64,000 nt of DNA. It comes from Archaeoglobaceae archaeon. GTDB lineage: Archaea > Halobacteriota > Archaeoglobi > Archaeoglobales > Archaeoglobaceae. Below are positions 1 through 64,000 of this stretch, piece after piece (the stretch's first letter is position 1; each line of letters opens with the position of its first letter). Location: contig JAMOPJ010000045.1 of NCBI GenBank assembly GCA_027064525.1, forward strand, positions 1 through 64,000. The letters are read 5' to 3'. The notes beneath the pieces are model-generated. The model did not search any database. It saw only the letters and a list, made by a program, of their open reading frames with translations, and was not told the origin of the DNA. Both the position numbers and the translations under genes were made by a program.

Positions 1-2
1 CA

Positions 3-1652
3 GTTTATGGAACTACCGCTAACTTTGAATACATACGAGTTTACAAGATTAAGACCACTGACCCTGCTGACTTCGGAACTCCAAGCGTTAAATCCTTTAG
101 TTGTATAAATCCCACTCTTGAACTTAATGGTAACTCAGTTCAATATGTTGGTGAATTAAACGATACGAATCCATCATCTGGTAAATTACCCATTAATACA
201 ACATATTTTGTTTCAGGTACCAATTGGGCAAACTTCTCAGCAACTTCTGGAAACTTTAATGCTATCTTAAGCTTTGATTATACTCTGGACGTTCCAGAAT
301 CGACAACTACAACATTCGAGGATATGTGGGTTAATGCAAGCTTTTACGTTCCAGAGGGAACGGTAACGTCAAATACAACTTTCGAATTCAACACAAGCTA
401 TTTAGGATCCCCTGTTTACAGCTATCACTTAGTCGTTTACGTGAATGGGCAACAATACAGCAATTACAAAGTCTCAGACTACGAAATCTCAGGAGTGAAA
501 TACATAACCGTCCATGTGCTCGACGTTCCAACCGGCAGCGTTACAATAGCCATTCATACTATATTCAAGCCGACAAACATAACCGTTTACATTTATGATG
601 AGATTTCAAAGACTGAACTGACCACACAAACGCTTAATCTAACTCTAATGGATATGAATTACAACGTGCTAAAATCAACGACCATAACTGGAAATACAAC
701 AATTGCAGTCGTGTATGTTGGAGATGCATATCTAAGAGTCTGGAACAGCGCTGGAGTTGTTAGACAGATCAAGATTTATGTTCCGTTAGGCAATAATACT
801 TCTGCAAGGATATACTTCCCAACGGACAATATCTGCCAAGTCGTATTCAAGATTAAAGACCTCACAGGACAATATCCAAACCCAACGCTCATGATCAAGA
901 AGTACATCGACAGAGAGCTGTTAGAGCAGATACACACCGATAAAGCAGACGTATTGAACACCGTAACGGCCTATCTAATACTCAACGAACCGTATCAGAT
1001 CTACATCATAAGCGGATCCAGGGTGCTAAATTACGGATGGTTTATACCATCCGGATCTGGAGAAGTTCCATTAACGATAGGTGAAATAACGCTCAGCCCA
1101 TCATACAAGCTCCTTCCAGAGGAGATCAAGTACGAGTTCCAGATGACGGATTTAGGCGATGGAAATGTAAGTATTAAACTAATCTACGAAGATTCTTCAG
1201 GCACAACGGAATACGTTAAATTCTGGATTTACAATGCATCTAACAAATCTGAGCTTCTCTACTATTCCGAAAGCAATAATCCGATTACAACCTTCGTATT
1301 CGTCGGCAACAACACTACCAAATACTACGTGGTAATGGAAGCTTACAGCACGAAATACGGAACGATTAAAGCCAGTAAATACATAATTCCAACAGGATCG
1401 GAACTCTCATTAGATTTAGGACTTGAAGACTGGCAGTATCAGCTATTCTTCGGAGGACTGCTGTTCTTCATAGCCATGCTGTTCGGTTACAGAGATGCCA
1501 AGGCTGGAGCCGTGATAGTCTCCTTCTGTGCTGGTATGTTCACGTGGTTCGGCTGGCTGAAGATTCCGTGGAACATCGTAGCTCTTGCAATAAGCTTGGC
1601 CGTGCTGGCTTACTTAGCTGAAAGCGGTAAGAGATGGGAGGGGATAGGATAA
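3..1652 (+). CDS. Large surface protein of an integrated element, 5' end outside the window
   Basis: The reading frame is open from base 3 with no stop, so this gene starts to the left of the window and only its C-terminal ~550 residues are seen; the first ATG at 324 is internal. The visible part is rich in Thr, Asn and Ser with many N-x-S/T sites and alternating beta-type sequence, as in extracellular archaeal proteins. The last ~75 residues form about three hydrophobic helices (from LFFGGLLFFIAMLFGY onward) ending in a short charged tail, so the protein is membrane-anchored at its C-terminus. It heads a row of overlapping small genes that ends in an integrase, which suggests a virion or envelope protein of a provirus or plasmid-virus. 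I do not recognise a named family. Confidence 0.7.
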   Translation, partial: VYGTTANFEYIRVYKIKTTDPADFGTPSVKSFSCINPTLELNGNSVQYVGELNDTNPSSGKLPINTTYFVSGTNWANFSATSGNFNAILSFDYTLDVPESTTTTFEDMWVNASFYVPEGTVTSNTTFEFNTSYLGSPVYSYHLVVYVNGQQYSNYKVSDYEISGVKYITVHVLDVPTGSVTIAIHTIFKPTNITVYIYDEISKTELTTQTLNLTLMDMNYNVLKSTTITGNTTIAVVYVGDAYLRVWNSAGVVRQIKIYVPLGNNTSARIYFPTDNICQVVFKIKDLTGQYPNPTLMIKKYIDRELLEQIHTDKADVLNTVTAYLILNEPYQIYIISGSRVLNYGWFIPSGSGEVPLTIGEITLSPSYKLLPEEIKYEFQMTDLGDGNVSIKLIYEDSSGTTEYVKFWIYNASNKSELLYYSESNNPITTFVFVGNNTTKYYVVMEAYSTKYGTIKASKYIIPTGSELSLDLGLEDWQYQLFFGGLLFFIAMLFGYRDAKAGAVIVSFCAGMFTWFGWLKIPWNIVALAISLAVLAYLAESGKRWEGIG

Positions 1653-2026
1653 TGAAGTTCTATCAGATTGCCCTCTGTTTATTCCTGTTCAATCTGAGCT
1701 TAAGCCTGCTGAATGACATGCACATATTCGATTACGAAATTCCAGCGGATACGGCTTGGCAGGCCGAAATTGAAAATATTAGTCAAACCGTGAGCGGAGC
1801 AAGTACGTTTAAGATAGATCCGACGATGATCTTCGGAGACTTCATAACGGGCATGCAGATGTTCGTAACCGCAGTTGGTAAGGCAACCGTACTTCTTCCC
1901 TATTTACTGTACGAATTGCACGTTCCCGACCAGCTTATAGCCGTTCTAACCGCCGCTACTTGGTTTAGCTATGTGATTGGCATGCTGCAGTTCATAAGCG
2001 GGAGGAGCGTGAAAGCTTATGAGTAG
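1652..2026 (+). CDS. Small membrane protein of the integrated element
   Basis: The protein has 124 residues. The ATG at 1652 shares a base with the stop of the preceding gene (TAATG), and a purine-rich site GGAGGGGAT lies 7 bases before it, which decides the start. The N-terminus (KFYQIALCLFLFNLSLSLL) looks like a signal peptide or first membrane helix. Two more hydrophobic segments lie in the second half. Between them is an extracytoplasmic-looking stretch with IPADTAWQAEIENISQ. It is probably translationally coupled to the large surface protein and forms part of the same membrane or virion module. No family is recognised. Confidence 0.65.
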   Translation: MKFYQIALCLFLFNLSLSLLNDMHIFDYEIPADTAWQAEIENISQTVSGASTFKIDPTMIFGDFITGMQMFVTAVGKATVLLPYLLYELHVPDQLIAVLTAATWFSYVIGMLQFISGRSVKAYE

Positions 2027-2300
2027 CGTTTATTTCGAACTTTTAAGTCAAGGTAAGCTGATAGAAGCTGTTTATGCAGTACTTCTGGATAGGGTTGGAC
2101 CAGCTGGATTTGTTATGTTCTTCTTTGCGATATTCGTCATGCTCTGGTTGAGAACTCAGGATATGACGATACCGACGATTTTGGCCATTTTGACGGGAGG
2201 AATGATCTTAACTTTGTGTCCTCCCGAAATACACATGGTTGCGTATATTCTCGTCGCTTTCGGAGTCATGAGCATCCTGTATAAGGTATTCAAGTCGTGA
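2019..2300 (+). CDS. Small three-helix membrane protein of the integrated element
   Basis: This is a 93-residue protein whose ATG overlaps the end of the previous gene by 8 bases. After a short amphipathic N-terminus (FELLSQGKLIEAVYAVLLD) it has three hydrophobic segments, beginning at about GFVMFFFAIFVMLW, TIPTILAILTGGMIL and MVAYILVAFGVMSIL, and a basic C-terminus (YKVFKS). Size and topology resemble small holin-like or virion membrane proteins of archaeal mobile elements, but this is only an analogy. Coupled translation with its neighbours suggests a fixed stoichiometric module. Confidence 0.6.
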   Translation: MSSVYFELLSQGKLIEAVYAVLLDRVGPAGFVMFFFAIFVMLWLRTQDMTIPTILAILTGGMILTLCPPEIHMVAYILVAFGVMSILYKVFKS

Positions 2301-2310
2301 GGTGGTATGT

Positions 2311-2679
2311 GTGGGTTTGTTGAGCAGACTTAAGGAGAAAATTAAGGAAAAAGTGGAAGAAGGAAGAAGAGCTAAGAGAGCTAAAGAGAAAATAAAACTA
2401 ATTGAGGAAAAGGAGGAAGCTCGAAAATATCTTAAAAGAGCCAAGAAAGTTGGAGTAGATTTAACAGAAGAGGAAGCATTAGCATATGTAAGAGCAAAGA
2501 GAAAGCAGAAAGAACTTAAAAAAGAGGGCAAGAAGAGAAAGGGTAAGAAGGGTAGATCTGGAGACAGTGGAAGTTTAGATGCTTTCGAACTATTCTTTGG
2601 ATCTTCTAAGTCTGGTAGCGGAGATTGGATGGACTTCTTTTTCGGTAAGAAGAAAGGAGGTTTGGATTGGCTATGGTGA
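2311..2679 (+). CDS. Basic coiled-coil protein of the integrated element
   Basis: I chose the GTG at 2311 because the ribosome site GAGGTGGT lies just before it at 2299-2306; an upstream GTG at 2302 lies inside that site. The ~122-residue product is dominated by Lys, Glu and Arg in a long helical pattern (RLKEKIKEKVEEGRRAKRAK). It ends in a Ser/Gly-rich linker and a repeated DW(M/L)DFFFGKKK-like tail. Such charge-rich helices could bind nucleic acid or act as a scaffold, but no domain is recognised. The extreme purine bias makes long antisense open frames here that are not genes. Confidence 0.55.
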   Translation: MGLLSRLKEKIKEKVEEGRRAKRAKEKIKLIEEKEEARKYLKRAKKVGVDLTEEEALAYVRAKRKQKELKKEGKKRKGKKGRSGDSGSLDAFELFFGSSKSGSGDWMDFFFGKKKGGLDWLW

Positions 2680-2822
2680 TGGGCCTGATCCAGCTTGAGG
2701 AGAATTTCTGGAAGATTGTCGTCGGATCGAGGACTAAGATCTGTTCCGATCTGGATAGTGCTCTGGATGAGCTTAGGAAAGAGTTGTTGAAGGAGGGGAG
2801 GGGATATGGGAAGAGGAAGTAG
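2673..2822 (+). CDS. 49-residue small protein of the integrated element
   Basis: The ATG at 2673 overlaps the previous stop by 7 bases and follows AAAGGAGG at 2653-2660 with good spacing. The frame runs to TAG at 2820-2822, overlapping the next gene's ATG at 2806. The product begins MVMGLIQLEENFWKIVVG and continues as a predicted amphipathic helix with SDLDSALDELRKELLKEG. It fills what would otherwise be the only gap in a continuously overlapping gene row, which is the main reason to believe it. Function unknown. Confidence 0.5.
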   Translation: MVMGLIQLEENFWKIVVGSRTKICSDLDSALDELRKELLKEGRGYGKRK

Positions 2823-3168
2823 TAGGAGAAGCAGGAGCAGTAGAAGTAGGAGTAGGAAGAAAAAGGATGATAGAGGGTTGTTTAAACCTGCAAAGCATAA
2901 GGATCTGGCAGAAATTGTAACGTTTGAATCGGTAACAAAGGCAAAGGAAGCTGCAGAAGAATTGGAGGAACTATTCGAGAAGGCTCGAACGAGGAAAAGA
3001 AGATTGACAATACTTAGGGCTGTACAATATGCAGCCAACAGAGCAAGAGCTGCAGCTAAGAATCCTAAGTTTAAGCCCTCAACGAAGAAGAGATTGAGAA
3101 GAATTGCTGAAGTGTATGAAGAACTGTCTGAGGAGCTGGAGGAATGGTATCATGAGCTTTACGACTAA
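2806..3168 (+). CDS. Arg/Ser-rich helical protein of the integrated element
   Basis: This 120-residue protein is preceded by the purine-rich GGAGGGGAGGGG. Residues 3-20 are almost only Arg, Ser and Lys (GSSRRSRSSRSRSRKKK), a low-complexity basic tail likely to bind DNA or RNA. The remainder is all-helical, with conserved-looking RKRRLTILRAVQYAANRARAAAK and a Glu-rich C-terminus. It could be a nucleoid or packaging protein of the element; that is inference from composition only. Confidence 0.55.
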   Translation: MGRGSSRRSRSSRSRSRKKKDDRGLFKPAKHKDLAEIVTFESVTKAKEAAEELEELFEKARTRKRRLTILRAVQYAANRARAAAKNPKFKPSTKKRLRRIAEVYEELSEELEEWYHELYD

Positions 3169-3442
3169 CAGGAGAGGTTCAGCGGGCTTAATTCTTCTAA
3201 TCATATTTTTAATAGTGGTGATAGCTCTTGCAGTGGGATATCTTACTCATCATGGAGGACCGTCAAATCTTCAGATCGTCGAAGTCTCAGACTCTTACAT
3301 CAAGATCTCCTTTGATAAAGTTCCAAGTTTAGACGAGATATTAATTTTCATAAAGCAGAAGCTTGGAAACATCAAGAAAATCGAGGGCATTGAAATAGAC
3401 AGGATAAATAAGACGATTACAGTTATTTTTGATAGGAACTGA
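3152..3442 (+). CDS. Small membrane-anchored, pilin-like protein of the integrated element
   Basis: ATG 3152 overlaps the end of the preceding gene by 17 bases. The ~96-residue product starts MSFTTNRRGSAGL followed by a long hydrophobic helix (LILLIIFLIVVIALAVGYL) and a short soluble alpha/beta domain. A basic pair plus Gly directly before the hydrophobic run resembles archaeal type III (pilin-like) signal sequences cut by PibD/FlaK prepilin peptidases, although the usual Gln/Glu pattern is not clear. A plain N-terminal anchor is equally possible. It is the last small gene before the integrase promoter region. Confidence 0.5.
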   Translation: MSFTTNRRGSAGLILLIIFLIVVIALAVGYLTHHGGPSNLQIVEVSDSYIKISFDKVPSLDEILIFIKQKLGNIKKIEGIEIDRINKTITVIFDRN

Positions 3443-3517
3443 GTTAATAATCCAATCTTATAATTTTCATGATATTTTAATATTTTAAATAGTTTGGGTA
3501 GACTGTTCTTTAATAGA

Positions 3518-4462
3518 ATGCAACGAGTCCGAGTGGAGCTAATGATTGACAAAGTTCTCCTTGAGAAAGCCGGACTCTATGGGATAGATCTTCAAACGTT
3601 TGTCGAGTTAAAGTTATATGAATACATAACAGGTCGAGAGAGCTTCCATAAGTCGAATTCCTTGAAGTATATCGACATAAAAGACGATTTTGAGAAATGG
3701 CTTAAAAATAGGGTTAGTAGGGAAACGGCGGAGAGATATCTGAACATATTGAGTGGGTTAGATGGAATAACAGTAGAAACCCTCTCAAAATTATATGAAA
3801 ATAGGCCTACAAACAATACAGCAAAGGCTATTCGAAATTTGGTCAACTTCCTTGAGGAAAGAGGACTCATTGATTCGAACACAGCTGATAGAATCAGAAA
3901 GATAGCTCTCATTAAGAAGACGAAATCAGATAAGATTGTTCCAACTGATGATGATATAAGAGAAGCATTCGAGTATTTTAGAAGGAACCTCAGGGAGGAA
4001 TATTATCTCATAGCCCTACTAACTCTATACAGCGGGATGAGATTAAACCAGATTCTAAGGATGCTTAAAGAATTTGATCCTAAGTATCTCATCTTTAAGG
4101 ATGGTTTTGCTCGATATGAGATTGGCCATCTAAGTATGGGAACGAAGGAAGGATTTTATGTTTACATGCCGGACTGGTTAGCCAAAAAGCTTCGAAGGAC
4201 GGTGGTTAGCAAGTATGCTAAGGATTACATAAACTATACAGCCAAAAGCGGGAGGACAGTTTCCCCTAAGTACATCCGAAAATGGTTCAATAACCTCTTG
4301 GTTAAGCTTAAAGTCGATAAGGATATCAGGAACTTCATACTTGGAAGAATAAGCGAAATAAAAGCAAGCGTTGAAGCTGATGACTATTTAGAGCTTGTTG
4401 AACATGCTGATGAAGAATACAAGCGAATTCTTCAAAATTTCCCATTTGATTTTAGAATTTAG
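3518..4462 (+). CDS. Archaeal tyrosine recombinase (integrase)
   Basis: This site-specific recombinase is of the archaeal virus/plasmid class. Counting from an alternative TTG start at 3494, the catalytic Arg is R183 in LYSGMRLNQIL and the box II basic residues are in SPKYIRKWFNN. The probable nucleophile is Y298 in EADDYLELVEHADEEY, the context typical of this class. The N-terminal half holds a helical arm/core-binding domain (DFEKWLKNRVSRETAERYL). The frame is complete at about 314 residues, not split as in SSV-type insertions. An AT-rich promoter-like stretch (TTTTAATATTTTAAA) lies just before it. With tRNA-Gln downstream it marks the tRNA-proximal end of an integrated element. Confidence 0.85.
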   Translation: MQRVRVELMIDKVLLEKAGLYGIDLQTFVELKLYEYITGRESFHKSNSLKYIDIKDDFEKWLKNRVSRETAERYLNILSGLDGITVETLSKLYENRPTNNTAKAIRNLVNFLEERGLIDSNTADRIRKIALIKKTKSDKIVPTDDDIREAFEYFRRNLREEYYLIALLTLYSGMRLNQILRMLKEFDPKYLIFKDGFARYEIGHLSMGTKEGFYVYMPDWLAKKLRRTVVSKYAKDYINYTAKSGRTVSPKYIRKWFNNLLVKLKVDKDIRNFILGRISEIKASVEADDYLELVEHADEEYKRILQNFPFDFRI

Positions 4463-4478
4463 ATTTTAAGATTTAGTC

Positions 4479-4712
4479 AAAGTCCGGTTACCGGACTTTA
4501 ACCGGACTCATATGGGGGCACTAATGGTTTATGTCTTAATGAATTAGCGTATACACCTTTCTTTATTAGTATTTAGATCATCTTCTGCTTTATTCCGCTT
4601 TATTAAGCGTTTATGTGGCTATGTATGTCAATAGACAACATGATTATTTTTATTGAGTATTCCAATAATTAAAAGTCCGGTGAATTGTATCCCCTATATT
4701 TTAGACCGGACT
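4479..4712. repeat. AGTCCGGT iteron-like cluster with perfect 21-base palindrome
   Basis: The octamer AGTCCGGT or its complement occurs at 4481-4488, 4490-4497, 4501-4508, 4674-4681 and 4705-4712. The first two form a perfect palindrome, AAAGTCCGGT-T-ACCGGACTTT (4479-4499), 17 bases after the integrase stop. The last two face each other around a 23-base AT-rich loop. The arrangement of paired inverted copies plus a direct copy fits binding of a dimeric protein, such as the integrase, an initiator or a repressor. Confidence 0.7.
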
Positions 4713-4726
4713 AATTCCCCCCAACT

Positions 4727-4943
4727 CTCGGTATATGGGAAATTGTGGGAAATGTATGTGAGGAATAGGTAATGGCTTGAATTCTTAAAATGATTATTCT
4801 GGCAGTTTTTTAGTTGATTCTGTCTCTAATACTGCATTTTATCTTAAAGAAACGTGTAGGCAATAGTGTAAAAACGCAGACACAATACTAATTTATTTGC
4901 AATACCCTATAAAAAAAATTCCCGCAAGCCTCGGTATATGGGA
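4727..4943 (+). repeat. 14-base direct repeat pair (CTCGGTATATGGGA)
   Basis: The identical 14-mer CTCGGTATATGGGA occurs at 4727-4740 and 4930-4943. Each copy is preceded 13-14 bases upstream by AATTCCC (4713, 4917), so the repeated block is about 30 bases with a variable middle. The second copy is flanked by CCCG and CGGG, which could fold. It is probably a protein-binding or recombination site of the element, or the scar of a duplication. Confidence 0.6.
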
Positions 4944-5309
4944 GACCGACGGGAAAAGTGCCTAAACGACTTTTGACATTATTGTTCATTTTCCTTTTCT
5001 TATAAAGTTTTGTTTATAAAGTCATCTGAATGAAAGTTAAAGGAGACTGCTACAGGAACGACAGGATGAAGTTACACAGTGCAACGTTTGTTAGTAGTTA
5101 ATTCGGGTTAAAAAATAAGATGTTGAAGTTTTGCTGAGTCAAGTAACAAACTTGCAAAGAGATATTAAATAATGAAATCATGCATTATTTTATCTTAATT
5201 TTGAATGATTTAGAGTCTTCTGATTTGTATCCGGTATATTCTGGAGGAGACTACTCAAGGTGACTTTATAAAATTATTATTATGCTATTAATAATATTCT
5301 TTAATGCTC

Positions 5310-5552
5310 TTAAATTCGTTTCAAAATATGCTCTAACTTACTTTCGATTTTCTTATGATGATTTGATATAAATACCATATATTCTTCAAAAGCTTCTAAG
5401 AAGCTTTTTAGCTTTGATTTGACTTCTGGATCTAAATCATCTCTTTTAATTAGGCTCTTGACGTTCAAATATTCTCGATACATTTTAAGTCCAATTCTAA
5501 GCGCATCATCCATTTTCGACACCAAATCGAAATTTATATTTACTTTCGATAA
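5310..5552 (-). CDS. Small helical hypothetical protein
   Basis: This is an 80-residue protein starting MLSKVNINFDLVSKMDDALRIG. A longer frame runs back into the tRNA-Gln gene on the same strand, so I placed the start at the ATG at 5552, just after the tRNA. The product is predicted to be almost entirely helical and charged (DLDPEVKSKLKSFLEAFEEYMVF), possibly a coiled-coil or an antitoxin-like/regulatory protein. It lies between the integrated element's repeats and the tRNA, so it may belong to the element. No family recognised. Confidence 0.45.
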   Translation of the reverse strand, partial: LSKVNINFDLVSKMDDALRIGLKMYREYLNVKSLIKRDDLDPEVKSKLKSFLEAFEEYMVFISNHHKKIESKLEHILKRI

Positions 5553-5576
5553 CATAAAGTGTGTATATGAGTGACA

Positions 5577-5649
5577 TAGCCCCGCGGGGATTCGAACCCC
5601 GGTCGCGGGCTCCAAAGGCCCGCAGGATTGACCGCTACCCTACGGGGCT
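5577..5649 (-). tRNA. tRNA-Gln (anticodon TTG)
   Basis: Read on the minus strand, the 7-base acceptor stem AGCCCCG pairs with CGGGGCT. The anticodon arm is CGGGC-CTTTGGA-GCCCG with anticodon TTG, and the T arm is a perfect GGGG-TTCGAAT-CCCC type. The discriminator is A and CCA is not encoded. No intron is seen. A minus-strand AT-rich box (AAAAGCTTATTATG, near 5672-5685) is a plausible promoter. The integrase element lies on the 3' side of this gene, the usual side for insertion. Confidence 0.93.
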
Positions 5650-5739
5650 TCAGAAGGAGTAGGTTATCTCACATAATAAGCTTTTCCGTTACAATGATAA
5701 ATTAGAATTATCGATCATGATTAAATTAAAACGGTCAAA

Positions 5740-5748
5740 TTTTAAATA
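5740..5748 (+). promoter_or_regulatory. TATA box of the purine permease gene
   Basis: TTTTAAATA is centred about 26 bases before the ATG at 5770, the spacing expected for a leaderless archaeal transcript starting at or near the start codon. Confidence 0.5.
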
Positions 5749-5769
5749 TGTCAAAGGGTTTCAATCGGC

Positions 5770-7101
5770 ATGCCAAACTGGTTTGAGGAATACTTTGAAT
5801 TTAGGAGATTTAACACCAACATGAGAACGGAGATACTGGCAGGACTAACAACATTCATGACAATGGCATACATACTCTTCGTAAATCCAGCGATTCTCAG
5901 CAATGCAATGGGTAAGGAAGCGATTCCATCACTAGTCACTGCTACAGCCCTTTCAGCGGGAATTGCAACGATTATAATGGGATTATACGCCAAAAAGCCG
6001 TTTGCATTGGCTCCGGGAATGGGTCTAAACGCATACTTCGCATACAGCGTCTGCCTTAATATGGGCTATCCCTGGCAGGTTGCACTTGCAGCTGTGTTCG
6101 TAGAAGGTATAATCTTCATAATTCTGTCGGTCACGAAGTTCAGAACTGCTGTAATCAACGCAATACCGATCTCGCAAAAGTATGCAATCGGAGCAGGAAT
6201 CGGACTATTCTTGACACTGATAGGCCTAAAGGAGGCGGGAATAATTGTCGGCAGTAAAGCGACACTTGTAACGTTGGGAACTCAGAACTTCGTGAAGCCA
6301 GAGTTCTGGCTTGCGATATTTGGAATATTCTTTGCATGTGCTTTGATGGTTAGAAGGATTCCCGGAGCCTTACTGATTTCGATTCTAACAACCACCGTTC
6401 TGGCAATAGCTCTTGGCGTCACACCAAAGCCAGAAAGTCTGTTCTCACTTCCAACGCTCGACTATACGTTCATGAAACTCGATTTTGTCGGATTGCTTAA
6501 CGTTGGAGCGTTTGGAGTAGTCTTCGCATTCTTCATGGTTGACTTCTTCGACACTCTCGGAACAGTTACTGGCCTAAGTGCTAAAGCTGGATTCTTGGAC
6601 AAAGACGGAAGAATTCCAGATTCTGAAAAGATTCTACTTACGGACGCTATAGGCACAACGCTCGGATCCGTTTTGGGGACATCGACGGTAACAACCTACA
6701 TAGAATCCGCCGCCGGAATTGAGGAAGGTGGCAGAACTGGAATGGTTGCGCTTGTGGTTGGAGCTTTGTTCATATTAATCGGTCTGTTCATTTCACCGAT
6801 TGCAAAGATAATTCCAGCATGTGCAACCGCTCCAGCCCTAATAATCGTAGGATTCCTGATGATGAATGTCATAAGGAACATAACGTTCGACGATCCTACA
6901 GAGGCTCTTCCAGCATTCTTCGTTTTGGCAACCATTCCATTTACGTTCAGCATCGCAGACGGAATTGGTGTCGGATTCATCAGCTACTGCATTCTGAAGC
7001 TCGTAGCTGGAAAACCAAAGGACGTTCATCCGTTGCTATGGATCTTGGCTGGAGTCTTCGTAGTTTACTTCCTGTATCTGGGTGGACTCGTCAAATTGTA
7101 A
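5770..7101 (+). CDS. NCS2-family purine permease (AzgA type)
   Basis: This 443-residue membrane transporter takes up purine bases such as adenine, guanine or hypoxanthine. The N-terminus NTNMRTEILAGLTTFMTMAYILFVNP is the AzgA-subfamily signature, followed by ALAPGMGLNAYFAYSV and, in the second half, FFMVDFFDTLGTVTGL and GTSTVTTYIESAAGIEEGGRTG, which form the substrate-binding elements. Length and about 12-14 hydrophobic segments match full members of the family. It stands alone with its own TATA box and a T-rich downstream region. Substrate preference cannot be read from sequence. Confidence 0.9.
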   Translation: MPNWFEEYFEFRRFNTNMRTEILAGLTTFMTMAYILFVNPAILSNAMGKEAIPSLVTATALSAGIATIIMGLYAKKPFALAPGMGLNAYFAYSVCLNMGYPWQVALAAVFVEGIIFIILSVTKFRTAVINAIPISQKYAIGAGIGLFLTLIGLKEAGIIVGSKATLVTLGTQNFVKPEFWLAIFGIFFACALMVRRIPGALLISILTTTVLAIALGVTPKPESLFSLPTLDYTFMKLDFVGLLNVGAFGVVFAFFMVDFFDTLGTVTGLSAKAGFLDKDGRIPDSEKILLTDAIGTTLGSVLGTSTVTTYIESAAGIEEGGRTGMVALVVGALFILIGLFISPIAKIIPACATAPALIIVGFLMMNVIRNITFDDPTEALPAFFVLATIPFTFSIADGIGVGFISYCILKLVAGKPKDVHPLLWILAGVFVVYFLYLGGLVKL

Positions 7102-7275
7102 TTTTTTAAAATTTATATTTTATATATAATAAAATTTAATTATTATTTCTTTATATTTAATTTAAAATATATTGTTTTATATTGAATTATTATTGCAGTC
7201 TTATCATGATCATAATAATTTCAAATAGAAATAAATAGAAAATTTTAAATTGTTTTGTTGATTAACACTAATCTT

Positions 7276-7346
7276 AATCTCAGAGGGCGAAAGTTAGGTT
7301 TAAAGACGAATTTCGTCTTTGACTTGGCTTTCGCTTTTCTGAGATT
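7276..7346 (+). repeat. Triple-nested inverted repeat before a secreted-protein gene
   Basis: Three nested complementary pairs share one axis: AATCTCAGA/TCTGAGATT (7276-7284/7338-7346), CGAAAG/CTTTCG (7288-7293/7328-7333) and AAAGACGAA/TTCGTCTTT (7302-7310/7312-7320). The 71-base structure ends 15 bases before the TTG start of the next gene, just upstream of its GAGGTGG ribosome site. It could be a cruciform operator, an RNA leader hairpin controlling translation, or a terminator of upstream transcription. The AT-rich 7102-7275 stretch holds no gene. Confidence 0.65.
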
Positions 7347-7361
7347 TTTGAGGTGGTTCGG

Positions 7362-8072
7362 TTGAAAAAGATAAGTTTGAGTATCAAACTGCTTGCAGGG
7401 ATTACCGTCCTACTGTTCTTAGTTACAAGTGCGCAGGCTGTGACGGTCGTGCTGACTCCAGAGAAGGATTGCTACATGCATGGCGTTCAGTATACTTGGT
7501 TTTGGAGATGGTGGTGGCAAAGCGGAAATGACAATAAGTTAAAGGTGGGACGATGGTATACTTCGCTCTACGAATTGGAAGACCGAATTCTGATATACTT
7601 CAATCTGAGTTCCATTCCTAAGAACGCTAAAATCGAATCTGCGGAGTTGAGACTTTACTACACATGTGGAAGTAACGATCAAAACGACAAATACCAAATT
7701 TGCAGACTAACCGAAGACTGGAATGAATACTATCTCAACAGATCTTGGATTTATAGCAGAAACAGACCACTTCATGTTTGTTCAGGTATTAAATCATCCG
7801 TGCCTTCGTCGTCAGGTTGGATGACGTGGAACATCACCAACGATGTTAAAGGATTCGTGAACGGATCATACAAAAACTATGGTTGGGTTGTAAAGTTCTA
7901 CTCGTCGGATGGCTGGAGTTACTTTAAATCAAGAGAAGCATCTAACAATCAACCTCAACTCATAATAAGATACACCATTCCCCAAACATCGGTTCCAGAA
8001 TTGACGCCCGTTGGCTTGGTGTTACTCGTGGGTGGATTGATAGCACTTTCGATTAGAAAATTTTTAAAATAA
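7362..8072 (+). CDS. Secreted DNRLRE/CBM96-like protein with VPXXXP-CTERM tail
   Basis: TTG 7362 is preferred over GTG 7353 because the ribosome site GAGGTGG covers 7349-7355. The product is ~236 residues. It has a signal peptide (KLLAGITVLLFLVTSAQA), then a beta-sandwich domain with the DNRLRE/CBM96-type pattern (LEDRILIYFNLSSIPKNAKIE, AELRLYYT, DVKGFVNG, NQPQLIIRY), as found in many archaeal surface proteins. The C-terminus VPELTP followed by a hydrophobic helix and RKFLK matches the VPXXXP-CTERM signal processed by an archaeosortase. It is unusually rich in Trp near the N-terminus (WFWRWWWQ). Likely exported and anchored at the cell surface. Confidence 0.75.
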   Translation: MKKISLSIKLLAGITVLLFLVTSAQAVTVVLTPEKDCYMHGVQYTWFWRWWWQSGNDNKLKVGRWYTSLYELEDRILIYFNLSSIPKNAKIESAELRLYYTCGSNDQNDKYQICRLTEDWNEYYLNRSWIYSRNRPLHVCSGIKSSVPSSSGWMTWNITNDVKGFVNGSYKNYGWVVKFYSSDGWSYFKSREASNNQPQLIIRYTIPQTSVPELTPVGLVLLVGGLIALSIRKFLK

Positions 8073-8097
8073 TAATTTCAAATTTTTATTGAAATAT

Positions 8098-9243
<1,146 letters not shown>

Positions 9244-9267
9244 TTAATCTTTTCCTACGCAAACAGC

Positions 9268-9807
9268 ATGATGATGAGATTGCTGATCGTGTTGTTTTTA
9301 GCAGTTTTGCTGTTGGGTTGTGCCCAAAAGGAGGTGACAAAATTGGAAAAGAATTTAGAAGTTAAATCTGTATTTAAAAATGGAGAATACATACCAAAGA
9401 AGTACACGTGCGATGGGGAGGATATCTCTCCTCCACTTGAACTTGTAAATTTGGCACCAAATGCTAAGAGCATCGCTATAATCATGGAAGATCCTGATGC
9501 ACCGATGGGAACGTTCACGCATTGGATCATCTGGAACATCCCACCAACAAATAAGATTCCAGAGGGAATTCCGAAAGGTAAGGAGATATCCGAACCTTTT
9601 AAGGCTTACCAAGGAAAGAACGATTTTGGAGAGTATGGCTACGGAGGACCCTGCCCGCCAAAAGGAAAGCCGCACAGATACTTCTTTAAAGTCTACGTTC
9701 TTGATACTGTGCTCGATTTAAAGGACGCAACAAAGGAACAGCTTCTGAAGGCTATGGAGGGTCACATAATTCAATACGGTGAGCTAATGGGTCTGTATGG
9801 AAGGTGA
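9268..9807 (+). CDS. Lipoprotein of the PEBP / YbhB-YbcL family
   Basis: Three successive ATGs (9268, 9271, 9274) give nearly the same ~179-residue protein; no strong ribosome site separates them. The N-terminus LLIVLFLAVLLLGCAQK is a lipoprotein signal with the lipobox Cys. The mature part is a phosphatidylethanolamine-binding/Raf-kinase-inhibitor-like domain: YTCDGEDISPPL, MEDPDAPMGTFTHWIIWNIP, YGGPCPPKGKPHRYFFKVY. The ligand pocket Asp-Pro-Asp-Ala-Pro and the His of the PHRY motif are intact. The role of archaeal members is unknown; a membrane-attached ligand-binding function is likely. Confidence 0.85.
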   Translation: MMMRLLIVLFLAVLLLGCAQKEVTKLEKNLEVKSVFKNGEYIPKKYTCDGEDISPPLELVNLAPNAKSIAIIMEDPDAPMGTFTHWIIWNIPPTNKIPEGIPKGKEISEPFKAYQGKNDFGEYGYGGPCPPKGKPHRYFFKVYVLDTVLDLKDATKEQLLKAMEGHIIQYGELMGLYGR

Positions 9808-10054
9808 TAATTTTTTAACTTATTTTTTTTATTGAATTTTAGAAATTTAAGGTTATGAATCTAAAGTGTCTGGGATTATGCCAGCGAATGTTAATTTCAA
9901 CTGAAGTGGTGCACCCCAATTTAGGAAAGTATAGAAAATTATTTCATGAAATAATGGTCTATAAATCAGGCTATTTAACTAAGAGCAAACAGGCGTTTAA
10001 TTTGATTGAAAATTAATAAAATTGAGAATATAAAAACATGAAGAAGTAAATATA

Positions 10055-11210
10055 ATGGGAAATAAATCAAAAAAACGATTTAAAATACCAACAGCAGAAG
10101 GAAAAATAATACCGTTTCTAATTATATCTACTGCGATCGTGATCTTTTTGAGTATTACTTTGAACCTCTATATCTTTGGTTTAAGTCTCTCAATCTTGAT
10201 TCTGTCTTTATTGCCATGCTATACTACAAGATTACCCTATTCGTGATCTTTGCTTTCGCTTTACTTAGCATCAACCGTTTAATCCTTCAAAAAGCAAGCT
10301 ATGAATTTCTCGGCGAACTCCTGAATTCTACGTAATTCAGGAAGAGCCAGTCATTAGAGTTTTGATGAAAGCATTTCCAGATCTCTTCATTCCAGCCAGT
10401 AAGATGTGTGAAGAAAAAATCTCATATAAGGTATCCCGTCGATTTATTTGAAGTTCAGGCTCATATTTATGCAACTTTCCATATGGATGATGCCAAGACG
10501 TTCTATAACCGTGAGGATGTATGGGAAATTCCAAAAGAGATCTTAGAGGATGAAAGAATAGAGATGGAACCTTACTATGTCATACTTACCTTGCCTAAGG
10601 GTGATAAGCCAGAGTTCATATTGATGCTTCCTTTCACGCCGAAGGGAAGGGATAACATCATCGCCTGGCTGGCAGCAAGGTGTGATGAAAAATATGGAGA
10701 GTTAAGACTGTATGAATTTCCGAAAGGTCAGCTGATATATGGCCCTATGCAAATAGAGGCTAGGATAGACCAAGATCCAGAAATCTCTAAGTTGTTTACC
10801 CTTTGGGGACAGGTTGGGTCGAAGGTTATCAGAGGGAATCTGCTAGTTATTCCTATAGAGAACTCCATACTTTACATTGAGCCTGTCTATCTGAGAGCTG
10901 CAAATGCTCAGATTCCAGAGCTTAGAGGTGTCATAGTTGTCTATAGTGATGCACTGGCAATGAGACCAACGCTTAATGAATCTCTGATAGTCGTATTTGG
11001 TGAAGAAGCTAAAGAGGAAGTTGTCAAAGAGAAAGATTGGTTGAAGTATATAATGAAGCATTAGAGGAGGCAAAAGCTGGCAATTTCAGCGGATTCGGTG
11101 AATCTGTTGAAAAGCTTGGAGATGTGATTAGTAAGCTTAACCAGACTGCAGGGCTAATTAAATATCATTTTATAATTAATTTTTATTTATATAATAAATA
11201 CATTATTTAA
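10055..11210 (+). pseudogene. Decayed UPF0182 membrane protein gene
   Basis: Fragments of the ~900-residue UPF0182 (COG1615) membrane protein lie in order but in different frames. An N-terminal membrane helix (10055-10170) is followed after a frame shift by LYLWFKSLNLDSVF, the family's conserved first loop, which ends in a stop near 10336. Then comes [16 protein letters not shown], a one-base slip in an A-run near 10415, and a good C-terminal domain at 10408-11064 ([31 protein letters not shown]). A further shift near 11042 leads into [20 protein letters not shown]. About two thirds of the gene is missing. The C-terminal frame might be mistaken for an intact 218-residue gene. The end coordinate is approximate. 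Confidence 0.85.
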
Positions 11211-11362
11211 CGATTATTAAAATAATTTTAAGTCCGCCCAGAACAAGAGGTAAAACTTTATCTCTGCTCTATTGAAAGCCTTTGGAGTAGAAGAGATCAG
11301 TGAGACTATCCGTCTGCATTTATATTAAAACTTATTACAATCTACTACAATATCACAATATT

Positions 11363-11372
11363 CTTTTTAAAA
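11363..11372 (+). promoter_or_regulatory. TATA box of the alanine dehydrogenase gene
   Basis: CTTTTTAAAA is centred about 27 bases before the ATG at 11395. The 11211-11362 stretch between the UPF0182 remnant and this box is AT-rich and shows no gene. Confidence 0.5.
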
Positions 11373-11394
11373 CGTAAAATCAGAAGTGTATTGC

Positions 11395-12363
11395 ATGAAA
11401 ACACTCATACTTACTGAGATTGATGTTAAAAAAGTTCTAACGATGAAAGAAACAATGGAAGCTGTAGAGAAGGCGTTTGAGCTGCATGCAAAAGGAAAGA
11501 CCCAAATGCCACCGAAGGTTTATCTGACCTTTGAGAGGGGCGACCTTAGGGCTATGCCAGCGTGTTTGGATGGAAAGGCTGGAATTAAATGGGTAAATTC
11601 ACATCCAGAAAATCCCAAGAAAGGGTTACCAACTGTAATGGCTGTTCTTATATACAACGATCCTGAGACTGGTTTTCCGCTCGCAATTATGGACGGAACG
11701 CACATAACGAACTTCAGGACTGGTGCCGCTGGAGGAATTGCCGCAAAATACCTCGCAAGAAATGATAGCAAAGTTTTTGGCTTTATTGGCTGTGGAAGAC
11801 AGGCCTATACCCAATTCTTGGCGTTGAGAGAAGTCTTTAACATCGAACTCGTTAAGGCTTACGACATATTTGAGCAAAACGCTGAGAGATTTGCAAAGTT
11901 CTGTGAGGGCTTTGGAGTCTCTGCAATCGTCTGCAATGCTAAGGATGCCTGCGATTGCGACGTTTTGACCACTACAACGCCATCAAGAAAGCCAGTTGTT
12001 AAATCTGAATGGGTTAGGGAGGGAACCCACATCAACGCTATAGGAGCGGATGCTCCCGGCAAACAGGAGCTTGAGGAAGAAATCCTGCTTAAAGCAAAGA
12101 TCGTTGTGGACGATTTAGAGCAAGCGATGCACGGTGGAGAGATAAACGTAGCAGTAGCAAAGGGATTACTCAAGAAAGAAGATATCTACGCGACGCTTGG
12201 CGAAGTCGTAGCTGGGATGAAGAAAGGAAGGGAAAGCGACGATGAGATAACGATATTCGATTCCACTGGTTTGGCAATTCAGGATATAGCGGTGGCGGAT
12301 TTAGTGTTTAGAAAAGCAAAAGAGATGGATGTCGGCTTGGAGATCAAACTATTTGACTTTTGA
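11395..12363 (+). CDS. ala: Alanine dehydrogenase / ornithine cyclodeaminase family
   Basis: The enzyme is 322 residues from ATG 11395 (an upstream GTG at 11386 lies too close to the TATA box). This archaeal alanine dehydrogenase type belongs to the ornithine cyclodeaminase/mu-crystallin superfamily and interconverts L-alanine and pyruvate with NAD. Visible are the N-terminal substrate-domain segment KGLPTVMAVLIYNDPETG, the Arg of THITNFRTGAAGG, the Rossmann motif GFIGCGRQAYTQ and GADAPGKQELEEEIL. The length agrees with what I recall of the characterised Archaeoglobus enzyme. Ornithine cyclodeaminase or another imine reductase activity is the alternative. Confidence 0.85.
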   Translation: MKTLILTEIDVKKVLTMKETMEAVEKAFELHAKGKTQMPPKVYLTFERGDLRAMPACLDGKAGIKWVNSHPENPKKGLPTVMAVLIYNDPETGFPLAIMDGTHITNFRTGAAGGIAAKYLARNDSKVFGFIGCGRQAYTQFLALREVFNIELVKAYDIFEQNAERFAKFCEGFGVSAIVCNAKDACDCDVLTTTTPSRKPVVKSEWVREGTHINAIGADAPGKQELEEEILLKAKIVVDDLEQAMHGGEINVAVAKGLLKKEDIYATLGEVVAGMKKGRESDDEITIFDSTGLAIQDIAVADLVFRKAKEMDVGLEIKLFDF

Positions 12364-12374
12364 CTATTTTTATA

Positions 12375-13070
12375 CTAAAATCGTCCCTCCAAATCTAACG
12401 AGATTCTTTTAAATCCAATCTCCTTAAGTTTTCTTACGATTATCTCTTTGAGCTCAAAGGCTCGCCTCATTTCGTGTCTTCCAACCTCGATTCTAGCGTT
12501 TCCGAGTTCGTGCTTAACTCTGACAACATTAAATCCGAGCGATAAGAGAAACTCTTCAGCCTCTTCAACCATCCTAAGCTTATCTTTGGTTATCTCCCCA
12601 ACTATCCTCGTTGCCAAACATGAATTTGAAGGCTTGTTCCAATTTGGAAGCCCTGCACTTTTTGCAATCTCTCGAATCTCATCTTTGCTTAGGTCTTTCA
12701 GCGGACTGACTACTCCAAATTCTTCGTTAGCTTTCAACCCGGGTCGGAATTCATTAAGATCGTCTCTATTTGTCCCATCAAAAATCGTAACGTCAGATCC
12801 AAACTTGCTCAAAACTGTAGTTAGCATGTTTCTTTTACAGTAATAACACCTAAGATCGTCATTTCTTAAAAATTCGGAGGTAGGTTCGATCTTGACAATT
12901 GTATGCTTAAAACCCAAGATTCTTGCAATTTTCTTTGCGAACTCAATTTCTCTTCTTGAAATGAATTCGGCATCTATCGTAACGGCCACAAAATCGATTC
13001 CCCTAAGCTTGAGCATGTATGCAACCAAAGTTGAATCGACACCACCGCTAAACAAAACCGCATTCATCAA
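12375..13070 (-). CDS. larE: LarE-like ATP-dependent sulfur transferase (PP-loop)
   Basis: This 231-residue PP-loop enzyme has the ATP site SGGVDS at residues 8-13. LarE proteins adenylate and sulfurate the pyridinium precursor of the nickel-pincer cofactor of lactate racemase. The catalytic Cys is C151 in KPSNSCLATRI. Two further cysteines, C75 and C78 in LRCYYCKR, give the three-Cys pattern linked to LarE forms that carry a [4Fe-4S] cluster and use non-sacrificial sulfur. No larA, larB or larC lies nearby, so the real substrate may differ. It is convergent with ala (12-base gap). Confidence 0.8.
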   Translation of the reverse strand: MMNAVLFSGGVDSTLVAYMLKLRGIDFVAVTIDAEFISRREIEFAKKIARILGFKHTIVKIEPTSEFLRNDDLRCYYCKRNMLTTVLSKFGSDVTIFDGTNRDDLNEFRPGLKANEEFGVVSPLKDLSKDEIREIAKSAGLPNWNKPSNSCLATRIVGEITKDKLRMVEEAEEFLLSLGFNVVRVKHELGNARIEVGRHEMRRAFELKEIIVRKLKEIGFKRISLDLEGRF

Positions 13071-13106
13071 AAAGCTTTTAATCTCATTAGCTATATAACC
13101 TATTGC

Positions 13107-13180
13107 GCCGCCGTGGCTTAGCCTGGTAGAGCGGGTGACTCGTAATCACCAGGTCCCGGGTTCAAATCCCGGCGGCGGCT
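13107..13180 (+). tRNA. tRNA-Thr (anticodon CGT)
   Basis: The acceptor stem GCCGCCG pairs with CGGCGGC. The anticodon arm is GGTGA-CTCGTAA-TCACC with anticodon CGT, and the T arm is CCGGG-TTCAAAT-CCCGG. The discriminator is T, usual for archaeal tRNA-Thr. There is no intron and no encoded CCA. It lies 37 bases from the divergent larE gene. Confidence 0.93.
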
Positions 13181-13212
13181 TTTCTATTTATCTCAAATCG
13201 TAAAGTTAAATA

Positions 13213-13749
13213 ATGTTGAAATCTATAATCTTATATGTGAACGTTCTTCAGGCTGAGGAACTGATCAGAGAGTTGATCGAAAGAGTTGCCGGAGAAATCG
13301 GAGTTATAATCTACGAACTACGTCCAAAAAAGGAGTTCACGGATGAACAAATAGCAATGGAGCTTGGAATTGAAATAAATGAGGTCAGAAAAGCCTTATT
13401 TGCATTATACGAGCTTGGTCTTGCTGAATATCGTAGAAAGAGGGACGACGAGACCGGCTGGATGGAATACTACTGGAAGATCAATTATGACAAACAAAAT
13501 GAGGTCTTAAAGAGGGAATTGCTTAAAACTAAGAGGAAACTTGAAGAAAAGCTCCAAGATGAAACGATGAATGTCTACTACATCTGCGTAAACGGGTGCA
13601 TGAAGGTGACATATGAACAGGCTATGGAGTTCGACTTCACATGTCCAAAATGCGGTGCTCCGCTCGAATACTTCGACTCAAGTATTGCGATCGAAAAGGT
13701 TAGGGAGGAAATCAGAAAGATTGATGAAATCCTTGCAAATCTGAAGTAA
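13213..13749 (+). CDS. tfe: Transcription factor E, alpha subunit (TFE)
   Basis: This archaeal homologue of TFIIE-alpha stabilises the open complex at weak promoters by binding RNA polymerase clamp and stalk. The N-terminal winged helix covers roughly residues 15-90 (EELIRELIERVAG, DEQIAMELGIEINEVRKALFAL). A helical linker and a C-terminal zinc ribbon follow, with cysteines in CVNGC and CPKCG. ATG 13213 gives 178 residues; GTG 13237 (just before NVLQAEELI) is a credible alternative that would match the usual N-terminus. It is followed after one base by the HAD phosphatase gene. Confidence 0.92.
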   Translation: MLKSIILYVNVLQAEELIRELIERVAGEIGVIIYELRPKKEFTDEQIAMELGIEINEVRKALFALYELGLAEYRRKRDDETGWMEYYWKINYDKQNEVLKRELLKTKRKLEEKLQDETMNVYYICVNGCMKVTYEQAMEFDFTCPKCGAPLEYFDSSIAIEKVREEIRKIDEILANLK

Positions 13750-13750
13750 C

Positions 13751-14542
13751 ATGCATCCGTTGCTTGAAAAGGAAGGATTTATTCTGGATGTGGATGGCGT
13801 TATTTGTAGAGGTAGGAAACCGATAAAAGAGGGTGTTGAAGCCGTTAAAAAACTTAAGGATTTAGGAAAAAAGATTATTTTTGTTTCAAACAACTCCACG
13901 AGGAGTAGGAGAATTTTCGTTGAGAGGTTCAATAGTTTCGGGCTAAATGTAGATGAGAATGAGATTTTGCTCGCAACGTTTGCAACTGCAAGATTCATTG
14001 CAAGAGAAAAGAGGAATGCAAAGGTTTTTACCACCGGAGAAGCTGGGCTCATCGAGGAGCTTGAGTTAGCTGGAATAAGGGTTGTAGATTACGACGAAGC
14101 GGAATACTTGGTCGTAGGATCGAACAGAAATATAAGCTACGAGATAATGACAAAAGCTCTAAGACTGTGCTTGAACGATTCCATAAGATATATCGCAACG
14201 AATCCCGACAGGATTTTCCCCGGAGAAGATGGGCCGATTCCCGGAACGGGGATGATCATCGGGGCACTTTATTGGATGACTGGAAGGATGCCGGACGTTG
14301 TGATAGGAAAGCCTTCGGAAGTGATAATGAAAGAAGCTCTGCAGATCTTGGGCTTAAAAGCTGAAGATGTTGTGGTCGTAGGAGATCAGATCGAAATAGA
14401 CGTTCAAGCTGGAAGATCCATAGGTGCGGAAACGTTACTCGTCCTTTCGGGGGTTACAACCAAGGATAATCTCAATGAGAAGATCGAAAAGTTCGGAAAG
14501 CCCGACTACATCCTGAACCACTTGGGAGAGCTTTTCGATTAG
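13751..14542 (+). CDS. HAD-superfamily IIA phosphatase (NagD-like)
   Basis: This 263-residue Mg-dependent phosphatase has the catalytic DVDGV motif (LDVDGVICRG), the Ser/Thr motif FVSNNSTRS, a C2-type cap, the Lys motif VIGKPSE and the acidic motif VVGDQIEIDVQAG. Relatives hydrolyse p-nitrophenyl phosphate, nucleotides or phosphoglycolate, and the true substrate is not evident. It starts one base after the TFE stop, so the two are co-transcribed, an arrangement that may reflect convenience more than function. Confidence 0.88.
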   Translation: MHPLLEKEGFILDVDGVICRGRKPIKEGVEAVKKLKDLGKKIIFVSNNSTRSRRIFVERFNSFGLNVDENEILLATFATARFIAREKRNAKVFTTGEAGLIEELELAGIRVVDYDEAEYLVVGSNRNISYEIMTKALRLCLNDSIRYIATNPDRIFPGEDGPIPGTGMIIGALYWMTGRMPDVVIGKPSEVIMKEALQILGLKAEDVVVVGDQIEIDVQAGRSIGAETLLVLSGVTTKDNLNEKIEKFGKPDYILNHLGELFD

Positions 14543-14573
14543 CTTTAAAAAGTGCGACTTGATACCCTATAGC

Positions 14574-15320
14574 ATGAACATTTTGTTTGATAGAGATGGA
14601 AGCGTAGGATATATAACCCTCAACCGTCCGGAGAAACGGAACGCTTTGAATTCGGAGATGCTGATACAGCTTAGGGAAGTTCTATCCGACGTTTCGAGAG
14701 ACGATTCAATCAAGGTGGTAATACTGCGTGGTAGTGAAGGTAACTTCTGCTCTGGACATGATTTGAGTGAACTGCTGAAGGAGCCTATGGATGTCAAAAG
14801 ACATTTCGAGCTCTGTGGAGCGGTTATGCACGCTATAAGGGGATTACCTCAACCGGTAATAGCAGAAGTAGAAGGATACGCCGTTGCCGGAGGGTGTCAG
14901 CTCGTAGCTGTTTGCGATTTAGCCATTGCGAGTGAGGATGCCAAGTTCGGGTTGCCCGGAATAAAGTTGGGGGTGTTCTGCTTCACTCCAGCCGTGTTCG
15001 TAAGCAGAAATATCAGCGTCAAGAGAGCTTTCGAGTTGGCGATAACGGGGGAGCTGATAGATGCGAAAACGGCTTTGGATTGGGGGCTAATCAACAGGGT
15101 CGTTCCGAAGGACGAGCTTGAAGAAGCTACGAAGGAATTAGCTGGAAAAATTGCCCGTTTCAGCTTTGAAGCCGTATCGGCCGGAAAAAGGTTCTTCTAC
15201 AGTCAACTCGAAATGAACGAGTTTGGGGCTCTTGCGTATGGAATAAATACGATCGCGTTGCATTCTGTATCTAAATCCGCGAGAGAGGGGATTAAGGCAT
15301 TCTTCGAAAAGCGACGATAA
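14574..15320 (+). CDS. Enoyl-CoA hydratase/isomerase family protein
   Basis: This crotonase-fold protein is 248 residues from ATG 14574. Oxyanion-hole segments are SGHDLSELL and AEVEGYAVAGGCQLVAVCDLAIA; further on come FGLPGIKLGVFC and ELIDAKTALDWGLINRVV. It probably hydrates enoyl-CoA in fatty-acid or aromatic acyl-CoA degradation. The usual catalytic Glu pair is not obvious (positions taken by Gly-Gly-Cys-Gln and Gly-Val-Phe), so it may act on another CoA thioester. It lies 31 bases downstream of the HAD gene. Confidence 0.85.
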   Translation: MNILFDRDGSVGYITLNRPEKRNALNSEMLIQLREVLSDVSRDDSIKVVILRGSEGNFCSGHDLSELLKEPMDVKRHFELCGAVMHAIRGLPQPVIAEVEGYAVAGGCQLVAVCDLAIASEDAKFGLPGIKLGVFCFTPAVFVSRNISVKRAFELAITGELIDAKTALDWGLINRVVPKDELEEATKELAGKIARFSFEAVSAGKRFFYSQLEMNEFGALAYGINTIALHSVSKSAREGIKAFFEKRR

Positions 15321-15353
15321 AATTTTTAACATTATATTTCAATAATACTTATA

Positions 15354-16493
15354 ATGACCACTGTAGGTTTCGTTTCGAGGTATCCTCCGGTTCATTGCGG
15401 AATTGCGGAATATACGAAATTTCTTATATCTGCCCTTCGCTCCCTGAATCCCAAACTAAAGATATACGTTTTCTCGACAGATGAGGCTTATAAGGAAGGA
15501 TACGAGGATGAATTGGGCGTTGAGGTTCTCCCATGCTTTAAGCCTTCGGAAAAGAACTATTCTGAATTACTATCCCAACTTGCGGAAATTGGAGGGGTTG
15601 ACGTTCTTCACGTTCAGCACGAATACGGTATTTTTGGTGAAGGAAGGCACATCATAGATGCTCTAATACAAGCTAAGGAGGAAAAACTTGCAAAAAAAAC
15701 CGTTATAACTATGCACACCGTAGATCATCCGTCTGGAAGGGATTTTGCTCTAAAATTTCAAGCTTCGTTGAATGATGTCGATGCCGTTATCGTTCATAGC
15801 AACCTTCAGGAGTTCGAGCTTCAAATGCAAGACGTTGAAACTTCTCGACTCTTCCGAATTCCGCACGGAACGTTGATAAATCCTTATTTGAGCTATACGA
15901 AAGGATTTCTTTCCAAAAGCTTGGGGTTGAACGAAGAAAAGTTTAGAGGGATTATCCTCGCAATTCCGGGATTTCTAAGGAAGGATAAGGGTGTTGATGT
16001 TCTGCTTGAAGCTCTGAAGCTCATTGAAGATATGAAGTTCACTCTCTTATTGGCTGGTGAGCCCAAAGACGAGGAGTTGCACGAATTAGTGGTAAAGAAG
16101 ACGAAATACAGAACTATCGTAATCGAGCGGTATCTTTCGAGCGACGAGATTTTGAGAGTCGTGGCTTTAGCGGATGCGATAGTTCTACCTTATAAGGACA
16201 GGAAAGGAGCCTATGCGGTGAGTGGAATTCTGCATCTTTCAATGGGCGGTTTGAAACCTATCATAGGTAGCAGAACTCCCAGGCTCATAGAACTCTACCA
16301 ATTTGCTCCTGACATGACGGTTCCGCCGAATGATCCGAAAGAACTTGCGAATAAGATCAGATGGCTCGTGGATAACTATGATTACGCTGTAGCATATATG
16401 ACAGAACTTTACGGCTACGCTGCAAGGACTCAATGGATAAGAATGGCTTACAGGCATCTGAGACTTTACAAAAGTTTGCTTGGGGTTAGCTAA
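15354..16493 (+). CDS. GT4-family glycosyltransferase
   Basis: This 379-residue GT-B protein has the N-terminal loop VGFVSRYPPVHCGIAEYTKF and LHVQHEYGIFGEGRH for the acceptor domain, then GFLRKDKGVDVLLEAL for the nucleotide-sugar domain. The usual EGFG-type Glu region is replaced by GAYAVSGILHLSMGGLKPIIG. Related archaeal enzymes are mannosyl- or glucosyltransferases for protein or lipid glycans. It overlaps the 3' end of the next gene, on the opposite strand, by 8 bases. Sugar donor unknown. Confidence 0.85.
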   Translation: MTTVGFVSRYPPVHCGIAEYTKFLISALRSLNPKLKIYVFSTDEAYKEGYEDELGVEVLPCFKPSEKNYSELLSQLAEIGGVDVLHVQHEYGIFGEGRHIIDALIQAKEEKLAKKTVITMHTVDHPSGRDFALKFQASLNDVDAVIVHSNLQEFELQMQDVETSRLFRIPHGTLINPYLSYTKGFLSKSLGLNEEKFRGIILAIPGFLRKDKGVDVLLEALKLIEDMKFTLLLAGEPKDEELHELVVKKTKYRTIVIERYLSSDEILRVVALADAIVLPYKDRKGAYAVSGILHLSMGGLKPIIGSRTPRLIELYQFAPDMTVPPNDPKELANKIRWLVDNYDYAVAYMTELYGYAARTQWIRMAYRHLRLYKSLLGVS

Positions 16494-17829
16494 GCTTCGA
16501 TCTTTGGGAGATCTTTTCCTTAATTTTGTTAATGACAGCCTTTTTCTTTTCTATAGCCTTTAGAACAGCTTCATCGACTTTTCTACGCATCTCTTCGAAG
16601 TCCTTGGGCGTTTCTTCGCCAACAACCTTCTTTATCGGCGTATAGGCTGATTCCCTGAATCTTGGCTTTAATGGCTTCTTTGTTCCATCTTCGATTATGT
16701 ATGCCCCTTTTCCATCTTCAACCCAGCCGACTTCTTCGATTTTTATTCCAGCCTTTCTAACGACAGACTTCACATCTTCGGCTACATCCTCTGGACACAC
16801 TACCATTAAGGAATCGATAGATACACCCATGAAGTCTATCTCAAGCTCATCAAGCATCTTCAGCACCTTTGGATTTACGATGCTTCTACACTTTTCATAA
16901 TCAAAAACGAGCGATTTGCCCGAGACTTTTGCTATCTCTTCTGCATCACCCCTTATTCCTCCGTTCGTTACGTCGCTCATCGAATGTATCTTTTTTACCA
17001 ATCCAGCCTTGAAGATGGCCTCACACGCAATTAGAAAGTCGATGTTGAGCGTCTCTTCAACTATCTCGTGCATGCCGTAGTATATCGCTGTGGTGGCAAT
17101 GGTTCCACCTCCAGCTCCTTCGGTGAGCAGAATCACATCTCCTTCCTTGACGTTCTTTCTGGGCGTTATGTATTCGGAAACGCCGACGCATCCGACACAG
17201 CCGGTCATTCTCTCTCCTATAACCATATCTCCACCTACTCTAAGCGTTGAACCAGCTACAAGCGGAACTCCAACCAAATCGCAGACTGTCGTAATCCCAG
17301 CTATATGATCAAAGATCTTCGATACATCTCCGTCATCTGCTACGTGTATGTCAGAAAACACGGCGATAGGTTTAGCGCCCATGACATAGATATCTCTCAT
17401 CGCCGCCCTCGTGACGTGAAAGCCCGCTATAAACGGAAATTCGCTTAGACGGGAGTGGATGCCATCAACAGCTACAGAAATGTAGAAGTCTCCGACCTTC
17501 ACAACTCCAGCATCGTCCAAATCTCTGGATGAAATCACTGCTTTGGTTGAGCCGATTATCTCAGCGATCTTGCTGTGAACGTAAAAGTCGCCCTTTCCTC
17601 TCGACCCAACGCCAAATTCACCCATCTTAACTCCGCTCTTATAATAATCGAGGATCGGCGAAGATTTTGAGTAAGCGTTTTTGACTTCCAAAATAACCGC
17701 ATCAGCCCACTTTTTTGCTCTCTCGTAGTTCCATCCTTTAATTTCAACTATTCGCTCGATTAGCATTTCTCTGACTTTATCTTCACTCAATTTTTCGAGC
17801 AGTCTTCTTGCATAGCCTTCTAAATCCAT
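16486..17829 (-). CDS. AIR synthase-related (PurM/SelD/HypE fold) protein
   Basis: This 447-residue protein of the PurM-like ATP-grasp-independent superfamily resembles the archaeal selenophosphate-synthetase-related group (COG2144). The N-terminal half has ISSRDLDDAGVVKVGD, DGIHSRLSEFPFIAG and AAMRDIYVMGAKPIAVFSDIHVADDGD, the Asp-rich Mg-ATP site. The C-terminal half has LLTEGAGGGTIA and SDVTNGGIRGDAEEIA. A helical N-terminal and a Lys-rich C-terminal extension add to the core. There is no Sec or Cys at the SelD catalytic position, so selenophosphate synthesis is unlikely. The substrate is unknown. Confidence 0.8.
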   Translation of the reverse strand: MDLEGYARRLLEKLSEDKVREMLIERIVEIKGWNYERAKKWADAVILEVKNAYSKSSPILDYYKSGVKMGEFGVGSRGKGDFYVHSKIAEIIGSTKAVISSRDLDDAGVVKVGDFYISVAVDGIHSRLSEFPFIAGFHVTRAAMRDIYVMGAKPIAVFSDIHVADDGDVSKIFDHIAGITTVCDLVGVPLVAGSTLRVGGDMVIGERMTGCVGCVGVSEYITPRKNVKEGDVILLTEGAGGGTIATTAIYYGMHEIVEETLNIDFLIACEAIFKAGLVKKIHSMSDVTNGGIRGDAEEIAKVSGKSLVFDYEKCRSIVNPKVLKMLDELEIDFMGVSIDSLMVVCPEDVAEDVKSVVRKAGIKIEEVGWVEDGKGAYIIEDGTKKPLKPRFRESAYTPIKKVVGEETPKDFEEMRRKVDEAVLKAIEKKKAVINKIKEKISQRSKLS

Positions 17830-18032
17830 ACAATTTTAAACTTTGGTAGGGTTTATAATGAATGTCTCAACTACAAAAGGGGTGGTATATTTTGAATACA
17901 ACACCCAAAAGATTGCCCGATTTGACGAAGCATTTTGACAGTGTTGATTTGAATGTTGGCAGCATTGAAGACTGGGATGAATTTGAAAAAGACTACATAT
18001 CTCACTGCCAAAACGGTAACAGCCTTAACTTA

Positions 18033-18458
18033 TCAACTCTCACCACAAACCAATGCAACCCCTACAACGATCAAAATCGTTCCAACCACAACCTTTGGAC
18101 TTATACTTTCGCCCAAAGCAATCGCGGAGAAGATGACCGTAAATAGGGGATATATTGAAGTTAGAGGAACCACCTTTGACGCGTGAGTGAACTTCAAAGC
18201 AACATAGTACAGAACCATAGCCAGTCCGCCGCCTAAAGCTCCAGCGATAAGAAGGAACACTATGTTTTTGCCATTGAATGCGGATAGATCGAACTGCTTG
18301 AACAGAACGACAGCCAAAGCCAAAAACGTAATCGCACCAAAGGCTCTAATCAGATTTGCCGTATAAGGCGAAACTCCCGACGAAACGACGATCTTGTCAA
18401 AGATAGGAGCAATTCCCCAAAGCAAAGCGGCAATTAGAGCTAAAAGCTCACCCTTCAT
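18033..18458 (-). CDS. EamA-domain small multidrug/metabolite transporter
   Basis: The protein is 141 residues with a single EamA domain, half of a usual DMT permease (ALIAALLWGIAPIFDKIVV; SKVVPLTSIYPLFTVIFSAIALGE). It has about five membrane helices, so it must form a dimer to transport. Its start overlaps the TrmH-family stop (ATGA), so the two are co-transcribed. About 200 bases to its left (17830-18032) hold only a weak plus-strand frame that I did not call. Confidence 0.87.
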   Translation of the reverse strand: MKGELLALIAALLWGIAPIFDKIVVSSGVSPYTANLIRAFGAITFLALAVVLFKQFDLSAFNGKNIVFLLIAGALGGGLAMVLYYVALKFTHASKVVPLTSIYPLFTVIFSAIALGESISPKVVVGTILIVVGVALVCGES

Positions 18459-19177
18459 TTGATCACCTCTCCGAATCTAAGCCTCCTGTTAAACTCGAAC
18501 ATCATGATTCCTGCCGCAACCGACAAATTAAGGCTTTCTATCTTCCCTTTACCCGGAATCTTAGCTATGAAGTCGCACTGCTTCTTTACTGGTCTGGAAA
18601 TACCCTTGTCCTCTCCTCCTATCACGATAGCCAGCGGGGGAGACATGTCCACATTGTCTATATCTTCGCCATCCAAATCCGCACCAACAATCGTTATTCC
18701 AAATTTCTTGAGCTTCTTCAACGTGTTTGCTAAGTTCTCAACTCTTGCAATGTCTAAATGCAAAACAGCTCCGGCTGAGACCCTAACTACCGCATCAGTG
18801 ACCTGCGCGGATCTCCTCTTTGGAATAACAACACCAGCACAGCCGAAGAACTCAGCTGATCTGAGCACGGCTCCCAAATTGTTTGGATCCTCAACGGAAT
18901 CCAAGAATAGCAGGAACGATCCCAGCCTAAGACACTTATCGATGAGATAATCTACATCAACGTATTTTATCGGTGATATGTCGGCTGAAATTCCTTGGGA
19001 TTCTTTTGGCAAAGCAGAGCGAGGAACGTAAACGATAGGAATCCCCTTTTTCTTAGCCTGAGCTATGAGTTCCTTGATCCTTGGATTCTTTGTGTCCTTG
19101 TCCACATAGATCTTATTCACCTTACCAGATTTCAGCGCTTCTGCAACGCTGTTTATTCCTCCGACTTTCATCGTCAA
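18455..19177 (-). CDS. TrmH/RlmB-family RNA 2'-O-ribose methyltransferase
   Basis: This SPOUT methyltransferase has ~240 residues. The N-terminal substrate-binding domain (NSVAEALKSGKVNKIYVDKD) resembles the L30e-like domain of RlmB. The SpoU domain has motif 1 LDSVEDPNNLGAVLRSAEFFG, motif 2 VIGGEDKGISR and motif 3 IPGKGKIESLNLSVAAGI, with the catalytic Arg and the knot intact. The target is rRNA or tRNA; the exact nucleotide is not predictable. A second ATG at 19171 is possible. Confidence 0.88.
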   Translation of the reverse strand: MTMKVGGINSVAEALKSGKVNKIYVDKDTKNPRIKELIAQAKKKGIPIVYVPRSALPKESQGISADISPIKYVDVDYLIDKCLRLGSFLLFLDSVEDPNNLGAVLRSAEFFGCAGVVIPKRRSAQVTDAVVRVSAGAVLHLDIARVENLANTLKKLKKFGITIVGADLDGEDIDNVDMSPPLAIVIGGEDKGISRPVKKQCDFIAKIPGKGKIESLNLSVAAGIMMFEFNRRLRFGEVIK

Positions 19178-19337
19178 TGCTTAAGCCTTTCGGATATTAA
19201 GTTTTGTAGGCTGTATAGCGGGCAGAATATCAGCAGTCATGGGATTGCATCATAGCTGGGAATTATTTTTAGCATAGTAACTAATTTTTTCAAAAACGTT
19301 CACAACAATTTTAATCCTTCGAGTTCGACTATCAACT

Positions 19338-19571
19338 ATGAGAGACATCGGCTTGGTAACATCCAACCCAACAAAAGTCAAGATCCTCGAACTGCTCAAG
19401 AAGAGGAAGAAGGCTGATTCGAAGACCATTGCTAAGTTCACGAGGATACCTGAGATAATGCTCAGAGACGTCGTTGAGGAGTTGAAGAGGGATGGGTTTA
19501 TAGTTGAAGAAGATGGTGTTTTTAGCCTGAGTTCTGCGGGCTTGGAAGTTCTGACGAAGATGAAGCTATGA
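19338..19571 (+). CDS. Small winged-helix transcriptional regulator
   Basis: This 77-residue single winged-helix domain has TSNPTKVKILELLKKRKKADSKTIAKFTRI, a recognition-helix segment LRDVVEELKRDGFIVEEDG and a wing. It overlaps the radical SAM gene by 4 bases (ATGA), so it probably controls, or is tied to, that gene. No metal- or ligand-binding residues stand out. Confidence 0.78.
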   Translation: MRDIGLVTSNPTKVKILELLKKRKKADSKTIAKFTRIPEIMLRDVVEELKRDGFIVEEDGVFSLSSAGLEVLTKMKL

Positions 19572-20719
19572 TCCTGAAGGAGTTCGAAACGAAGAACGAG
19601 AAGATATTTCTGATTAGGAATCTGATCGAAGTTAGGATTCCCAAGAGTCACTACCTAAAGCTTGCCAAGAGGTATTCGAAGGAATACATCATCTCCTACG
19701 CGGAGCCGAAGAGGATCCTGCACCACATCACGAAGCGGAATCTGGTTTATGTAACAAGGGAGAGCGGGATTCCACTATTGGGACATGCCGCTTTCGGCTT
19801 GATCGATAGGGGAACGAATCTAATTCAAGTTAGACCGATTACCGGATGTAATCTGAACTGCATCTTCTGCAGTGTGGACGAAGGCAGAAAGAGCAAAACC
19901 CGTGTTACCGACTACATCGTCGAGCCAGAATACCTCATCGAGGAGTTCAGGAAGATCGCGGAATTTAAGGGAGATGGCGTTGAAGCGCACATAGACGGGC
20001 AAGGTGAACCTCTGCTTTATCCATACATGGAAGAATTGCTTGAGGGATTGAGGAAGACAAAGGAAGTTAGCGTCATTTCAATGCAAACCAACGGCATCCT
20101 GCTCAACGAAGAGAAGATCAACGTATTCGAAAAATACATGGACAGAATAAACCTCTCCCTAAGCACGCTCGACGAGAAGAAGGCTGAAATGATCTACGGT
20201 TGCAGGTATCCACTTAAGAGGGTTATCGAGATCGCGAGGATGATCGCTGAAAGCAAGATCGATTTGCTCATCGCTCCTGTGTGGTTGCCGGGTGTGAACG
20301 ACGATGACATGGAGAAACTGATCGAGTTCGCTTTGGAGATAGGAGCCGGCAAAAAATGGCCACCTTTAGGAATTCAGAAATACATCCCCTACAAATTCGG
20401 AAGGAAACCGAGGGTTGACGTGATAAGCTTTAGGGAGTTCTACGAGAAGCTTAGAAAGCTTGAGGACGAATACGGCATCAAGCTGATACTGAAGCCCGAG
20501 GATTTCGGGATAGAGAAGCGTCCCCGCATACCACATCCGATAAAGAAGGGAGACGTTTTCAAAGCCAAGATATTTGCTGATGGAAGAGTTAAAGGTGAGA
20601 AGATCGTCGTTGTGAAGAATAGGGTTGTTACGGTGCTTACAGACAAGAAAGTCGGTGATTTCGTAAAATTCAAGATCGTAAGAGATCACGACGGAATCTT
20701 TTTGGGTAAGGAGATATAA
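19568..20719 (+). CDS. Radical SAM protein (COG2100 type) with C-terminal TRAM-like domain
   Basis: This 383-residue protein carries the [4Fe-4S]/SAM motif CNLNCIFC in PITGCNLNCIFCSVDEG, a GQGEPLLYPY glycine motif and MQTNGILL, the normal radical SAM barrel. About 60 C-terminal residues (KKGDVFKAKIFADGRVKGEKIVVV) look like a TRAM/OB beta-barrel that binds RNA. The family is archaeal with no assigned function that I know of. RNA modification is a sensible guess because of the TRAM-like domain. The upstream coupled winged-helix gene belongs to the same transcript. Confidence 0.82.
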   Translation: MILKEFETKNEKIFLIRNLIEVRIPKSHYLKLAKRYSKEYIISYAEPKRILHHITKRNLVYVTRESGIPLLGHAAFGLIDRGTNLIQVRPITGCNLNCIFCSVDEGRKSKTRVTDYIVEPEYLIEEFRKIAEFKGDGVEAHIDGQGEPLLYPYMEELLEGLRKTKEVSVISMQTNGILLNEEKINVFEKYMDRINLSLSTLDEKKAEMIYGCRYPLKRVIEIARMIAESKIDLLIAPVWLPGVNDDDMEKLIEFALEIGAGKKWPPLGIQKYIPYKFGRKPRVDVISFREFYEKLRKLEDEYGIKLILKPEDFGIEKRPRIPHPIKKGDVFKAKIFADGRVKGEKIVVVKNRVVTVLTDKKVGDFVKFKIVRDHDGIFLGKEI

Positions 20720-20723
20720 TTCT

Positions 20724-21172
20724 CTTTCAATCCTATTTTAGTCTGATTTAATCTAATATCAAAGAACATGCTTGAAACTATTGGCTACAAAGACTTTCAA
20801 TCCTATTTTAGTCTGATTTAATCTATTAGCAGCAGTATTCTTCCACGTGACACCAACTGAACTTTCAATCCTATTTTAGTCTGATTTAATCCTCAACTGA
20901 TAACGCTACACTGTGGCAACACAGCACTGCTTTCAATCCTATTTTAGTCTGATTTAATCTTGCAGAATACCAGAATGGGATGAAATACCTGATGATCTTA
21001 AGTTTTTCTTTCAATCCTATTTTAGTCTGATTTAATCTGTTCAACATGTTGTTCGATAAGGTTGTGGTCGAGGACTTTCAATCCTATTTTAGTCTGATTT
21101 AATCACATGGATAAGGCAGTAACAGCGTATGCATACGAGCTTCTTTCAATCCTATTTTAGTCTGATTTAATC
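20724..21172 (-). CRISPR. CRISPR array, 7 identical 30-base repeats and 6 spacers
   Basis: Repeats start at 20724, 20794, 20862, 20930, 21008, 21075 and 21143 and are identical. Read on the plus strand they begin CTTTCAATCC and end TGATTTAATC. Spacers are 40, 38, 38, 48, 37 and 38 bases. The complement ends in ATTGAAAG, the usual 8-base crRNA handle of archaeal type I/III systems, so transcription is probably on the minus strand from the AT-rich right side. The repeat resembles Archaeoglobus repeats as I remember them. No cas gene is in the window, so processing must come from genes elsewhere. Confidence 0.97.
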
Positions 21173-21553
21173 TTTGGTATTACTATGCTCATTTTCAAAT
21201 ATAAGCTTTTCTGAATTGAGTTTTTATTTAAATATTATCTGGCAACTTCAATAGTGCAAACCATTTATAACAATACCCGACTTTTATCCCTACCTTTGTT
21301 CCGAATTTAAACCATTCTAACCAATTAAATCTAAATTCGAATCCTCTTCCTTAGAGTGCAATCGGAAAACAGTTATATCCACACTCCATAACTCAATATT
21401 TCAAAATAAATATTACCAGTTTATTTTATAAAATTCATAAATTCTAAAATACCCGACAACCTGAGATCTCTATGATCGAAATTCGTTCACCGCTGAGATG
21501 GTCAAATCTAAAAATATGGAATATCGGAGAGGTTCGAATTCGAACATTGAAAA
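21173..21553 (-). promoter_or_regulatory. Probable CRISPR leader
   Basis: About 380 bases of gene-free, AT-rich sequence adjoin the last repeat on the side from which a minus-strand array would be transcribed. It contains TTTATTTAAATATTA close to the repeat and two copies of a short ATACCCGAC motif (near 21275 and 21451). Near its right end GTTCGAATTCGAAC (about 21533-21546) is a perfect palindrome that belongs more likely to the ABCE1 promoter. Confidence 0.55.
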
Positions 21554-21564
21554 GATTTTATAAG
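21554..21564 (+). promoter_or_regulatory. TATA box of the ABCE1 gene
   Basis: GATTTTATAAG is centred about 28 bases before ATG 21587, consistent with a leaderless transcript; the 14-base palindrome GTTCGAATTCGAAC just upstream could be an operator. Confidence 0.5.
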
Positions 21565-21586
21565 ACGACTTGCCTTGCCAGATTCG

Positions 21587-23362
21587 ATGCCAGAGTTCAG
21601 GATCGCAGTGGTAAACAGGGACAGATGTCAACCGAAAAAATGTGCCCATGAGTGCATAAAATACTGTCCGAAAATCAGAACGGGAGTTGAGGATGTTATC
21701 GTCATCAAAGACGGAAAAGCAGTAATTTCCGAAGAGCTCTGTGTCGGATGCGGAATCTGTGTTAAAAAGTGTCCGTTCAAAGCGATTTCTATCGTGGGCT
21801 TACCTCACGAGCTTGAGGGGAAGGAAGTTCACAGATACGGCAAAAACGGGTTCGTGCTTTACGGCTTGCCGATTCCAAGGAAGGGTTACGTTGTCGGCTT
21901 ATTAGGCCCAAACGGAACTGGAAAAACGACAGCTGTTAAGATTCTGACTGGACAGTTGAAGCCGAACTTAGGAAGAATTGAGGAAGAGCCAACTTGGGAT
22001 GAGATCTGCGAGCGATTCTCAGGAACTGAGCTGTTTAACTATCTCAAGGATTTAGCCGAAGGCAAGATCAAGACGAGTCAGAAGCCACAGTATATCGAAG
22101 CGATTCCGAAGGTTTATAAGGGTAAGGTTAGAGATTTGCTTGAGAGGGCTGATGAACTTGGAATTTTGGATGAGATCGTCGAAAGATTGGAGCTCAAACA
22201 CGCTTTGAATAGAGATGTCAAGGATCTAAGCGGTGGAGAACTTCAGAGGCTCGCAATTGCTGGCTGTTTGATGAAGGATGCCGATTTCTACTTCTTAGAC
22301 GAGATAACATCCTATCTGGACATATACCAGCGAATTAACGTTGCCAAAGTCATAAAGGAGTGGGCTGAAAGGAAGCCGGTGCTTATCGTAGAGCACGATT
22401 TAGCTATTTTGGACATGCTTGCCGATTTTGTTCACATCAGCTATGGTGAACCGGGAGTTTACGGTGTTATCACCAACGCTAAAGGTGCGAGAGTTGGAAT
22501 CAATCAGTATCTGAGGGGCTACTTGGCTGAAGAGAACATAAGGATCAGAGACAAGCCGATCGAGTTTGAGATATTCCAGCCCAGAGAAGGAGAAAGCGAG
22601 AAGATTCTTGTAGAGTATCCGTCCTTCACAAAGTCATTTGAAGGGTTCAGGCTTGAAGTCGAGGGTGGAGACATAAGGGCTGAAGAGGTTTTAGGTGTAG
22701 TAGGACCAAACGCTACTGGAAAATCTACGTTCGTTAAGATTTTGGCTGGAGTGCTCGAAGACGATGAGAAGAAGGTCAAGCTGAACCTCAAGGTTTCATA
22801 CAAACCCCAATACATCAAAGCAGACGTAAGCATGCCCGTAGGGATGTTTCTTAGGAAGATAAACCCGATGGTTGATTCTTCTTACTACAAAACGGAATTT
22901 CTGAAACCGCTCAGAATAGAAGATCTCATGGACAAGAATCTGGACGAGCTGAGTGGTGGCGAATTGCAGAGGGTCGCTATAGTCGCTTGCTTGCTTAGAG
23001 ACGCGGATCTTTACCTGTTAGATGAACCTTCGGCACATCTGGATGTCGAACAGAGAACCGAAGTAGCAAGGATGATCAGGAGATTCGCTCTGAACCAATC
23101 TAAGAGCGTGCTTGTCGTGGATCACGACATCTATCTCATAGATATGGTAAGCGATAGGCTAATGGTCTTCCAAGGCGAGCCCGGAAGAAGGGGAATTGCA
23201 AAGAAACCGATGGGAATGCGAGATGGGATGAATCTATTCCTGTCGAATCTTGGCATCACGTTCAGAAGGGATGAGGAGACGAAGAGACCAAGAGTGAACA
23301 AACTCGGTTCAAGGCTGGATAGGGAGCAGAAAGCTAAGGGTGAGTATTATTACTATTTCTAG
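21587..23362 (+). CDS. abcE1: ABCE1/Rli1 ribosome-recycling ATPase
   Basis: This 591-residue twin-ABC protein splits post-termination ribosomes with aRF1/aPelota. Two N-terminal [4Fe-4S] clusters are bound by CQPKKCAHECIKYCP and CVGCGICVKKCPF. Nucleotide domain 1 has GPNGTGKTT and LSGGELQR, domain 2 has GPNATGKST and LSGGELQR, and each domain has a D-loop (DEITSYLD, DEPSAHLD). ATG 21587 is preferred to TTG 21575 because the protein then begins MPEFRIAVVN like other family members. The stop lies 7 bases before a miniature inverted-repeat element. Confidence 0.96.
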   Translation: MPEFRIAVVNRDRCQPKKCAHECIKYCPKIRTGVEDVIVIKDGKAVISEELCVGCGICVKKCPFKAISIVGLPHELEGKEVHRYGKNGFVLYGLPIPRKGYVVGLLGPNGTGKTTAVKILTGQLKPNLGRIEEEPTWDEICERFSGTELFNYLKDLAEGKIKTSQKPQYIEAIPKVYKGKVRDLLERADELGILDEIVERLELKHALNRDVKDLSGGELQRLAIAGCLMKDADFYFLDEITSYLDIYQRINVAKVIKEWAERKPVLIVEHDLAILDMLADFVHISYGEPGVYGVITNAKGARVGINQYLRGYLAEENIRIRDKPIEFEIFQPREGESEKILVEYPSFTKSFEGFRLEVEGGDIRAEEVLGVVGPNATGKSTFVKILAGVLEDDEKKVKLNLKVSYKPQYIKADVSMPVGMFLRKINPMVDSSYYKTEFLKPLRIEDLMDKNLDELSGGELQRVAIVACLLRDADLYLLDEPSAHLDVEQRTEVARMIRRFALNQSKSVLVVDHDIYLIDMVSDRLMVFQGEPGRRGIAKKPMGMRDGMNLFLSNLGITFRRDEETKRPRVNKLGSRLDREQKAKGEYYYYF

Positions 23363-23369
23363 GAAAATA

Positions 23370-23429
23370 GGTCGTGACTCCACATTGTGTGTGATTTAAA
23401 TACTCCATCAACAGTATTGCAACACCACC
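23370..23429 (-). mobile_element. 60-base miniature inverted-repeat element, copy C
   Basis: Its complement is identical over 60 bases to the copy at 36970-37029. Its plus-strand ends are GGTCGTGACTCC and GCAACACCACC, imperfect inverted repeats. It is flanked by GGAAAATA (23362-23369) and GGAAAAATA (23430-23438), a target duplication differing by one A. It sits between ABCE1 and the secreted protease gene, both of which point at it. Confidence 0.8.
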
Positions 23430-23460
23430 GGAAAAATAATATATAAAAATATTGAAATAT

Positions 23461-26007
23461 TTAATAAATCTTCTTTTTTCTTATTAGATACCATGTTACA
23501 CCTATAGTAGTTACTATTGGAAAAACTATTGCAGAAAATTCAGGAGCCGGAACTATAGCAGTTGTTGTAGTAGCTGGACTAGTCGAGCTTATAGTGATTG
23601 CGCCAGCAATTGCTGAAACTATAGTTTTAGCTTCTTGTGTTTCACCTTTGACTATTGATTTTGTATAACTTTTTTCATAAACGACATTTCCATCAAGATA
23701 TCCACTTATTGTTAAGGTATAGTAACCATTTTCTCTACCTACTAATACCACTTTATATTCACCAGCAATAGGGTTTTTAATTCTTATAATCTGCGGTTCC
23801 GTGTTGGGACCAGTGTAAGTTGCTCCTGGAATTTCAATTTCAATTTTTCCTGTGTCATAATTTAATCCAACATGCCTTCCAAGTGGATCATAGACGTGTA
23901 AGTCAACAGGTGACTCCACTTTGAACTCTATGGTCCTCGAAACAATAGGTGAAATCTTTGTTTCTAAGGCAAGGATTGCCTGAACTGTTGCTAATTCTTC
24001 TTTTTCAGCTCCATGATACATTCCTTCCCAAGGATTTAACCATGAACCATCTGCTCTCTGTTGATTCACTAAGTAATTCGATAGATCATGATACCAGTCA
24101 TGATCTCCAAGCTGTTCTATTCCTGAAAGAGTCATAGCCTTTGCAAATGTATAGAGGTAGTAGTATAGCCAAGTATCATCAATAGGATAGTTTTGATCAA
24201 TATGATAATTGTTCTTAAACCATTCTATTGCTTTCTGGACCCTTATATCATTTTCATCTAGGCCACAGCATATTAAGCTCCATAATCCTGCTGCTGTCAT
24301 GGATCCATACGATTTCATATCTCCACCTGGCACCCACGGATTCATTATTGGATTATAGAAGAACCCTCCATCATCATATTTTGCGTAGTCTGGATTCGTC
24401 TGCTTCAAGTTCTGGCATCTTGTAACGAAAATCAAAGCCTTTTGCCAAACATCATCAGGAACGTTAGCCCAACCTTTCTGATCAGCTTCATGTAATGCTA
24501 ATAAAACGAATTGTGTGTTTGATAGATCGGCCCAGTGTGTTTCTCCAGTCTCGTAACCCCAACCTCCATAGAACCAATCAGATTGGCTCGCACCTTCACC
24601 TTCATCCTGCTGGGCTTGGATTAGGTAACTAACTGCTTTTTGAACTACACCTTTGTATGATTCGTTGTTTGTTGCAAGTAAAGCTAAGACTGCAAGAGAT
24701 GTATCGTAAATATGTGTGTGGATAGAGCTGGTTATCGCTCCATCAGCGTTTTGATGTGAAAGAATATATTTCAAACCTTTTGCCACAGTTGAATCTTCTT
24801 CACTTATACCATAATTGAGGAAAGCCATTACAGCCATGGCTGTAACACCAACGCTTTCAACTTTAGTTCCGTCGGGATACGTGTAACACCATGAACCGTC
24901 GGGGTTTTGATGAAAGCGTAACCAACATAATCCATCCGCGATACTCCTATTTACTAATCCACTTCGGAAAGGTAAAAATATTATATCAGCCACAGATCCA
25001 TCACTGGAGTCCAAATGATCCTTTTCATTAACAAAAGTGGGTAGACCATTGCCATTATCATCTAACCATGGAGTTTCCCAACCACCTAAGCGAGCAGTAT
25101 CGTGATTCCAAGCGTAATCCCAAGCTTCCTTTAAAGATACTTTTCCATCACCATTTTTATCGGCTGTAACAATACCATCATTAATCATACCATTATTATA
25201 ATGTGTACTACTTCCATGTAGGGCATCTATAAAGGCTTCTGACCATTCACTGAACCCATCTCCATCTATATCTCCATAAGAATACCAAGTTTCGTTTGTG
25301 GCTGTTATGATTATTCTGTTTGGTGCACTAATATCATCTATTATTCCACCACCAAAACAACCTATTTTTTCCTTACATCCTTGTCTTATAAATATTAGCT
25401 TTCCATAACGCAGTGTACTAAGATCCGATGCTAGTTCATCGTCCCAATAAAGACCATCAGCTACTTGTAAGCATTCATCAATACCCACCCAGTCATCCGT
25501 GTCACCATCACCATTTACATCAAATCCATTTGGATATAAAAATCTTCCACTTTCATTTATAACTTCTGTAATATTACTTTCACGTACCTCTAAACCCTCG
25601 TCACCATTTAAGTCTATGCGACCAAACTCTACAGACCTATGTCTCCAGTTATATCCACCTCCATGGCTACTGAAATAGATAAGAATTATGTCGTTATCAT
25701 CTGAGCGAGAGGCAAGCCAATTAGTAATTGCCCAACGAACATTTGCTTTAGTAGATAGAGCATTTACACCTGGATGTGAAAGGTCAACACTTAAATAATA
25801 CACGTCATCAAATGAACAATGATCTCTTACCAAATGATACATGTAATCTGTATTATTTTGGAAACTGCCACCTCTGCTTCCACAAATTATAAGTGCGTAA
25901 TATTTTACTGAAGAGTCTGCTTGAGCCACTGCAATAGATAGGGTGGTAACTATTTGTATTAATAATATTAAATACCATAATTTATGCTTAAATATCTTAA
26001 ATATCAA
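23461..26007 (-). CDS. Secreted caspase/legumain-like protease with alpha/alpha-toroid and PEF-CTERM tail
   Basis: This 848-residue protein is exported. A signal peptide covers residues 1-30. A caspase-fold (peptidase C13/C14-like) domain covers about 35-270, with the catalytic His H115 in YFSSHGGG and probable catalytic Cys C217 in GCFGGGIIDD. Calcium-loop motifs such as DVNGDGDTDD, DIDGDGFSEW and DKNGDGKVSL lie from about 160 to 300. A helical toroid of the prenyltransferase/squalene-cyclase repeat type (HQNPDGSW, HQNADGAI, QQRADGSW) spans about 350-700. A beta-sandwich follows, then a Thr-rich linker and the sorting tail APEF-hydrophobic-RKKK (PEF-CTERM). It overlaps the upstream lipoprotein gene by 4 bases. 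Base composition is more AT-rich than neighbours. Confidence 0.8.
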   Translation of the reverse strand: MIFKIFKHKLWYLILLIQIVTTLSIAVAQADSSVKYYALIICGSRGGSFQNNTDYMYHLVRDHCSFDDVYYLSVDLSHPGVNALSTKANVRWAITNWLASRSDDNDIILIYFSSHGGGYNWRHRSVEFGRIDLNGDEGLEVRESNITEVINESGRFLYPNGFDVNGDGDTDDWVGIDECLQVADGLYWDDELASDLSTLRYGKLIFIRQGCKEKIGCFGGGIIDDISAPNRIIITATNETWYSYGDIDGDGFSEWSEAFIDALHGSSTHYNNGMINDGIVTADKNGDGKVSLKEAWDYAWNHDTARLGGWETPWLDDNGNGLPTFVNEKDHLDSSDGSVADIIFLPFRSGLVNRSIADGLCWLRFHQNPDGSWCYTYPDGTKVESVGVTAMAVMAFLNYGISEEDSTVAKGLKYILSHQNADGAITSSIHTHIYDTSLAVLALLATNNESYKGVVQKAVSYLIQAQQDEGEGASQSDWFYGGWGYETGETHWADLSNTQFVLLALHEADQKGWANVPDDVWQKALIFVTRCQNLKQTNPDYAKYDDGGFFYNPIMNPWVPGGDMKSYGSMTAAGLWSLICCGLDENDIRVQKAIEWFKNNYHIDQNYPIDDTWLYYYLYTFAKAMTLSGIEQLGDHDWYHDLSNYLVNQQRADGSWLNPWEGMYHGAEKEELATVQAILALETKISPIVSRTIEFKVESPVDLHVYDPLGRHVGLNYDTGKIEIEIPGATYTGPNTEPQIIRIKNPIAGEYKVVLVGRENGYYTLTISGYLDGNVVYEKSYTKSIVKGETQEAKTIVSAIAGAITISSTSPATTTTAIVPAPEFSAIVFPIVTTIGVTWYLIRKKKIY

Positions 26008-27041
26008 TTTATATCCCCTCCCTTCACAGCTATTATAATATCAGTGGTAATTGACCCGTCATTTTCGTCAACAAAACCAACTCGAAGAAAAGAACAATTC
26101 AATTGCATTCGATGGATAGGTAAAGTAATAAGAAACGTGTAGCCAGTAGTATTATTAAAAATACAAGTATGGAAATTTGAAAATGGTATAACCTCAGCAA
26201 AAACTACTGACTTTCCATTTGGAGATAAGATACCTGGAAAACATTTACCATTTACTAAGAACGCATAAGCTTCATCATCAAAAGCACCATTTTCATTTGA
26301 ATCAGGGACTATGAATATATAATCTTTTGGATTATAATCATCATCATTAATTTTAATAATTAATTTATTAATATCAATTAATTTAATTTTTAAAAATAAT
26401 TTTTTATTTGGATTTATATTCTGTTGTAAAAGATTCTGACTAATATAATAAGTTGAATTCATCTTTAGTGGCTCTACTATAATGTATTTCTGATTATTTT
26501 CCTTTATTTTTTCTTTTAAAAGTTCTAATTCACTTACTTTTACACCCCATTTACTACTTCCTTCAATCAACAGCATTGCTTTACTTTTATTCCAAGGATT
26601 ATTGACTACCTCCAAAATTCCTCTGCAATCTCCTGGAAATGTTTCATTAGTTTTTAAAACATCAGCAATAGCGTAAATCTCTTTAAGCATTTTATTACTC
26701 ATAAGAGTTCCAATGACAATTAAATTATAACTCCTTTTATCTTCCTCAGTAACTTCAGAATATCTCTTAATCAAAGGCTTATTCCCAGTCTTATTCTTTA
26801 AATATTTAGCAATCTCTTTTGCAGCTCGTATTTCAATTTCAGAAGCATTATCTCCAATAATAATCAAAGTGTTTTCTTTGAAAACCTTTGGGAAATCAGA
26901 AAGTTTGAACTCTTTTTTTGGTTGAGTTATTGGTGTAGTTGGTATTGCTTCTTCAGATTTTTGCACACACATACTAACAAGTAAAGCTACCACTAATATC
27001 AATCCTCCTACTATTAGTGGTAGCTTTTTAAGTATCCGCAT
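26004..27041 (-). CDS. Putative surface lipoprotein coupled to the protease gene
   Basis: This 345-residue protein has a membrane/lipoprotein signal (GLILVVALLVSMCVQK, lipobox-like Cys). Residues ~45-170 (ENTLIIIGDNASEIEIRAAKEIAKYLKNK) form an alpha/beta unit resembling the S-layer-associated domains of Methanosarcina/Archaeoglobus surface proteins. The rest is Asn/Ile-rich with an acidic DDDYNPKDYIFIVPDSNENGAFDDEAY stretch that may bind calcium. Its stop overlaps the start of the caspase-like gene (ATGA), so the two are translated together and probably work at the same place outside the membrane. The 3' half is strikingly AT-rich, a sign of transfer. Function unknown. Confidence 0.65.
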   Translation of the reverse strand: MRILKKLPLIVGGLILVVALLVSMCVQKSEEAIPTTPITQPKKEFKLSDFPKVFKENTLIIIGDNASEIEIRAAKEIAKYLKNKTGNKPLIKRYSEVTEEDKRSYNLIVIGTLMSNKMLKEIYAIADVLKTNETFPGDCRGILEVVNNPWNKSKAMLLIEGSSKWGVKVSELELLKEKIKENNQKYIIVEPLKMNSTYYISQNLLQQNINPNKKLFLKIKLIDINKLIIKINDDDYNPKDYIFIVPDSNENGAFDDEAYAFLVNGKCFPGILSPNGKSVVFAEVIPFSNFHTCIFNNTTGYTFLITLPIHRMQLNCSFLRVGFVDENDGSITTDIIIAVKGGDIN

Positions 27042-27107
27042 AAGTTAGATTGCCTTTAAGGAAGTCAATCATATTTAATTTTTTCTATTTTAATATGAAT
27101 TAAAATC

Positions 27108-27413
27108 TTATAAATTATTGTAATTATCATGACCATTATCTATATCTGTCGTTAAAGTTTTTTGATCAAGCAAAATCCCAATATTCAAGCCAATCTCAAG
27201 CCAAGCCCACGCCCAAACGACGCATTCAAAAGCCCTAACCAGATCTCCTTTCTCCAAAAAGTATTCGGAATCCGAGATGTAAGCTCGAATATTCTTCAGA
27301 AACTCCTCTCCCTTCTTATTTATGGCATTCACCTTCTCAATCCTAACTTTGATTCTTTCGAGCCACTTGATCGTCTCGTTTTCCAGTTCTTCTACTACTC
27401 TCTCCGCATCCAT
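27108..27413 (-). CDS. DUF357 archaeal protein
   Basis: This 101-residue helical protein matches the archaeal DUF357 family: ELENETIKWLERIKVRIEKV, RAYISDSEYFLEKGDLVRAFECVVWAWAWLE. The GDLVRAFE..W.WAWLE helix is the family hallmark. It follows nfeD by 17 bases with a GGTGT ribosome site before its ATG, so the two are likely co-transcribed. The function is unknown. Confidence 0.85.
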   Translation of the reverse strand: MDAERVVEELENETIKWLERIKVRIEKVNAINKKGEEFLKNIRAYISDSEYFLEKGDLVRAFECVVWAWAWLEIGLNIGILLDQKTLTTDIDNGHDNYNNL

Positions 27414-27430
27414 AACGACACCTTAAACGA

Positions 27431-29949
<2,519 letters not shown>

Positions 29950-29969
<20 letters not shown>

Positions 29970-31122
29970 CGTCACAACACTCCGCAAGCTTCAAGTCATG
30001 TGTTGCAATTATAACGGTCTTCCCAAGTTCCTTTGCGACATCCAAGAGCTTAATCCTAAACTTAAAATCCTGCCCAGCTGTTGGTTCATCGAGTAAGACG
30101 ACATCTCCACAAAAAGCCTTCGCAATCGCAACTCTCTTAGCCTGTCCGAAGCTCAAGGAATGAGGATGTCTGTCGGCTAACTTCTCCAGATCGAAGAGCT
30201 TAAGGAGTTCGGGATGAACTTCCCTATCAACTCTGCTCTCGAACAGGTGATAGTTCGGAAAGCTGAATGTCATCCCGATCTTTCCTCTGACCTCAATTCT
30301 GCCGTCCCAAGGCTTCAAAGTCCCGGCTATTAGCCTCAGCAACGTCGTCTTGCCGCATCCGTTCTCTCCAATTATCGCAAATATCTCTCCTCTCTTTACA
30401 TCGAACGATAGATCTTCAAAAAGCGGCTTATCGTAGCCGAACGTGATGGATTCAACTTTGACAACGGTTTCTTTCGACTTAAATTCCCTTCCGCAAACGC
30501 TATCGTTCAACTCTGGAATATCGACGATCCTTCCGTCTTCCATCCAGAAGAACTCTTCAAATTGTTCTGCGAACTCGATCCTGTGCTCGGAAAGGACGAC
30601 GATCCTGTCCTGTCTCAGCAAGATCTTAAGGATTTTGTCTGCAATCCTTGGATGCAGATTGCTGAAAGGCTCATCCAAAGCTAAGCATCTACAATCGCTT
30701 GCCAAGGCTGAGGCGATCGTAACCAACCGCTTTTCCCCATCCGAAAGCTCGAAAATCCGCCTGTTTAGCAGTTCCTCAATCCCACAAACCTTAGCGACCT
30801 TCTTTATCCTTCTATCCACCTCGTTCCATTCGTAGCCCCGATGCAGGAGATGTAGAGCAATCTCATCGTAAACTCTGCTCGCAACTATCTGCTCGTCTGC
30901 GTTCTGCCCTATGAAGAAAACTTCCGTGTCTATTCGAACATCACCCTCAAGCTTCCCGCCATAGAAGTTCGGGATAAGTCCGTTGAAGATCCTGAGCAGG
31001 GTGGACTTTCCACTGCCGGTGTAACCTCCGATAAGGGTGTTTCCCTCTACCTTCAAGCTGACACCTTTCAATCCGACGATTCCGTTTGGATATGTGTATT
31101 TAACGTCCTTAAGGCAGATCAT
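29950..31122 (-). CDS. Fused double ATPase of an ECF-type biotin transporter
   Basis: This 390-residue protein contains two ABC ATPase domains in one chain. Domain 1 has GGYTGSGKST, a signature at FELSDGEKRL, Walker B CLALDEPF and the switch His in LSEHR. Domain 2 has IGENGCGKTT, SLSFGQAKRVAIAKA, VVLLDEPTAGQD and ATHDLKL. Most ECF systems use separate EcfA1 and EcfA2, so the fusion ensures a heterodimer. It lies between bioY (14-base overlap) and ecfT. Confidence 0.92.
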
Positions 31123-31726
31123 AGCCTCTCTGTTTCAGAAGCTCGTGGAGATATTTGAAAACTACTATCGCAATCACGTGATCCATGAACACATCCTGCG
31201 GAACGAATATCAGAACTGTCGCAAAGAAGACTGCCCAGAACGGACTCAGATTTATTCCGAAGAATCTCGTTGCGGATTCGCACCAACCCATCAAGCCGGA
31301 GCTACCGCTCGCAAATTCATAGAAAACGGCAAAGCCTACCAAGTAGAGAGGAATCACAGCCACAACACTTCCGATCCATAGAGTAATTAGCTCTTTCAGG
31401 CTTCCTCGCCTGTAGGCTTTTTCCCTTATCAGTCCCATCAGAAAAGCTGAGACAGGGAACATCCAAAAGTATCCAGCTGTGTAGCCGAACAGCTCACCGA
31501 TTCCGCCTCTGAACCCAGCTCCGGCTGGGATACCGAGTGCTATCATACCCAAGTATATCAGCTGAGCGACCGCTCCGAACTTGCCGAGCAGAAGTCCTGA
31601 GAGGATTACGGCAAAATTTTGCATCGTATAAGGAACTGGTCCCAATTTGAATGAAATCTGAGCGGAGATCGCTGTCAAAACTGCTAAGGCACAGGCGAGA
31701 GTTACTCTGACATATTTGTTAACCAT
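31109..31726 (-). CDS. bioY: Biotin transporter substrate-binding component BioY
   Basis: This ~205-residue membrane S-component starts at ATG 31726 (VNKYVRVTLACALAVLTAIS). The biotin-specific pattern is clear: GPVPYTMQNFAVILSGLLLG, AGAGFRGGIGELFGYTAGYFWMFP and a C-terminal PQDVFMDHVIAI. Six helices are expected. It overlaps both the DUF1284 gene upstream and the ATPase gene downstream, making one operon for biotin uptake. Biotin is needed by the carboxylase encoded at 34.4-35.9 kb. Confidence 0.92.
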   Translation of the reverse strand: MVNKYVRVTLACALAVLTAISAQISFKLGPVPYTMQNFAVILSGLLLGKFGAVAQLIYLGMIALGIPAGAGFRGGIGELFGYTAGYFWMFPVSAFLMGLIREKAYRRGSLKELITLWIGSVVAVIPLYLVGFAVFYEFASGSSGLMGWCESATRFFGINLSPFWAVFFATVLIFVPQDVFMDHVIAIVVFKYLHELLKQRGYDLP

Positions 31727-32105
31727 GTGTTTGGTGAGGTTGACATTTGAATTTAAGCATTTTGTCTTTGCATACTTTCCACCATCTGCATCCCTTGCAA
31801 GCTCTCCTGATCCATATCGGCAGTATTTTTGGCAACTTTCTTTTAATTTCATCCCAGCAAACTCTCGATCCGACGTTAATTGAAAGTAAAAAGAGCGCCA
31901 ACCTGTCGAGCTCTTTCATCTCCTCAGGACATCTACCTCCGATGTGATTTGGACAGGCTTTACATATATCATCAATTCCATCGACTACGGTTACCTTTTT
32001 GGCATTCTTGAGAACTCTAAACGTATTTTTGACGAATTTGTGACTGTATCCTTTGCCTATGAAAAATTGGAGGCAGATTAGATGATGACCTCTCAGTTTT
32101 GGCAT
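31719..32105 (-). CDS. DUF1284 cysteine-rich protein
   Basis: The 128-residue protein begins PKLRGHHLICLQFFIGKGYS, the signature of DUF1284. It contains Cys groups CKACPNHIGGRC and CKGCRWWKVC that could bind an Fe-S cluster or zinc. Its 3' end overlaps the bioY start by 8 bases, so it is the first gene of the biotin uptake operon. A role in regulating or using imported biotin is possible but unproven. Confidence 0.8.
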   Translation of the reverse strand: MPKLRGHHLICLQFFIGKGYSHKFVKNTFRVLKNAKKVTVVDGIDDICKACPNHIGGRCPEEMKELDRLALFLLSINVGSRVCWDEIKRKLPKILPIWIRRACKGCRWWKVCKDKMLKFKCQPHQTHG

Positions 32106-32180
32106 CGAATGTTGTATGTCTATCTGGCCTTAACGTTTGCCAAACGAAACCTTAACAAAGCATTGCAACTAAGCCATCTC

Positions 32181-33065
32181 ATGGACATTCTCGTTCTGTT
32201 CACATCGCATAGGGTTGAGATGCTACCTCATTTCGAGGAAGAGGCAAGGAAAAGGGATGTGATCATCATAGAAGAGCCTAAGGACGATAAATTTCAGCGA
32301 ATGCTCAACGGGGAGATTTCCGTGGACAGCTACGTCAGATCGATCGACACATCTTTCCCTGTTTATTCAAAACACCAATGCGAAGTTCTGCGAAGACTGC
32401 ACGCGATGGGCAAAAGAATCTATCAGGTTGATCCATATCTCGAAATAATTGAGATGATAAGAGAAGCTGTAGATAGAGGGGAGTTCGAGAATCTTCCGAA
32501 GGATGAAAAGATCGAACTTGTCAGAAATACTGAAAAGGAGGCAAATTTGGCTTGGCTCGACTATCAGGAAGCATTCCTCCGCAAAAACTTCGATGAGCTC
32601 GTCGAAGCTACGGTGAGATTTACAAAAGCGGACGCAGAAAGATTTAAGGTTAGGGACAGGATGAGGGCTGAAGAGATAGCAAGATTGGATGTTGAAGGAG
32701 ACGTTTTGGTCGAGGCAGGGCAGATTCACATTCTTCTGCCAAAATATTTGGAAGAATTAGGCTTTAAAGTTTCGACACTCAATCTGCCAGAAACGATCGC
32801 AAGAAAGTTGGGAATCGAGCTATATCCGAATCCGGGAAATGAGCTGACAAAGATGTTCATGCTCGAAGAAGAGGTCGATGACGAAACCGCAAGGCTCATG
32901 GCGGCAAGGGGGATAATATACATCTCGATAATTTCAAAGGATGAGATGCTTCCGAGCGAGGAGAATCCTTATCCACACCTCGTCGAGGAGAACAAGATAG
33001 CCAAAGCCGTAAGCAAGCTGAGCTACGAAGGATGTAAGAGGTTGTTCTACAAGATATGGAGCTGA
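32181..33065 (+). CDS. Conserved archaeal protein of unknown function
   Basis: This 294-residue soluble protein starts at ATG 32181 (MDILVLFTSHRVEMLPHFEEE). Features are an early acidic IIIEEPKDDKFQRML, a central long helix rich in Glu/Lys, EAGQIHILLPKYLEELGF (somewhat like the GxxH turn of TraB-type proteins) and IARKLGIELYPNPGNELTK. I do not recognise the family with confidence. It is divergent from the DUF1284-biotin operon (75 bases between starts) and lies 38 bases before fae-hps. Confidence 0.65.
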   Translation: MDILVLFTSHRVEMLPHFEEEARKRDVIIIEEPKDDKFQRMLNGEISVDSYVRSIDTSFPVYSKHQCEVLRRLHAMGKRIYQVDPYLEIIEMIREAVDRGEFENLPKDEKIELVRNTEKEANLAWLDYQEAFLRKNFDELVEATVRFTKADAERFKVRDRMRAEEIARLDVEGDVLVEAGQIHILLPKYLEELGFKVSTLNLPETIARKLGIELYPNPGNELTKMFMLEEEVDDETARLMAARGIIYISIISKDEMLPSEENPYPHLVEENKIAKAVSKLSYEGCKRLFYKIWS

Positions 33066-33103
33066 TCGATATTTTTTTATGATTGGGATCATTCAGAGGG
33101 TTC

Positions 33104-34291
33104 ATGAAGTTTCTTATCGGAGAGGCTTTGATAGGGCAGGGATACGAGGTTGCTCATGTAGATCTGATGATCGGAACGAAGGACAGCCCGGTTGGGCAAG
33201 CTTTCGCGAACGCTCTTTCCCAGCTTTCCGCTGGGCACACACCACTCTTAGCGGTTTTAAGACCAAATCTCATAACCAAGCCTCCAGCTATAATCGTCCC
33301 AAAGGTTACCGTTAAAGACATGCACCAAGCTGAGCTCATATTTGGCCCAGCTCAAGCTGCTGTGGCGAAGGCTATTGCAGATGCAGTTGAAGAAGGCATA
33401 ATTCCGAAAGAGGAGGCCGAAAATTTAGTGGTGATTGTCAGCGTTTTCATACATCCAAAAGCTAAAGATAAGAACAAGATCTACTACTACAACTACGGAG
33501 CAACGAAGCTGGCTTTGAAGAGGGCTATGAGAGGATTCCCCGATGTGGACAAGGTTCTGTGGGAGAAGGATAGGGCTTTCCATCCGCTCGTCGGAAGGAA
33601 GTTGACGAAACTCTGGGATCCTCCATATCTACAGATTGCATTCGACCTAACGAGCTTGAACGAAGTGCTCAACGTGATGAGGCAGATTCCCGAGAGCGAT
33701 CACATCATATATGAGGTGGGAACGCCCCTTGCTAAGAGATACGGAGCAGAAGTTATATTGAAGCTCAGAGAGGTAAAGCCGGATGCGTTCTACGTCCTCG
33801 ATCTCAAAACTCTCGACGTTGGAAAGTTGGAGGCGAGGATGGCAGCCGATGCTACCGCTAATGCGATCGTAATCTCAGGCTTGGCTCCGATAAAGACGAT
33901 AGTTGAAGGTATCAAGGAGGCGGATAAAACGGGGATCTACGCAGTAGTGGACATGTTGGGAGTTGAGGATCCGATAAAAAGGCTTGAGAAGATAAAGGAG
34001 AGCGGATATATGCCAAACGTCGTTGAGTTGCATAGAGCGATAGATGTAGAAGGTGAAGCTCCACCGCCTTGGCATCTGGCGAAGGATGTTAAGGAGAGGT
34101 TCAACGTGCTTGTTGCAGTTGCCGGAGGGATAAGGCCAGAAAACGTTCCAGAAGTCATGCAAGCTGGAGCGGACATACTGATCGTAGGAAGAGCTATAAC
34201 GAGGGCTAGGGATGTTGAAGGGGCAGTGAGGAAGTTTCTTCGTTATATGAAGCCCGACACCGACCAATTCAGAATTATGACAGACTTCTGA
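33104..34291 (+). CDS. fae-hps: Bifunctional formaldehyde-activating enzyme / 3-hexulose-6-phosphate synthase
   Basis: This 395-residue fusion is found in methanogens and Archaeoglobales. The N-terminal ~165 residues are Fae (FLIGEALIGQGYEVAHVDLMIG, with the catalytic His of AHVDL, and KDSPVGQAFANALS), which condenses formaldehyde with tetrahydromethanopterin. The C-terminal ~225 residues are Hps (PYLQIAFDLTSLNEVLNVM, VLDLKTLDVGK, AVAGGIRPENVPEVMQAGADILIVGRAIT), which releases formaldehyde from hexulose phosphate and gives ribulose 5-phosphate. The fusion links pentose synthesis to the C1 pathway. ATG 33104 gives the family N-terminus. Confidence 0.94.
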   Translation: MKFLIGEALIGQGYEVAHVDLMIGTKDSPVGQAFANALSQLSAGHTPLLAVLRPNLITKPPAIIVPKVTVKDMHQAELIFGPAQAAVAKAIADAVEEGIIPKEEAENLVVIVSVFIHPKAKDKNKIYYYNYGATKLALKRAMRGFPDVDKVLWEKDRAFHPLVGRKLTKLWDPPYLQIAFDLTSLNEVLNVMRQIPESDHIIYEVGTPLAKRYGAEVILKLREVKPDAFYVLDLKTLDVGKLEARMAADATANAIVISGLAPIKTIVEGIKEADKTGIYAVVDMLGVEDPIKRLEKIKESGYMPNVVELHRAIDVEGEAPPPWHLAKDVKERFNVLVAVAGGIRPENVPEVMQAGADILIVGRAITRARDVEGAVRKFLRYMKPDTDQFRIMTDF

Positions 34292-34376
34292 ACTTCTAAA
34301 TCTATTATTTTCTATTATTTTCCTAACTTAAACTATAATAACTAAAATTAAATAACGAAAATGATAAATGATTTAA

Positions 34377-35894
34377 TCACTTCATATTTTCAAGCCTCGC
34401 GTGCAACTTCCAGCCGCTAACCTTGGGCTCTTCCATCTTCGCGTAGGCTATCGCTGAGGCTATTGCAACTATTTCCTCTTCAACTGGCTTAGCTGTAGTG
34501 AACATCTCGTCGAGCCTCTTCTTAATCGGATGCAGTTCGACCATAAACTTCTTGACCTCCTCCCTTATGTTATGTTCCTCGATGAACTTCGTATGAGTGT
34601 CTCCTTTCACGAACGCTTCGTGATGTAGAACGGCCATGTGGAACGGAATGTTGGTTTCAATGCCCTCGATGACGTATTCGTAGAGTGCCCTTCTCATCCT
34701 CATAATAGCTTCCATCCTGTTTTCTCCCCAGGCTATCAGCTTCGCGATCATGGGGTCATATTCCTTCGGAATCTTGTATCCCATGTGAACTCCGCTATCT
34801 ATTCTTATTCCGATGCCTCCGGGGCTTCTATAGTGGATTATCCTGCCCGTTCTCGGTAGAAAATCGACCGGATCTTCGGCGTTTATCCTACACTCGATCG
34901 CATGTCCTCGCATCACAATATCCTCCTGATCGTGCTGAAGCTCCTCACCATAAGCAATCCTTATCTGATACTTGACTATGTCCACACCGGTAACCATTTC
35001 GGTAATCGTGTGCTCGACCTGCAATCGTGTGTTCATTTCGAGGAAGTAGAAGTTGCCTTCGTAGTATAGAAATTCCATCGTTCCAGCATTCGTATAGCCG
35101 ATGTGCTTCGCTCCCTTAACAACGAGTTTACCCATTCTCTCACGGGTTTCATCATCGACAACTGGCGAAGGACATTCTTCAATCAGCTTCTGATGTCTCC
35201 TCTGAATCGAGCACTCTCTTTCTCCCATGTGAATGACGTTCCCATGCTCATCCGCTAAAACCTGAAATTCGATGTGGCGAGGTTTTGGCAGATACTTCTC
35301 GATGTAAACGGTAGGATCTCCAAAATACTTCTCACCCAACTTCTTAGATCTGTTGAAGGCATCTTCTATCTCGTTCTCGTTCCAAACTACCGTTATTCCT
35401 ATTCCGCCGCCACCACCGGAAGCTTTTATAGCTACGGGATAGCCTATCTTTTCGGCCCACTTTATCGCATCGTCCACATCTTTCAAAGCGGGAGAACCCG
35501 GCACTACAGGCAATCCAGCATCTTCCATCATCTTCCTTGCGTTGACCTTAGAACCCATAGCTTCGATTACCTTAGGCTTTGGCCCTACGAATACTATGCC
35601 TTCTTCATCGCATCTCTTGGCAAATTCAGCGTTCTCAGCTAAGAAACCGTAACCGGGATGAATAGCTTCAGCCCCGCTCTTCTTCGCTATCTCAATTATC
35701 TTGTCCATGTTCAGGTAGCTCTTCCTCGCCTCGGCCTCGCCAACATAATAGCTCTCATCAGCGTAAAGACGATGTAGAGCCTTTCTATCTGCGGAACTGT
35801 AGATCGCAACGCTCTTGATTCCCATCTCCCTACAAGCTCGCATCACTCTTATTGCTATCTCTCCTCTATTTGCGACGAGAATCTTCTTGAACAT
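34377..35894 (-). CDS. pycA: Biotin carboxylase subunit (pyruvate or acyl-CoA carboxylase)
   Basis: This 505-residue ATP-grasp carboxylase has [24 protein letters not shown], a Gly-rich loop [31 protein letters not shown] with the catalytic Glu/Asn/Arg set, and a C-terminal extension ([23 protein letters not shown]) typical of archaeal PycA/AccC subunits. It carboxylates biotin on a separate carrier protein whose gene is not here. Pyruvate carboxylase subunit A is the likeliest role. A TATA-like AATTATTATAAATTT lies about 25-30 bases before the start. Confidence 0.9.
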
Positions 35895-35948
35895 CAGAGC
35901 AATGGATAGGGAAATTTATAATAATTTTTTGCTTTAGATTTTGATTAG

Positions 35949-36911
35949 TTACCATATCGTCGGATTGTAACCGAATTCCACTTCGTCCAAAACACCTTGC
36001 GGTAATCCAAGTTTTGCAAACATCTCTTTAAAAACCGATTTATATTCACTCTTTGGGATTTTCCCAAACGGCGGGAGGTGGATCTCCAACGATATCCCTC
36101 CCAACCTATCGATCTTGATGATGTATGTAGCGTTTCCTCTGTGTAAAGTTATCTCTGCATTCGGAACTGTAAAAACGATGGAACCTATCTTGCTTGCGTT
36201 TCCGTAAAACGTTAATTCGTAACCTCCGACAACAACCCCAGACGTATCGATCGGTTGAAACGTGACGTTGTCGCTTTTGCCCTTAAAATAGTAATACACC
36301 TTGGAAACGTTCGGTATTCCGTTCACATAGACTGTTGGAATTAGCTCTTTTCCGAGTTGTTTCTTCAGCTTCGATATACAGTCATCGACGGTTTGATCGT
36401 CTAAATCAAACGTGAGCTTGAGCACGTTATGTATCCAGTCGTCAGGTGGTAGATTTCTTGATGCGTATGGATGAACGATCTCCGTGAAATACTCGACCCT
36501 GCTCCGATGTTCATTTTCTTTTGGCAGACATATCTGAAAAAACGTCCAATTCGTGTAATAGAATTTAATTGCGTCCACTCTGCACGCACCGAACCTCCTG
36601 CTCAGTTCCTCAATGCTGTTCGGTTTCAGCTTTCTCTCTTTGACCCCGTATCCAACCATATTCGCTTTTTCAATAACACTGTCATAGTCGATCTCTCCGA
36701 CGTTCATTAACTTTGTCTTATAGCTCGCAAAATCCATATAGACGATTGTGACGGCAAACAACCTGATGAGATGGTAAGCCGCCAAAATAAGAATGACAAT
36801 TCCTACAACTACAACTATTGATTTTATATTGGATTTTTGGGTGGTGATGCAACACTGTTGATGAGATATTTTAAACTATGCACAATACGGCGTCACGGCC
36901 GATTTTTGCAT
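35949..36911 (-). pseudogene. Membrane-anchored protein gene interrupted behind its start codon by a miniature element
   Basis: The open frame from 36785 lacks an ATG start, but upstream at 36911-36909 there is an ATG with a good ribosome site (GGTGAT, 36926-36921). Removing copy A of the miniature element (36840-36900) plus one 8-base duplicate joins that ATG in frame to QKSNIKSIVVVVGIVILILAAYH, a perfect N-terminal membrane anchor. With the insert, translation from the ATG stops at a TAG inside the element after 11 codons. The ~297-residue protein (if restored) has an external domain with few recognisable motifs (FFQICLPKENEH, VYVNGIPNVSKVYYY). A shorter product from TTG 36785 or ATG 36737 may still be made. 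Function unknown. Confidence 0.75.
36840..36900 (+). mobile_element. 61-base miniature inverted-repeat element, copy A
   Basis: It begins GGTGGTGATGCAACACTGTT and ends GGCGTCACGGCC. It is flanked by a perfect 8-base direct repeat GATTTTTG (36832-36839 and 36901-36908). It differs from the complement of copy D at three positions. It lies between the start codon and second codon of a membrane-protein gene. Confidence 0.9.
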
Positions 36912-36969
36912 TACTTTTGGATCACCCCCAGCAAAAATTTAAAATTTATCAATTTATACTGACATTGAT

Positions 36970-37029
36970 GGTGGTGTTGCAATACTGTTGATGGAGTATT
37001 TAAATCACACACAATGTGGAGTCACGACC
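36970..37029 (+). mobile_element. 60-base miniature inverted-repeat element, copy B
   Basis: It is identical to the complement of copy C. It begins GGTGGTGTTGCAATACTGTT and ends GGAGTCACGACC. A perfect 8-base target duplication ACATTGAT flanks it (36962-36969 and 37030-37037). It lies just downstream of the cyclo-ligase gene stop and 69 bases from copy A, in the same orientation. Confidence 0.9.
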
Positions 37030-37039
37030 ACATTGATTA

Positions 37040-37639
37040 TTATGAACGTTTAATCCAGATTATCTCATCAGGCGTGAGGATTACATCCGCCTTTACATCG
37101 TGCTCGTCCATCAAATAGCTCAAATCTTCGAAGATCTGAATCGGATGAGCTACAACCACATAGAGACAATCATCGGAAAGTAAGCCCTTCTCTTTCAAAA
37201 GCTGGTATTCCTTATCCCCAAAACCGCTACCCTTTCCGATCCTGTTTCCCATCCCATCGATTGCAACACAACCTTGGAGAAATATATCCACCTTCAGATC
37301 GAGTTCGTCAAGATTTACCTCCTTGCCATATCTCATCATTTCCTTTATGGTTCTGGCTTTCCCTTTTTCTATAACCAGAAATCCGGTCATCTTCGGCTTT
37401 ACAGCCAATAAAATTTTGCCATCTTCAAGCACGATCTCCCTCGCTCTCTTCAGCGGAGAATCCGGAGCAGAAAATACAACTTTAGCTTTCCTATACTGCT
37501 CAAGCTTCCTAAGCTTTTCACAGGCTTTCTCAGCACCGACGAAGTTCGGAATCCTGCCGAACGGAGGAGGGAACTTTGAATACTTCTCTATTTTCCTCCA
37601 AACGAACTCCCTAACCTCTCGCTTGCTCCTGAACATCAT
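37040..37639 (-). CDS. 5-formyltetrahydrofolate cyclo-ligase-like protein
   Basis: This 199-residue protein matches the 5-FTHF cyclo-ligase/MTHFS fold: KREVREFVWRKIEKYSKFPPPFG at the N-terminus, then VDIFLQGCVAIDGMGNRIGKGSGFGDKEY, the conserved Gly-rich phosphate loop. Archaeal members may act on tetrahydromethanopterin derivatives or thiamine-related compounds. It overlaps the upstream metallo-hydrolase by 4 bases and is the last gene of the mannosylglycerate operon. Confidence 0.82.
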   Translation of the reverse strand: MMFRSKREVREFVWRKIEKYSKFPPPFGRIPNFVGAEKACEKLRKLEQYRKAKVVFSAPDSPLKRAREIVLEDGKILLAVKPKMTGFLVIEKGKARTIKEMMRYGKEVNLDELDLKVDIFLQGCVAIDGMGNRIGKGSGFGDKEYQLLKEKGLLSDDCLYVVVAHPIQIFEDLSYLMDEHDVKADVILTPDEIIWIKRS

Positions 37640-38430
37640 ACCTCAATTATGCTCCCACTTCCAACCATTTTAAACCTCTCCCCCACCATTTCCATGAGCA
37701 GAAACTCCGCCTTTAAGCCAGTGCAGTGGCAGGGTGCTATGAACTCAAATTCGAGCTTGCTGACGATTTCTTTAATCTCTTCTGGCTTGTATGCGATCAG
37801 ATGAGTCCCTCCAACTATGAATCTGACCTCATCTCCCGTAACCTCTTCAGCCCACCTGATCGTGTTTCTTAACCCGGAATGACAACATCCGAGCACGAGC
37901 AAAATTCCTTTATCGGTTTTTATCGCCAAGCTCTGGTCATCCTTTATCTCATCTTCCTCTTTCTTTCCTTCTCTGATTATGTATGAGTCTTTAAGCAGTG
38001 CAGTCTCGAACTCTCTCGGAATCTCCCCCAAAGCCCATACTTTCTTCGAAACCTCCACTGGCTCCCTATGCTCTATTATCTCGGCACGATCCTCTATCTG
38101 CTCTCTTCTAAACGGGATCCCGATGTATTCTCCCCTGTAGTATCGGGGAAGAAAGGCGTCGGGATGAGTGTATAGCTTAACACCCTTCTTCAGGAACGGC
38201 ATAAGCCCACCGGTGTGGTCGTAATGTCCGTGGCTGAGAACGATCTTCTTCGGAGTTGGTAAACCAAGCAACTGAAAGTTTTCGAAAGCGATTCCTGTTT
38301 GTCCGGCATCGAAGAGTATCGGCTCATCTGCTTCGATAAGGGCGGAAAATCCCCATTCGGCCTTTAATCCTTGTGGTCTCAACGCTACTACCTTGTTGTC
38401 AACCAAAATCGCAACTCTAACCATACTCAT
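37636..38430 (-). CDS. Metallo-beta-lactamase-fold hydrolase (COG1237 type)
   Basis: This 264-residue MBL-fold protein has the metal motif SHGHYDHTGG, a later GCCHSGLRNTI that supplies another His, and a C-terminal PCHCTG. This subgroup includes proteins linked to 7,8-dihydropterin-6-yl-methyl ribofuranosylaminobenzene phosphate metabolism, which fits with the neighbouring pterin-type cyclo-ligase, but the reaction is inferred. Overlaps of 4 bases on both sides show co-translation. Confidence 0.83.
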   Translation of the reverse strand: MSMVRVAILVDNKVVALRPQGLKAEWGFSALIEADEPILFDAGQTGIAFENFQLLGLPTPKKIVLSHGHYDHTGGLMPFLKKGVKLYTHPDAFLPRYYRGEYIGIPFRREQIEDRAEIIEHREPVEVSKKVWALGEIPREFETALLKDSYIIREGKKEEDEIKDDQSLAIKTDKGILLVLGCCHSGLRNTIRWAEEVTGDEVRFIVGGTHLIAYKPEEIKEIVSKLEFEFIAPCHCTGLKAEFLLMEMVGERFKMVGSGSIIEV

Positions 38431-38864
38431 TCATTATCTAGGCTTTTTAATAAACTTTCGAGCCATTTTATGTATTCATCGGGCAGTCCGTGGTGCTTGG
38501 CTCCCCTTATCATTCTCTCGATACACGATCTATCGGGTTTCAAGCTATCGTTCGTAAACTCCGGCTTTGCGATGTATATCCAAGCTTCCTCTTCTTTTCC
38601 ATTAACGATAACTTTGACAAGCTTTCTGTAATATTTGGGGCTTATGAGATCGAGCTTTCTCAGATCTCTCTCATCGACCTCATAGATCACTCCCCAAACC
38701 CCTTTTCCTCCCTCTCTAACGTTTGGATTTCCCTTTCCCATTCCCTCCTTGTTGAGGACGAGTTCATAGTTCGGCAGAAAAGCGATCTTCGCTTTTGGCA
38801 ATCTCTTGAATATCCTCTTGGCTTTCTCAGGATCCATCAGGGTTCCGTAAACAAAGAGCCACAC
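38427..38864 (-). CDS. Gamma-glutamylcyclotransferase-like (AIG2/GGCT fold) protein
   Basis: This 145-residue protein begins LFVYGTLMDPEKAKRIF, the family fingerprint for the YGTL substrate loop, followed by GVIYEVDERDLRKLD, where the Glu is the expected catalytic acid. It could cleave gamma-glutamyl amines or similar adducts. The ~60 C-terminal residues (DRSCIERMIRGAKHHGLPDEYIKWLESL) resemble the C-terminus of other archaeal GGCTs. Fifth gene after mpgS in the operon. Confidence 0.82.
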   Translation of the reverse strand: MWLFVYGTLMDPEKAKRIFKRLPKAKIAFLPNYELVLNKEGMGKGNPNVREGGKGVWGVIYEVDERDLRKLDLISPKYYRKLVKVIVNGKEEEAWIYIAKPEFTNDSLKPDRSCIERMIRGAKHHGLPDEYIKWLESLLKSLDNE

Positions 38865-38887
38865 TGCTGAGTAGTATTCTGGAAAGC

Positions 38888-39592
38888 TTATATCCGTTCC
38901 GTTTTTAGGATATCCCTAAACGCCTTGGCGTCTTCGAACATGTGAACGTTGTTGAACATCACGTAAACTTCTCTATCCAGACTCTTAACGTAGGATGCAA
39001 GCCACTTAAGCTCTTTCTCGCTGTATTTATGCCTATACATTTGAGTATGGCCATGGAGACGGAAGTAATAGATTTTGCCGTGAACAGGTTTGGAAACGAA
39101 AGGATCCACGACATGAACCAAATCGAGCTCCTCGCAAACCTTCCTTATCGTTTCGATCTTCCATCCCCTTGGTTCAAAAGCAAAAATGAAATCTTTCTCA
39201 ATCGATGAGAAGAACTCGACCATGTTCCTGATATTTTCTTCGGTATCCCTAAAGGACTTCGGAGTTTGGAAGACGATAACCTTTGCCTTCAGAACTTTAG
39301 CTATTTCTTCCGTTATCTCCCAAGCTTCAAAAACCTCTTTGCAAGGTTTGAAAAATCCTGCATTTCTTGGTCTATATCCGAGTCTTCTATATGTGGTTGA
39401 GTTCGGCGGATGTGTTATAATCTGAAAGGCCTTGACGGTGAACTCGAAATCCTTCGGAGCTTCTTTTCTCCACTTTTTCGCAGTAGATAGCTTGGGAGGC
39501 TTATAGAAGGTTTGCTGAACCTCGACAACTTTGAAGTTTTTGTAGTATTCTTCTCTTCTAACCGGAAAGCTGCAACAGCCAATCTTTATCAT
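38888..39592 (-). CDS. DUF72 (YecE-like) TIM-barrel protein
   Basis: This 234-residue protein has the DUF72 pattern: KIGCCSFPVRREEYYKNFKVVEVQQTFY, WRKEAPKDFEFTVKAFQIITHPP, FAFEPRGWK and YFRLHGHTQMYRHKYSEKEL. The fold is a TIM barrel of unknown chemistry, probably sugar- or phosphate-binding. It overlaps the glycerate kinase stop by 4 bases. Confidence 0.87.
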   Translation of the reverse strand: MIKIGCCSFPVRREEYYKNFKVVEVQQTFYKPPKLSTAKKWRKEAPKDFEFTVKAFQIITHPPNSTTYRRLGYRPRNAGFFKPCKEVFEAWEITEEIAKVLKAKVIVFQTPKSFRDTEENIRNMVEFFSSIEKDFIFAFEPRGWKIETIRKVCEELDLVHVVDPFVSKPVHGKIYYFRLHGHTQMYRHKYSEKELKWLASYVKSLDREVYVMFNNVHMFEDAKAFRDILKTERI

Positions 39593-40929
39593 AGAACTAC
39601 TGCTACAACGATCGAGTTGACGTTAGTTCTCGTTGCTCCGGTTATCACGAGCCCCTTAGCAAATTTCAAAGCCACATATGCATTGTGTTCGCTGAGGTAT
39701 TCGTCTATGTCGATTCCTTTACTTTCAAGCACCTCAGCTGTGTAGCTGTCAACTATGCCACCAGCGACTTCGGTTGGCCCATCGGTTCCGTCTGTATCAA
39801 TGGAAGCTATGCAACATCCCCTCAGCTTGACTATCTTCTTCGCAGAGCTCAAAGCCAACTCCTGATTCGGCCCACCTTTCCCAGCATTTCCTGATATCGT
39901 AACGGTGGTTTCCCCTCCGAATATCAGCACAACAGGTCTTTCGAAAGGTCTTCCGTTCTTCCAAATCTCTTGGACTATAGAGGCTATCACAGTTCCCGCG
40001 TGCTTTGCCTCACCTTCGAGCGTGGATGTGATCACATGGGCGGGATATCCCAACTCACTTGCCTTCTCCATCGCGAACTCGCAGACTTTACCCATCCCGC
40101 AGATCAGGAAGTTGTGAACGTTGCTGAGATCTTCCTTAAGCGTTTCTTCTCTTTTACCTTCCATTCCAAGCTCTATGTGCCTTCTGACCGATTCGGGAAC
40201 AGCATCCCATAACCTGTGCAACTTCAAAACTCTGAACGCATCTTCAAATGTCGTGGGATCTCTGACGGTTATGCCGGAAGCTATTACCTCCAAGTTGTCC
40301 CCCACAACGTCGGAGATTATGAGCGCTAAGACAGTTCCCCTCACATTCTTGACGAACTTCCCACCCTTAACCCTCGATATGTGCTTTCTGACCGTATTTA
40401 TTTCATGGATTTTTGCCCCGCTCTTGAGCAGTAGCTCGTTCGTTCTTATCTTGTCCTCGAGGCTTATTCCGTCTTCTGGCATGACGAAGAGGGCGGAACC
40501 ACCTCCAGAAATTAGAACAATCAGAAGATCGTTCTTTCCAACCTTCTTGGCGATTTCAAGCCCTCTCTTAGCTCCTCTAACGGAATTCTCGTCTGGAATC
40601 GGATGTCCCGCCTCTATCACATCCATTCTGCTCAAAGGCATTGAATATCCGTATTTGGTTACCGCAACACCCTCCTTTATTCTATCTCCCAGCAAATCTT
40701 CTATGGCTTTGGCCATCGGACAAGCTGCCTTTCCAATCGCAACGACGTAAATGTTCTCAGCCTCGAACTCCCTTTCTTCAACGATTATTTTCGAATTCTC
40801 AAGTCTAATCGACTCCCTCACGATTCTATAGGGATCAGCCTTTTTTATCGCATGCTCTACGATCTTCAGAGCGACATCTTTAGCTTCAACGTCTCCACAA
40901 CTCAGAATTTCGTCTCTGTTCTTTATCAT
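39589..40929 (-). CDS. gck: Glycerate 2-kinase (MOFRL family)
   Basis: This 446-residue glycerate kinase forms 2-phosphoglycerate from D-glycerate and ATP. Visible are VVAIGKAACPMAKAIED, VTKYGYSMPLSRMDVIEAGHPIPDENSVRGAK, the Gly-Ser loop LISGGGSALFVMPEDGI and the MOFRL domain with IFGGETTVTISGNAGKGGPNQELALSSA and ASIDTDGTDGPTEVAGG. Its ATG follows the mannosidase stop without any gap. In this operon it would recycle glycerate released from mannosylglycerate into glycolysis. Confidence 0.93.
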   Translation of the reverse strand: MIKNRDEILSCGDVEAKDVALKIVEHAIKKADPYRIVRESIRLENSKIIVEEREFEAENIYVVAIGKAACPMAKAIEDLLGDRIKEGVAVTKYGYSMPLSRMDVIEAGHPIPDENSVRGAKRGLEIAKKVGKNDLLIVLISGGGSALFVMPEDGISLEDKIRTNELLLKSGAKIHEINTVRKHISRVKGGKFVKNVRGTVLALIISDVVGDNLEVIASGITVRDPTTFEDAFRVLKLHRLWDAVPESVRRHIELGMEGKREETLKEDLSNVHNFLICGMGKVCEFAMEKASELGYPAHVITSTLEGEAKHAGTVIASIVQEIWKNGRPFERPVVLIFGGETTVTISGNAGKGGPNQELALSSAKKIVKLRGCCIASIDTDGTDGPTEVAGGIVDSYTAEVLESKGIDIDEYLSEHNAYVALKFAKGLVITGATRTNVNSIVVAVVL

Positions 40930-43506
40930 TCATATCCCCTTCAGACTAACTCTCAGCGTGACTATCTCGAACGGGTTTATCTCGAATCTAATCTTATTCC
41001 TTTCTATTTCAACATCCTTGTCGAACTCCTCATCGAACTCTTCAAGAAGATTGACAACTCTGACAGCCTCTACATCTCTGAAGAACTCTATTTCTGCTTC
41101 TGCCCTTTCTCCAGTTGCTTCGTAAACCCTAACTATTATGTCATCTCCATCCTCAGCCTTCTTCAATGCTGTAAGTATGACATTGTCCGGTTTAACCCTG
41201 AGGAAAGACCTCGAAGGTCTGAGCTTTCTGTCAGGAGGTATCTGTAAGGCTATGAGATCATAGTTAAACTCGTAACCCATCTTGTAAGATTTTGCATCCT
41301 TCCAGTTCCCTTCGTGCGGATAGACCGAATATTTAAACGTGTATCTCTTGTTCAGCTCCATGGCATCGTAAACCGGAATTACAGGACCTTCTTTGCCGTG
41401 AGATAGGAGATCGACCGATCTCAGCAGAGTTATGTATATGTATCCATCCCTAACCTCATTCTCTGGAGTTCCCCTGTTCATTACTGTCACTCCATAATGC
41501 TGGTTGCTGTAATCGATCCACCTCAAGGATGGATACACGCCAGAAGGTTTCTCTACCCATCCCTCTGGATTGAAGTAATACATGTCCGTCTTCCTTTTTA
41601 TGGCTCCAAACTGCATGTCGCACGTGTATTCCTTCTCCCTAATGTTCGTCTTGAACCTGACCCTTATCCTCGTCCTTGGATGCTTGTTCTCTACAGTTGT
41701 TATGAAGTCGATCCTCGGTAGATCTCTATAGATTATAATCTTCTTGATGAACGTGACGTAGTTGTGCTTCCATATTACGGGCTTCCACTTCTCGGTGAGC
41801 CTGTAAGGCCATATGAGTGAGTAATATTTCGTCTCAACTGTTATGATAACTCTAAGCGGAGTATCCTCAACTGTCAAGTTATCAACCTTGAATCGGCCGA
41901 ATCTTATCCCTTCTCCACCTTCAGCCTTAACCGGCATCTCTATGTCTTCATAGTGGTGATAGAGATCTCCAGCCTCGCTGTCAACTACCATTTCATTTCC
42001 TTCGTAGAGGAGAACATCGTCACCTCTGCTGACCATTATTATACCATTCTCAGGATTGAAGTTGATTCGGAAGAATTTGTTATTGATAACCGTAGAACTC
42101 CTTATCAGGAATCTGTCCGTGTTCTCTATTGGCTCCCTCTCTATAATCTTATAAACTTTGTAGCCCAATGCTGGAACCTTGGCTACGAATCCTATCCTCG
42201 CATGTCCTATGGAGCCGTCGTAGTATCTGCTGATCTTTATTATCTCGACCTTTCTCTCCTCATCCCCGCACTTCACACCCTTTATGTCGTAGATGTAACC
42301 TCTGTCGAAGCTGAGATCCACTTCCACCCAATTCTCAACATCCCAAGAAAGCGGGTTGAACACGACGATATCTCCAGCCATCGATTCGTTGGAATCGTAG
42401 TCGAGAATTGTCTTTAGAATGTCCTCCATGAGATGCGGAATCTTCATCCTGAGGAAGTCTATGTTGTATCTGACCTCCGTGTAACCCTCATCCGCTCCAG
42501 TTCCTGGAAGTATATCGTGGAATGCGTTAAAGAGTATCTTCTTCCAACAGTTTGCAAGTTCCTCCTTGTGATATTGGCCAGTTAGAAGACTGCAGATTGT
42601 ATCGAACCTCTCAAGTGTCAGCAGGTCGCACTCCAACTTTCTCAAGCTCAGCTTGATCCAGATCCTGCTTGAGGCGGTATCAGGAAATACTGGTGAATAT
42701 CTTCCACAATACATCTCCCCCCTTCTGACAGGTAAATTGTCTGCAAACTTCTCGATCTCCTTAAAGAACTCCGATGGCATGGCTATCTTCATGATTGATC
42801 CTTCGTGTGTCTTGTTCCACCTCTTGACAGCTTCAACGATCTCCTCTTGAGGGGGTGTGGATCCACTGCCAGAAGGCATTAGGATGTGGTTTGAAAAAGC
42901 ACACTCCTTCAAAAAGTTGTAGCTCTCCTCCCACTTGTCGATGTAAAGTCCGGCTCGATAACCTAAGGGAAAGACGTGGGCTATTATTCTCGTTCCATCC
43001 AACCCTTCCCAGATGAATTCGGAAGGTTTTATCTCGGGACAACCTCTCCTGAAGGCCACGTATTTATACCCACTCTTTCTGTAGATCTGAGGGAGCTGAG
43101 CGTTTAAACCGAAGCTATCAGCCTGCCACATCACCTCTACATCTTTCCCAAACTTTTGCCTGATATACCTCTTCCCAACCAAAATCTCCCTAACGAGAGT
43201 TTCCTCTTGGGGGAGCATCGTATCCGCCATAAGATACTCCCCATCCGCAATCTCAATCCTACCCTCCCTCACAAACCTCTTAATCTTCTCAAAGAGATCT
43301 GGATACCTACTCTCTATCTCCTCAAGCAGAAAAGCCTGTTCGATGAGGAACTTGTAATCGTCGAACTCCTCAAGTATCTCAATGACCTTCTTTAATATAA
43401 AATCTATATTTATATAGAAGTAATCCTCTTTGGTGAATACCCAGACTGCGTCGTAGTGTGTGTGCGGAACTATGTATATCACGTCCTTTTCATTCGAGCC
43501 GGGCAT
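40930..43506 (-). CDS. GH38 alpha-mannosidase, probable mannosylglycerate hydrolase
   Basis: This enzyme has 858 residues from ATG 43506, which has the ribosome site GGTGATC. GH38 features: zinc ligands H15, H17 and D19 in VPHTHYDAVWV, the probable nucleophile D130 in MWQADSFGLNAQLPQIY, the FRRGCPEIKPSEF loop, and FNAFHDILPGTGADEGYTE with another zinc His. The C-terminal ~450 residues are the beta-sandwich part of the family. GH38 includes bacterial MngB, which hydrolyses mannosylglycerate derivatives. Position between mpgP and glycerate kinase suggests that substrate; oligomannose trimming is the alternative. Confidence 0.88.
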   Translation of the reverse strand: MPGSNEKDVIYIVPHTHYDAVWVFTKEDYFYINIDFILKKVIEILEEFDDYKFLIEQAFLLEEIESRYPDLFEKIKRFVREGRIEIADGEYLMADTMLPQEETLVREILVGKRYIRQKFGKDVEVMWQADSFGLNAQLPQIYRKSGYKYVAFRRGCPEIKPSEFIWEGLDGTRIIAHVFPLGYRAGLYIDKWEESYNFLKECAFSNHILMPSGSGSTPPQEEIVEAVKRWNKTHEGSIMKIAMPSEFFKEIEKFADNLPVRRGEMYCGRYSPVFPDTASSRIWIKLSLRKLECDLLTLERFDTICSLLTGQYHKEELANCWKKILFNAFHDILPGTGADEGYTEVRYNIDFLRMKIPHLMEDILKTILDYDSNESMAGDIVVFNPLSWDVENWVEVDLSFDRGYIYDIKGVKCGDEERKVEIIKISRYYDGSIGHARIGFVAKVPALGYKVYKIIEREPIENTDRFLIRSSTVINNKFFRINFNPENGIIMVSRGDDVLLYEGNEMVVDSEAGDLYHHYEDIEMPVKAEGGEGIRFGRFKVDNLTVEDTPLRVIITVETKYYSLIWPYRLTEKWKPVIWKHNYVTFIKKIIIYRDLPRIDFITTVENKHPRTRIRVRFKTNIREKEYTCDMQFGAIKRKTDMYYFNPEGWVEKPSGVYPSLRWIDYSNQHYGVTVMNRGTPENEVRDGYIYITLLRSVDLLSHGKEGPVIPVYDAMELNKRYTFKYSVYPHEGNWKDAKSYKMGYEFNYDLIALQIPPDRKLRPSRSFLRVKPDNVILTALKKAEDGDDIIVRVYEATGERAEAEIEFFRDVEAVRVVNLLEEFDEEFDKDVEIERNKIRFEINPFEIVTLRVSLKGI

Positions 43507-43510
43507 AAGA

Positions 43511-44287
43511 TCACCCGAAAACGAACCTCTCAACAACCTCAACCCAACCTACAGTCGCTATTCCATCCGCTTTATAAAGATTTTTAATATTAACATTCGC
43601 CCAGCAGTCTGGGTTCTTCACCAAAGCTGGAATATCAACAGCTCTGAGCATCGGTTCATCCGTGTAGGAATTTCCGATTCCTATGGTTATTACGTCACTA
43701 TACCTCTCTCTGTAAAGATCTGTAAGAATTCTGACTGCTTTCCCCTTATCGGCGTCCTTACCATAGACATGGATAAACCTTCCCCCTACAACGACGTTGA
43801 ATTTTTTCTTGAGCTCTTCTATCGCCTTCTCCTCTGCAAAAACAACGGTTTCGCTGAATTCCCTCATCTTCGCAAGTTTTGCAAGTTCCAAGCTTAGGCC
43901 GGTAATCTTCGCAACATCCTCAACGCTCATGAAGTGGTAACTCTCTATCCTATACATCTTCCTCAACTTCCCGATCTCCTTTATTATTTCATCATATCCA
44001 ACTCCCAAAACTATGACCTCATAGTTATTCCTAGGCTCTCCACACCTCCTCTTGAAGTATCCCTCTGGAATATATATTGCGGAACCGTCCTCGACGATGA
44101 AAGGATCATGAATCCCCATTTTCTCCCTGAAAATCTCTTGCTCTGCTTTCGTTTTTGCCGAACAGAAAACTATTGGAATTTTATGTTTCTTAAGCTTCTC
44201 TATCGTAGGTTTCGCATAATCAAAAGAGTAATTCTCATCTAAGAGAGTTCCGTCCAAATCCGTGAAGATGATGAATTTGCTCATCAC
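43511..44287 (-). CDS. mpgP: Mannosyl-3-phosphoglycerate phosphatase
   Basis: This 258-residue HAD phosphatase (Cof/MpgP subfamily) has DLDGTLLDENYSF (nucleophile Asp), FCSAKTKAEQE, the MpgP-type GIHDPFIVEDGSAIYIP, the Lys motif GKDADKGKAVRILTDLY and the acidic motif TIGIGNSYTDEPMLR. It removes phosphate from mannosyl-3-phosphoglycerate to give mannosylglycerate, a thermoprotective solute. It lies 14 bases after mpgS and 4 bases before the mannosidase. Confidence 0.93.
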   Translation of the reverse strand: MMSKFIIFTDLDGTLLDENYSFDYAKPTIEKLKKHKIPIVFCSAKTKAEQEIFREKMGIHDPFIVEDGSAIYIPEGYFKRRCGEPRNNYEVIVLGVGYDEIIKEIGKLRKMYRIESYHFMSVEDVAKITGLSLELAKLAKMREFSETVVFAEEKAIEELKKKFNVVVGGRFIHVYGKDADKGKAVRILTDLYRERYSDVITIGIGNSYTDEPMLRAVDIPALVKNPDCWANVNIKNLYKADGIATVGWVEVVERFVFG

Positions 44288-44301
44288 TATTATTAATATG
44301 A

Positions 44302-45471
44302 TTACCCATATATTATAAGGGTTTCGGAATATTCATCTAAGAGTTTGCGGAATTCATTTATATCAATTAAATTTATCGGAGGCATAGTTTCATTCTTTTT
44401 GATTTCTGTCTTTCTTTTTATCACACCATTCCTCTTAAGTTCCTCAGCTATTTCGTTTCTGAGCTTATCGTTCGAGAGCTTGCTGTGGTATATAGTTGCC
44501 AAAGACTGCAGAAGCATCTCCTTTATGTGCTCATCGCCCTTCTCCTCGTGGATGTGCGGGTTGAGAGTTTCGATCTGATAAATCTCTATTCCAGATGTAA
44601 CAGCCTCTTTGAACTTAGTTTCGCCCTTCCAAAACTCTTCAAAGAGATAAACGAACTGGTAGGGCTCAATTGAGTAGCCTGTGGAGAACGCCATAATTTC
44701 GGCGAGTTTCATCGTCATCGCATGCTCACCAGCGTTTCCAGTTTTGATTATGTTCGTCTCAAATCCGGTTTGAACAGCTAAGAGCATGTTGAGGTATTTG
44801 TTCGTGATCTCGCTCACCCTTCCCCACTTCTTGAAGTATAGCCTATCTTCGATGACCTTCGGTTTATATCTCCAGTGAAGTCTCACCATCGAGTATGGAG
44901 TGTTTGAGATACTAAGTCCGGCACAGTATAGCCTAACGTATTCGTTTACCGAGCATGGGATATAGTTGTCTGCATCGACAAAACCGACATAATCGCTACT
45001 AAGCATCTTGGCAAGGATCAAACCGATGATCATCCCCTCAGCCTTACCACTTCTAACAAAACCGGTTTCATCCAAAATATGCTCGTAACCAACCTCCTTA
45101 AAAGCTATACCCAAACCAGGATCCTTCTGATGAATGAGTGCTACGGGATGTTTCGTAACTCTATAAAAATCGGAAACAAGATCCCTCTCCATCTTGAATA
45201 TATCCTTCTCTCCTCTTTGACTGTTCGAAACAACGACAATCTTGCATCCCAGTGGAATTGATCTAAGAACACCATCGAGTAAATGCATTTTCTCATCCTT
45301 TATCGGAACGACGATGGTCATCCTGTGCAGTATCTCATCCATCTCTTCTTTCGAAAATCCTCGGAGTAATTCTGAATGAACTTCCTCAGATTCAAGTTTC
45401 AGGACTCTCTGGACTTCGTGGATCTTAATACATCCAAATATCTCCACATGTTTGGGAAGTTCGATGAGCAT
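44302..45471 (-). CDS. mpgS: Mannosyl-3-phosphoglycerate synthase (GT55)
   Basis: This 389-residue glycosyltransferase joins GDP-mannose and 3-phosphoglycerate. Family features are VVPIKDEKMHLLDGVLRSIP, VVVSNSQRGEKDIF, ALIHQKDPGLGIAFKEVGY, the metal-binding FVDADNYIPCSVNEY, HWRYKPK and TGNAGEHAMTMKLAE. First gene of an eight-gene operon, with its own TATA box 26 bases upstream, back to back with the argS promoter. Length matches archaeal homologues. Confidence 0.94.
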   Translation of the reverse strand: MLIELPKHVEIFGCIKIHEVQRVLKLESEEVHSELLRGFSKEEMDEILHRMTIVVPIKDEKMHLLDGVLRSIPLGCKIVVVSNSQRGEKDIFKMERDLVSDFYRVTKHPVALIHQKDPGLGIAFKEVGYEHILDETGFVRSGKAEGMIIGLILAKMLSSDYVGFVDADNYIPCSVNEYVRLYCAGLSISNTPYSMVRLHWRYKPKVIEDRLYFKKWGRVSEITNKYLNMLLAVQTGFETNIIKTGNAGEHAMTMKLAEIMAFSTGYSIEPYQFVYLFEEFWKGETKFKEAVTSGIEIYQIETLNPHIHEEKGDEHIKEMLLQSLATIYHSKLSNDKLRNEIAEELKRNGVIKRKTEIKKNETMPPINLIDINEFRKLLDEYSETLIIYG

Positions 45472-45490
45472 TAACCAAATTTTAAATTGG

Positions 45491-45534
45491 GGATATATAA
45501 AGGTTAGGACATCTTTCCGAGGATAATAATTTAA
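45491..45534. promoter_or_regulatory. Divergent promoters of mpgS and argS
   Basis: On the minus strand CCTTTATATATCC (45503-45491) is centred 26 bases before the mpgS ATG. On the plus strand ATAATAATTTAA (about 45523-45534) is centred 28 bases before the argS ATG. The two boxes are only some 20 bases apart, so a single regulator could affect both. Confidence 0.55.
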
Positions 45535-45556
45535 GCCCCCCTTTCAATCTGCAAAT

Positions 45557-47209
45557 ATGTTTCTGAGGTTTAAGAAGGAAGTTTTGAAGATGCTTAAGGT
45601 CGATGAAAGGTTTGTTAAGGAAAGCGATCACGCTGATTTGGCCTGCACCATAGCGTTTAAACTCGCAAAAGAGCAGAAAAGGAGTCCGCAAGAGATAGCT
45701 GAGGAGTTAGTTGCGGAACTTGAGCCGAGAGAATACGTTGGTAGCATTGAGGTCGTAAATGGATATATAAACTTCTTTGTTAGCGAGGAGTTCTTGGAGG
45801 ATACGATCGATCTCATACTCGATCAGGATTACGACTACGGATCACCGAGGCTTAAAGGGGAGGTTTTAGTTGAGCACACATCCGCCAATCCGGATGGCCC
45901 TCTGCACATAGGACACATCAGAAATTCGATAATTGGTGATACTATCGCGAGGATAATGAAGAAGGCCGGCTTAAATGTTAGAACTCAATACTACGTCAAC
46001 GACATGGGCAGGCAGATTGCCATAACAGCCTTAGGCTACAGGAGATTCGGAATAGACGAATCGAAGAAGCCAGATCATGCTGTGGTTGAAGCTTACATAA
46101 AGATGAACAAGGAGCTTGAGAGGAATCCTGAGCTTGAGAGAGAAGTTGAAGATCTCATGATCAGATATGAGCGGGGAGATGAAGAGGCAATCGAGCTGTT
46201 CAGAGAAGTGGTGGAGCTAGCGCTTGAGGGGATTAAGGAGACGTTGCAGAGGCTCAACGTTCAGCACGATGAATTCGTATGGGAGTCGGAATTCATAAGG
46301 AATGGCTATGTCGATAGAATTCTAAAGATGCTCGATGAAAAGGGATTGCTGAAGAAGGACGGGGCTTGGATGATAGATTTGAGCGATTTAGGCTATGAAA
46401 AGCCCGTAGTGGTCAGAAGAGAGAACGGCACAACCCTCTACGTTACGAGGGATCTCGCGTATCACCTCTGGAAGAACGAAAACTTTGAGCGATTTATAAA
46501 CGTGCTTGGAGCGGATCACAAACTCATAGGAAAGCAGTTGCAGGATATACTGAAGTTACTTGGATTGAAACCACCGGAGATCGTCTTCTTCGAGTTCGTT
46601 TCGTTGCCGGAAGGTTCGATGAGCACGAGAAAGGGCAAGTTCATCTCAGCGGACGAACTCATAGAGAAGGTCTACGAAGAAGCAAGGAAGATTGTGGAGG
46701 GAAGAGAGGAGTTGAGCGATGAGGAGAAGGATCATATAGCCAAGGCAGTAGCTGTCGGAGCCTTAAGGTTCGACTTCGTAAAGATCGCTCCGGAGAAGCC
46801 GATGGTGTTCGACTGGCAGAAGGCTTTGGATTTCGAAAGGCAAACAGCAAGCTACATACAATACAGCCATGCAAGGTGTTGCTCCATTTTGAGAAAAGCA
46901 GTTGAGAGTGGGATGCCAGATTTGGACTTCAGGGGAGATCTTTGCACGCCCTTGGAGAGGAAGCTGGTTGTCCTGCTCTCAAAGTTCTCCTACATCGTGC
47001 TCAGAGTTGTGAACGAGCTCAAGCCGAACATCTTTGCAGACTACCTTCTCAAAGTTGCGAACACATTCAACGACTTCTATAGGGATCATCCTGTCCTTAA
47101 AGCTGAGAGCGAGCTTAGGATGCACAGACTCGCAATAGTGGATGCGACGAGGATAGTCCTTAGAAACGGGCTCGAACTTTTGGGAATCGAGCCGTTGGAA
47201 AGGATGTAA
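45557..47209 (+). CDS. argS: Arginyl-tRNA synthetase
   Basis: This 550-residue class I synthetase has an N-terminal Add-1 domain, then VEHTSANPDGPLHIGHIRNSIIGD (HIGH motif), YYVNDMGRQIA, YVTRDLAYHLWK and VLGADHKLIGKQ. The KMSKS loop is the divergent SMSTRKGKF, as in many ArgRS. The C-terminal anticodon-binding domain ends LRMHRLAIVDATRIVLRNGLELLGIEPLERM. It is followed after one base by a hydrogenase maturation protease gene. Confidence 0.96.
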   Translation: MFLRFKKEVLKMLKVDERFVKESDHADLACTIAFKLAKEQKRSPQEIAEELVAELEPREYVGSIEVVNGYINFFVSEEFLEDTIDLILDQDYDYGSPRLKGEVLVEHTSANPDGPLHIGHIRNSIIGDTIARIMKKAGLNVRTQYYVNDMGRQIAITALGYRRFGIDESKKPDHAVVEAYIKMNKELERNPELEREVEDLMIRYERGDEEAIELFREVVELALEGIKETLQRLNVQHDEFVWESEFIRNGYVDRILKMLDEKGLLKKDGAWMIDLSDLGYEKPVVVRRENGTTLYVTRDLAYHLWKNENFERFINVLGADHKLIGKQLQDILKLLGLKPPEIVFFEFVSLPEGSMSTRKGKFISADELIEKVYEEARKIVEGREELSDEEKDHIAKAVAVGALRFDFVKIAPEKPMVFDWQKALDFERQTASYIQYSHARCCSILRKAVESGMPDLDFRGDLCTPLERKLVVLLSKFSYIVLRVVNELKPNIFADYLLKVANTFNDFYRDHPVLKAESELRMHRLAIVDATRIVLRNGLELLGIEPLERM

Positions 47210-47210
47210 G

Positions 47211-47657
47211 ATGAAAGTGGCGATAATCGGAATAGGGAACATCCTGATGGGAGATGAAGGCGTTGGGATTGCGGTGATAGAGGAACTGAGAAAGATGAAG
47301 GTCAATGCAGATATCTACGACTGCGGAACGATGGGAATCGACATCCTCAATACCATTATGGGTTACGATAAGGTTATAGTGGTCGATGCGGTTAAAGGCT
47401 TCGGAAATCCCGGAGATGTGGTAAAGATAAGGCCAGAAGAGATCAAAGGTAAAGAAAGAATAGTGTCGATGCATGATGTCGACTTTTCTTTTCTGATCAA
47501 GATCGCCGAAGGTCTTATTGATCTTCCAGAGATCGTAATCGTTGGAATAGAAGTCGAAAGAATTGGAGAGGGGATGGTATTGTCCGAAACCGTTAGGAAA
47601 GCTATACCGAAGGCTGTAGAGGTAGTGTTAAAAGAATTGCACGATTCAAATCGATAG
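47211..47657 (+). CDS. Hydrogenase maturation protease (HycI/HoxM family)
   Basis: This 148-residue Ni-dependent endopeptidase processes the large subunit of [NiFe] hydrogenase. GIGNILMGDEGVGIAVIEEL contains the metal-binding Glu, IMGYDKVIVVDAVKG the Asp and SMHDVDF the His. It has no hydrogenase genes beside it and is probably co-transcribed with argS. F420-reducing or membrane hydrogenases would be substrates. Confidence 0.9.
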   Translation: MKVAIIGIGNILMGDEGVGIAVIEELRKMKVNADIYDCGTMGIDILNTIMGYDKVIVVDAVKGFGNPGDVVKIRPEEIKGKERIVSMHDVDFSFLIKIAEGLIDLPEIVIVGIEVERIGEGMVLSETVRKAIPKAVEVVLKELHDSNR

Positions 47658-47710
47658 GTGGTTGAAAAACCTTTATAAGGTTTCCATCATTAAGGTTCGG
47701 TGGGATCGAG

Positions 47711-48523
47711 ATGAGAAAGCTTATTATCGTAGCGGTGCTGTTTGGAGTTTTGCTAAGTCTGTGCGTTCAGAGCTTCAATCCAGAGGAGATAAAGCAGAAA
47801 GCGCTTGAAACGTCAAAAAATATAAAAACGTATAAATTTAAAATGAGTGTCAAATCGGAAGTGATCGTTGGAAACGAATCAAGCGGAGCAAAATCGGAGA
47901 TGGTATCGAACGCCACGGGGGCGATAGACATGGTTAACAAAAGGTTGTATATGGACGTTTCTACTGTCATGAACCAGTTCGGGCGAACGTTCAGCATGAA
48001 ATCGGAGACGTTTGTCTTCAACGACACCGCATACATTAAGGCTGTAAGACCAAACGGAACAATTGCATGGTTTAAGACGAAAGTGCAGGATGATTTTTGG
48101 AACCGTAGCGATCAGATCGATCAGCAGATCGAGCTTTTGAGTTTCTCAAAGATCGAAAAGCTGTCCGATGAAAGCGTAAACGGTGTGGATTGCTATGTTC
48201 TTAAACTAAAGCCCGATTTGGACAGATTCGTAGAATACATGTCAAATTCCTCCGCAAACGTTCCGAAGAACAAGAGCATGCTTAAGAATATGCTGAAGGA
48301 CGTCGAAGTTAAGGAGTGGATAGCCAGAGACACATACTATCCAGTCAAAACCGAAGTTCTGACAGTCATGGAAATGCCGATGGTGATATCGATGGGTGCA
48401 CTGAAGGGAAACGTAAGCATAAAGCAGACGGTAAAAACGATTGTGGAGTTTTATGATATCAACAAACCCGTTTCGATAGAATTGCCAGAAGAGGCTAAGA
48501 ACGCTACGGAGCTTAGAAGTTAA
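47711..48523 (+). CDS. LolA-like lipoprotein
   Basis: The 270-residue protein has a lipoprotein signal (IIVAVLFGVLLSLCVQS; lipobox Cys about 18). The mature part starts EEIKQKALETSKNIKTYKFKMSVKSEV and includes KRLYMDVSTVM, VNGVDCYVLKLKP and ARDTYYPVKTE, the long curved beta-sheet pattern of LolA/LppX-like or DUF6612-like proteins. Archaeal members carry a hydrophobic ligand or serve as sensors at the membrane; exact role unknown. Confidence 0.72.
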   Translation: MRKLIIVAVLFGVLLSLCVQSFNPEEIKQKALETSKNIKTYKFKMSVKSEVIVGNESSGAKSEMVSNATGAIDMVNKRLYMDVSTVMNQFGRTFSMKSETFVFNDTAYIKAVRPNGTIAWFKTKVQDDFWNRSDQIDQQIELLSFSKIEKLSDESVNGVDCYVLKLKPDLDRFVEYMSNSSANVPKNKSMLKNMLKDVEVKEWIARDTYYPVKTEVLTVMEMPMVISMGALKGNVSIKQTVKTIVEFYDINKPVSIELPEEAKNATELRS

Positions 48524-48644
48524 TTATGAATTTCTATTAATTTTTATGAGTTAAATTTATAAAAATATTTATTTTTAAATATCTTAATAGAGTATTTTGC
48601 GCTTAATATTCTATGGGTTGATCGTTATATTTTTACCAAATTTT

Positions 48645-48705
48645 GGTCGTGACGCCGTATTGTGCATAATTTATAATATCTCATCAACAGTGTTGCATCA
48701 CCACC
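48645..48705 (-). mobile_element. 61-base miniature inverted-repeat element, copy D
   Basis: Its complement matches copy A at 58 of 61 positions. Plus-strand ends are GGTCGTGACGCC and GCATCACCACC. AAATTTT flanks it on both sides (48638-48644 and 48706-48712), extending to 8 bases (CAAATTTT) if the last C is counted in the target. It lies in a 330-base gene-free stretch (48524-48853) that otherwise shows only AT-rich sequence. Confidence 0.88.
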
Positions 48706-48853
48706 AAATTTTAGAAATGATGATATTGGTTAAGCATAACGAAATTTTTTATTTCTATGTATAAATAAGATTTGCTCCCTGCACCGATGTATGCATTTCG
48801 TAGCGACATTCATGCATGATTACGATCAAAAGGTAAAGTATATAGCGTTATAG

Positions 48854-49648
48854 ATGAATCAAAAATTTGTGAAGAGATATCTTAACATATTTCTTGTGGC
48901 GGTCGGGGCGATTTTGCTAATGATCTTTAGCCCTCTGTATTTCGTAATCCTAACACCCCACGGATACGAGTTGATCGTGAAACCCTTGGAATGTCCGAAG
49001 AATTACGTGAATCTCAGCGATCTGAGTGAATATCCAGAAATATTGAACGCTATAGAATTGAAGCACGTTCATCTGAACTACAGCAGGTTCATCGAATTCT
49101 ACAAACTTTTAAATGGGAGCGATGTTGTCGTGAAGACAGACGGCAGATATTACAGGATAAGTTTACTCTTCACAGGTGCGATTAGAAGGCTAGAACATGC
49201 TGAGAACTGTGCTCACGTTAAGGCCGAAGAACTTCCAGTAATTTTACGAAGGGTTAAATTCGAGAGATTTGACCATGCAGATGTTCAACCTTTAATTGCA
49301 AGAAATTTAACAGAAGTAATTGAATTGAAGCGATTCATGAATGAGCATGGAAATACCATAGAGATGTGTGGTAATTACTACAGAATATACCTCATAGAAT
49401 ATGTAATCTCTGCCAAAGAGATAGTTTGCAAACCCCGTGATTATATCGAATTGACTGACGATGACTTGAAAAAGCTCCCTACTCTAAAGGTTGCATTAGA
49501 TGTCGCTGAAAGGCTTGGAAGAACGTGTGTAAAGGATGTTTCAAAAGAGGAGTTCGACAAAATTCTGGAACTACTCAACGACAGATTGAGTGGCTATGTC
49601 AAGTATGATAAAAGATTTTATCAAATTTCTGTCAACGTACGCGGTTGA
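48854..49648 (+). CDS. Membrane-anchored protein with three internal repeats
   Basis: The 264-residue protein has an N-terminal membrane helix (YLNIFLVAVGAILLMIFSPLYFVIL), then three ~65-residue units that each end in an aromatic-Ile turn: GRYYRISLL, GNYYRIYLI and KRFYQISVN. Units begin near ECPKNYVNLSDL, ENCAHVKAEEL and VCKPRDYIELTDD, each with a Cys close to the start. The repeats probably form a small extracellular domain triplet. I do not recognise the family. Confidence 0.65.
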   Translation: MNQKFVKRYLNIFLVAVGAILLMIFSPLYFVILTPHGYELIVKPLECPKNYVNLSDLSEYPEILNAIELKHVHLNYSRFIEFYKLLNGSDVVVKTDGRYYRISLLFTGAIRRLEHAENCAHVKAEELPVILRRVKFERFDHADVQPLIARNLTEVIELKRFMNEHGNTIEMCGNYYRIYLIEYVISAKEIVCKPRDYIELTDDDLKKLPTLKVALDVAERLGRTCVKDVSKEEFDKILELLNDRLSGYVKYDKRFYQISVNVRG

Positions 49649-49771
49649 ACGGAGCAATGTTTCTGGGGAAAAGAAAGACTAAAGATTTTTCTTCTATAAT
49701 CGTCCTCTATTTCGACGATGGTAGGAGCATCGTTTATTCCATCTCCAGCAAATCGTGAGGCTATGTATTTC

Positions 49772-50776
49772 TTAGAGGATTATGTTCTGCTTGTAGCCAC
49801 ACTCCGGGCATCTGTTGCCATCCAAATCCATTCTAACGATGTAGAATCCATCTCTATCGATCAGCAAGTGTCCACAGTTTGGACAGTAGGTGTCCTCGTA
49901 TCTGTGCCCCCAGACGTTGCCAATATAGACGTATTCCAATCCAACACCTTTGGCAACCTCAACGGCTTTTTCAAGAGTCGAGACGGGCGTTGGAGGTTTG
50001 TCTAGCATCTGAAAGTCGGGATGGAATTTTGAGAAGTGAACGGGAATTCTCTTGCTCAAGCCGTAAACCCATTCTGCGAACTCCCTAATTTCGTCCATTG
50101 AATCGTTCTCTCCAGGGATGACAAGATACGTTAGCTCTAAGAAAATTCCCTTTTTATGCATGTATTCGACAGCCTTGAGAACGTTTTCGAGTTTTGCCTT
50201 GCATATTCTTCGGTAAAATTCTTCGTTGAAAGCCTTGACATCGACATTCGCTGCATCTAAAATTCCTTTAAATTGATCTATCGCCTCAAAGCTCATGTAG
50301 CCGTTCGTAACGTAAACGACATAATATCCCTCAGCCTTTACGAGCTTGCTCGAATCCAATGCGAACTCGTGCCATATCGAAGGTTCGTTGTATGTCCAAG
50401 CGATTCCGTCCGCTCTGTTCTGCTTTGTTAGAGCGAGTATATCCTCGGGCGTGTATTCCCTAACGTAAGGATAGCTGAGATCTGCAAAGGCTATCGTGTA
50501 GTTCTGGCAGTGCTTACATCTGAAGTTGCAACTTATCCCTCCAAAGGAAAGAACGGCACTTCCCGGTTTGAAGTTGTGCAATGGCTTTTTCTCGATCGGA
50601 TCTAAAGCAACAGAAGAGACAAGGCCGTAGTTGTAAACCTTCAAAACTCCGTCTTCATTCTTTCTAACCCTACATATTCCCCATTTGCCTGGTTTTAGCT
50701 TACACCTGTGCATGCACGTTTTGCAGATGACAGTGCTGTTCTCCTTATCGTAAAGATAAGATTCGACTATCATCAT
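49772..50776 (-). CDS. amrS: AmmeMemoRadiSam system radical SAM enzyme
   Basis: This 334-residue radical SAM protein has the cluster motif CNFRCKHCQNY and an N-terminal Cys group (CKTCMHRCKLKPGKWGICRVR). It also has the family patterns PLHNFKPGSAVLSFGG, IAWTYNEPSIWHEF and VNVDVKAFNEEFYR. A C-terminal zinc-ribbon-like CPNCG...CPECG extension follows. The AmmeMemoRadiSam trio normally includes MEMO and AMMECR1 proteins, neither of which is in this window. The reaction is unknown. Confidence 0.9.
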   Translation of the reverse strand: MMIVESYLYDKENSTVICKTCMHRCKLKPGKWGICRVRKNEDGVLKVYNYGLVSSVALDPIEKKPLHNFKPGSAVLSFGGISCNFRCKHCQNYTIAFADLSYPYVREYTPEDILALTKQNRADGIAWTYNEPSIWHEFALDSSKLVKAEGYYVVYVTNGYMSFEAIDQFKGILDAANVDVKAFNEEFYRRICKAKLENVLKAVEYMHKKGIFLELTYLVIPGENDSMDEIREFAEWVYGLSKRIPVHFSKFHPDFQMLDKPPTPVSTLEKAVEVAKGVGLEYVYIGNVWGHRYEDTYCPNCGHLLIDRDGFYIVRMDLDGNRCPECGYKQNIIL

Positions 50777-50843
50777 AATAGTTTGATTTCAACCGATTTA
50801 AGTATTCCGTAAAGTTCAAAAAATGGTCGTTTAACAAAATTCG

Positions 50844-52573
<1,730 letters not shown>

Positions 52574-52582
52574 GGTCCGATC

Positions 52583-53302
52583 GTGAAGGCTATAGCAGGA
52601 GCTCTGGGATTTTTCTCCACAATTCCGGTAGGTAGAGATGCGGAAAGTTTTGAATCTCTCAGAGAGAATCTCTGGATTTTGCCCATTGTTGGTGCAATTC
52701 TGGGTATTTTTATGGCGATCCCGATCTTAATTCTTATAAGATTCGTTAAAAATCTGGCGTTCTTGGCCGTTCTGATCTATTTGGCCGTTGAGGGAATAAA
52801 CCACATTGATGGACTTGCAGACTTCGGGGATGCGCTATTTGCACCGAAAGATCGGAAGCTGAAGGCTCTGAAGGATCTGAAAACGGGTGTTGGGGGAACG
52901 GTTGCGGTCTGTATATACATATTCTCTCTGATGCAGACCTTTTCGATTTTACACCCAGACGAGATAGTGTTGGCCGTTATATATTCGCAGATGATGGCCA
53001 AATTTGGAATGCTATTGCTCTTGGCGACGACAAAACCGATTTGGGAAGGAATGGCATCCTGCATGATGGAGTTCGCCCGAAAGAGTGATCTTGTAGTCGG
53101 GCTTACGATCGTGATTGTGTTTACGTTAGCTTGCCTGACGATTTATCCAAAAATTGTCTGGGTAAACGTTGCGGTAATCTTGCTATGCCTGCTCTACAGA
53201 CTATACGTCATAAGGACTTTCGGCGGCGTAAACGGAGATATTGTCGGCGCTTTGAACTGCTTGGCTTTTGCTTTCAGCTTGATTTTGTTTTGTCATCCTT
53301 AG
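52583..53302 (+). CDS. cobS: Adenosylcobinamide-GDP ribazoletransferase (cobalamin synthase)
   Basis: This 239-residue membrane enzyme joins adenosylcobinamide-GDP and alpha-ribazole in the last steps of cobamide synthesis. Family motifs are GALGFFSTIPVGR, INHIDGLADFGDALFAP (metal Asp residues) and FGGVNGDIVGALNCLAF. GTG 52583 follows GAGGT at a suitable distance. Its last 29 bases overlap the opposite-strand membrane protein gene. Confidence 0.93.
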   Translation: MKAIAGALGFFSTIPVGRDAESFESLRENLWILPIVGAILGIFMAIPILILIRFVKNLAFLAVLIYLAVEGINHIDGLADFGDALFAPKDRKLKALKDLKTGVGGTVAVCIYIFSLMQTFSILHPDEIVLAVIYSQMMAKFGMLLLLATTKPIWEGMASCMMEFARKSDLVVGLTIVIVFTLACLTIYPKIVWVNVAVILLCLLYRLYVIRTFGGVNGDIVGALNCLAFAFSLILFCHP

Positions 53303-54305
53303 GCTTTTCTCCCGTAGTTCTCAGCCTTACGAACCTGCTGAGCAGATCAAACCAGATAGGAGCTTTAATAACTGCCGCGAAGGTCGTAGCGAGTATTCCA
53401 GCGATCTTGATTGGATTATTTATCAAACTGCTCAATATGCGGATCAAATTCTCCCAGACGCTTAGAGATGAATTCCATTTCCAGCCAATGTAAAAGTTCA
53501 ACCTTACCACGCTTTCGCTCGTTTGGTTTAAAACGGCTGTTAGGGCTTCAAACGACTGATTCTGAGAGATATTCGCAGCAACCACGTTCTTTGCAGAGTT
53601 AACCAAAGCGTCACAAAGAACGGAATCCTTGTAAATCGCTCCTGCTATTTGGAAGGTATCCAAGTTTAGAGCTAAAGCTATGGTGAGAGCGATGAGAAAT
53701 ATTCCTATTTGACTCTTTCTCTTATACCAGCCGGAAACTCTGTCCATAGCATCGTTGAACCAGTCCTCGATACTTTTGATGAATTTATTTACATCTCTAT
53801 CCGATTCGCTTGCAAAGAGCTTTAGAATATCCAAAATTCTCGATAATCCCTCATCCTTGCAATTACCGTCAAGTTTACCCTCCAATAGACAGTTCATGAA
53901 CTTGTGAGTGTTACATCTACTTCGGTCGTTCGTAGGGTGTTTGCAGTGGTATTTGCATATCGTTGAAATCAGAGCCAAGGCAAAGGCATTCGCTGGGATG
54001 TATGACGGAAAACCATATATTTCTTTCTTGATATCATTCTCGTCTTTCTTTATTTGCTGTTTAATCCTCTCAATCCAATTCCAGATCATATTTCCCTTAT
54101 TGCCCAAACTGTAGATCAGAGAATGATTATACAATTCTTCTGCTAAGTTCTTCCCGAGCACGCGCTCAATCCACTGCTTACGCGTGTTAGCTCTGAGAGA
54201 TAGGAGCATGGCGATCATTTCCATGATTGCCGAGCAAATCAAACTCAGAATGAGGTATATGAACACGATGCCGATTAGGACATCCAGAACATGAGAGTTT
54301 AACAT
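53274..54305 (-). CDS. Multi-helix membrane protein of unknown function
   Basis: This 343-residue protein has an N-terminal helix (VLIGIVFIYLILSLICSAIMEMIAMLL), a cytoplasmic-looking helical part with VLGKNLAEELYNHSLIYSLG and PSYIPANAFALALI, then a Cys/His cluster (CKYHCKHPTNDRSRCNTHKFMNC) that might bind zinc. Two helices follow, plus a third near the C-terminus. The SYIPANAFALAL pattern recurs in bacterial membrane proteins of unknown role as I recall. Convergent overlap with cobS. Confidence 0.65.
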   Translation of the reverse strand: MLNSHVLDVLIGIVFIYLILSLICSAIMEMIAMLLSLRANTRKQWIERVLGKNLAEELYNHSLIYSLGNKGNMIWNWIERIKQQIKKDENDIKKEIYGFPSYIPANAFALALISTICKYHCKHPTNDRSRCNTHKFMNCLLEGKLDGNCKDEGLSRILDILKLFASESDRDVNKFIKSIEDWFNDAMDRVSGWYKRKSQIGIFLIALTIALALNLDTFQIAGAIYKDSVLCDALVNSAKNVVAANISQNQSFEALTAVLNQTSESVVRLNFYIGWKWNSSLSVWENLIRILSSLINNPIKIAGILATTFAAVIKAPIWFDLLSRFVRLRTTGEKPKDDKTKSS

Positions 54306-54399
54306 GCAATAAATTGATACAATATAAATTTTAAATTTTTCTTTTTAATCGAACGTTCAACCTATCGAAAGATTAGTATAAGCGAGAAAAGAGAAAAGG

Positions 54400-54591
54400 T
54401 TAACCAAAAACCTCAAGAACCTTAGCTTTAATCAGTCCTTTTCCTCCAGTCGGCTCGGCTAAGGTTCTCCCGCAAACCAAACATTTCACTACAGTTGAGG
54501 GGTGGTCGAAGATTATCTGAACGTTCTCGCAATCCGGACACTTCACCTTCAGAAACTTGCTCGTAGGCATTCTCTCCTCCAACTCGACCAC
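54400..54591 (-). CDS. rps27e: 30S ribosomal protein S27e
   Basis: This is a 63-residue protein from GTG 54591, which gives the expected start [20 protein letters not shown]. The zinc finger is CPDC...CLVC ([30 protein letters not shown]). It follows the L44e stop by 4 bases, the conserved archaeal gene pair. Confidence 0.95.
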
Positions 54592-54595
54592 CCCC

Positions 54596-54877
54596 TTACT
54601 TTTCAACCAATTCAAACCTCTTCACTCTCCAAGTCGGTCTGCAGTGTGCTTTCTTGCATTCCGTGCACCTAAACCTGATGTTAACTCTCTTCGTCGGTTT
54701 ATCTCCACCCGGCACTTTGCTGAACTTACCTAAGTTACCTACCTTACCCCTTCTCTTCTTCTGTCTGTTGATCCACTTGAGAGAACTCTGCTTACCCCTA
54801 CCTACCTTTTCAACTTCGTGGATCGTGTGCCTTCCGCAGAACGGGCAAAACGTCCTAACCTTCTTTGGATACTTCAT
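54596..54877 (-). CDS. rpl44e: 50S ribosomal protein L44e
   Basis: The 93-residue protein begins [28 protein letters not shown]. The second Cys pair is [10 protein letters not shown], completing the zinc site. [24 protein letters not shown] is the conserved loop. It overlaps the GINS gene by 4 bases. Confidence 0.96.
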
Positions 54878-55419
54878 CCTTTCACCTCTATCTCTTCTGC
54901 AATTCCATCTTTTATTAAAGCTTTAGCGTTAAGCTCAGGTAGCACAACTACATCCTCTCTACGCAATTTATATGTTTTTCCGTCGACACCGACAAATTCA
55001 GGGATATCCTTCTTTATTCTAACGAGTATATACCTTCCCTCCTCTTTCTCCCCCTTCTTGACATGTTCGAGTATCAACCTCTTGAAGTTTTCCAAAACAT
55101 CTACAAGCTTTTTAAACAAACTCTTCTCCGCTGATGTCATGTTATCGAGCTCCTCGTCCGTTTCGGTTTCGCAGACCTTCGCCCAAGCTATCTTAATTAT
55201 CTTACTCGTTCTGGTTACAAAAATCATTCTCTGAATTCTCCTCAAAGTTCTGATTTCATCTTCAATTCTTGCAACCTCTTCCTCGCTATTCGCGTCCTTC
55301 TTCCTCTCCTCAAGTTCCGCAATCCTCTCCTTAATCCTATCGTAGAGATCTTCGTCGATCTTCTGAAGCTTTCCGCTTTTTGACTTTTCGAGGATTGTCA
55401 GAAGTTCGTCAATGTCCAT
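54874..55419 (-). CDS. gins51: Archaeal GINS subunit (Gins51/Gins15 type)
   Basis: This 181-residue replisome protein contacts MCM and GAN/RecJ in the archaeal CMG-like complex. A helical domain ([34 protein letters not shown]) is followed by the small beta B-domain at the C-terminus ([40 protein letters not shown]). The helix-first, B-domain-last order identifies the Gins51 form. It overlaps priS by 11 bases. Confidence 0.9.
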
Positions 55420-56455
55420 ACAACGCTACACCCCTGCAAATCAAGAATACAGCCAAATACTCAGGGATCTTATCCTTCCCGGGATGCAGTTTAAATTCAT
55501 TCTCCATCATTCTTAACTTTATCCTTTTTAAAATTCTGACCTTAACCATCTCTTCACCAAAAACGACCGCATCCCTAAGCGGATCGAACTCTTCAAGCTC
55601 GTCAAGAGGTATCAGCGTTACCTTAAGCCCCGTTTTGCCGTGCAATGAGTTTGGAAGTCTTATGAGTCTCTTTATGTCTGCTGTAACGGGCGGGTCGATG
55701 TAAACCGCCAGTCGAGAAGAACACAGATTGAAAGCTCTCTCAAGGAGATCTTGCGGTATTGGTGAAAGATCACCCTCGGCTATTTTTTTCAGATTTGTCT
55801 TCAAAATTGAGATCATCCTCTGCCTTCTGCTTTCATCATAGTTTTGTAGAAGCTTATCGATCCTGTTATCCTTAATCGCATTTGCTATGTATTTCGCTAT
55901 GCACTTCGCAATTCTCTTCATCTGCCTACTTTCTGGATTTTTTAAGCTGTTCAGCGTTAGATAATCGACGATCTCCCTCCTTTCAGCAGATCCCAGACCT
56001 CGAAACCTCTCGTCATAGACATGGATGTGATATCCCCTATGTCCTGAGAAGGCCACTTCTATGTCATCCTCGCTAATCCCAAAATCGTCTGTAAGAATCT
56101 TTATAAGCTTAAAAACTTCAAACTTTGCCGCTTTTAGCGATCTTCTCGGCAGGTGATCTGCATCGATGTCAAAGATTAGATCTGCTCCCTTCCAACCCTT
56201 CTTCTCCATTTCCGCAGAAGGATCCAAATAATACGCTGAAGAATAGTATGCGTGAGCCGGAATATTGGTTATGACGTAAGCTTTGAGCTCCAAATCTGAG
56301 GAGAATGCAATATGCCTGTGCATTACGAATTCGGGGAAATGCTCAAGAGGAACAAAGGCCCATTCCCTACTACCGAACTCTTTTGGAATGTAGAGATCCG
56401 CTTTGACGTAATATTCCTTGAATTTTTTTAATAAGAAGGCTTTGGTTAACTCCAC
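55409..56455 (-). CDS. priS: DNA primase small (catalytic) subunit
   Basis: This 348-residue archaeo-eukaryotic primase has the catalytic Asp pair in LIFDIDADHLP, GHRGYHIHVYDERFRGL, and later RLIRLPNSLHGKTGLKV. WAFVPLEHFPEFVMHRHIAF matches the N-terminal conserved block. It makes RNA/DNA primers with PriL, whose gene is not here. Lies upstream of GINS in the common archaeal replication-translation cluster. Confidence 0.95.
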   Translation of the reverse strand: MELTKAFLLKKFKEYYVKADLYIPKEFGSREWAFVPLEHFPEFVMHRHIAFSSDLELKAYVITNIPAHAYYSSAYYLDPSAEMEKKGWKGADLIFDIDADHLPRRSLKAAKFEVFKLIKILTDDFGISEDDIEVAFSGHRGYHIHVYDERFRGLGSAERREIVDYLTLNSLKNPESRQMKRIAKCIAKYIANAIKDNRIDKLLQNYDESRRQRMISILKTNLKKIAEGDLSPIPQDLLERAFNLCSSRLAVYIDPPVTADIKRLIRLPNSLHGKTGLKVTLIPLDELEEFDPLRDAVVFGEEMVKVRILKRIKLRMMENEFKLHPGKDKIPEYLAVFLICRGVALYGH

Positions 56456-56477
56456 ATGCTACGGATTTCGCAAAGAT

Positions 56478-56711
56478 TTATAACGTTGCGCCAGTGAGGG
56501 TTTTAGTTTCTACAACGCCGTCAATAGTCCTTATCTTCTTTAAAACCACCTCGCTCAAGTGCTCGAAGTCTCTAACAACAATCTTCGCTATGAGATCGTA
56601 TTCGCCGAATAGAGGATAAAGCTCCTCCACTTCCTCAAGCTCAGCCAGCTTGTCGTAGACGTATCTTTCCTTCGTAGGAAATACTTTTATCAAAACAAAA
56701 CCTAAGGCCAT
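56478..56711 (-). CDS. Stand-alone Lrp/AsnC ligand-binding (RAM) domain protein
   Basis: This 77-residue protein equals only the effector domain of Lrp-type regulators: GFVLIKVFPTKERYVYDKLAELEEVEELYPLFGEYDLIAKI and VVETKTLTGATL. It has no DNA-binding domain, so it either binds amino acids as an oligomer or modulates a partner Lrp protein. It is 22 bases upstream of priS on the same strand. Confidence 0.9.
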   Translation of the reverse strand: MALGFVLIKVFPTKERYVYDKLAELEEVEELYPLFGEYDLIAKIVVRDFEHLSEVVLKKIRTIDGVVETKTLTGATL

Positions 56712-56741
56712 AATACGACTTAGTCTTAAAAAAATAAAAAT

Positions 56742-57206
56742 TTATTCCTCCCGCTTGAGTTCAACAACCTTTAAACTGAAACCCTTTCTACATTCAGCTG
56801 GGGCATCGCCTATTATCTTTTCGACTATAACCGAATCGCCCTCCTTAAGCTCGACGGGATTACAGAGGTTGAACATCTCGCAATCTAAGATGTTGCACCT
56901 CTTCCCTTCAAACCTTATCCTCGCACCTTCGACGGCCATTTTAGAATCTATGAGTGCAACTATGGGAAGTTCAACCACCTCTACGGCCACAACACCCTCA
57001 TCGTGCAGAGGACACTCATGAACAGCCCCATCCCTCAAGCCGACGATCTTATATTTGGCGCCCTCTCTTAGCCTCAGACAGATCGTTTTGAGTCTGCAAT
57101 TTTCGCACTCCTGTTTTCCTCCTAAGAATATGAACTCGACACCGATCTTTGCCCAGTCCTTTCCACATAACGTGATGATCTTGTTAACTTCCTCCATTAG
57201 CATCAC
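56742..57206 (-). CDS. UPF0179 family protein
   Basis: This ~153-residue archaeal protein is rich in Cys: GGKQECENCRLKTICLRLREG, ECPLHDEGV and CNILDCEMFNLCNP. These eight or so cysteines probably hold an Fe-S cluster or zinc. UPF0179 genes often lie near information-processing genes. Possible starts are adjacent ATGs at 57206 and 57203. Confidence 0.88.
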   Translation of the reverse strand: MMLMEEVNKIITLCGKDWAKIGVEFIFLGGKQECENCRLKTICLRLREGAKYKIVGLRDGAVHECPLHDEGVVAVEVVELPIVALIDSKMAVEGARIRFEGKRCNILDCEMFNLCNPVELKEGDSVIVEKIIGDAPAECRKGFSLKVVELKREE

Positions 57207-57279
57207 CTTTTGGCAATTTTCACAACGTTATAAAACCGTTTGCTTCTCACTGCAACTAGCCAAGCTTAATATTTATACT

Positions 57280-57955
57280 GGTAGAGAATGTCAAGACAAA
57301 GGTTTAGAATAGAATTAGCTAATAATATTTATGGTAGGGTTTATAGAGGAATTAATTGAAAGGGCGAAGAGGAGGAAGATATTTAAGAGGAACAAGAAAA
57401 GTTTGGAGGTTAAGATATTAGCGGGTTTATTATATTTTTTGGGCTTTCATTGAGGAAAACGAGCTTGTTTATCTCGATTTTTGAAGAAGTCTCGCACGAA
57501 TCGGTTCGTAAATACTACCACAAGCTTAAATACATTCTAAAAGAACATAGGAGGAAGGAAATTTATAGCTGTAGATGAGACGATTGTTAGAGTAGGAGAT
57601 TGGAAAGTGTTTGTATGGGCAGCAATAGACGTGGAAACGAAGGAGCTATTTGGGTTTCCATGGCTCAGACATCAATTTGCTGTTTCCAAATTTATGAGAA
57701 TGGTTTTAAGGTATTGTAAGAATAAATAAGTTTATCGTCGATAAAGGTGTTTGGTATAGAAACGCTTTCAAAAGAATGGGCTTCGATTACGAAAATGAAA
57801 AATTTGGTAGAATAAATTGCGTAGAACAATTCTTTTCCTTACTTAAATCAAGAACTAAGAGATTTTATAACAGATTCCCTAAAAATAAAGTTCAACTTAG
57901 ATCTACTCTAAGTTGGATGAAATTATAAAAATATAACATCTTGACAGTCTCTACC
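57280..57955 (+). mobile_element. Decayed insertion sequence with terminal inverted repeats
   Basis: The ends are GGTAGAGAATGTCAAGA (57280-57296) and the complement of TCTTGACAGTCTCTACC (57939-57955), matching at 16 of 17 positions. The 676-base body carries a broken DDE transposase. No clear target duplication remains, which fits an old insertion. It is unrelated in its ends to the 60-base miniature elements. Confidence 0.85.
57331..57928 (+). pseudogene. Frameshifted DDE transposase (IS6/IS240-like)
   Basis: Pieces of one transposase lie in successive frames: [18 protein letters not shown] ends at a stop near 57453, then [20 protein letters not shown], then [31 protein letters not shown], then KFIVDKGVWYRNAFKRMGF and CVEQFFSLLKSRTKRFYNRFP. 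The Asp of VDET, Asp of IVDKG and Glu of VEQFF form the DDE triad. At least three frame changes make it inactive. Family assignment is by pattern only. Confidence 0.85.
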
Positions 57956-58155
57956 TCCAGCTATTATAATTATGAAAAACGAACACTCAGCCTATTCTTT
58001 GTAATTCTCCTTAAACTCTTTCCAATTCCAGACTTCAAAACATCAAGTCACCTGCTTGCTTTATATTTGCAAGATGATGCACTGCAATAGATGCCCTTCT
58101 CTGTATGAAATCTACTACTGACTCCGGGTTCTATTTCCTTAGCTGTTAGTGGTAA

Positions 58156-58455
58156 CTACCTATTCTTCAAAATAAATCTCTTAAATCCCAACGAAGTCAG
58201 TGCAACGATCCAATCTTCAACGATATCTTCGAAACCTTCTTTTATCCAACATTGGCTTTTGGATAAAATAGCTACATCTTCCCCTTCAAAATTAAACGTG
58301 AGCATTTCTTCCTTTCTCATTATTCGAATCTCGAAGGGAGGATCAAATATCGTAATCGTATCGTCCTGACAAATGGCCTTGTCATCGAGAATTTTCTTTA
58401 AAACATCAAATAAATTTATTATCTTCGCAACACCTTTGCAGATTCGCTCTGACAT
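58156..58455 (-). CDS. Small hypothetical protein
   Basis: This 99-residue protein begins MSERICKGVAKIINLFDVL and contains ITIFDPPFEIRIMRKEEMLTFNFEGEDVAIL and WIKEGFEDIVEDWIVALTSLGF. It looks like a complete small alpha/beta protein, not recognised. It has no close co-directional neighbour. The 200 bases to its right edge of the IS remnant (57956-58155) hold only a possible degraded minus-strand coding trace (RRASIAVHHLANIKQAGDLM) with no usable frame. Confidence 0.5.
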   Translation of the reverse strand: MSERICKGVAKIINLFDVLKKILDDKAICQDDTITIFDPPFEIRIMRKEEMLTFNFEGEDVAILSKSQCWIKEGFEDIVEDWIVALTSLGFKRFILKNR

Positions 58456-58567
58456 TCAACGTCTAAGCAACAGAGCTGTTAAGATACTTTTCGAACCGTA
58501 AAATTATAAATATAGGTAAATACGTTATGGCAAAGTATTAATACGTTCGGGATTACCCACTATAATA

Positions 58568-59011
58568 ATGGAGTTGATAGCGGAGGTATTCGGTGTATTC
58601 GCCGCACCGAGCGTATTCGGACTTTCTCCCGTTGTCGTTCTCAGAGCTGAGGATGGAAGACTTCTTCCCATCTATATCGGAATAGCAGAGGCGATGGCAA
58701 TCCATTCTGCCCTAAAGAATCAGGTTCCTCCAAGACCGATGACTCACGATCTTTTGGTCGATATTATCGGAAAGTTGAACGCAAGGGTTGAGAAGATCGT
58801 TATAGACGACCTCGTTGACAATACATTCTACGCGAGGATAGTTCTGAAGCAGAACGACCACGAGATCGAGGTGGATGCGAGACCGAGCGACAGCATAGCC
58901 ATAGCTGTCAGATTGGCCTGTCCGATCTATATTGAGGAGAAGGTGCTCGATGAAGCAGGACAGCTCGATGAGCTACCGGAAGACTACGTCGAATTCGATG
59001 AGGTGTTTTAG
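58568..59011 (+). CDS. Bifunctional nuclease (BFN/DUF151) domain protein
   Basis: This 147-residue protein has the BFN domain: SVFGLSPVVVLRAEDGRLLPIYIGIAEAMAIHSAL, RPMTHDLLVDIIGKLNARVEKIVIDDL and DARPSDSIAIAVRLACPIYIEEKVLDEAG. Plant and bacterial relatives show RNase and DNase activity; the archaeal role is unproven. It stands 36 bases before a Cys-cluster protein gene. Confidence 0.92.
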   Translation: MELIAEVFGVFAAPSVFGLSPVVVLRAEDGRLLPIYIGIAEAMAIHSALKNQVPPRPMTHDLLVDIIGKLNARVEKIVIDDLVDNTFYARIVLKQNDHEIEVDARPSDSIAIAVRLACPIYIEEKVLDEAGQLDELPEDYVEFDEVF

Positions 59012-59047
59012 CGATAAAGGCTTATGTAGCCTTGAATATATAATCAT

Positions 59048-59563
59048 ATGCTCGTCCCGTGGAGGAAAGTCCACTCTTGGCACTGTGTTGCCTGTGGGAG
59101 ATGCTGCAAGGAGTATAGAGTTCCACTGAGGTTTTACGAATATCTTAGGCTTAGGGGGACGGGCTTCGTTGAGGAAAGGTTTGGAAAATTCTATATAAGG
59201 AAGATCGGGAACATCTGCCCGTTCCAGCACGGAAACCTTTGCGTTCTGCAAGGTGAGCTAAAGCCCACAGCTTGCAAGCTCTATCCCTTCAACATCCAAA
59301 AGAGGGGGGACGAGCTCGCCGAATTCGAGTATGAAGGCGAAACATTCTACGTGTATGTTGATATCTCGACTTGTCCAAATGTAGTTTTGGGAAAGCCCAG
59401 TTTCATTATGAGAAAGCTCGTTGAGGAGGCCGTTCAGATACATTTGGGCGAGAAGAAAAGTATGGACTACATCACTGCAAATTTATATAGCTACAGGACA
59501 AGCTTGAAATATGAAAGTTCTGCTCAGCAGAAAAGACACTATAAGACTTCTGATCTTAGCTGA
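59048..59563 (+). CDS. YkgJ-family cysteine cluster protein
   Basis: This 171-residue protein has the CxxCGRCC motif (WHCVACGRCCKEYRV), NICPFQHGNLCVLQGELKPTACKLYPF and a later STCPNV. These Cys groups likely bind an Fe-S cluster or zinc. The last ~18 residues overlap the following regulator gene by 53 bases, more than usual; the overlap tail (SSAQQKRHYKTSDLS) looks poorly conserved. Confidence 0.87.
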   Translation: MLVPWRKVHSWHCVACGRCCKEYRVPLRFYEYLRLRGTGFVEERFGKFYIRKIGNICPFQHGNLCVLQGELKPTACKLYPFNIQKRGDELAEFEYEGETFYVYVDISTCPNVVLGKPSFIMRKLVEEAVQIHLGEKKSMDYITANLYSYRTSLKYESSAQQKRHYKTSDLS

Positions 59564-60266
59564 GCTCATCACGAATAAGAACTGCAATCAAAGGGATATA
59601 GCAGCAAAGCTCAACCTAACACCTCAAGCGATCTCAGAATACTTCAAAGATCTGACATCTGAAGGTTTCGTAAGGACAGTTCAGAAGGGCTATTACGAGG
59701 TCACAGAAAAAGGTCTGGATTGGTTGATCAAAAATCTCTTCGATCTTCACGTCTTTTCCGAAGAACTGCTCAAGCGTATTTACTCTCGATCGCTGATCGC
59801 AATAGCTGTTGGTGATATCAGGAAAGGAGACGAAGTCACATACTGGTTCGAAAGGGGGCTAATATACTGCAAGAGAAACGGAAAGCCCAACTCCATAGCG
59901 CTGACATCTGCAAGGGATGGGGAGGAGGTTCTCATAAAACCGAAGGACGAATTCAAGCCTCCTGAGAGGGGAAAAGTAACTGTTTTCAAGGTTCCAGACG
60001 TTTGCGAGGGAGGTAGCAGGTCGGTAAATCTTGATGCGCTTAAGAGAACTGTAGAGGGTGCGGATATCGTGGTCGCGTTGGGCGTTGAGGCTTTGATAGC
60101 GTGCAGAAAGATAGGGATAGAGCCGGTTTTTTTCGGTGCGAGGGATGTCTGCGTTGAGTCCGCCCATCATGGCTGCAATGTCGTTGTGGTCTGCACTGAA
60201 AGTCTGATAAACGATCTTCTCAGAAGGTTGGTTGAAGAGAACATAGCGTTCGACGTTAAGAACTGA
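59511..60266 (+). CDS. Winged-helix regulator with C-terminal sensor domain (COG1497 type)
   Basis: This 251-residue archaeal regulator has an N-terminal MarR-like winged helix (LAELITNKNCNQRDIAAKLNLTPQAISEYFKDLTSEGF) and a domain from about residue 90 (IAIAVGDIRKGDEVTYWFERGLIYC, VVALGVEALIACRKIGIEPVFFGARDVCVESAHHGCNVVVVC) that may bind a small ligand. It overlaps the Cys-cluster gene by 53 bases and is convergent with sdhD with a 4-base gap. Confidence 0.85.
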   Translation: MKVLLSRKDTIRLLILAELITNKNCNQRDIAAKLNLTPQAISEYFKDLTSEGFVRTVQKGYYEVTEKGLDWLIKNLFDLHVFSEELLKRIYSRSLIAIAVGDIRKGDEVTYWFERGLIYCKRNGKPNSIALTSARDGEEVLIKPKDEFKPPERGKVTVFKVPDVCEGGSRSVNLDALKRTVEGADIVVALGVEALIACRKIGIEPVFFGARDVCVESAHHGCNVVVVCTESLINDLLRRLVEENIAFDVKN

Positions 60267-60270
60267 CTAT

Positions 60271-60567
60271 TTAGATAGAAAAAAGCAGAAAAAGACCATA
60301 TGCTGTCGCTAAAACCATGGCAACGTAAAACAGGTTGCTTAGACTCTTCTTTCCCAATTCGATCGTGATTATCTTGAGCCCGTTAAAGGCATGGAACACA
60401 ACGACCAAAACCAAAACGGCATAGAAAGCTTTGAGCTCGTGAAATCTCGCAACAACTTCGTTCAGCTGAAGAGAGCCAAAAATGTGTGTGATTAGGAAGT
60501 GGTAAGTCACGAGGAAAGTTAAAGCTAAACCCGTCAGGAGTTGCATGAGCCAACCCAATCCTTTCAC
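60271..60567 (-). CDS. sdhD: Succinate dehydrogenase membrane subunit D
   Basis: GTG 60567 is chosen: it overlaps the sdhC stop (GTGA) and follows GGAGGTG. The ~98-residue product has three helices (LMQLLTGLALTFLVTYHFLITH, FYAVLVLVVVFHAFNGLKIITIE, FYVAMVLATAYGLFLLF). The His in VFHAFNGLK is the probable heme or quinone-site ligand. Last gene of the sdhABCD operon. Confidence 0.87.
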   Translation of the reverse strand: MKGLGWLMQLLTGLALTFLVTYHFLITHIFGSLQLNEVVARFHELKAFYAVLVLVVVFHAFNGLKIITIELGKKSLSNLFYVAMVLATAYGLFLLFSI

Positions 60568-60887
60568 ATCACCACCTCCCATGCAACGACTACCCAAAGC
60601 ACCGCTGTAATTATAAACGTCAAATAGAGCAGAATCTTCCTATGCCTATAAAGAAAGCCGAATTCATGGATTATCAACCTGATCCCATTAACACCGTGAT
60701 ATATTCCGATCAGGAAGAGCATGAGGTCGAACGGCAGAAACTGCCTTGAGAGCGTCACCTTGATCAGGCTCGAGTATTCTCCCGTTTTGACTGTTGTTAG
60801 GAAGCCTAGGTGCATGCAGAGGTAGATCGCGAGGATAACTCCAGTTATCCTGTGCAGATAGAAGGCTATCGTGTTCAGACTCGGCAT
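60564..60887 (-). CDS. sdhC: Succinate dehydrogenase membrane subunit C
   Basis: This 107-residue three-helix protein has the cytochrome b-type motif LHRITGVILAIYLCMH and the heme-ligand region IGIYHGVNGIRLIIHE. It anchors the SdhAB head and binds heme b and quinone. It starts 1 base after the sdhB stop. Confidence 0.9.
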   Translation of the reverse strand: MPSLNTIAFYLHRITGVILAIYLCMHLGFLTTVKTGEYSSLIKVTLSRQFLPFDLMLFLIGIYHGVNGIRLIIHEFGFLYRHRKILLYLTFIITAVLWVVVAWEVVM

Positions 60888-60888
60888 A

Positions 60889-61554
60889 TCACCACCTCAT
60901 GCTGAACTTCAAAACCTCAAGTCTGAGCTTCTGAATTACTTCAGCTGGATTGAGGTCCTTTGGACAAACCTCACTGCATTCCGCAACGAAGTGGCAGTGC
61001 CATATATGATCACTCAAAATCTTCAGTCTCTCCTCTTTCCCCTCATCCCTACTGTCTTCGTTGAACCTGTAAGCGGAAACCACCGGCATAGGCCCCAAGC
61101 AGTTCTTGGCTACGGGACAAGCGGACATGCAAGCACCGCACTTTATGCAGAGGGTGTAGATGTAGTATCTCTTCAGCTGTTCTGGCGTCTGCCTTATCTC
61201 CCCTTCACTCTTCCTTATCAGATAGGGTTTGACGATCTCGTGCTTCTTGAAGAAGCCCTCGAAATCCGTTACGAGATCTCTTATGACGTTAAAGTTCTTG
61301 AGAGGTTCGATCTTCACAGGCTCTTTTAGCTTGGAAACTTGCGTTTCGCATGCGAGCCTTGGTTTTCCGTTAATTCGAACAGCACAGCTTCCACAAACAC
61401 CCATTCTGCATGACGCTCTGAAGCTGAGAGTGGGGTCGAGATTCTCCTTTATGTAATATAAGGCTTCAAGCACCGTCATTCCCCTCTTAACTGGCACATC
61501 AAATTCCTGCCAGTAGCTTCTCTCCCCGTCGAAACGCCTGATCTTGAACCTCAT
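60889..61554 (-). CDS. sdhB: Succinate dehydrogenase iron-sulfur subunit
   Basis: The ~221-residue subunit carries three Fe-S clusters: [2Fe-2S] in CRMGVCGSC and RLACET, [4Fe-4S] in CIKCGACMSACP, and [3Fe-4S] with the distal cysteines in CHFVAECSEVCPKD. ATG 61554 follows GGAGG and lies 2 bases after the sdhA stop. Confidence 0.94.
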   Translation of the reverse strand: MRFKIRRFDGERSYWQEFDVPVKRGMTVLEALYYIKENLDPTLSFRASCRMGVCGSCAVRINGKPRLACETQVSKLKEPVKIEPLKNFNVIRDLVTDFEGFFKKHEIVKPYLIRKSEGEIRQTPEQLKRYYIYTLCIKCGACMSACPVAKNCLGPMPVVSAYRFNEDSRDEGKEERLKILSDHIWHCHFVAECSEVCPKDLNPAEVIQKLRLEVLKFSMRW

Positions 61555-61556
61555 GC

Positions 61557-63248
61557 TCAATACCTCCTCTCCGTCGGCTTCCACTTCGTTATCGTGACGG
61601 GCAGATAATCCACCTTAACCCCATCCGCTGTTTTGTAAGCTAATGAATGCTTCAGCCAGTTCTCATCGTCCCTCTTCGGATAATCTAGCCTGTAATGAGC
61701 CCCCCTACTCTCTTTCCTAAGCAAAGCACATATTGCAACAACTTCAGCTAAATCGAGCATGTATCCAATTTCGAGCGTTTGAATCAGATCGGTGTTGAAT
61801 CCCCTATGTTTGTCAACTATTTCCACGTTCTTGTATCGCTCCTTCAACTCTCTGATCTTTTTTACCGCCTCCTTCATCCCCTTCTCCTCCCTGAATATCC
61901 AGAGGTTTTTATCCATAGTCTCGTTGAGTTCTCTCTTTATCGCATACGGACTCTCGTCACCGCTCCTCCCCAAAAGCTCGTCGAAGATCCTGCTCTCCTC
62001 CCTCTCGAACTCCTTCCTGCTCACAGACTTGAAATCTCTCTTGAGAACGTATTCCAAGGCTCTTTCTCCAGCAACCCTTCCAAACACCAAGCACTCAGCC
62101 GTGGAATTCGAGCCCAACCTGTTCGCACCGTGGATGCTTATGCATGCAACCTCTCCGCAGGCGAATAATCCCTTTATCGGCGTCTCACAATTGACGTTTG
62201 TGTGGATTCCACCCATCGTGTAATGGGCTACCGGCTTAACCGGAATCGGTTCTTCAACGGGATCGATTCCAGCGAATTTCATCGCAGTCTCTCTTATTAG
62301 GGGAAGTCTCTCCTCGATCTTCTCCTCACCTAGATGCGTTAGATCTAAGGCAATGTATGGGCCGTAATCTCCTTCAAGCCCCCTTCCCTCGATTATCTCC
62401 CTCCACATAGCCCTCGCAACCACATCTCTCGGAGCTAACTCCATTCTCTCCGGAGCATACTTCTTCATGAACCTCTCTCCGTTCTTGTTGAGCAGATATC
62501 CCCCTTCACCTCTGCAAGCTTCCGTCATAAGGATTCCCGAAGGAACTAAGCCTGTCGGATGAAACTGAAAGAACTCCATGTCCTTGAGAGGGACTCCACA
62601 TCTGTAAGCGACTGCCATTCCATCCCCAGTTACGGTGTGGCTGTATGTCGTGAATCCGTAGATCCTCCCCGCCCCTCCAGTTGCGAGTATGACCGCTTTC
62701 GCTTCGAACAGCACGAGCTCTCCCGTCTTGAGGTCTATCGCAGTGACTCCCTTGACGGTGTTATCTTCAACTATCAGATTCGTCAGAAAGAACTCGTTGA
62801 ACCTCTCGATGTTAGGGAACATCAGCATTCTCTCGTAGAGAGTGTGAACTTCGTGAAAGCCCGTTCTGTCCATAGCAAAGACCGTTCTATTGAACGAATG
62901 CCCGCCGAAAGGCCTTTGGGCTATTCTGCCGTCTGGAGTTCTGCTCCAAGGACATCCCCATGCATCCAATGTGAGAATCTCCTTTGGACACTCTCTAACG
63001 AAGAACTCGACAGCATCTTGGTCTGCCAAAAAGTCAGAGCCCTTTATCGTGTCCCATGCATGTAGATCGAAGCTGTCGTTTTCATCCAAAACCGCAGCGG
63101 TTCCTCCTTCAGCGCAGACGCTATGGCATCTGATGGGATAGGTTTTGGCGATTATTGCAATGGAAACTCTGCTATTCTTCTCCGCTATAGCTATTGCAGC
63201 ACGCATCCCAGCTAAGCCTGCTCCAACTATGACCACGTCGAACTTCAT
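61557..63248 (-). CDS. sdhA: Succinate dehydrogenase flavoprotein subunit
   Basis: This ~563-residue FAD protein begins KFDVVIVGAGLAGMRAAIAIAE. The covalent-FAD His is in RCHSVCAEGGTAAV. The active site includes FHPTGLVPSGILMTEACRGEGG, RDVVARAMW, HYTMGGIHTN and HGANRLGSNSTAE. The C-terminal domain ends RGAHYRLDYPKRDDENWLKH. ATG 63248 replaces a longer frame whose extra residues do not look like the family N-terminus. First gene of the operon. Confidence 0.94.
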   Translation of the reverse strand: MKFDVVIVGAGLAGMRAAIAIAEKNSRVSIAIIAKTYPIRCHSVCAEGGTAAVLDENDSFDLHAWDTIKGSDFLADQDAVEFFVRECPKEILTLDAWGCPWSRTPDGRIAQRPFGGHSFNRTVFAMDRTGFHEVHTLYERMLMFPNIERFNEFFLTNLIVEDNTVKGVTAIDLKTGELVLFEAKAVILATGGAGRIYGFTTYSHTVTGDGMAVAYRCGVPLKDMEFFQFHPTGLVPSGILMTEACRGEGGYLLNKNGERFMKKYAPERMELAPRDVVARAMWREIIEGRGLEGDYGPYIALDLTHLGEEKIEERLPLIRETAMKFAGIDPVEEPIPVKPVAHYTMGGIHTNVNCETPIKGLFACGEVACISIHGANRLGSNSTAECLVFGRVAGERALEYVLKRDFKSVSRKEFEREESRIFDELLGRSGDESPYAIKRELNETMDKNLWIFREEKGMKEAVKKIRELKERYKNVEIVDKHRGFNTDLIQTLEIGYMLDLAEVVAICALLRKESRGAHYRLDYPKRDDENWLKHSLAYKTADGVKVDYLPVTITKWKPTERRY

Positions 63249-63309
63249 GAGCACAGCAAAGACGTTATGAAAACTCATTAAAGTTTTTATTTAATGTTGG
63301 TATTCGTTA

Positions 63310-63852
63310 TTACTTCTTAATAATCCTGAGCTTTCCGTAACCTTCGATGATCTCAACTTCGAAGCCTTGAGCCTTGAATATGTTCTCCAAAAATATTTTG
63401 AGAAACTTCTGCTCGACATGAGTGCTCAGTATGAGCGTGTAACAACCCTCCCCATCGATCTTTATCCTGAACCAATTTCCAACCTCCATATACCTCAGGA
63501 TGTCGTAAATGTTTCTCAGACCCTTGTTCATATACTGAATACCGTGCTCGTAACCGGTTCTCTCTATTATCTTCCAAAACCTCTCACTCGCCTTTTCATT
63601 CAACTCCTCCCATATCGCAGTCCAATGTTCGATGTCCACTATTACGTGCTCTCCGTTCGCCAAGAAATCTGTATAGATCTTCGTTACATCTGGCGAGATC
63701 TTAGTAGTTGCGTTCTCGAACTCGAAGTAGAGGTTTATAGCCCTTCTAATTATTTCAGATGCGGTAGTGTTCTTCTTCTTCATCAGAATTTCGAGCATCT
63801 CCTGAGTTCTCCTATCTAAAGCTATTGATGTTCGAACGGTCTTCTTGTCCAT
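63310..63852 (-). CDS. Ribbon-helix-helix regulator with C-terminal sensor-like domain
   Basis: This 180-residue protein starts at ATG 63852 (MDKKTVRTSIALDRRTQEML). Residues 1-45 are a CopG-type ribbon-helix-helix with KKKNTTASEIIRRAINLYFE. The remaining ~130 residues contain HVIVDIEHWTAIWEELNEKASERFWKII and an alpha/beta segment ending VEIIEGYGKLRIIKK, possibly a ligand-binding part. It precedes sdhA by 61 bases on the same strand, so it may regulate the sdh operon. Confidence 0.78.
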   Translation of the reverse strand: MDKKTVRTSIALDRRTQEMLEILMKKKNTTASEIIRRAINLYFEFENATTKISPDVTKIYTDFLANGEHVIVDIEHWTAIWEELNEKASERFWKIIERTGYEHGIQYMNKGLRNIYDILRYMEVGNWFRIKIDGEGCYTLILSTHVEQKFLKIFLENIFKAQGFEVEIIEGYGKLRIIKK

Positions 63853-63964
63853 ACGATGAGTAGGCTTGAAGGATATTAACGTTATGCAATCGTAGTAGTA
63901 ATGCACACTTAGTATTTAGATTTCATAACAAACTATTTGGCGGTATGAAAGCAAAGATTCGTTA

Positions 63965-64000
63965 ATGAAAGAACTGGAGTGGCACAGATTCTACAGGGGA
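63965..64000 (+). CDS. Start of a gene cut by the window edge, possibly malic enzyme
   Basis: ATG 63965 opens a frame MKELEWHRFYRG that runs to the window end. The L-E-(W/F/Y)-H-x-F-Y pattern resembles the N-terminus of archaeal and bacterial malic enzymes as I remember them (..LEFHRFYGGKIEV..). Only twelve codons are visible, so both the gene and the family are tentative. Confidence 0.35.
   Translation, partial: MKELEWHRFYRG

Follow-up and report, generated by a model that had tools for sequence, protein, structure and literature searches.

Insertion sequences of the IS1 family (PF03400), together with their non-autonomous derivatives, are the described elements closest to the short repeat reported here, which shares with them 8-bp target-site duplications, GGT...ACC ends and a right terminus agreeing at 21/25 positions. 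It differs from IS1 insertion sequences in its lack of coding capacity, in its length of 57-61 bp and in a left terminus that is loosely similar. An archaeal precedent is provided by the MITEs SM1-SM4 of Sulfolobus, for which 25-44 copies are cited in PMC10969869; as described there, these too are short, non-autonomous and multicopy elements, and a resident IS would likewise mobilise the element studied here, which resides in another host order, carries IS1-type ends and forms no stable hairpin. A third comparison is with the Rickettsia palindromic elements (PMC10969869), for which in-frame protein fusions are known; the same source mentions such fusions as nothing uncommon among intragenic MITEs at large. 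Similarly, sibling copies of our element add an open 23-codon stretch to a Cas10/Cmr2 protein and to an ORF with a signal-peptide-like segment; in contrast to the Rickettsia elements, which are ~150 bp long (PMC10969869), most copies are intergenic and the copy under study carries a stop codon. Both the kind of element and the process are already known, while the small IS1-type MITE family in Archaeoglobaceae is new, and our literature search found no description of this element.

The stretch of DNA analysed (the window) comprises positions 1-64,000 of contig JAMOPJ010000045.1 of an Archaeoglobaceae archaeon, the genome of which is referred to as G000. On its minus strand, a membrane-protein gene is interrupted by one copy of the element, copy A, as follows.

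36919..36926, minus strand: Shine-Dalgarno site GGTGATCC of the interrupted gene, read directly, 7 nt 5' of the ATG
36909..36911, minus strand: original start codon ATG, aligned with the start of the orthologs L010 and L011
36901..36908, minus strand: target-site duplication, 5' copy, 8 bp, CAAAAATC, identical to 36832-36839
36840..36900, minus strand: copy A, read as a 61-bp IS1-type MITE, one of 51 profile matches in G000
36876..36878, minus strand: in-frame TAG supplied by copy A, codon 12 by translation
36832..36839, minus strand: target-site duplication, 3' copy, 8 bp, CAAAAATC, from the sequence read
35949..36831, minus strand: remainder of the interrupted gene, its frame unbroken up to the TAA; the product is an uncharacterised protein with an N-terminal membrane anchor

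The site GGTGATCC is complementary to the usual 3' end of archaeal 16S rRNA, and we assume the same for that of the host. Read on the minus strand, copy A begins GGCCGTGACGCC and closes CATCACCACC (36900-36840). The first-pass annotation had described an ATG followed by an 8-bp repeat, a 61-base element and the repeat again, an arrangement that we confirmed letter by letter; its title placed the insertion between the first and second codon, which is slightly off, as the insertion point lies inside codon 4 (ATG CAA AAA TC/C, the slash marking the point); the rest of it is right and well reasoned. Translation also bore out that the inserted 61+8 = 69 bp preserve the frame yet bring in a stop: from the ATG the present frame reads MQKSAVTPYCA, 11 aa, and ends at the TAG (36878-36876), beyond which no further stop occurs before the TAA at 35949. 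Removal of copy A and one repeat restores, as had been claimed, a continuous gene of 297 codons that starts MQKSNIKSIVVVVGIVILILAAYHLIRLF and encodes an N-terminal membrane anchor, with 19 codons preceding TTG 36785, which is codon 20 of the reconstruction. Such a repeat structure is not a product of chance, since the genome holds ~50 copies of the element and an exact 8-bp repeat is found at the junctions of 22/40 copies.

The family to which copy A belongs was delimited from the repeats within the window and from BLAST searches across G000, giving ~35 related places; a profile built from 21 copies then gave the 51 matches in G000, as well as 1-7 in each of four congeneric genomes and a few weak matches elsewhere in Archaeoglobaceae. 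Nearly all copies are 57-61 bp long, and in being short, present in many copies and devoid of a transposase gene they agree with what is expected of a MITE. A target-site duplication of fixed length, another expected feature, is present as well: 45 copies were extracted with their flanks, 40 of them with both ends, and an exact 8-bp direct repeat was found at the junction in 22 of these 40 (25 if one mismatch is allowed), whereas shuffled pairings of left and right flanks gave 0 exact repeats in every one of 2000 rounds. The most conserved parts are the ends and a central TTTAAAT. The terminal inverted repeats (GGCCGTGACGCC... versus GGTGGTGATGCA...) are imperfect, ~14/23 positions agreeing when counted by eye, and so are the terminal repeats of copy A (GGCCGTGA.../GGTGGTGA...). 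No exact match to the right end was found in a viral sequence collection. Further copies in the window are the following.

36970..37029, minus strand: copy B, a 60-bp MITE belonging to a different subfamily, located ~43 bp 5' of the Shine-Dalgarno site
23370..23429, plus strand: 60-bp MITE of the same sequence as copy B, flanked by an imperfect duplication (GGAAAATA / GGAAAAATA)
48645..48705, plus strand: 61-bp MITE of the copy A subfamily, with a 7-8 bp repeat CAAATTTT that shares the element's last C

Copy B, situated in the interval that separates the upstream gene from the Shine-Dalgarno site, is bordered by its own duplication ATCAATGT at 36962-36969 and 37030-37037. The window also holds a CRISPR array at 20724-21180, with seven direct repeats CTTTCAATCCTATTTTAGTCTGATTTAATC spaced 67-78 bp apart. 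Two further copies with exact duplications (L049 1293-1353 and L033 1454-1514) appear to interrupt ORFs of ~106 and ~122 codons. A copy identical to one G000 subfamily, with the duplication AAATCTAC, was found at 1150-1225 of L132 (JAMOPD010000107.1), a 3.2 kb contig that bears a ParA-type gene and is binned as Thermococcaceae; this suggests either that a plasmid or some similar element carries it or that the contig was wrongly binned.

As for the source of the transposase, the same ~119 bp, ending CATCAACAGTATCATAACACCACC, opens three G000 contigs, and the flanks beyond differ. The stretch has counterparts in genome G014, within a multicopy element of 758 bp, and in one element of the congener G001. 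Of the two proteins encoded by the G014 element, one is of the zinc-ribbon/HTH kind and the other, a DDE protein, matches PF03400 (DDE_Tnp_IS1) at 31.6 bits against a cut-off of 24.1; over its terminal 124 bp, this element shares 82% identity with that of G000. Four copies of the G014 element are bordered by 8-bp duplications (AAGTTTTT, GAGATGAG, CAAAATGC and CAGTTTTG), the same length as those of the MITE. In G000 the IS1-family element is collapsed at the ends of contigs C10, C12, C51, C53, C21, C6 and C38, with five left-end and three right-end junctions; since its left ends also lie at contig ends, it is the full IS1 that is collapsed in this assembly, and its transposase is readable at most in part, the PF03400 assignment being made by way of the G014 element. 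Read inward, the right end of the G000 IS1 (GGTGGTGTTATGATACTGTTGATGA) and that of the MITE (GGTGGTGTTGCAATACTGTTGATGG) are the ones identical at 21/25 positions. The left ends (GGTAATG... in the IS1, GGTCGTG... in the MITE) agree weakly, in GGT..TG and in bases scattered beyond it; mobilisation could thus be due to a different IS1, perhaps one since lost. An IS6-family partner, first suspected from the end sequence, was dropped, as PF13610 (IS240-type transposase) gave one weak match below its cut-off, at window positions 57568-57723, and an IS1 transposase was found instead. Judged from these ends and duplications, the element is best read as an IS1-type MITE, and its mobilisation by this particular G000 IS1 seems likely.

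The interrupted gene could be compared with orthologs in two genomes of another Archaeoglobaceae genus, L010 (G012) and L011 (G022), which are 39-40% identical to it and 295 and 298 aa long against 297 in the reconstruction, and, at 31-33% identity, in G029 and G038, genomes of the same phylum that are more distantly related. The relatives bearing on the empty site are distant ones, the nearest orthologs available being ~40% identical. In both L010 and L011, the ATG and the N-terminal anchor (MKKIIMGLILLAGLIAIAYALFAAIL... and MIRTKKIIMSLILLAGLIAIAY...) align with the reconstructed start, and neither contains an insertion. The anchor is also found in L012 and L013, so that a hydrophobic segment precedes the position of TTG 36785 in 4/4 orthologs; in Kyte-Doolittle plots with a 19-residue window, the reconstructed protein peaks at 2.78, as against 2.81 in each of the two close orthologs. 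The comparison with relatives that the first-pass annotation had proposed thus speaks for its empty site with a membrane anchor: the closest relatives start at the matching upstream ATG. Proteins lacking the anchor and starting at the internal TTG or ATG, which it had named as evidence to the contrary, were looked for among the orthologs L010-L013 and not seen: all four have the anchor, and L010 and L011 have the matching start. Searches with the interrupted protein gave no usable family and no known domain in Pfam and NCBIfam, and no match in a scan of named genomes. An ortholog is present in 0/4 congeneric genomes and in 2/54 other genomes of Archaeoglobaceae; missing in every congener and in the bulk of the family, the gene is therefore an accessory one, predicted to encode a single-anchor membrane protein.

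Taken together, we hold with considerable confidence that copy A is a non-autonomous, IS1-ended MITE that inserted in codon 4 of this accessory membrane-protein gene and stops its translation. A transposase acting in trans, which the IS1-family elements of G000 most probably supplied, would have moved copy A into the fourth codon, with duplication of 8 bp of target. Translation would then start at the old strong Shine-Dalgarno/ATG and stop after 11 codons at the TAG of copy A; the youth of the insertion, together with its net gain of 69 bp, would explain why the remaining frame is intact, and the loss of function would have cost little if the gene is dispensable. The parts of this account that are directly supported are the element family, the duplications, the IS1-like right terminus, the orthologous N-terminus and the TAG stop. 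The insertion is judged young from its perfect duplication and from the single base in 61 by which copy A differs from its closest sibling, G000:C19:25920; together with the intact frame, this upholds in relative terms the earlier description of the event as fairly recent. The intact downstream frame fits a young age, and recent loss and continued use would leave it alike. Neither internal TTG 36785 nor ATG 36737 is preceded by a Shine-Dalgarno site in our search, and hydropathy falls to 1.33 for a protein started at the TTG, with the anchor cut, and to 0.19 at the ATG, with the anchor lost. Loss of the protein is the most likely outcome on this reading of the sequence; with no good downstream start, and with the gene missing from four congeneric genomes, the insertion has probably knocked out a dispensable gene in the recent past.

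Some sibling copies lie in frame within other genes. One frame of the MITE is open in most copies, and 61-bp copies keep the frame of a host gene, since 61+8 = 69 bp equal 23 codons. In L027 (1529-1589; G000:C37:39029-39088), a copy with the duplication TTGTAGAT lies in frame within a type III-B cas10/cmr2 gene (TIGR02577, E 1.7e-110 for the ORF holding it), and the ~23 residues that it adds fall in a stretch not conserved in the G007 ortholog. In L041 (1279-1339; G000:C9:18778-18838), a copy with the duplication AACTTGCA is in frame towards the N-terminal end of an ORF of 197 aa and directly precedes its signal-peptide-like segment. A third in-frame copy, in a PIN-domain ORF (L035 1265-1325; G000:C18:77264-77324), was discounted as a tolerated insertion because a separate upstream in-frame TAG makes this ORF a pseudogene. 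Perhaps the family is an in-frame protein-insertion module kept in working proteins such as Cas10/Cmr2, of which copy A would be a failed case in the closed orientation, an idea that we put forward tentatively and think rather unlikely. A limited literature search found no description of in-frame MITE fusions in archaea.

The insertion at copy A may itself be tolerated, the protein being expressed from internal TTG 36785 or from a non-standard start, perhaps by way of a transcript born in the element and beginning at its conserved, TATA-like TTTAAAT/TTTAAAATA core. The frame is indeed open to the TAA, the TTTAAAT core is nearly invariant, and its spacing would have transcripts begin close to where the element ends. 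However, the internal starts have no Shine-Dalgarno site and would yield an anchor that is cut or lost, and a young insertion would leave the frame intact regardless; we regard such tolerance as improbable. Far less credible is a true gene start at TTG 36785 or ATG 36737, with the upstream frame and the direct repeat coincidental: mechanical ORF calling does begin at this TTG, yet the anchor lies upstream of that point in four orthologs, two of which start at the matching ATG, and the exact repeat sits at the ends of a multicopy element, so that this reading is refuted in the main by the ortholog N-termini. Read-through of the TAG by pyrrolysine or another suppressor, giving the full protein with 23 extra residues, is equally hard to believe. 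Codons before and after the TAG do form an open frame, and the PIN-domain ORF also has a single in-frame TAG; nevertheless, a profile search of G000 found no PylS above the cut-off and TAG ends 8/51 long ORFs in the window, which makes it an ordinary stop here, and the pyrrolysine reading was dropped. Least likely of all, to the point of being negligible, is the idea that the element is no transposon but a structured RNA gene or a regulatory repeat, which would suit a unit that is short, multicopy and mostly intergenic, but which is refuted in the main by the 8-bp target duplications and further opposed by the lack of any matching Rfam family, by single-strand folding no better than that of shuffles (z +1.39) and by the copy on the ParA-bearing contig binned as Thermococcaceae.

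With the IS1-type MITE preferred here, one can read the insertion, the target duplication that it left and the gene that it interrupted within a single genome, and see a small family of such elements that has multiplied in one Archaeoglobaceae lineage. Moreover, the in-frame copies in Cas10/Cmr2 and in another ORF make transposon-derived protein segments in archaea testable.
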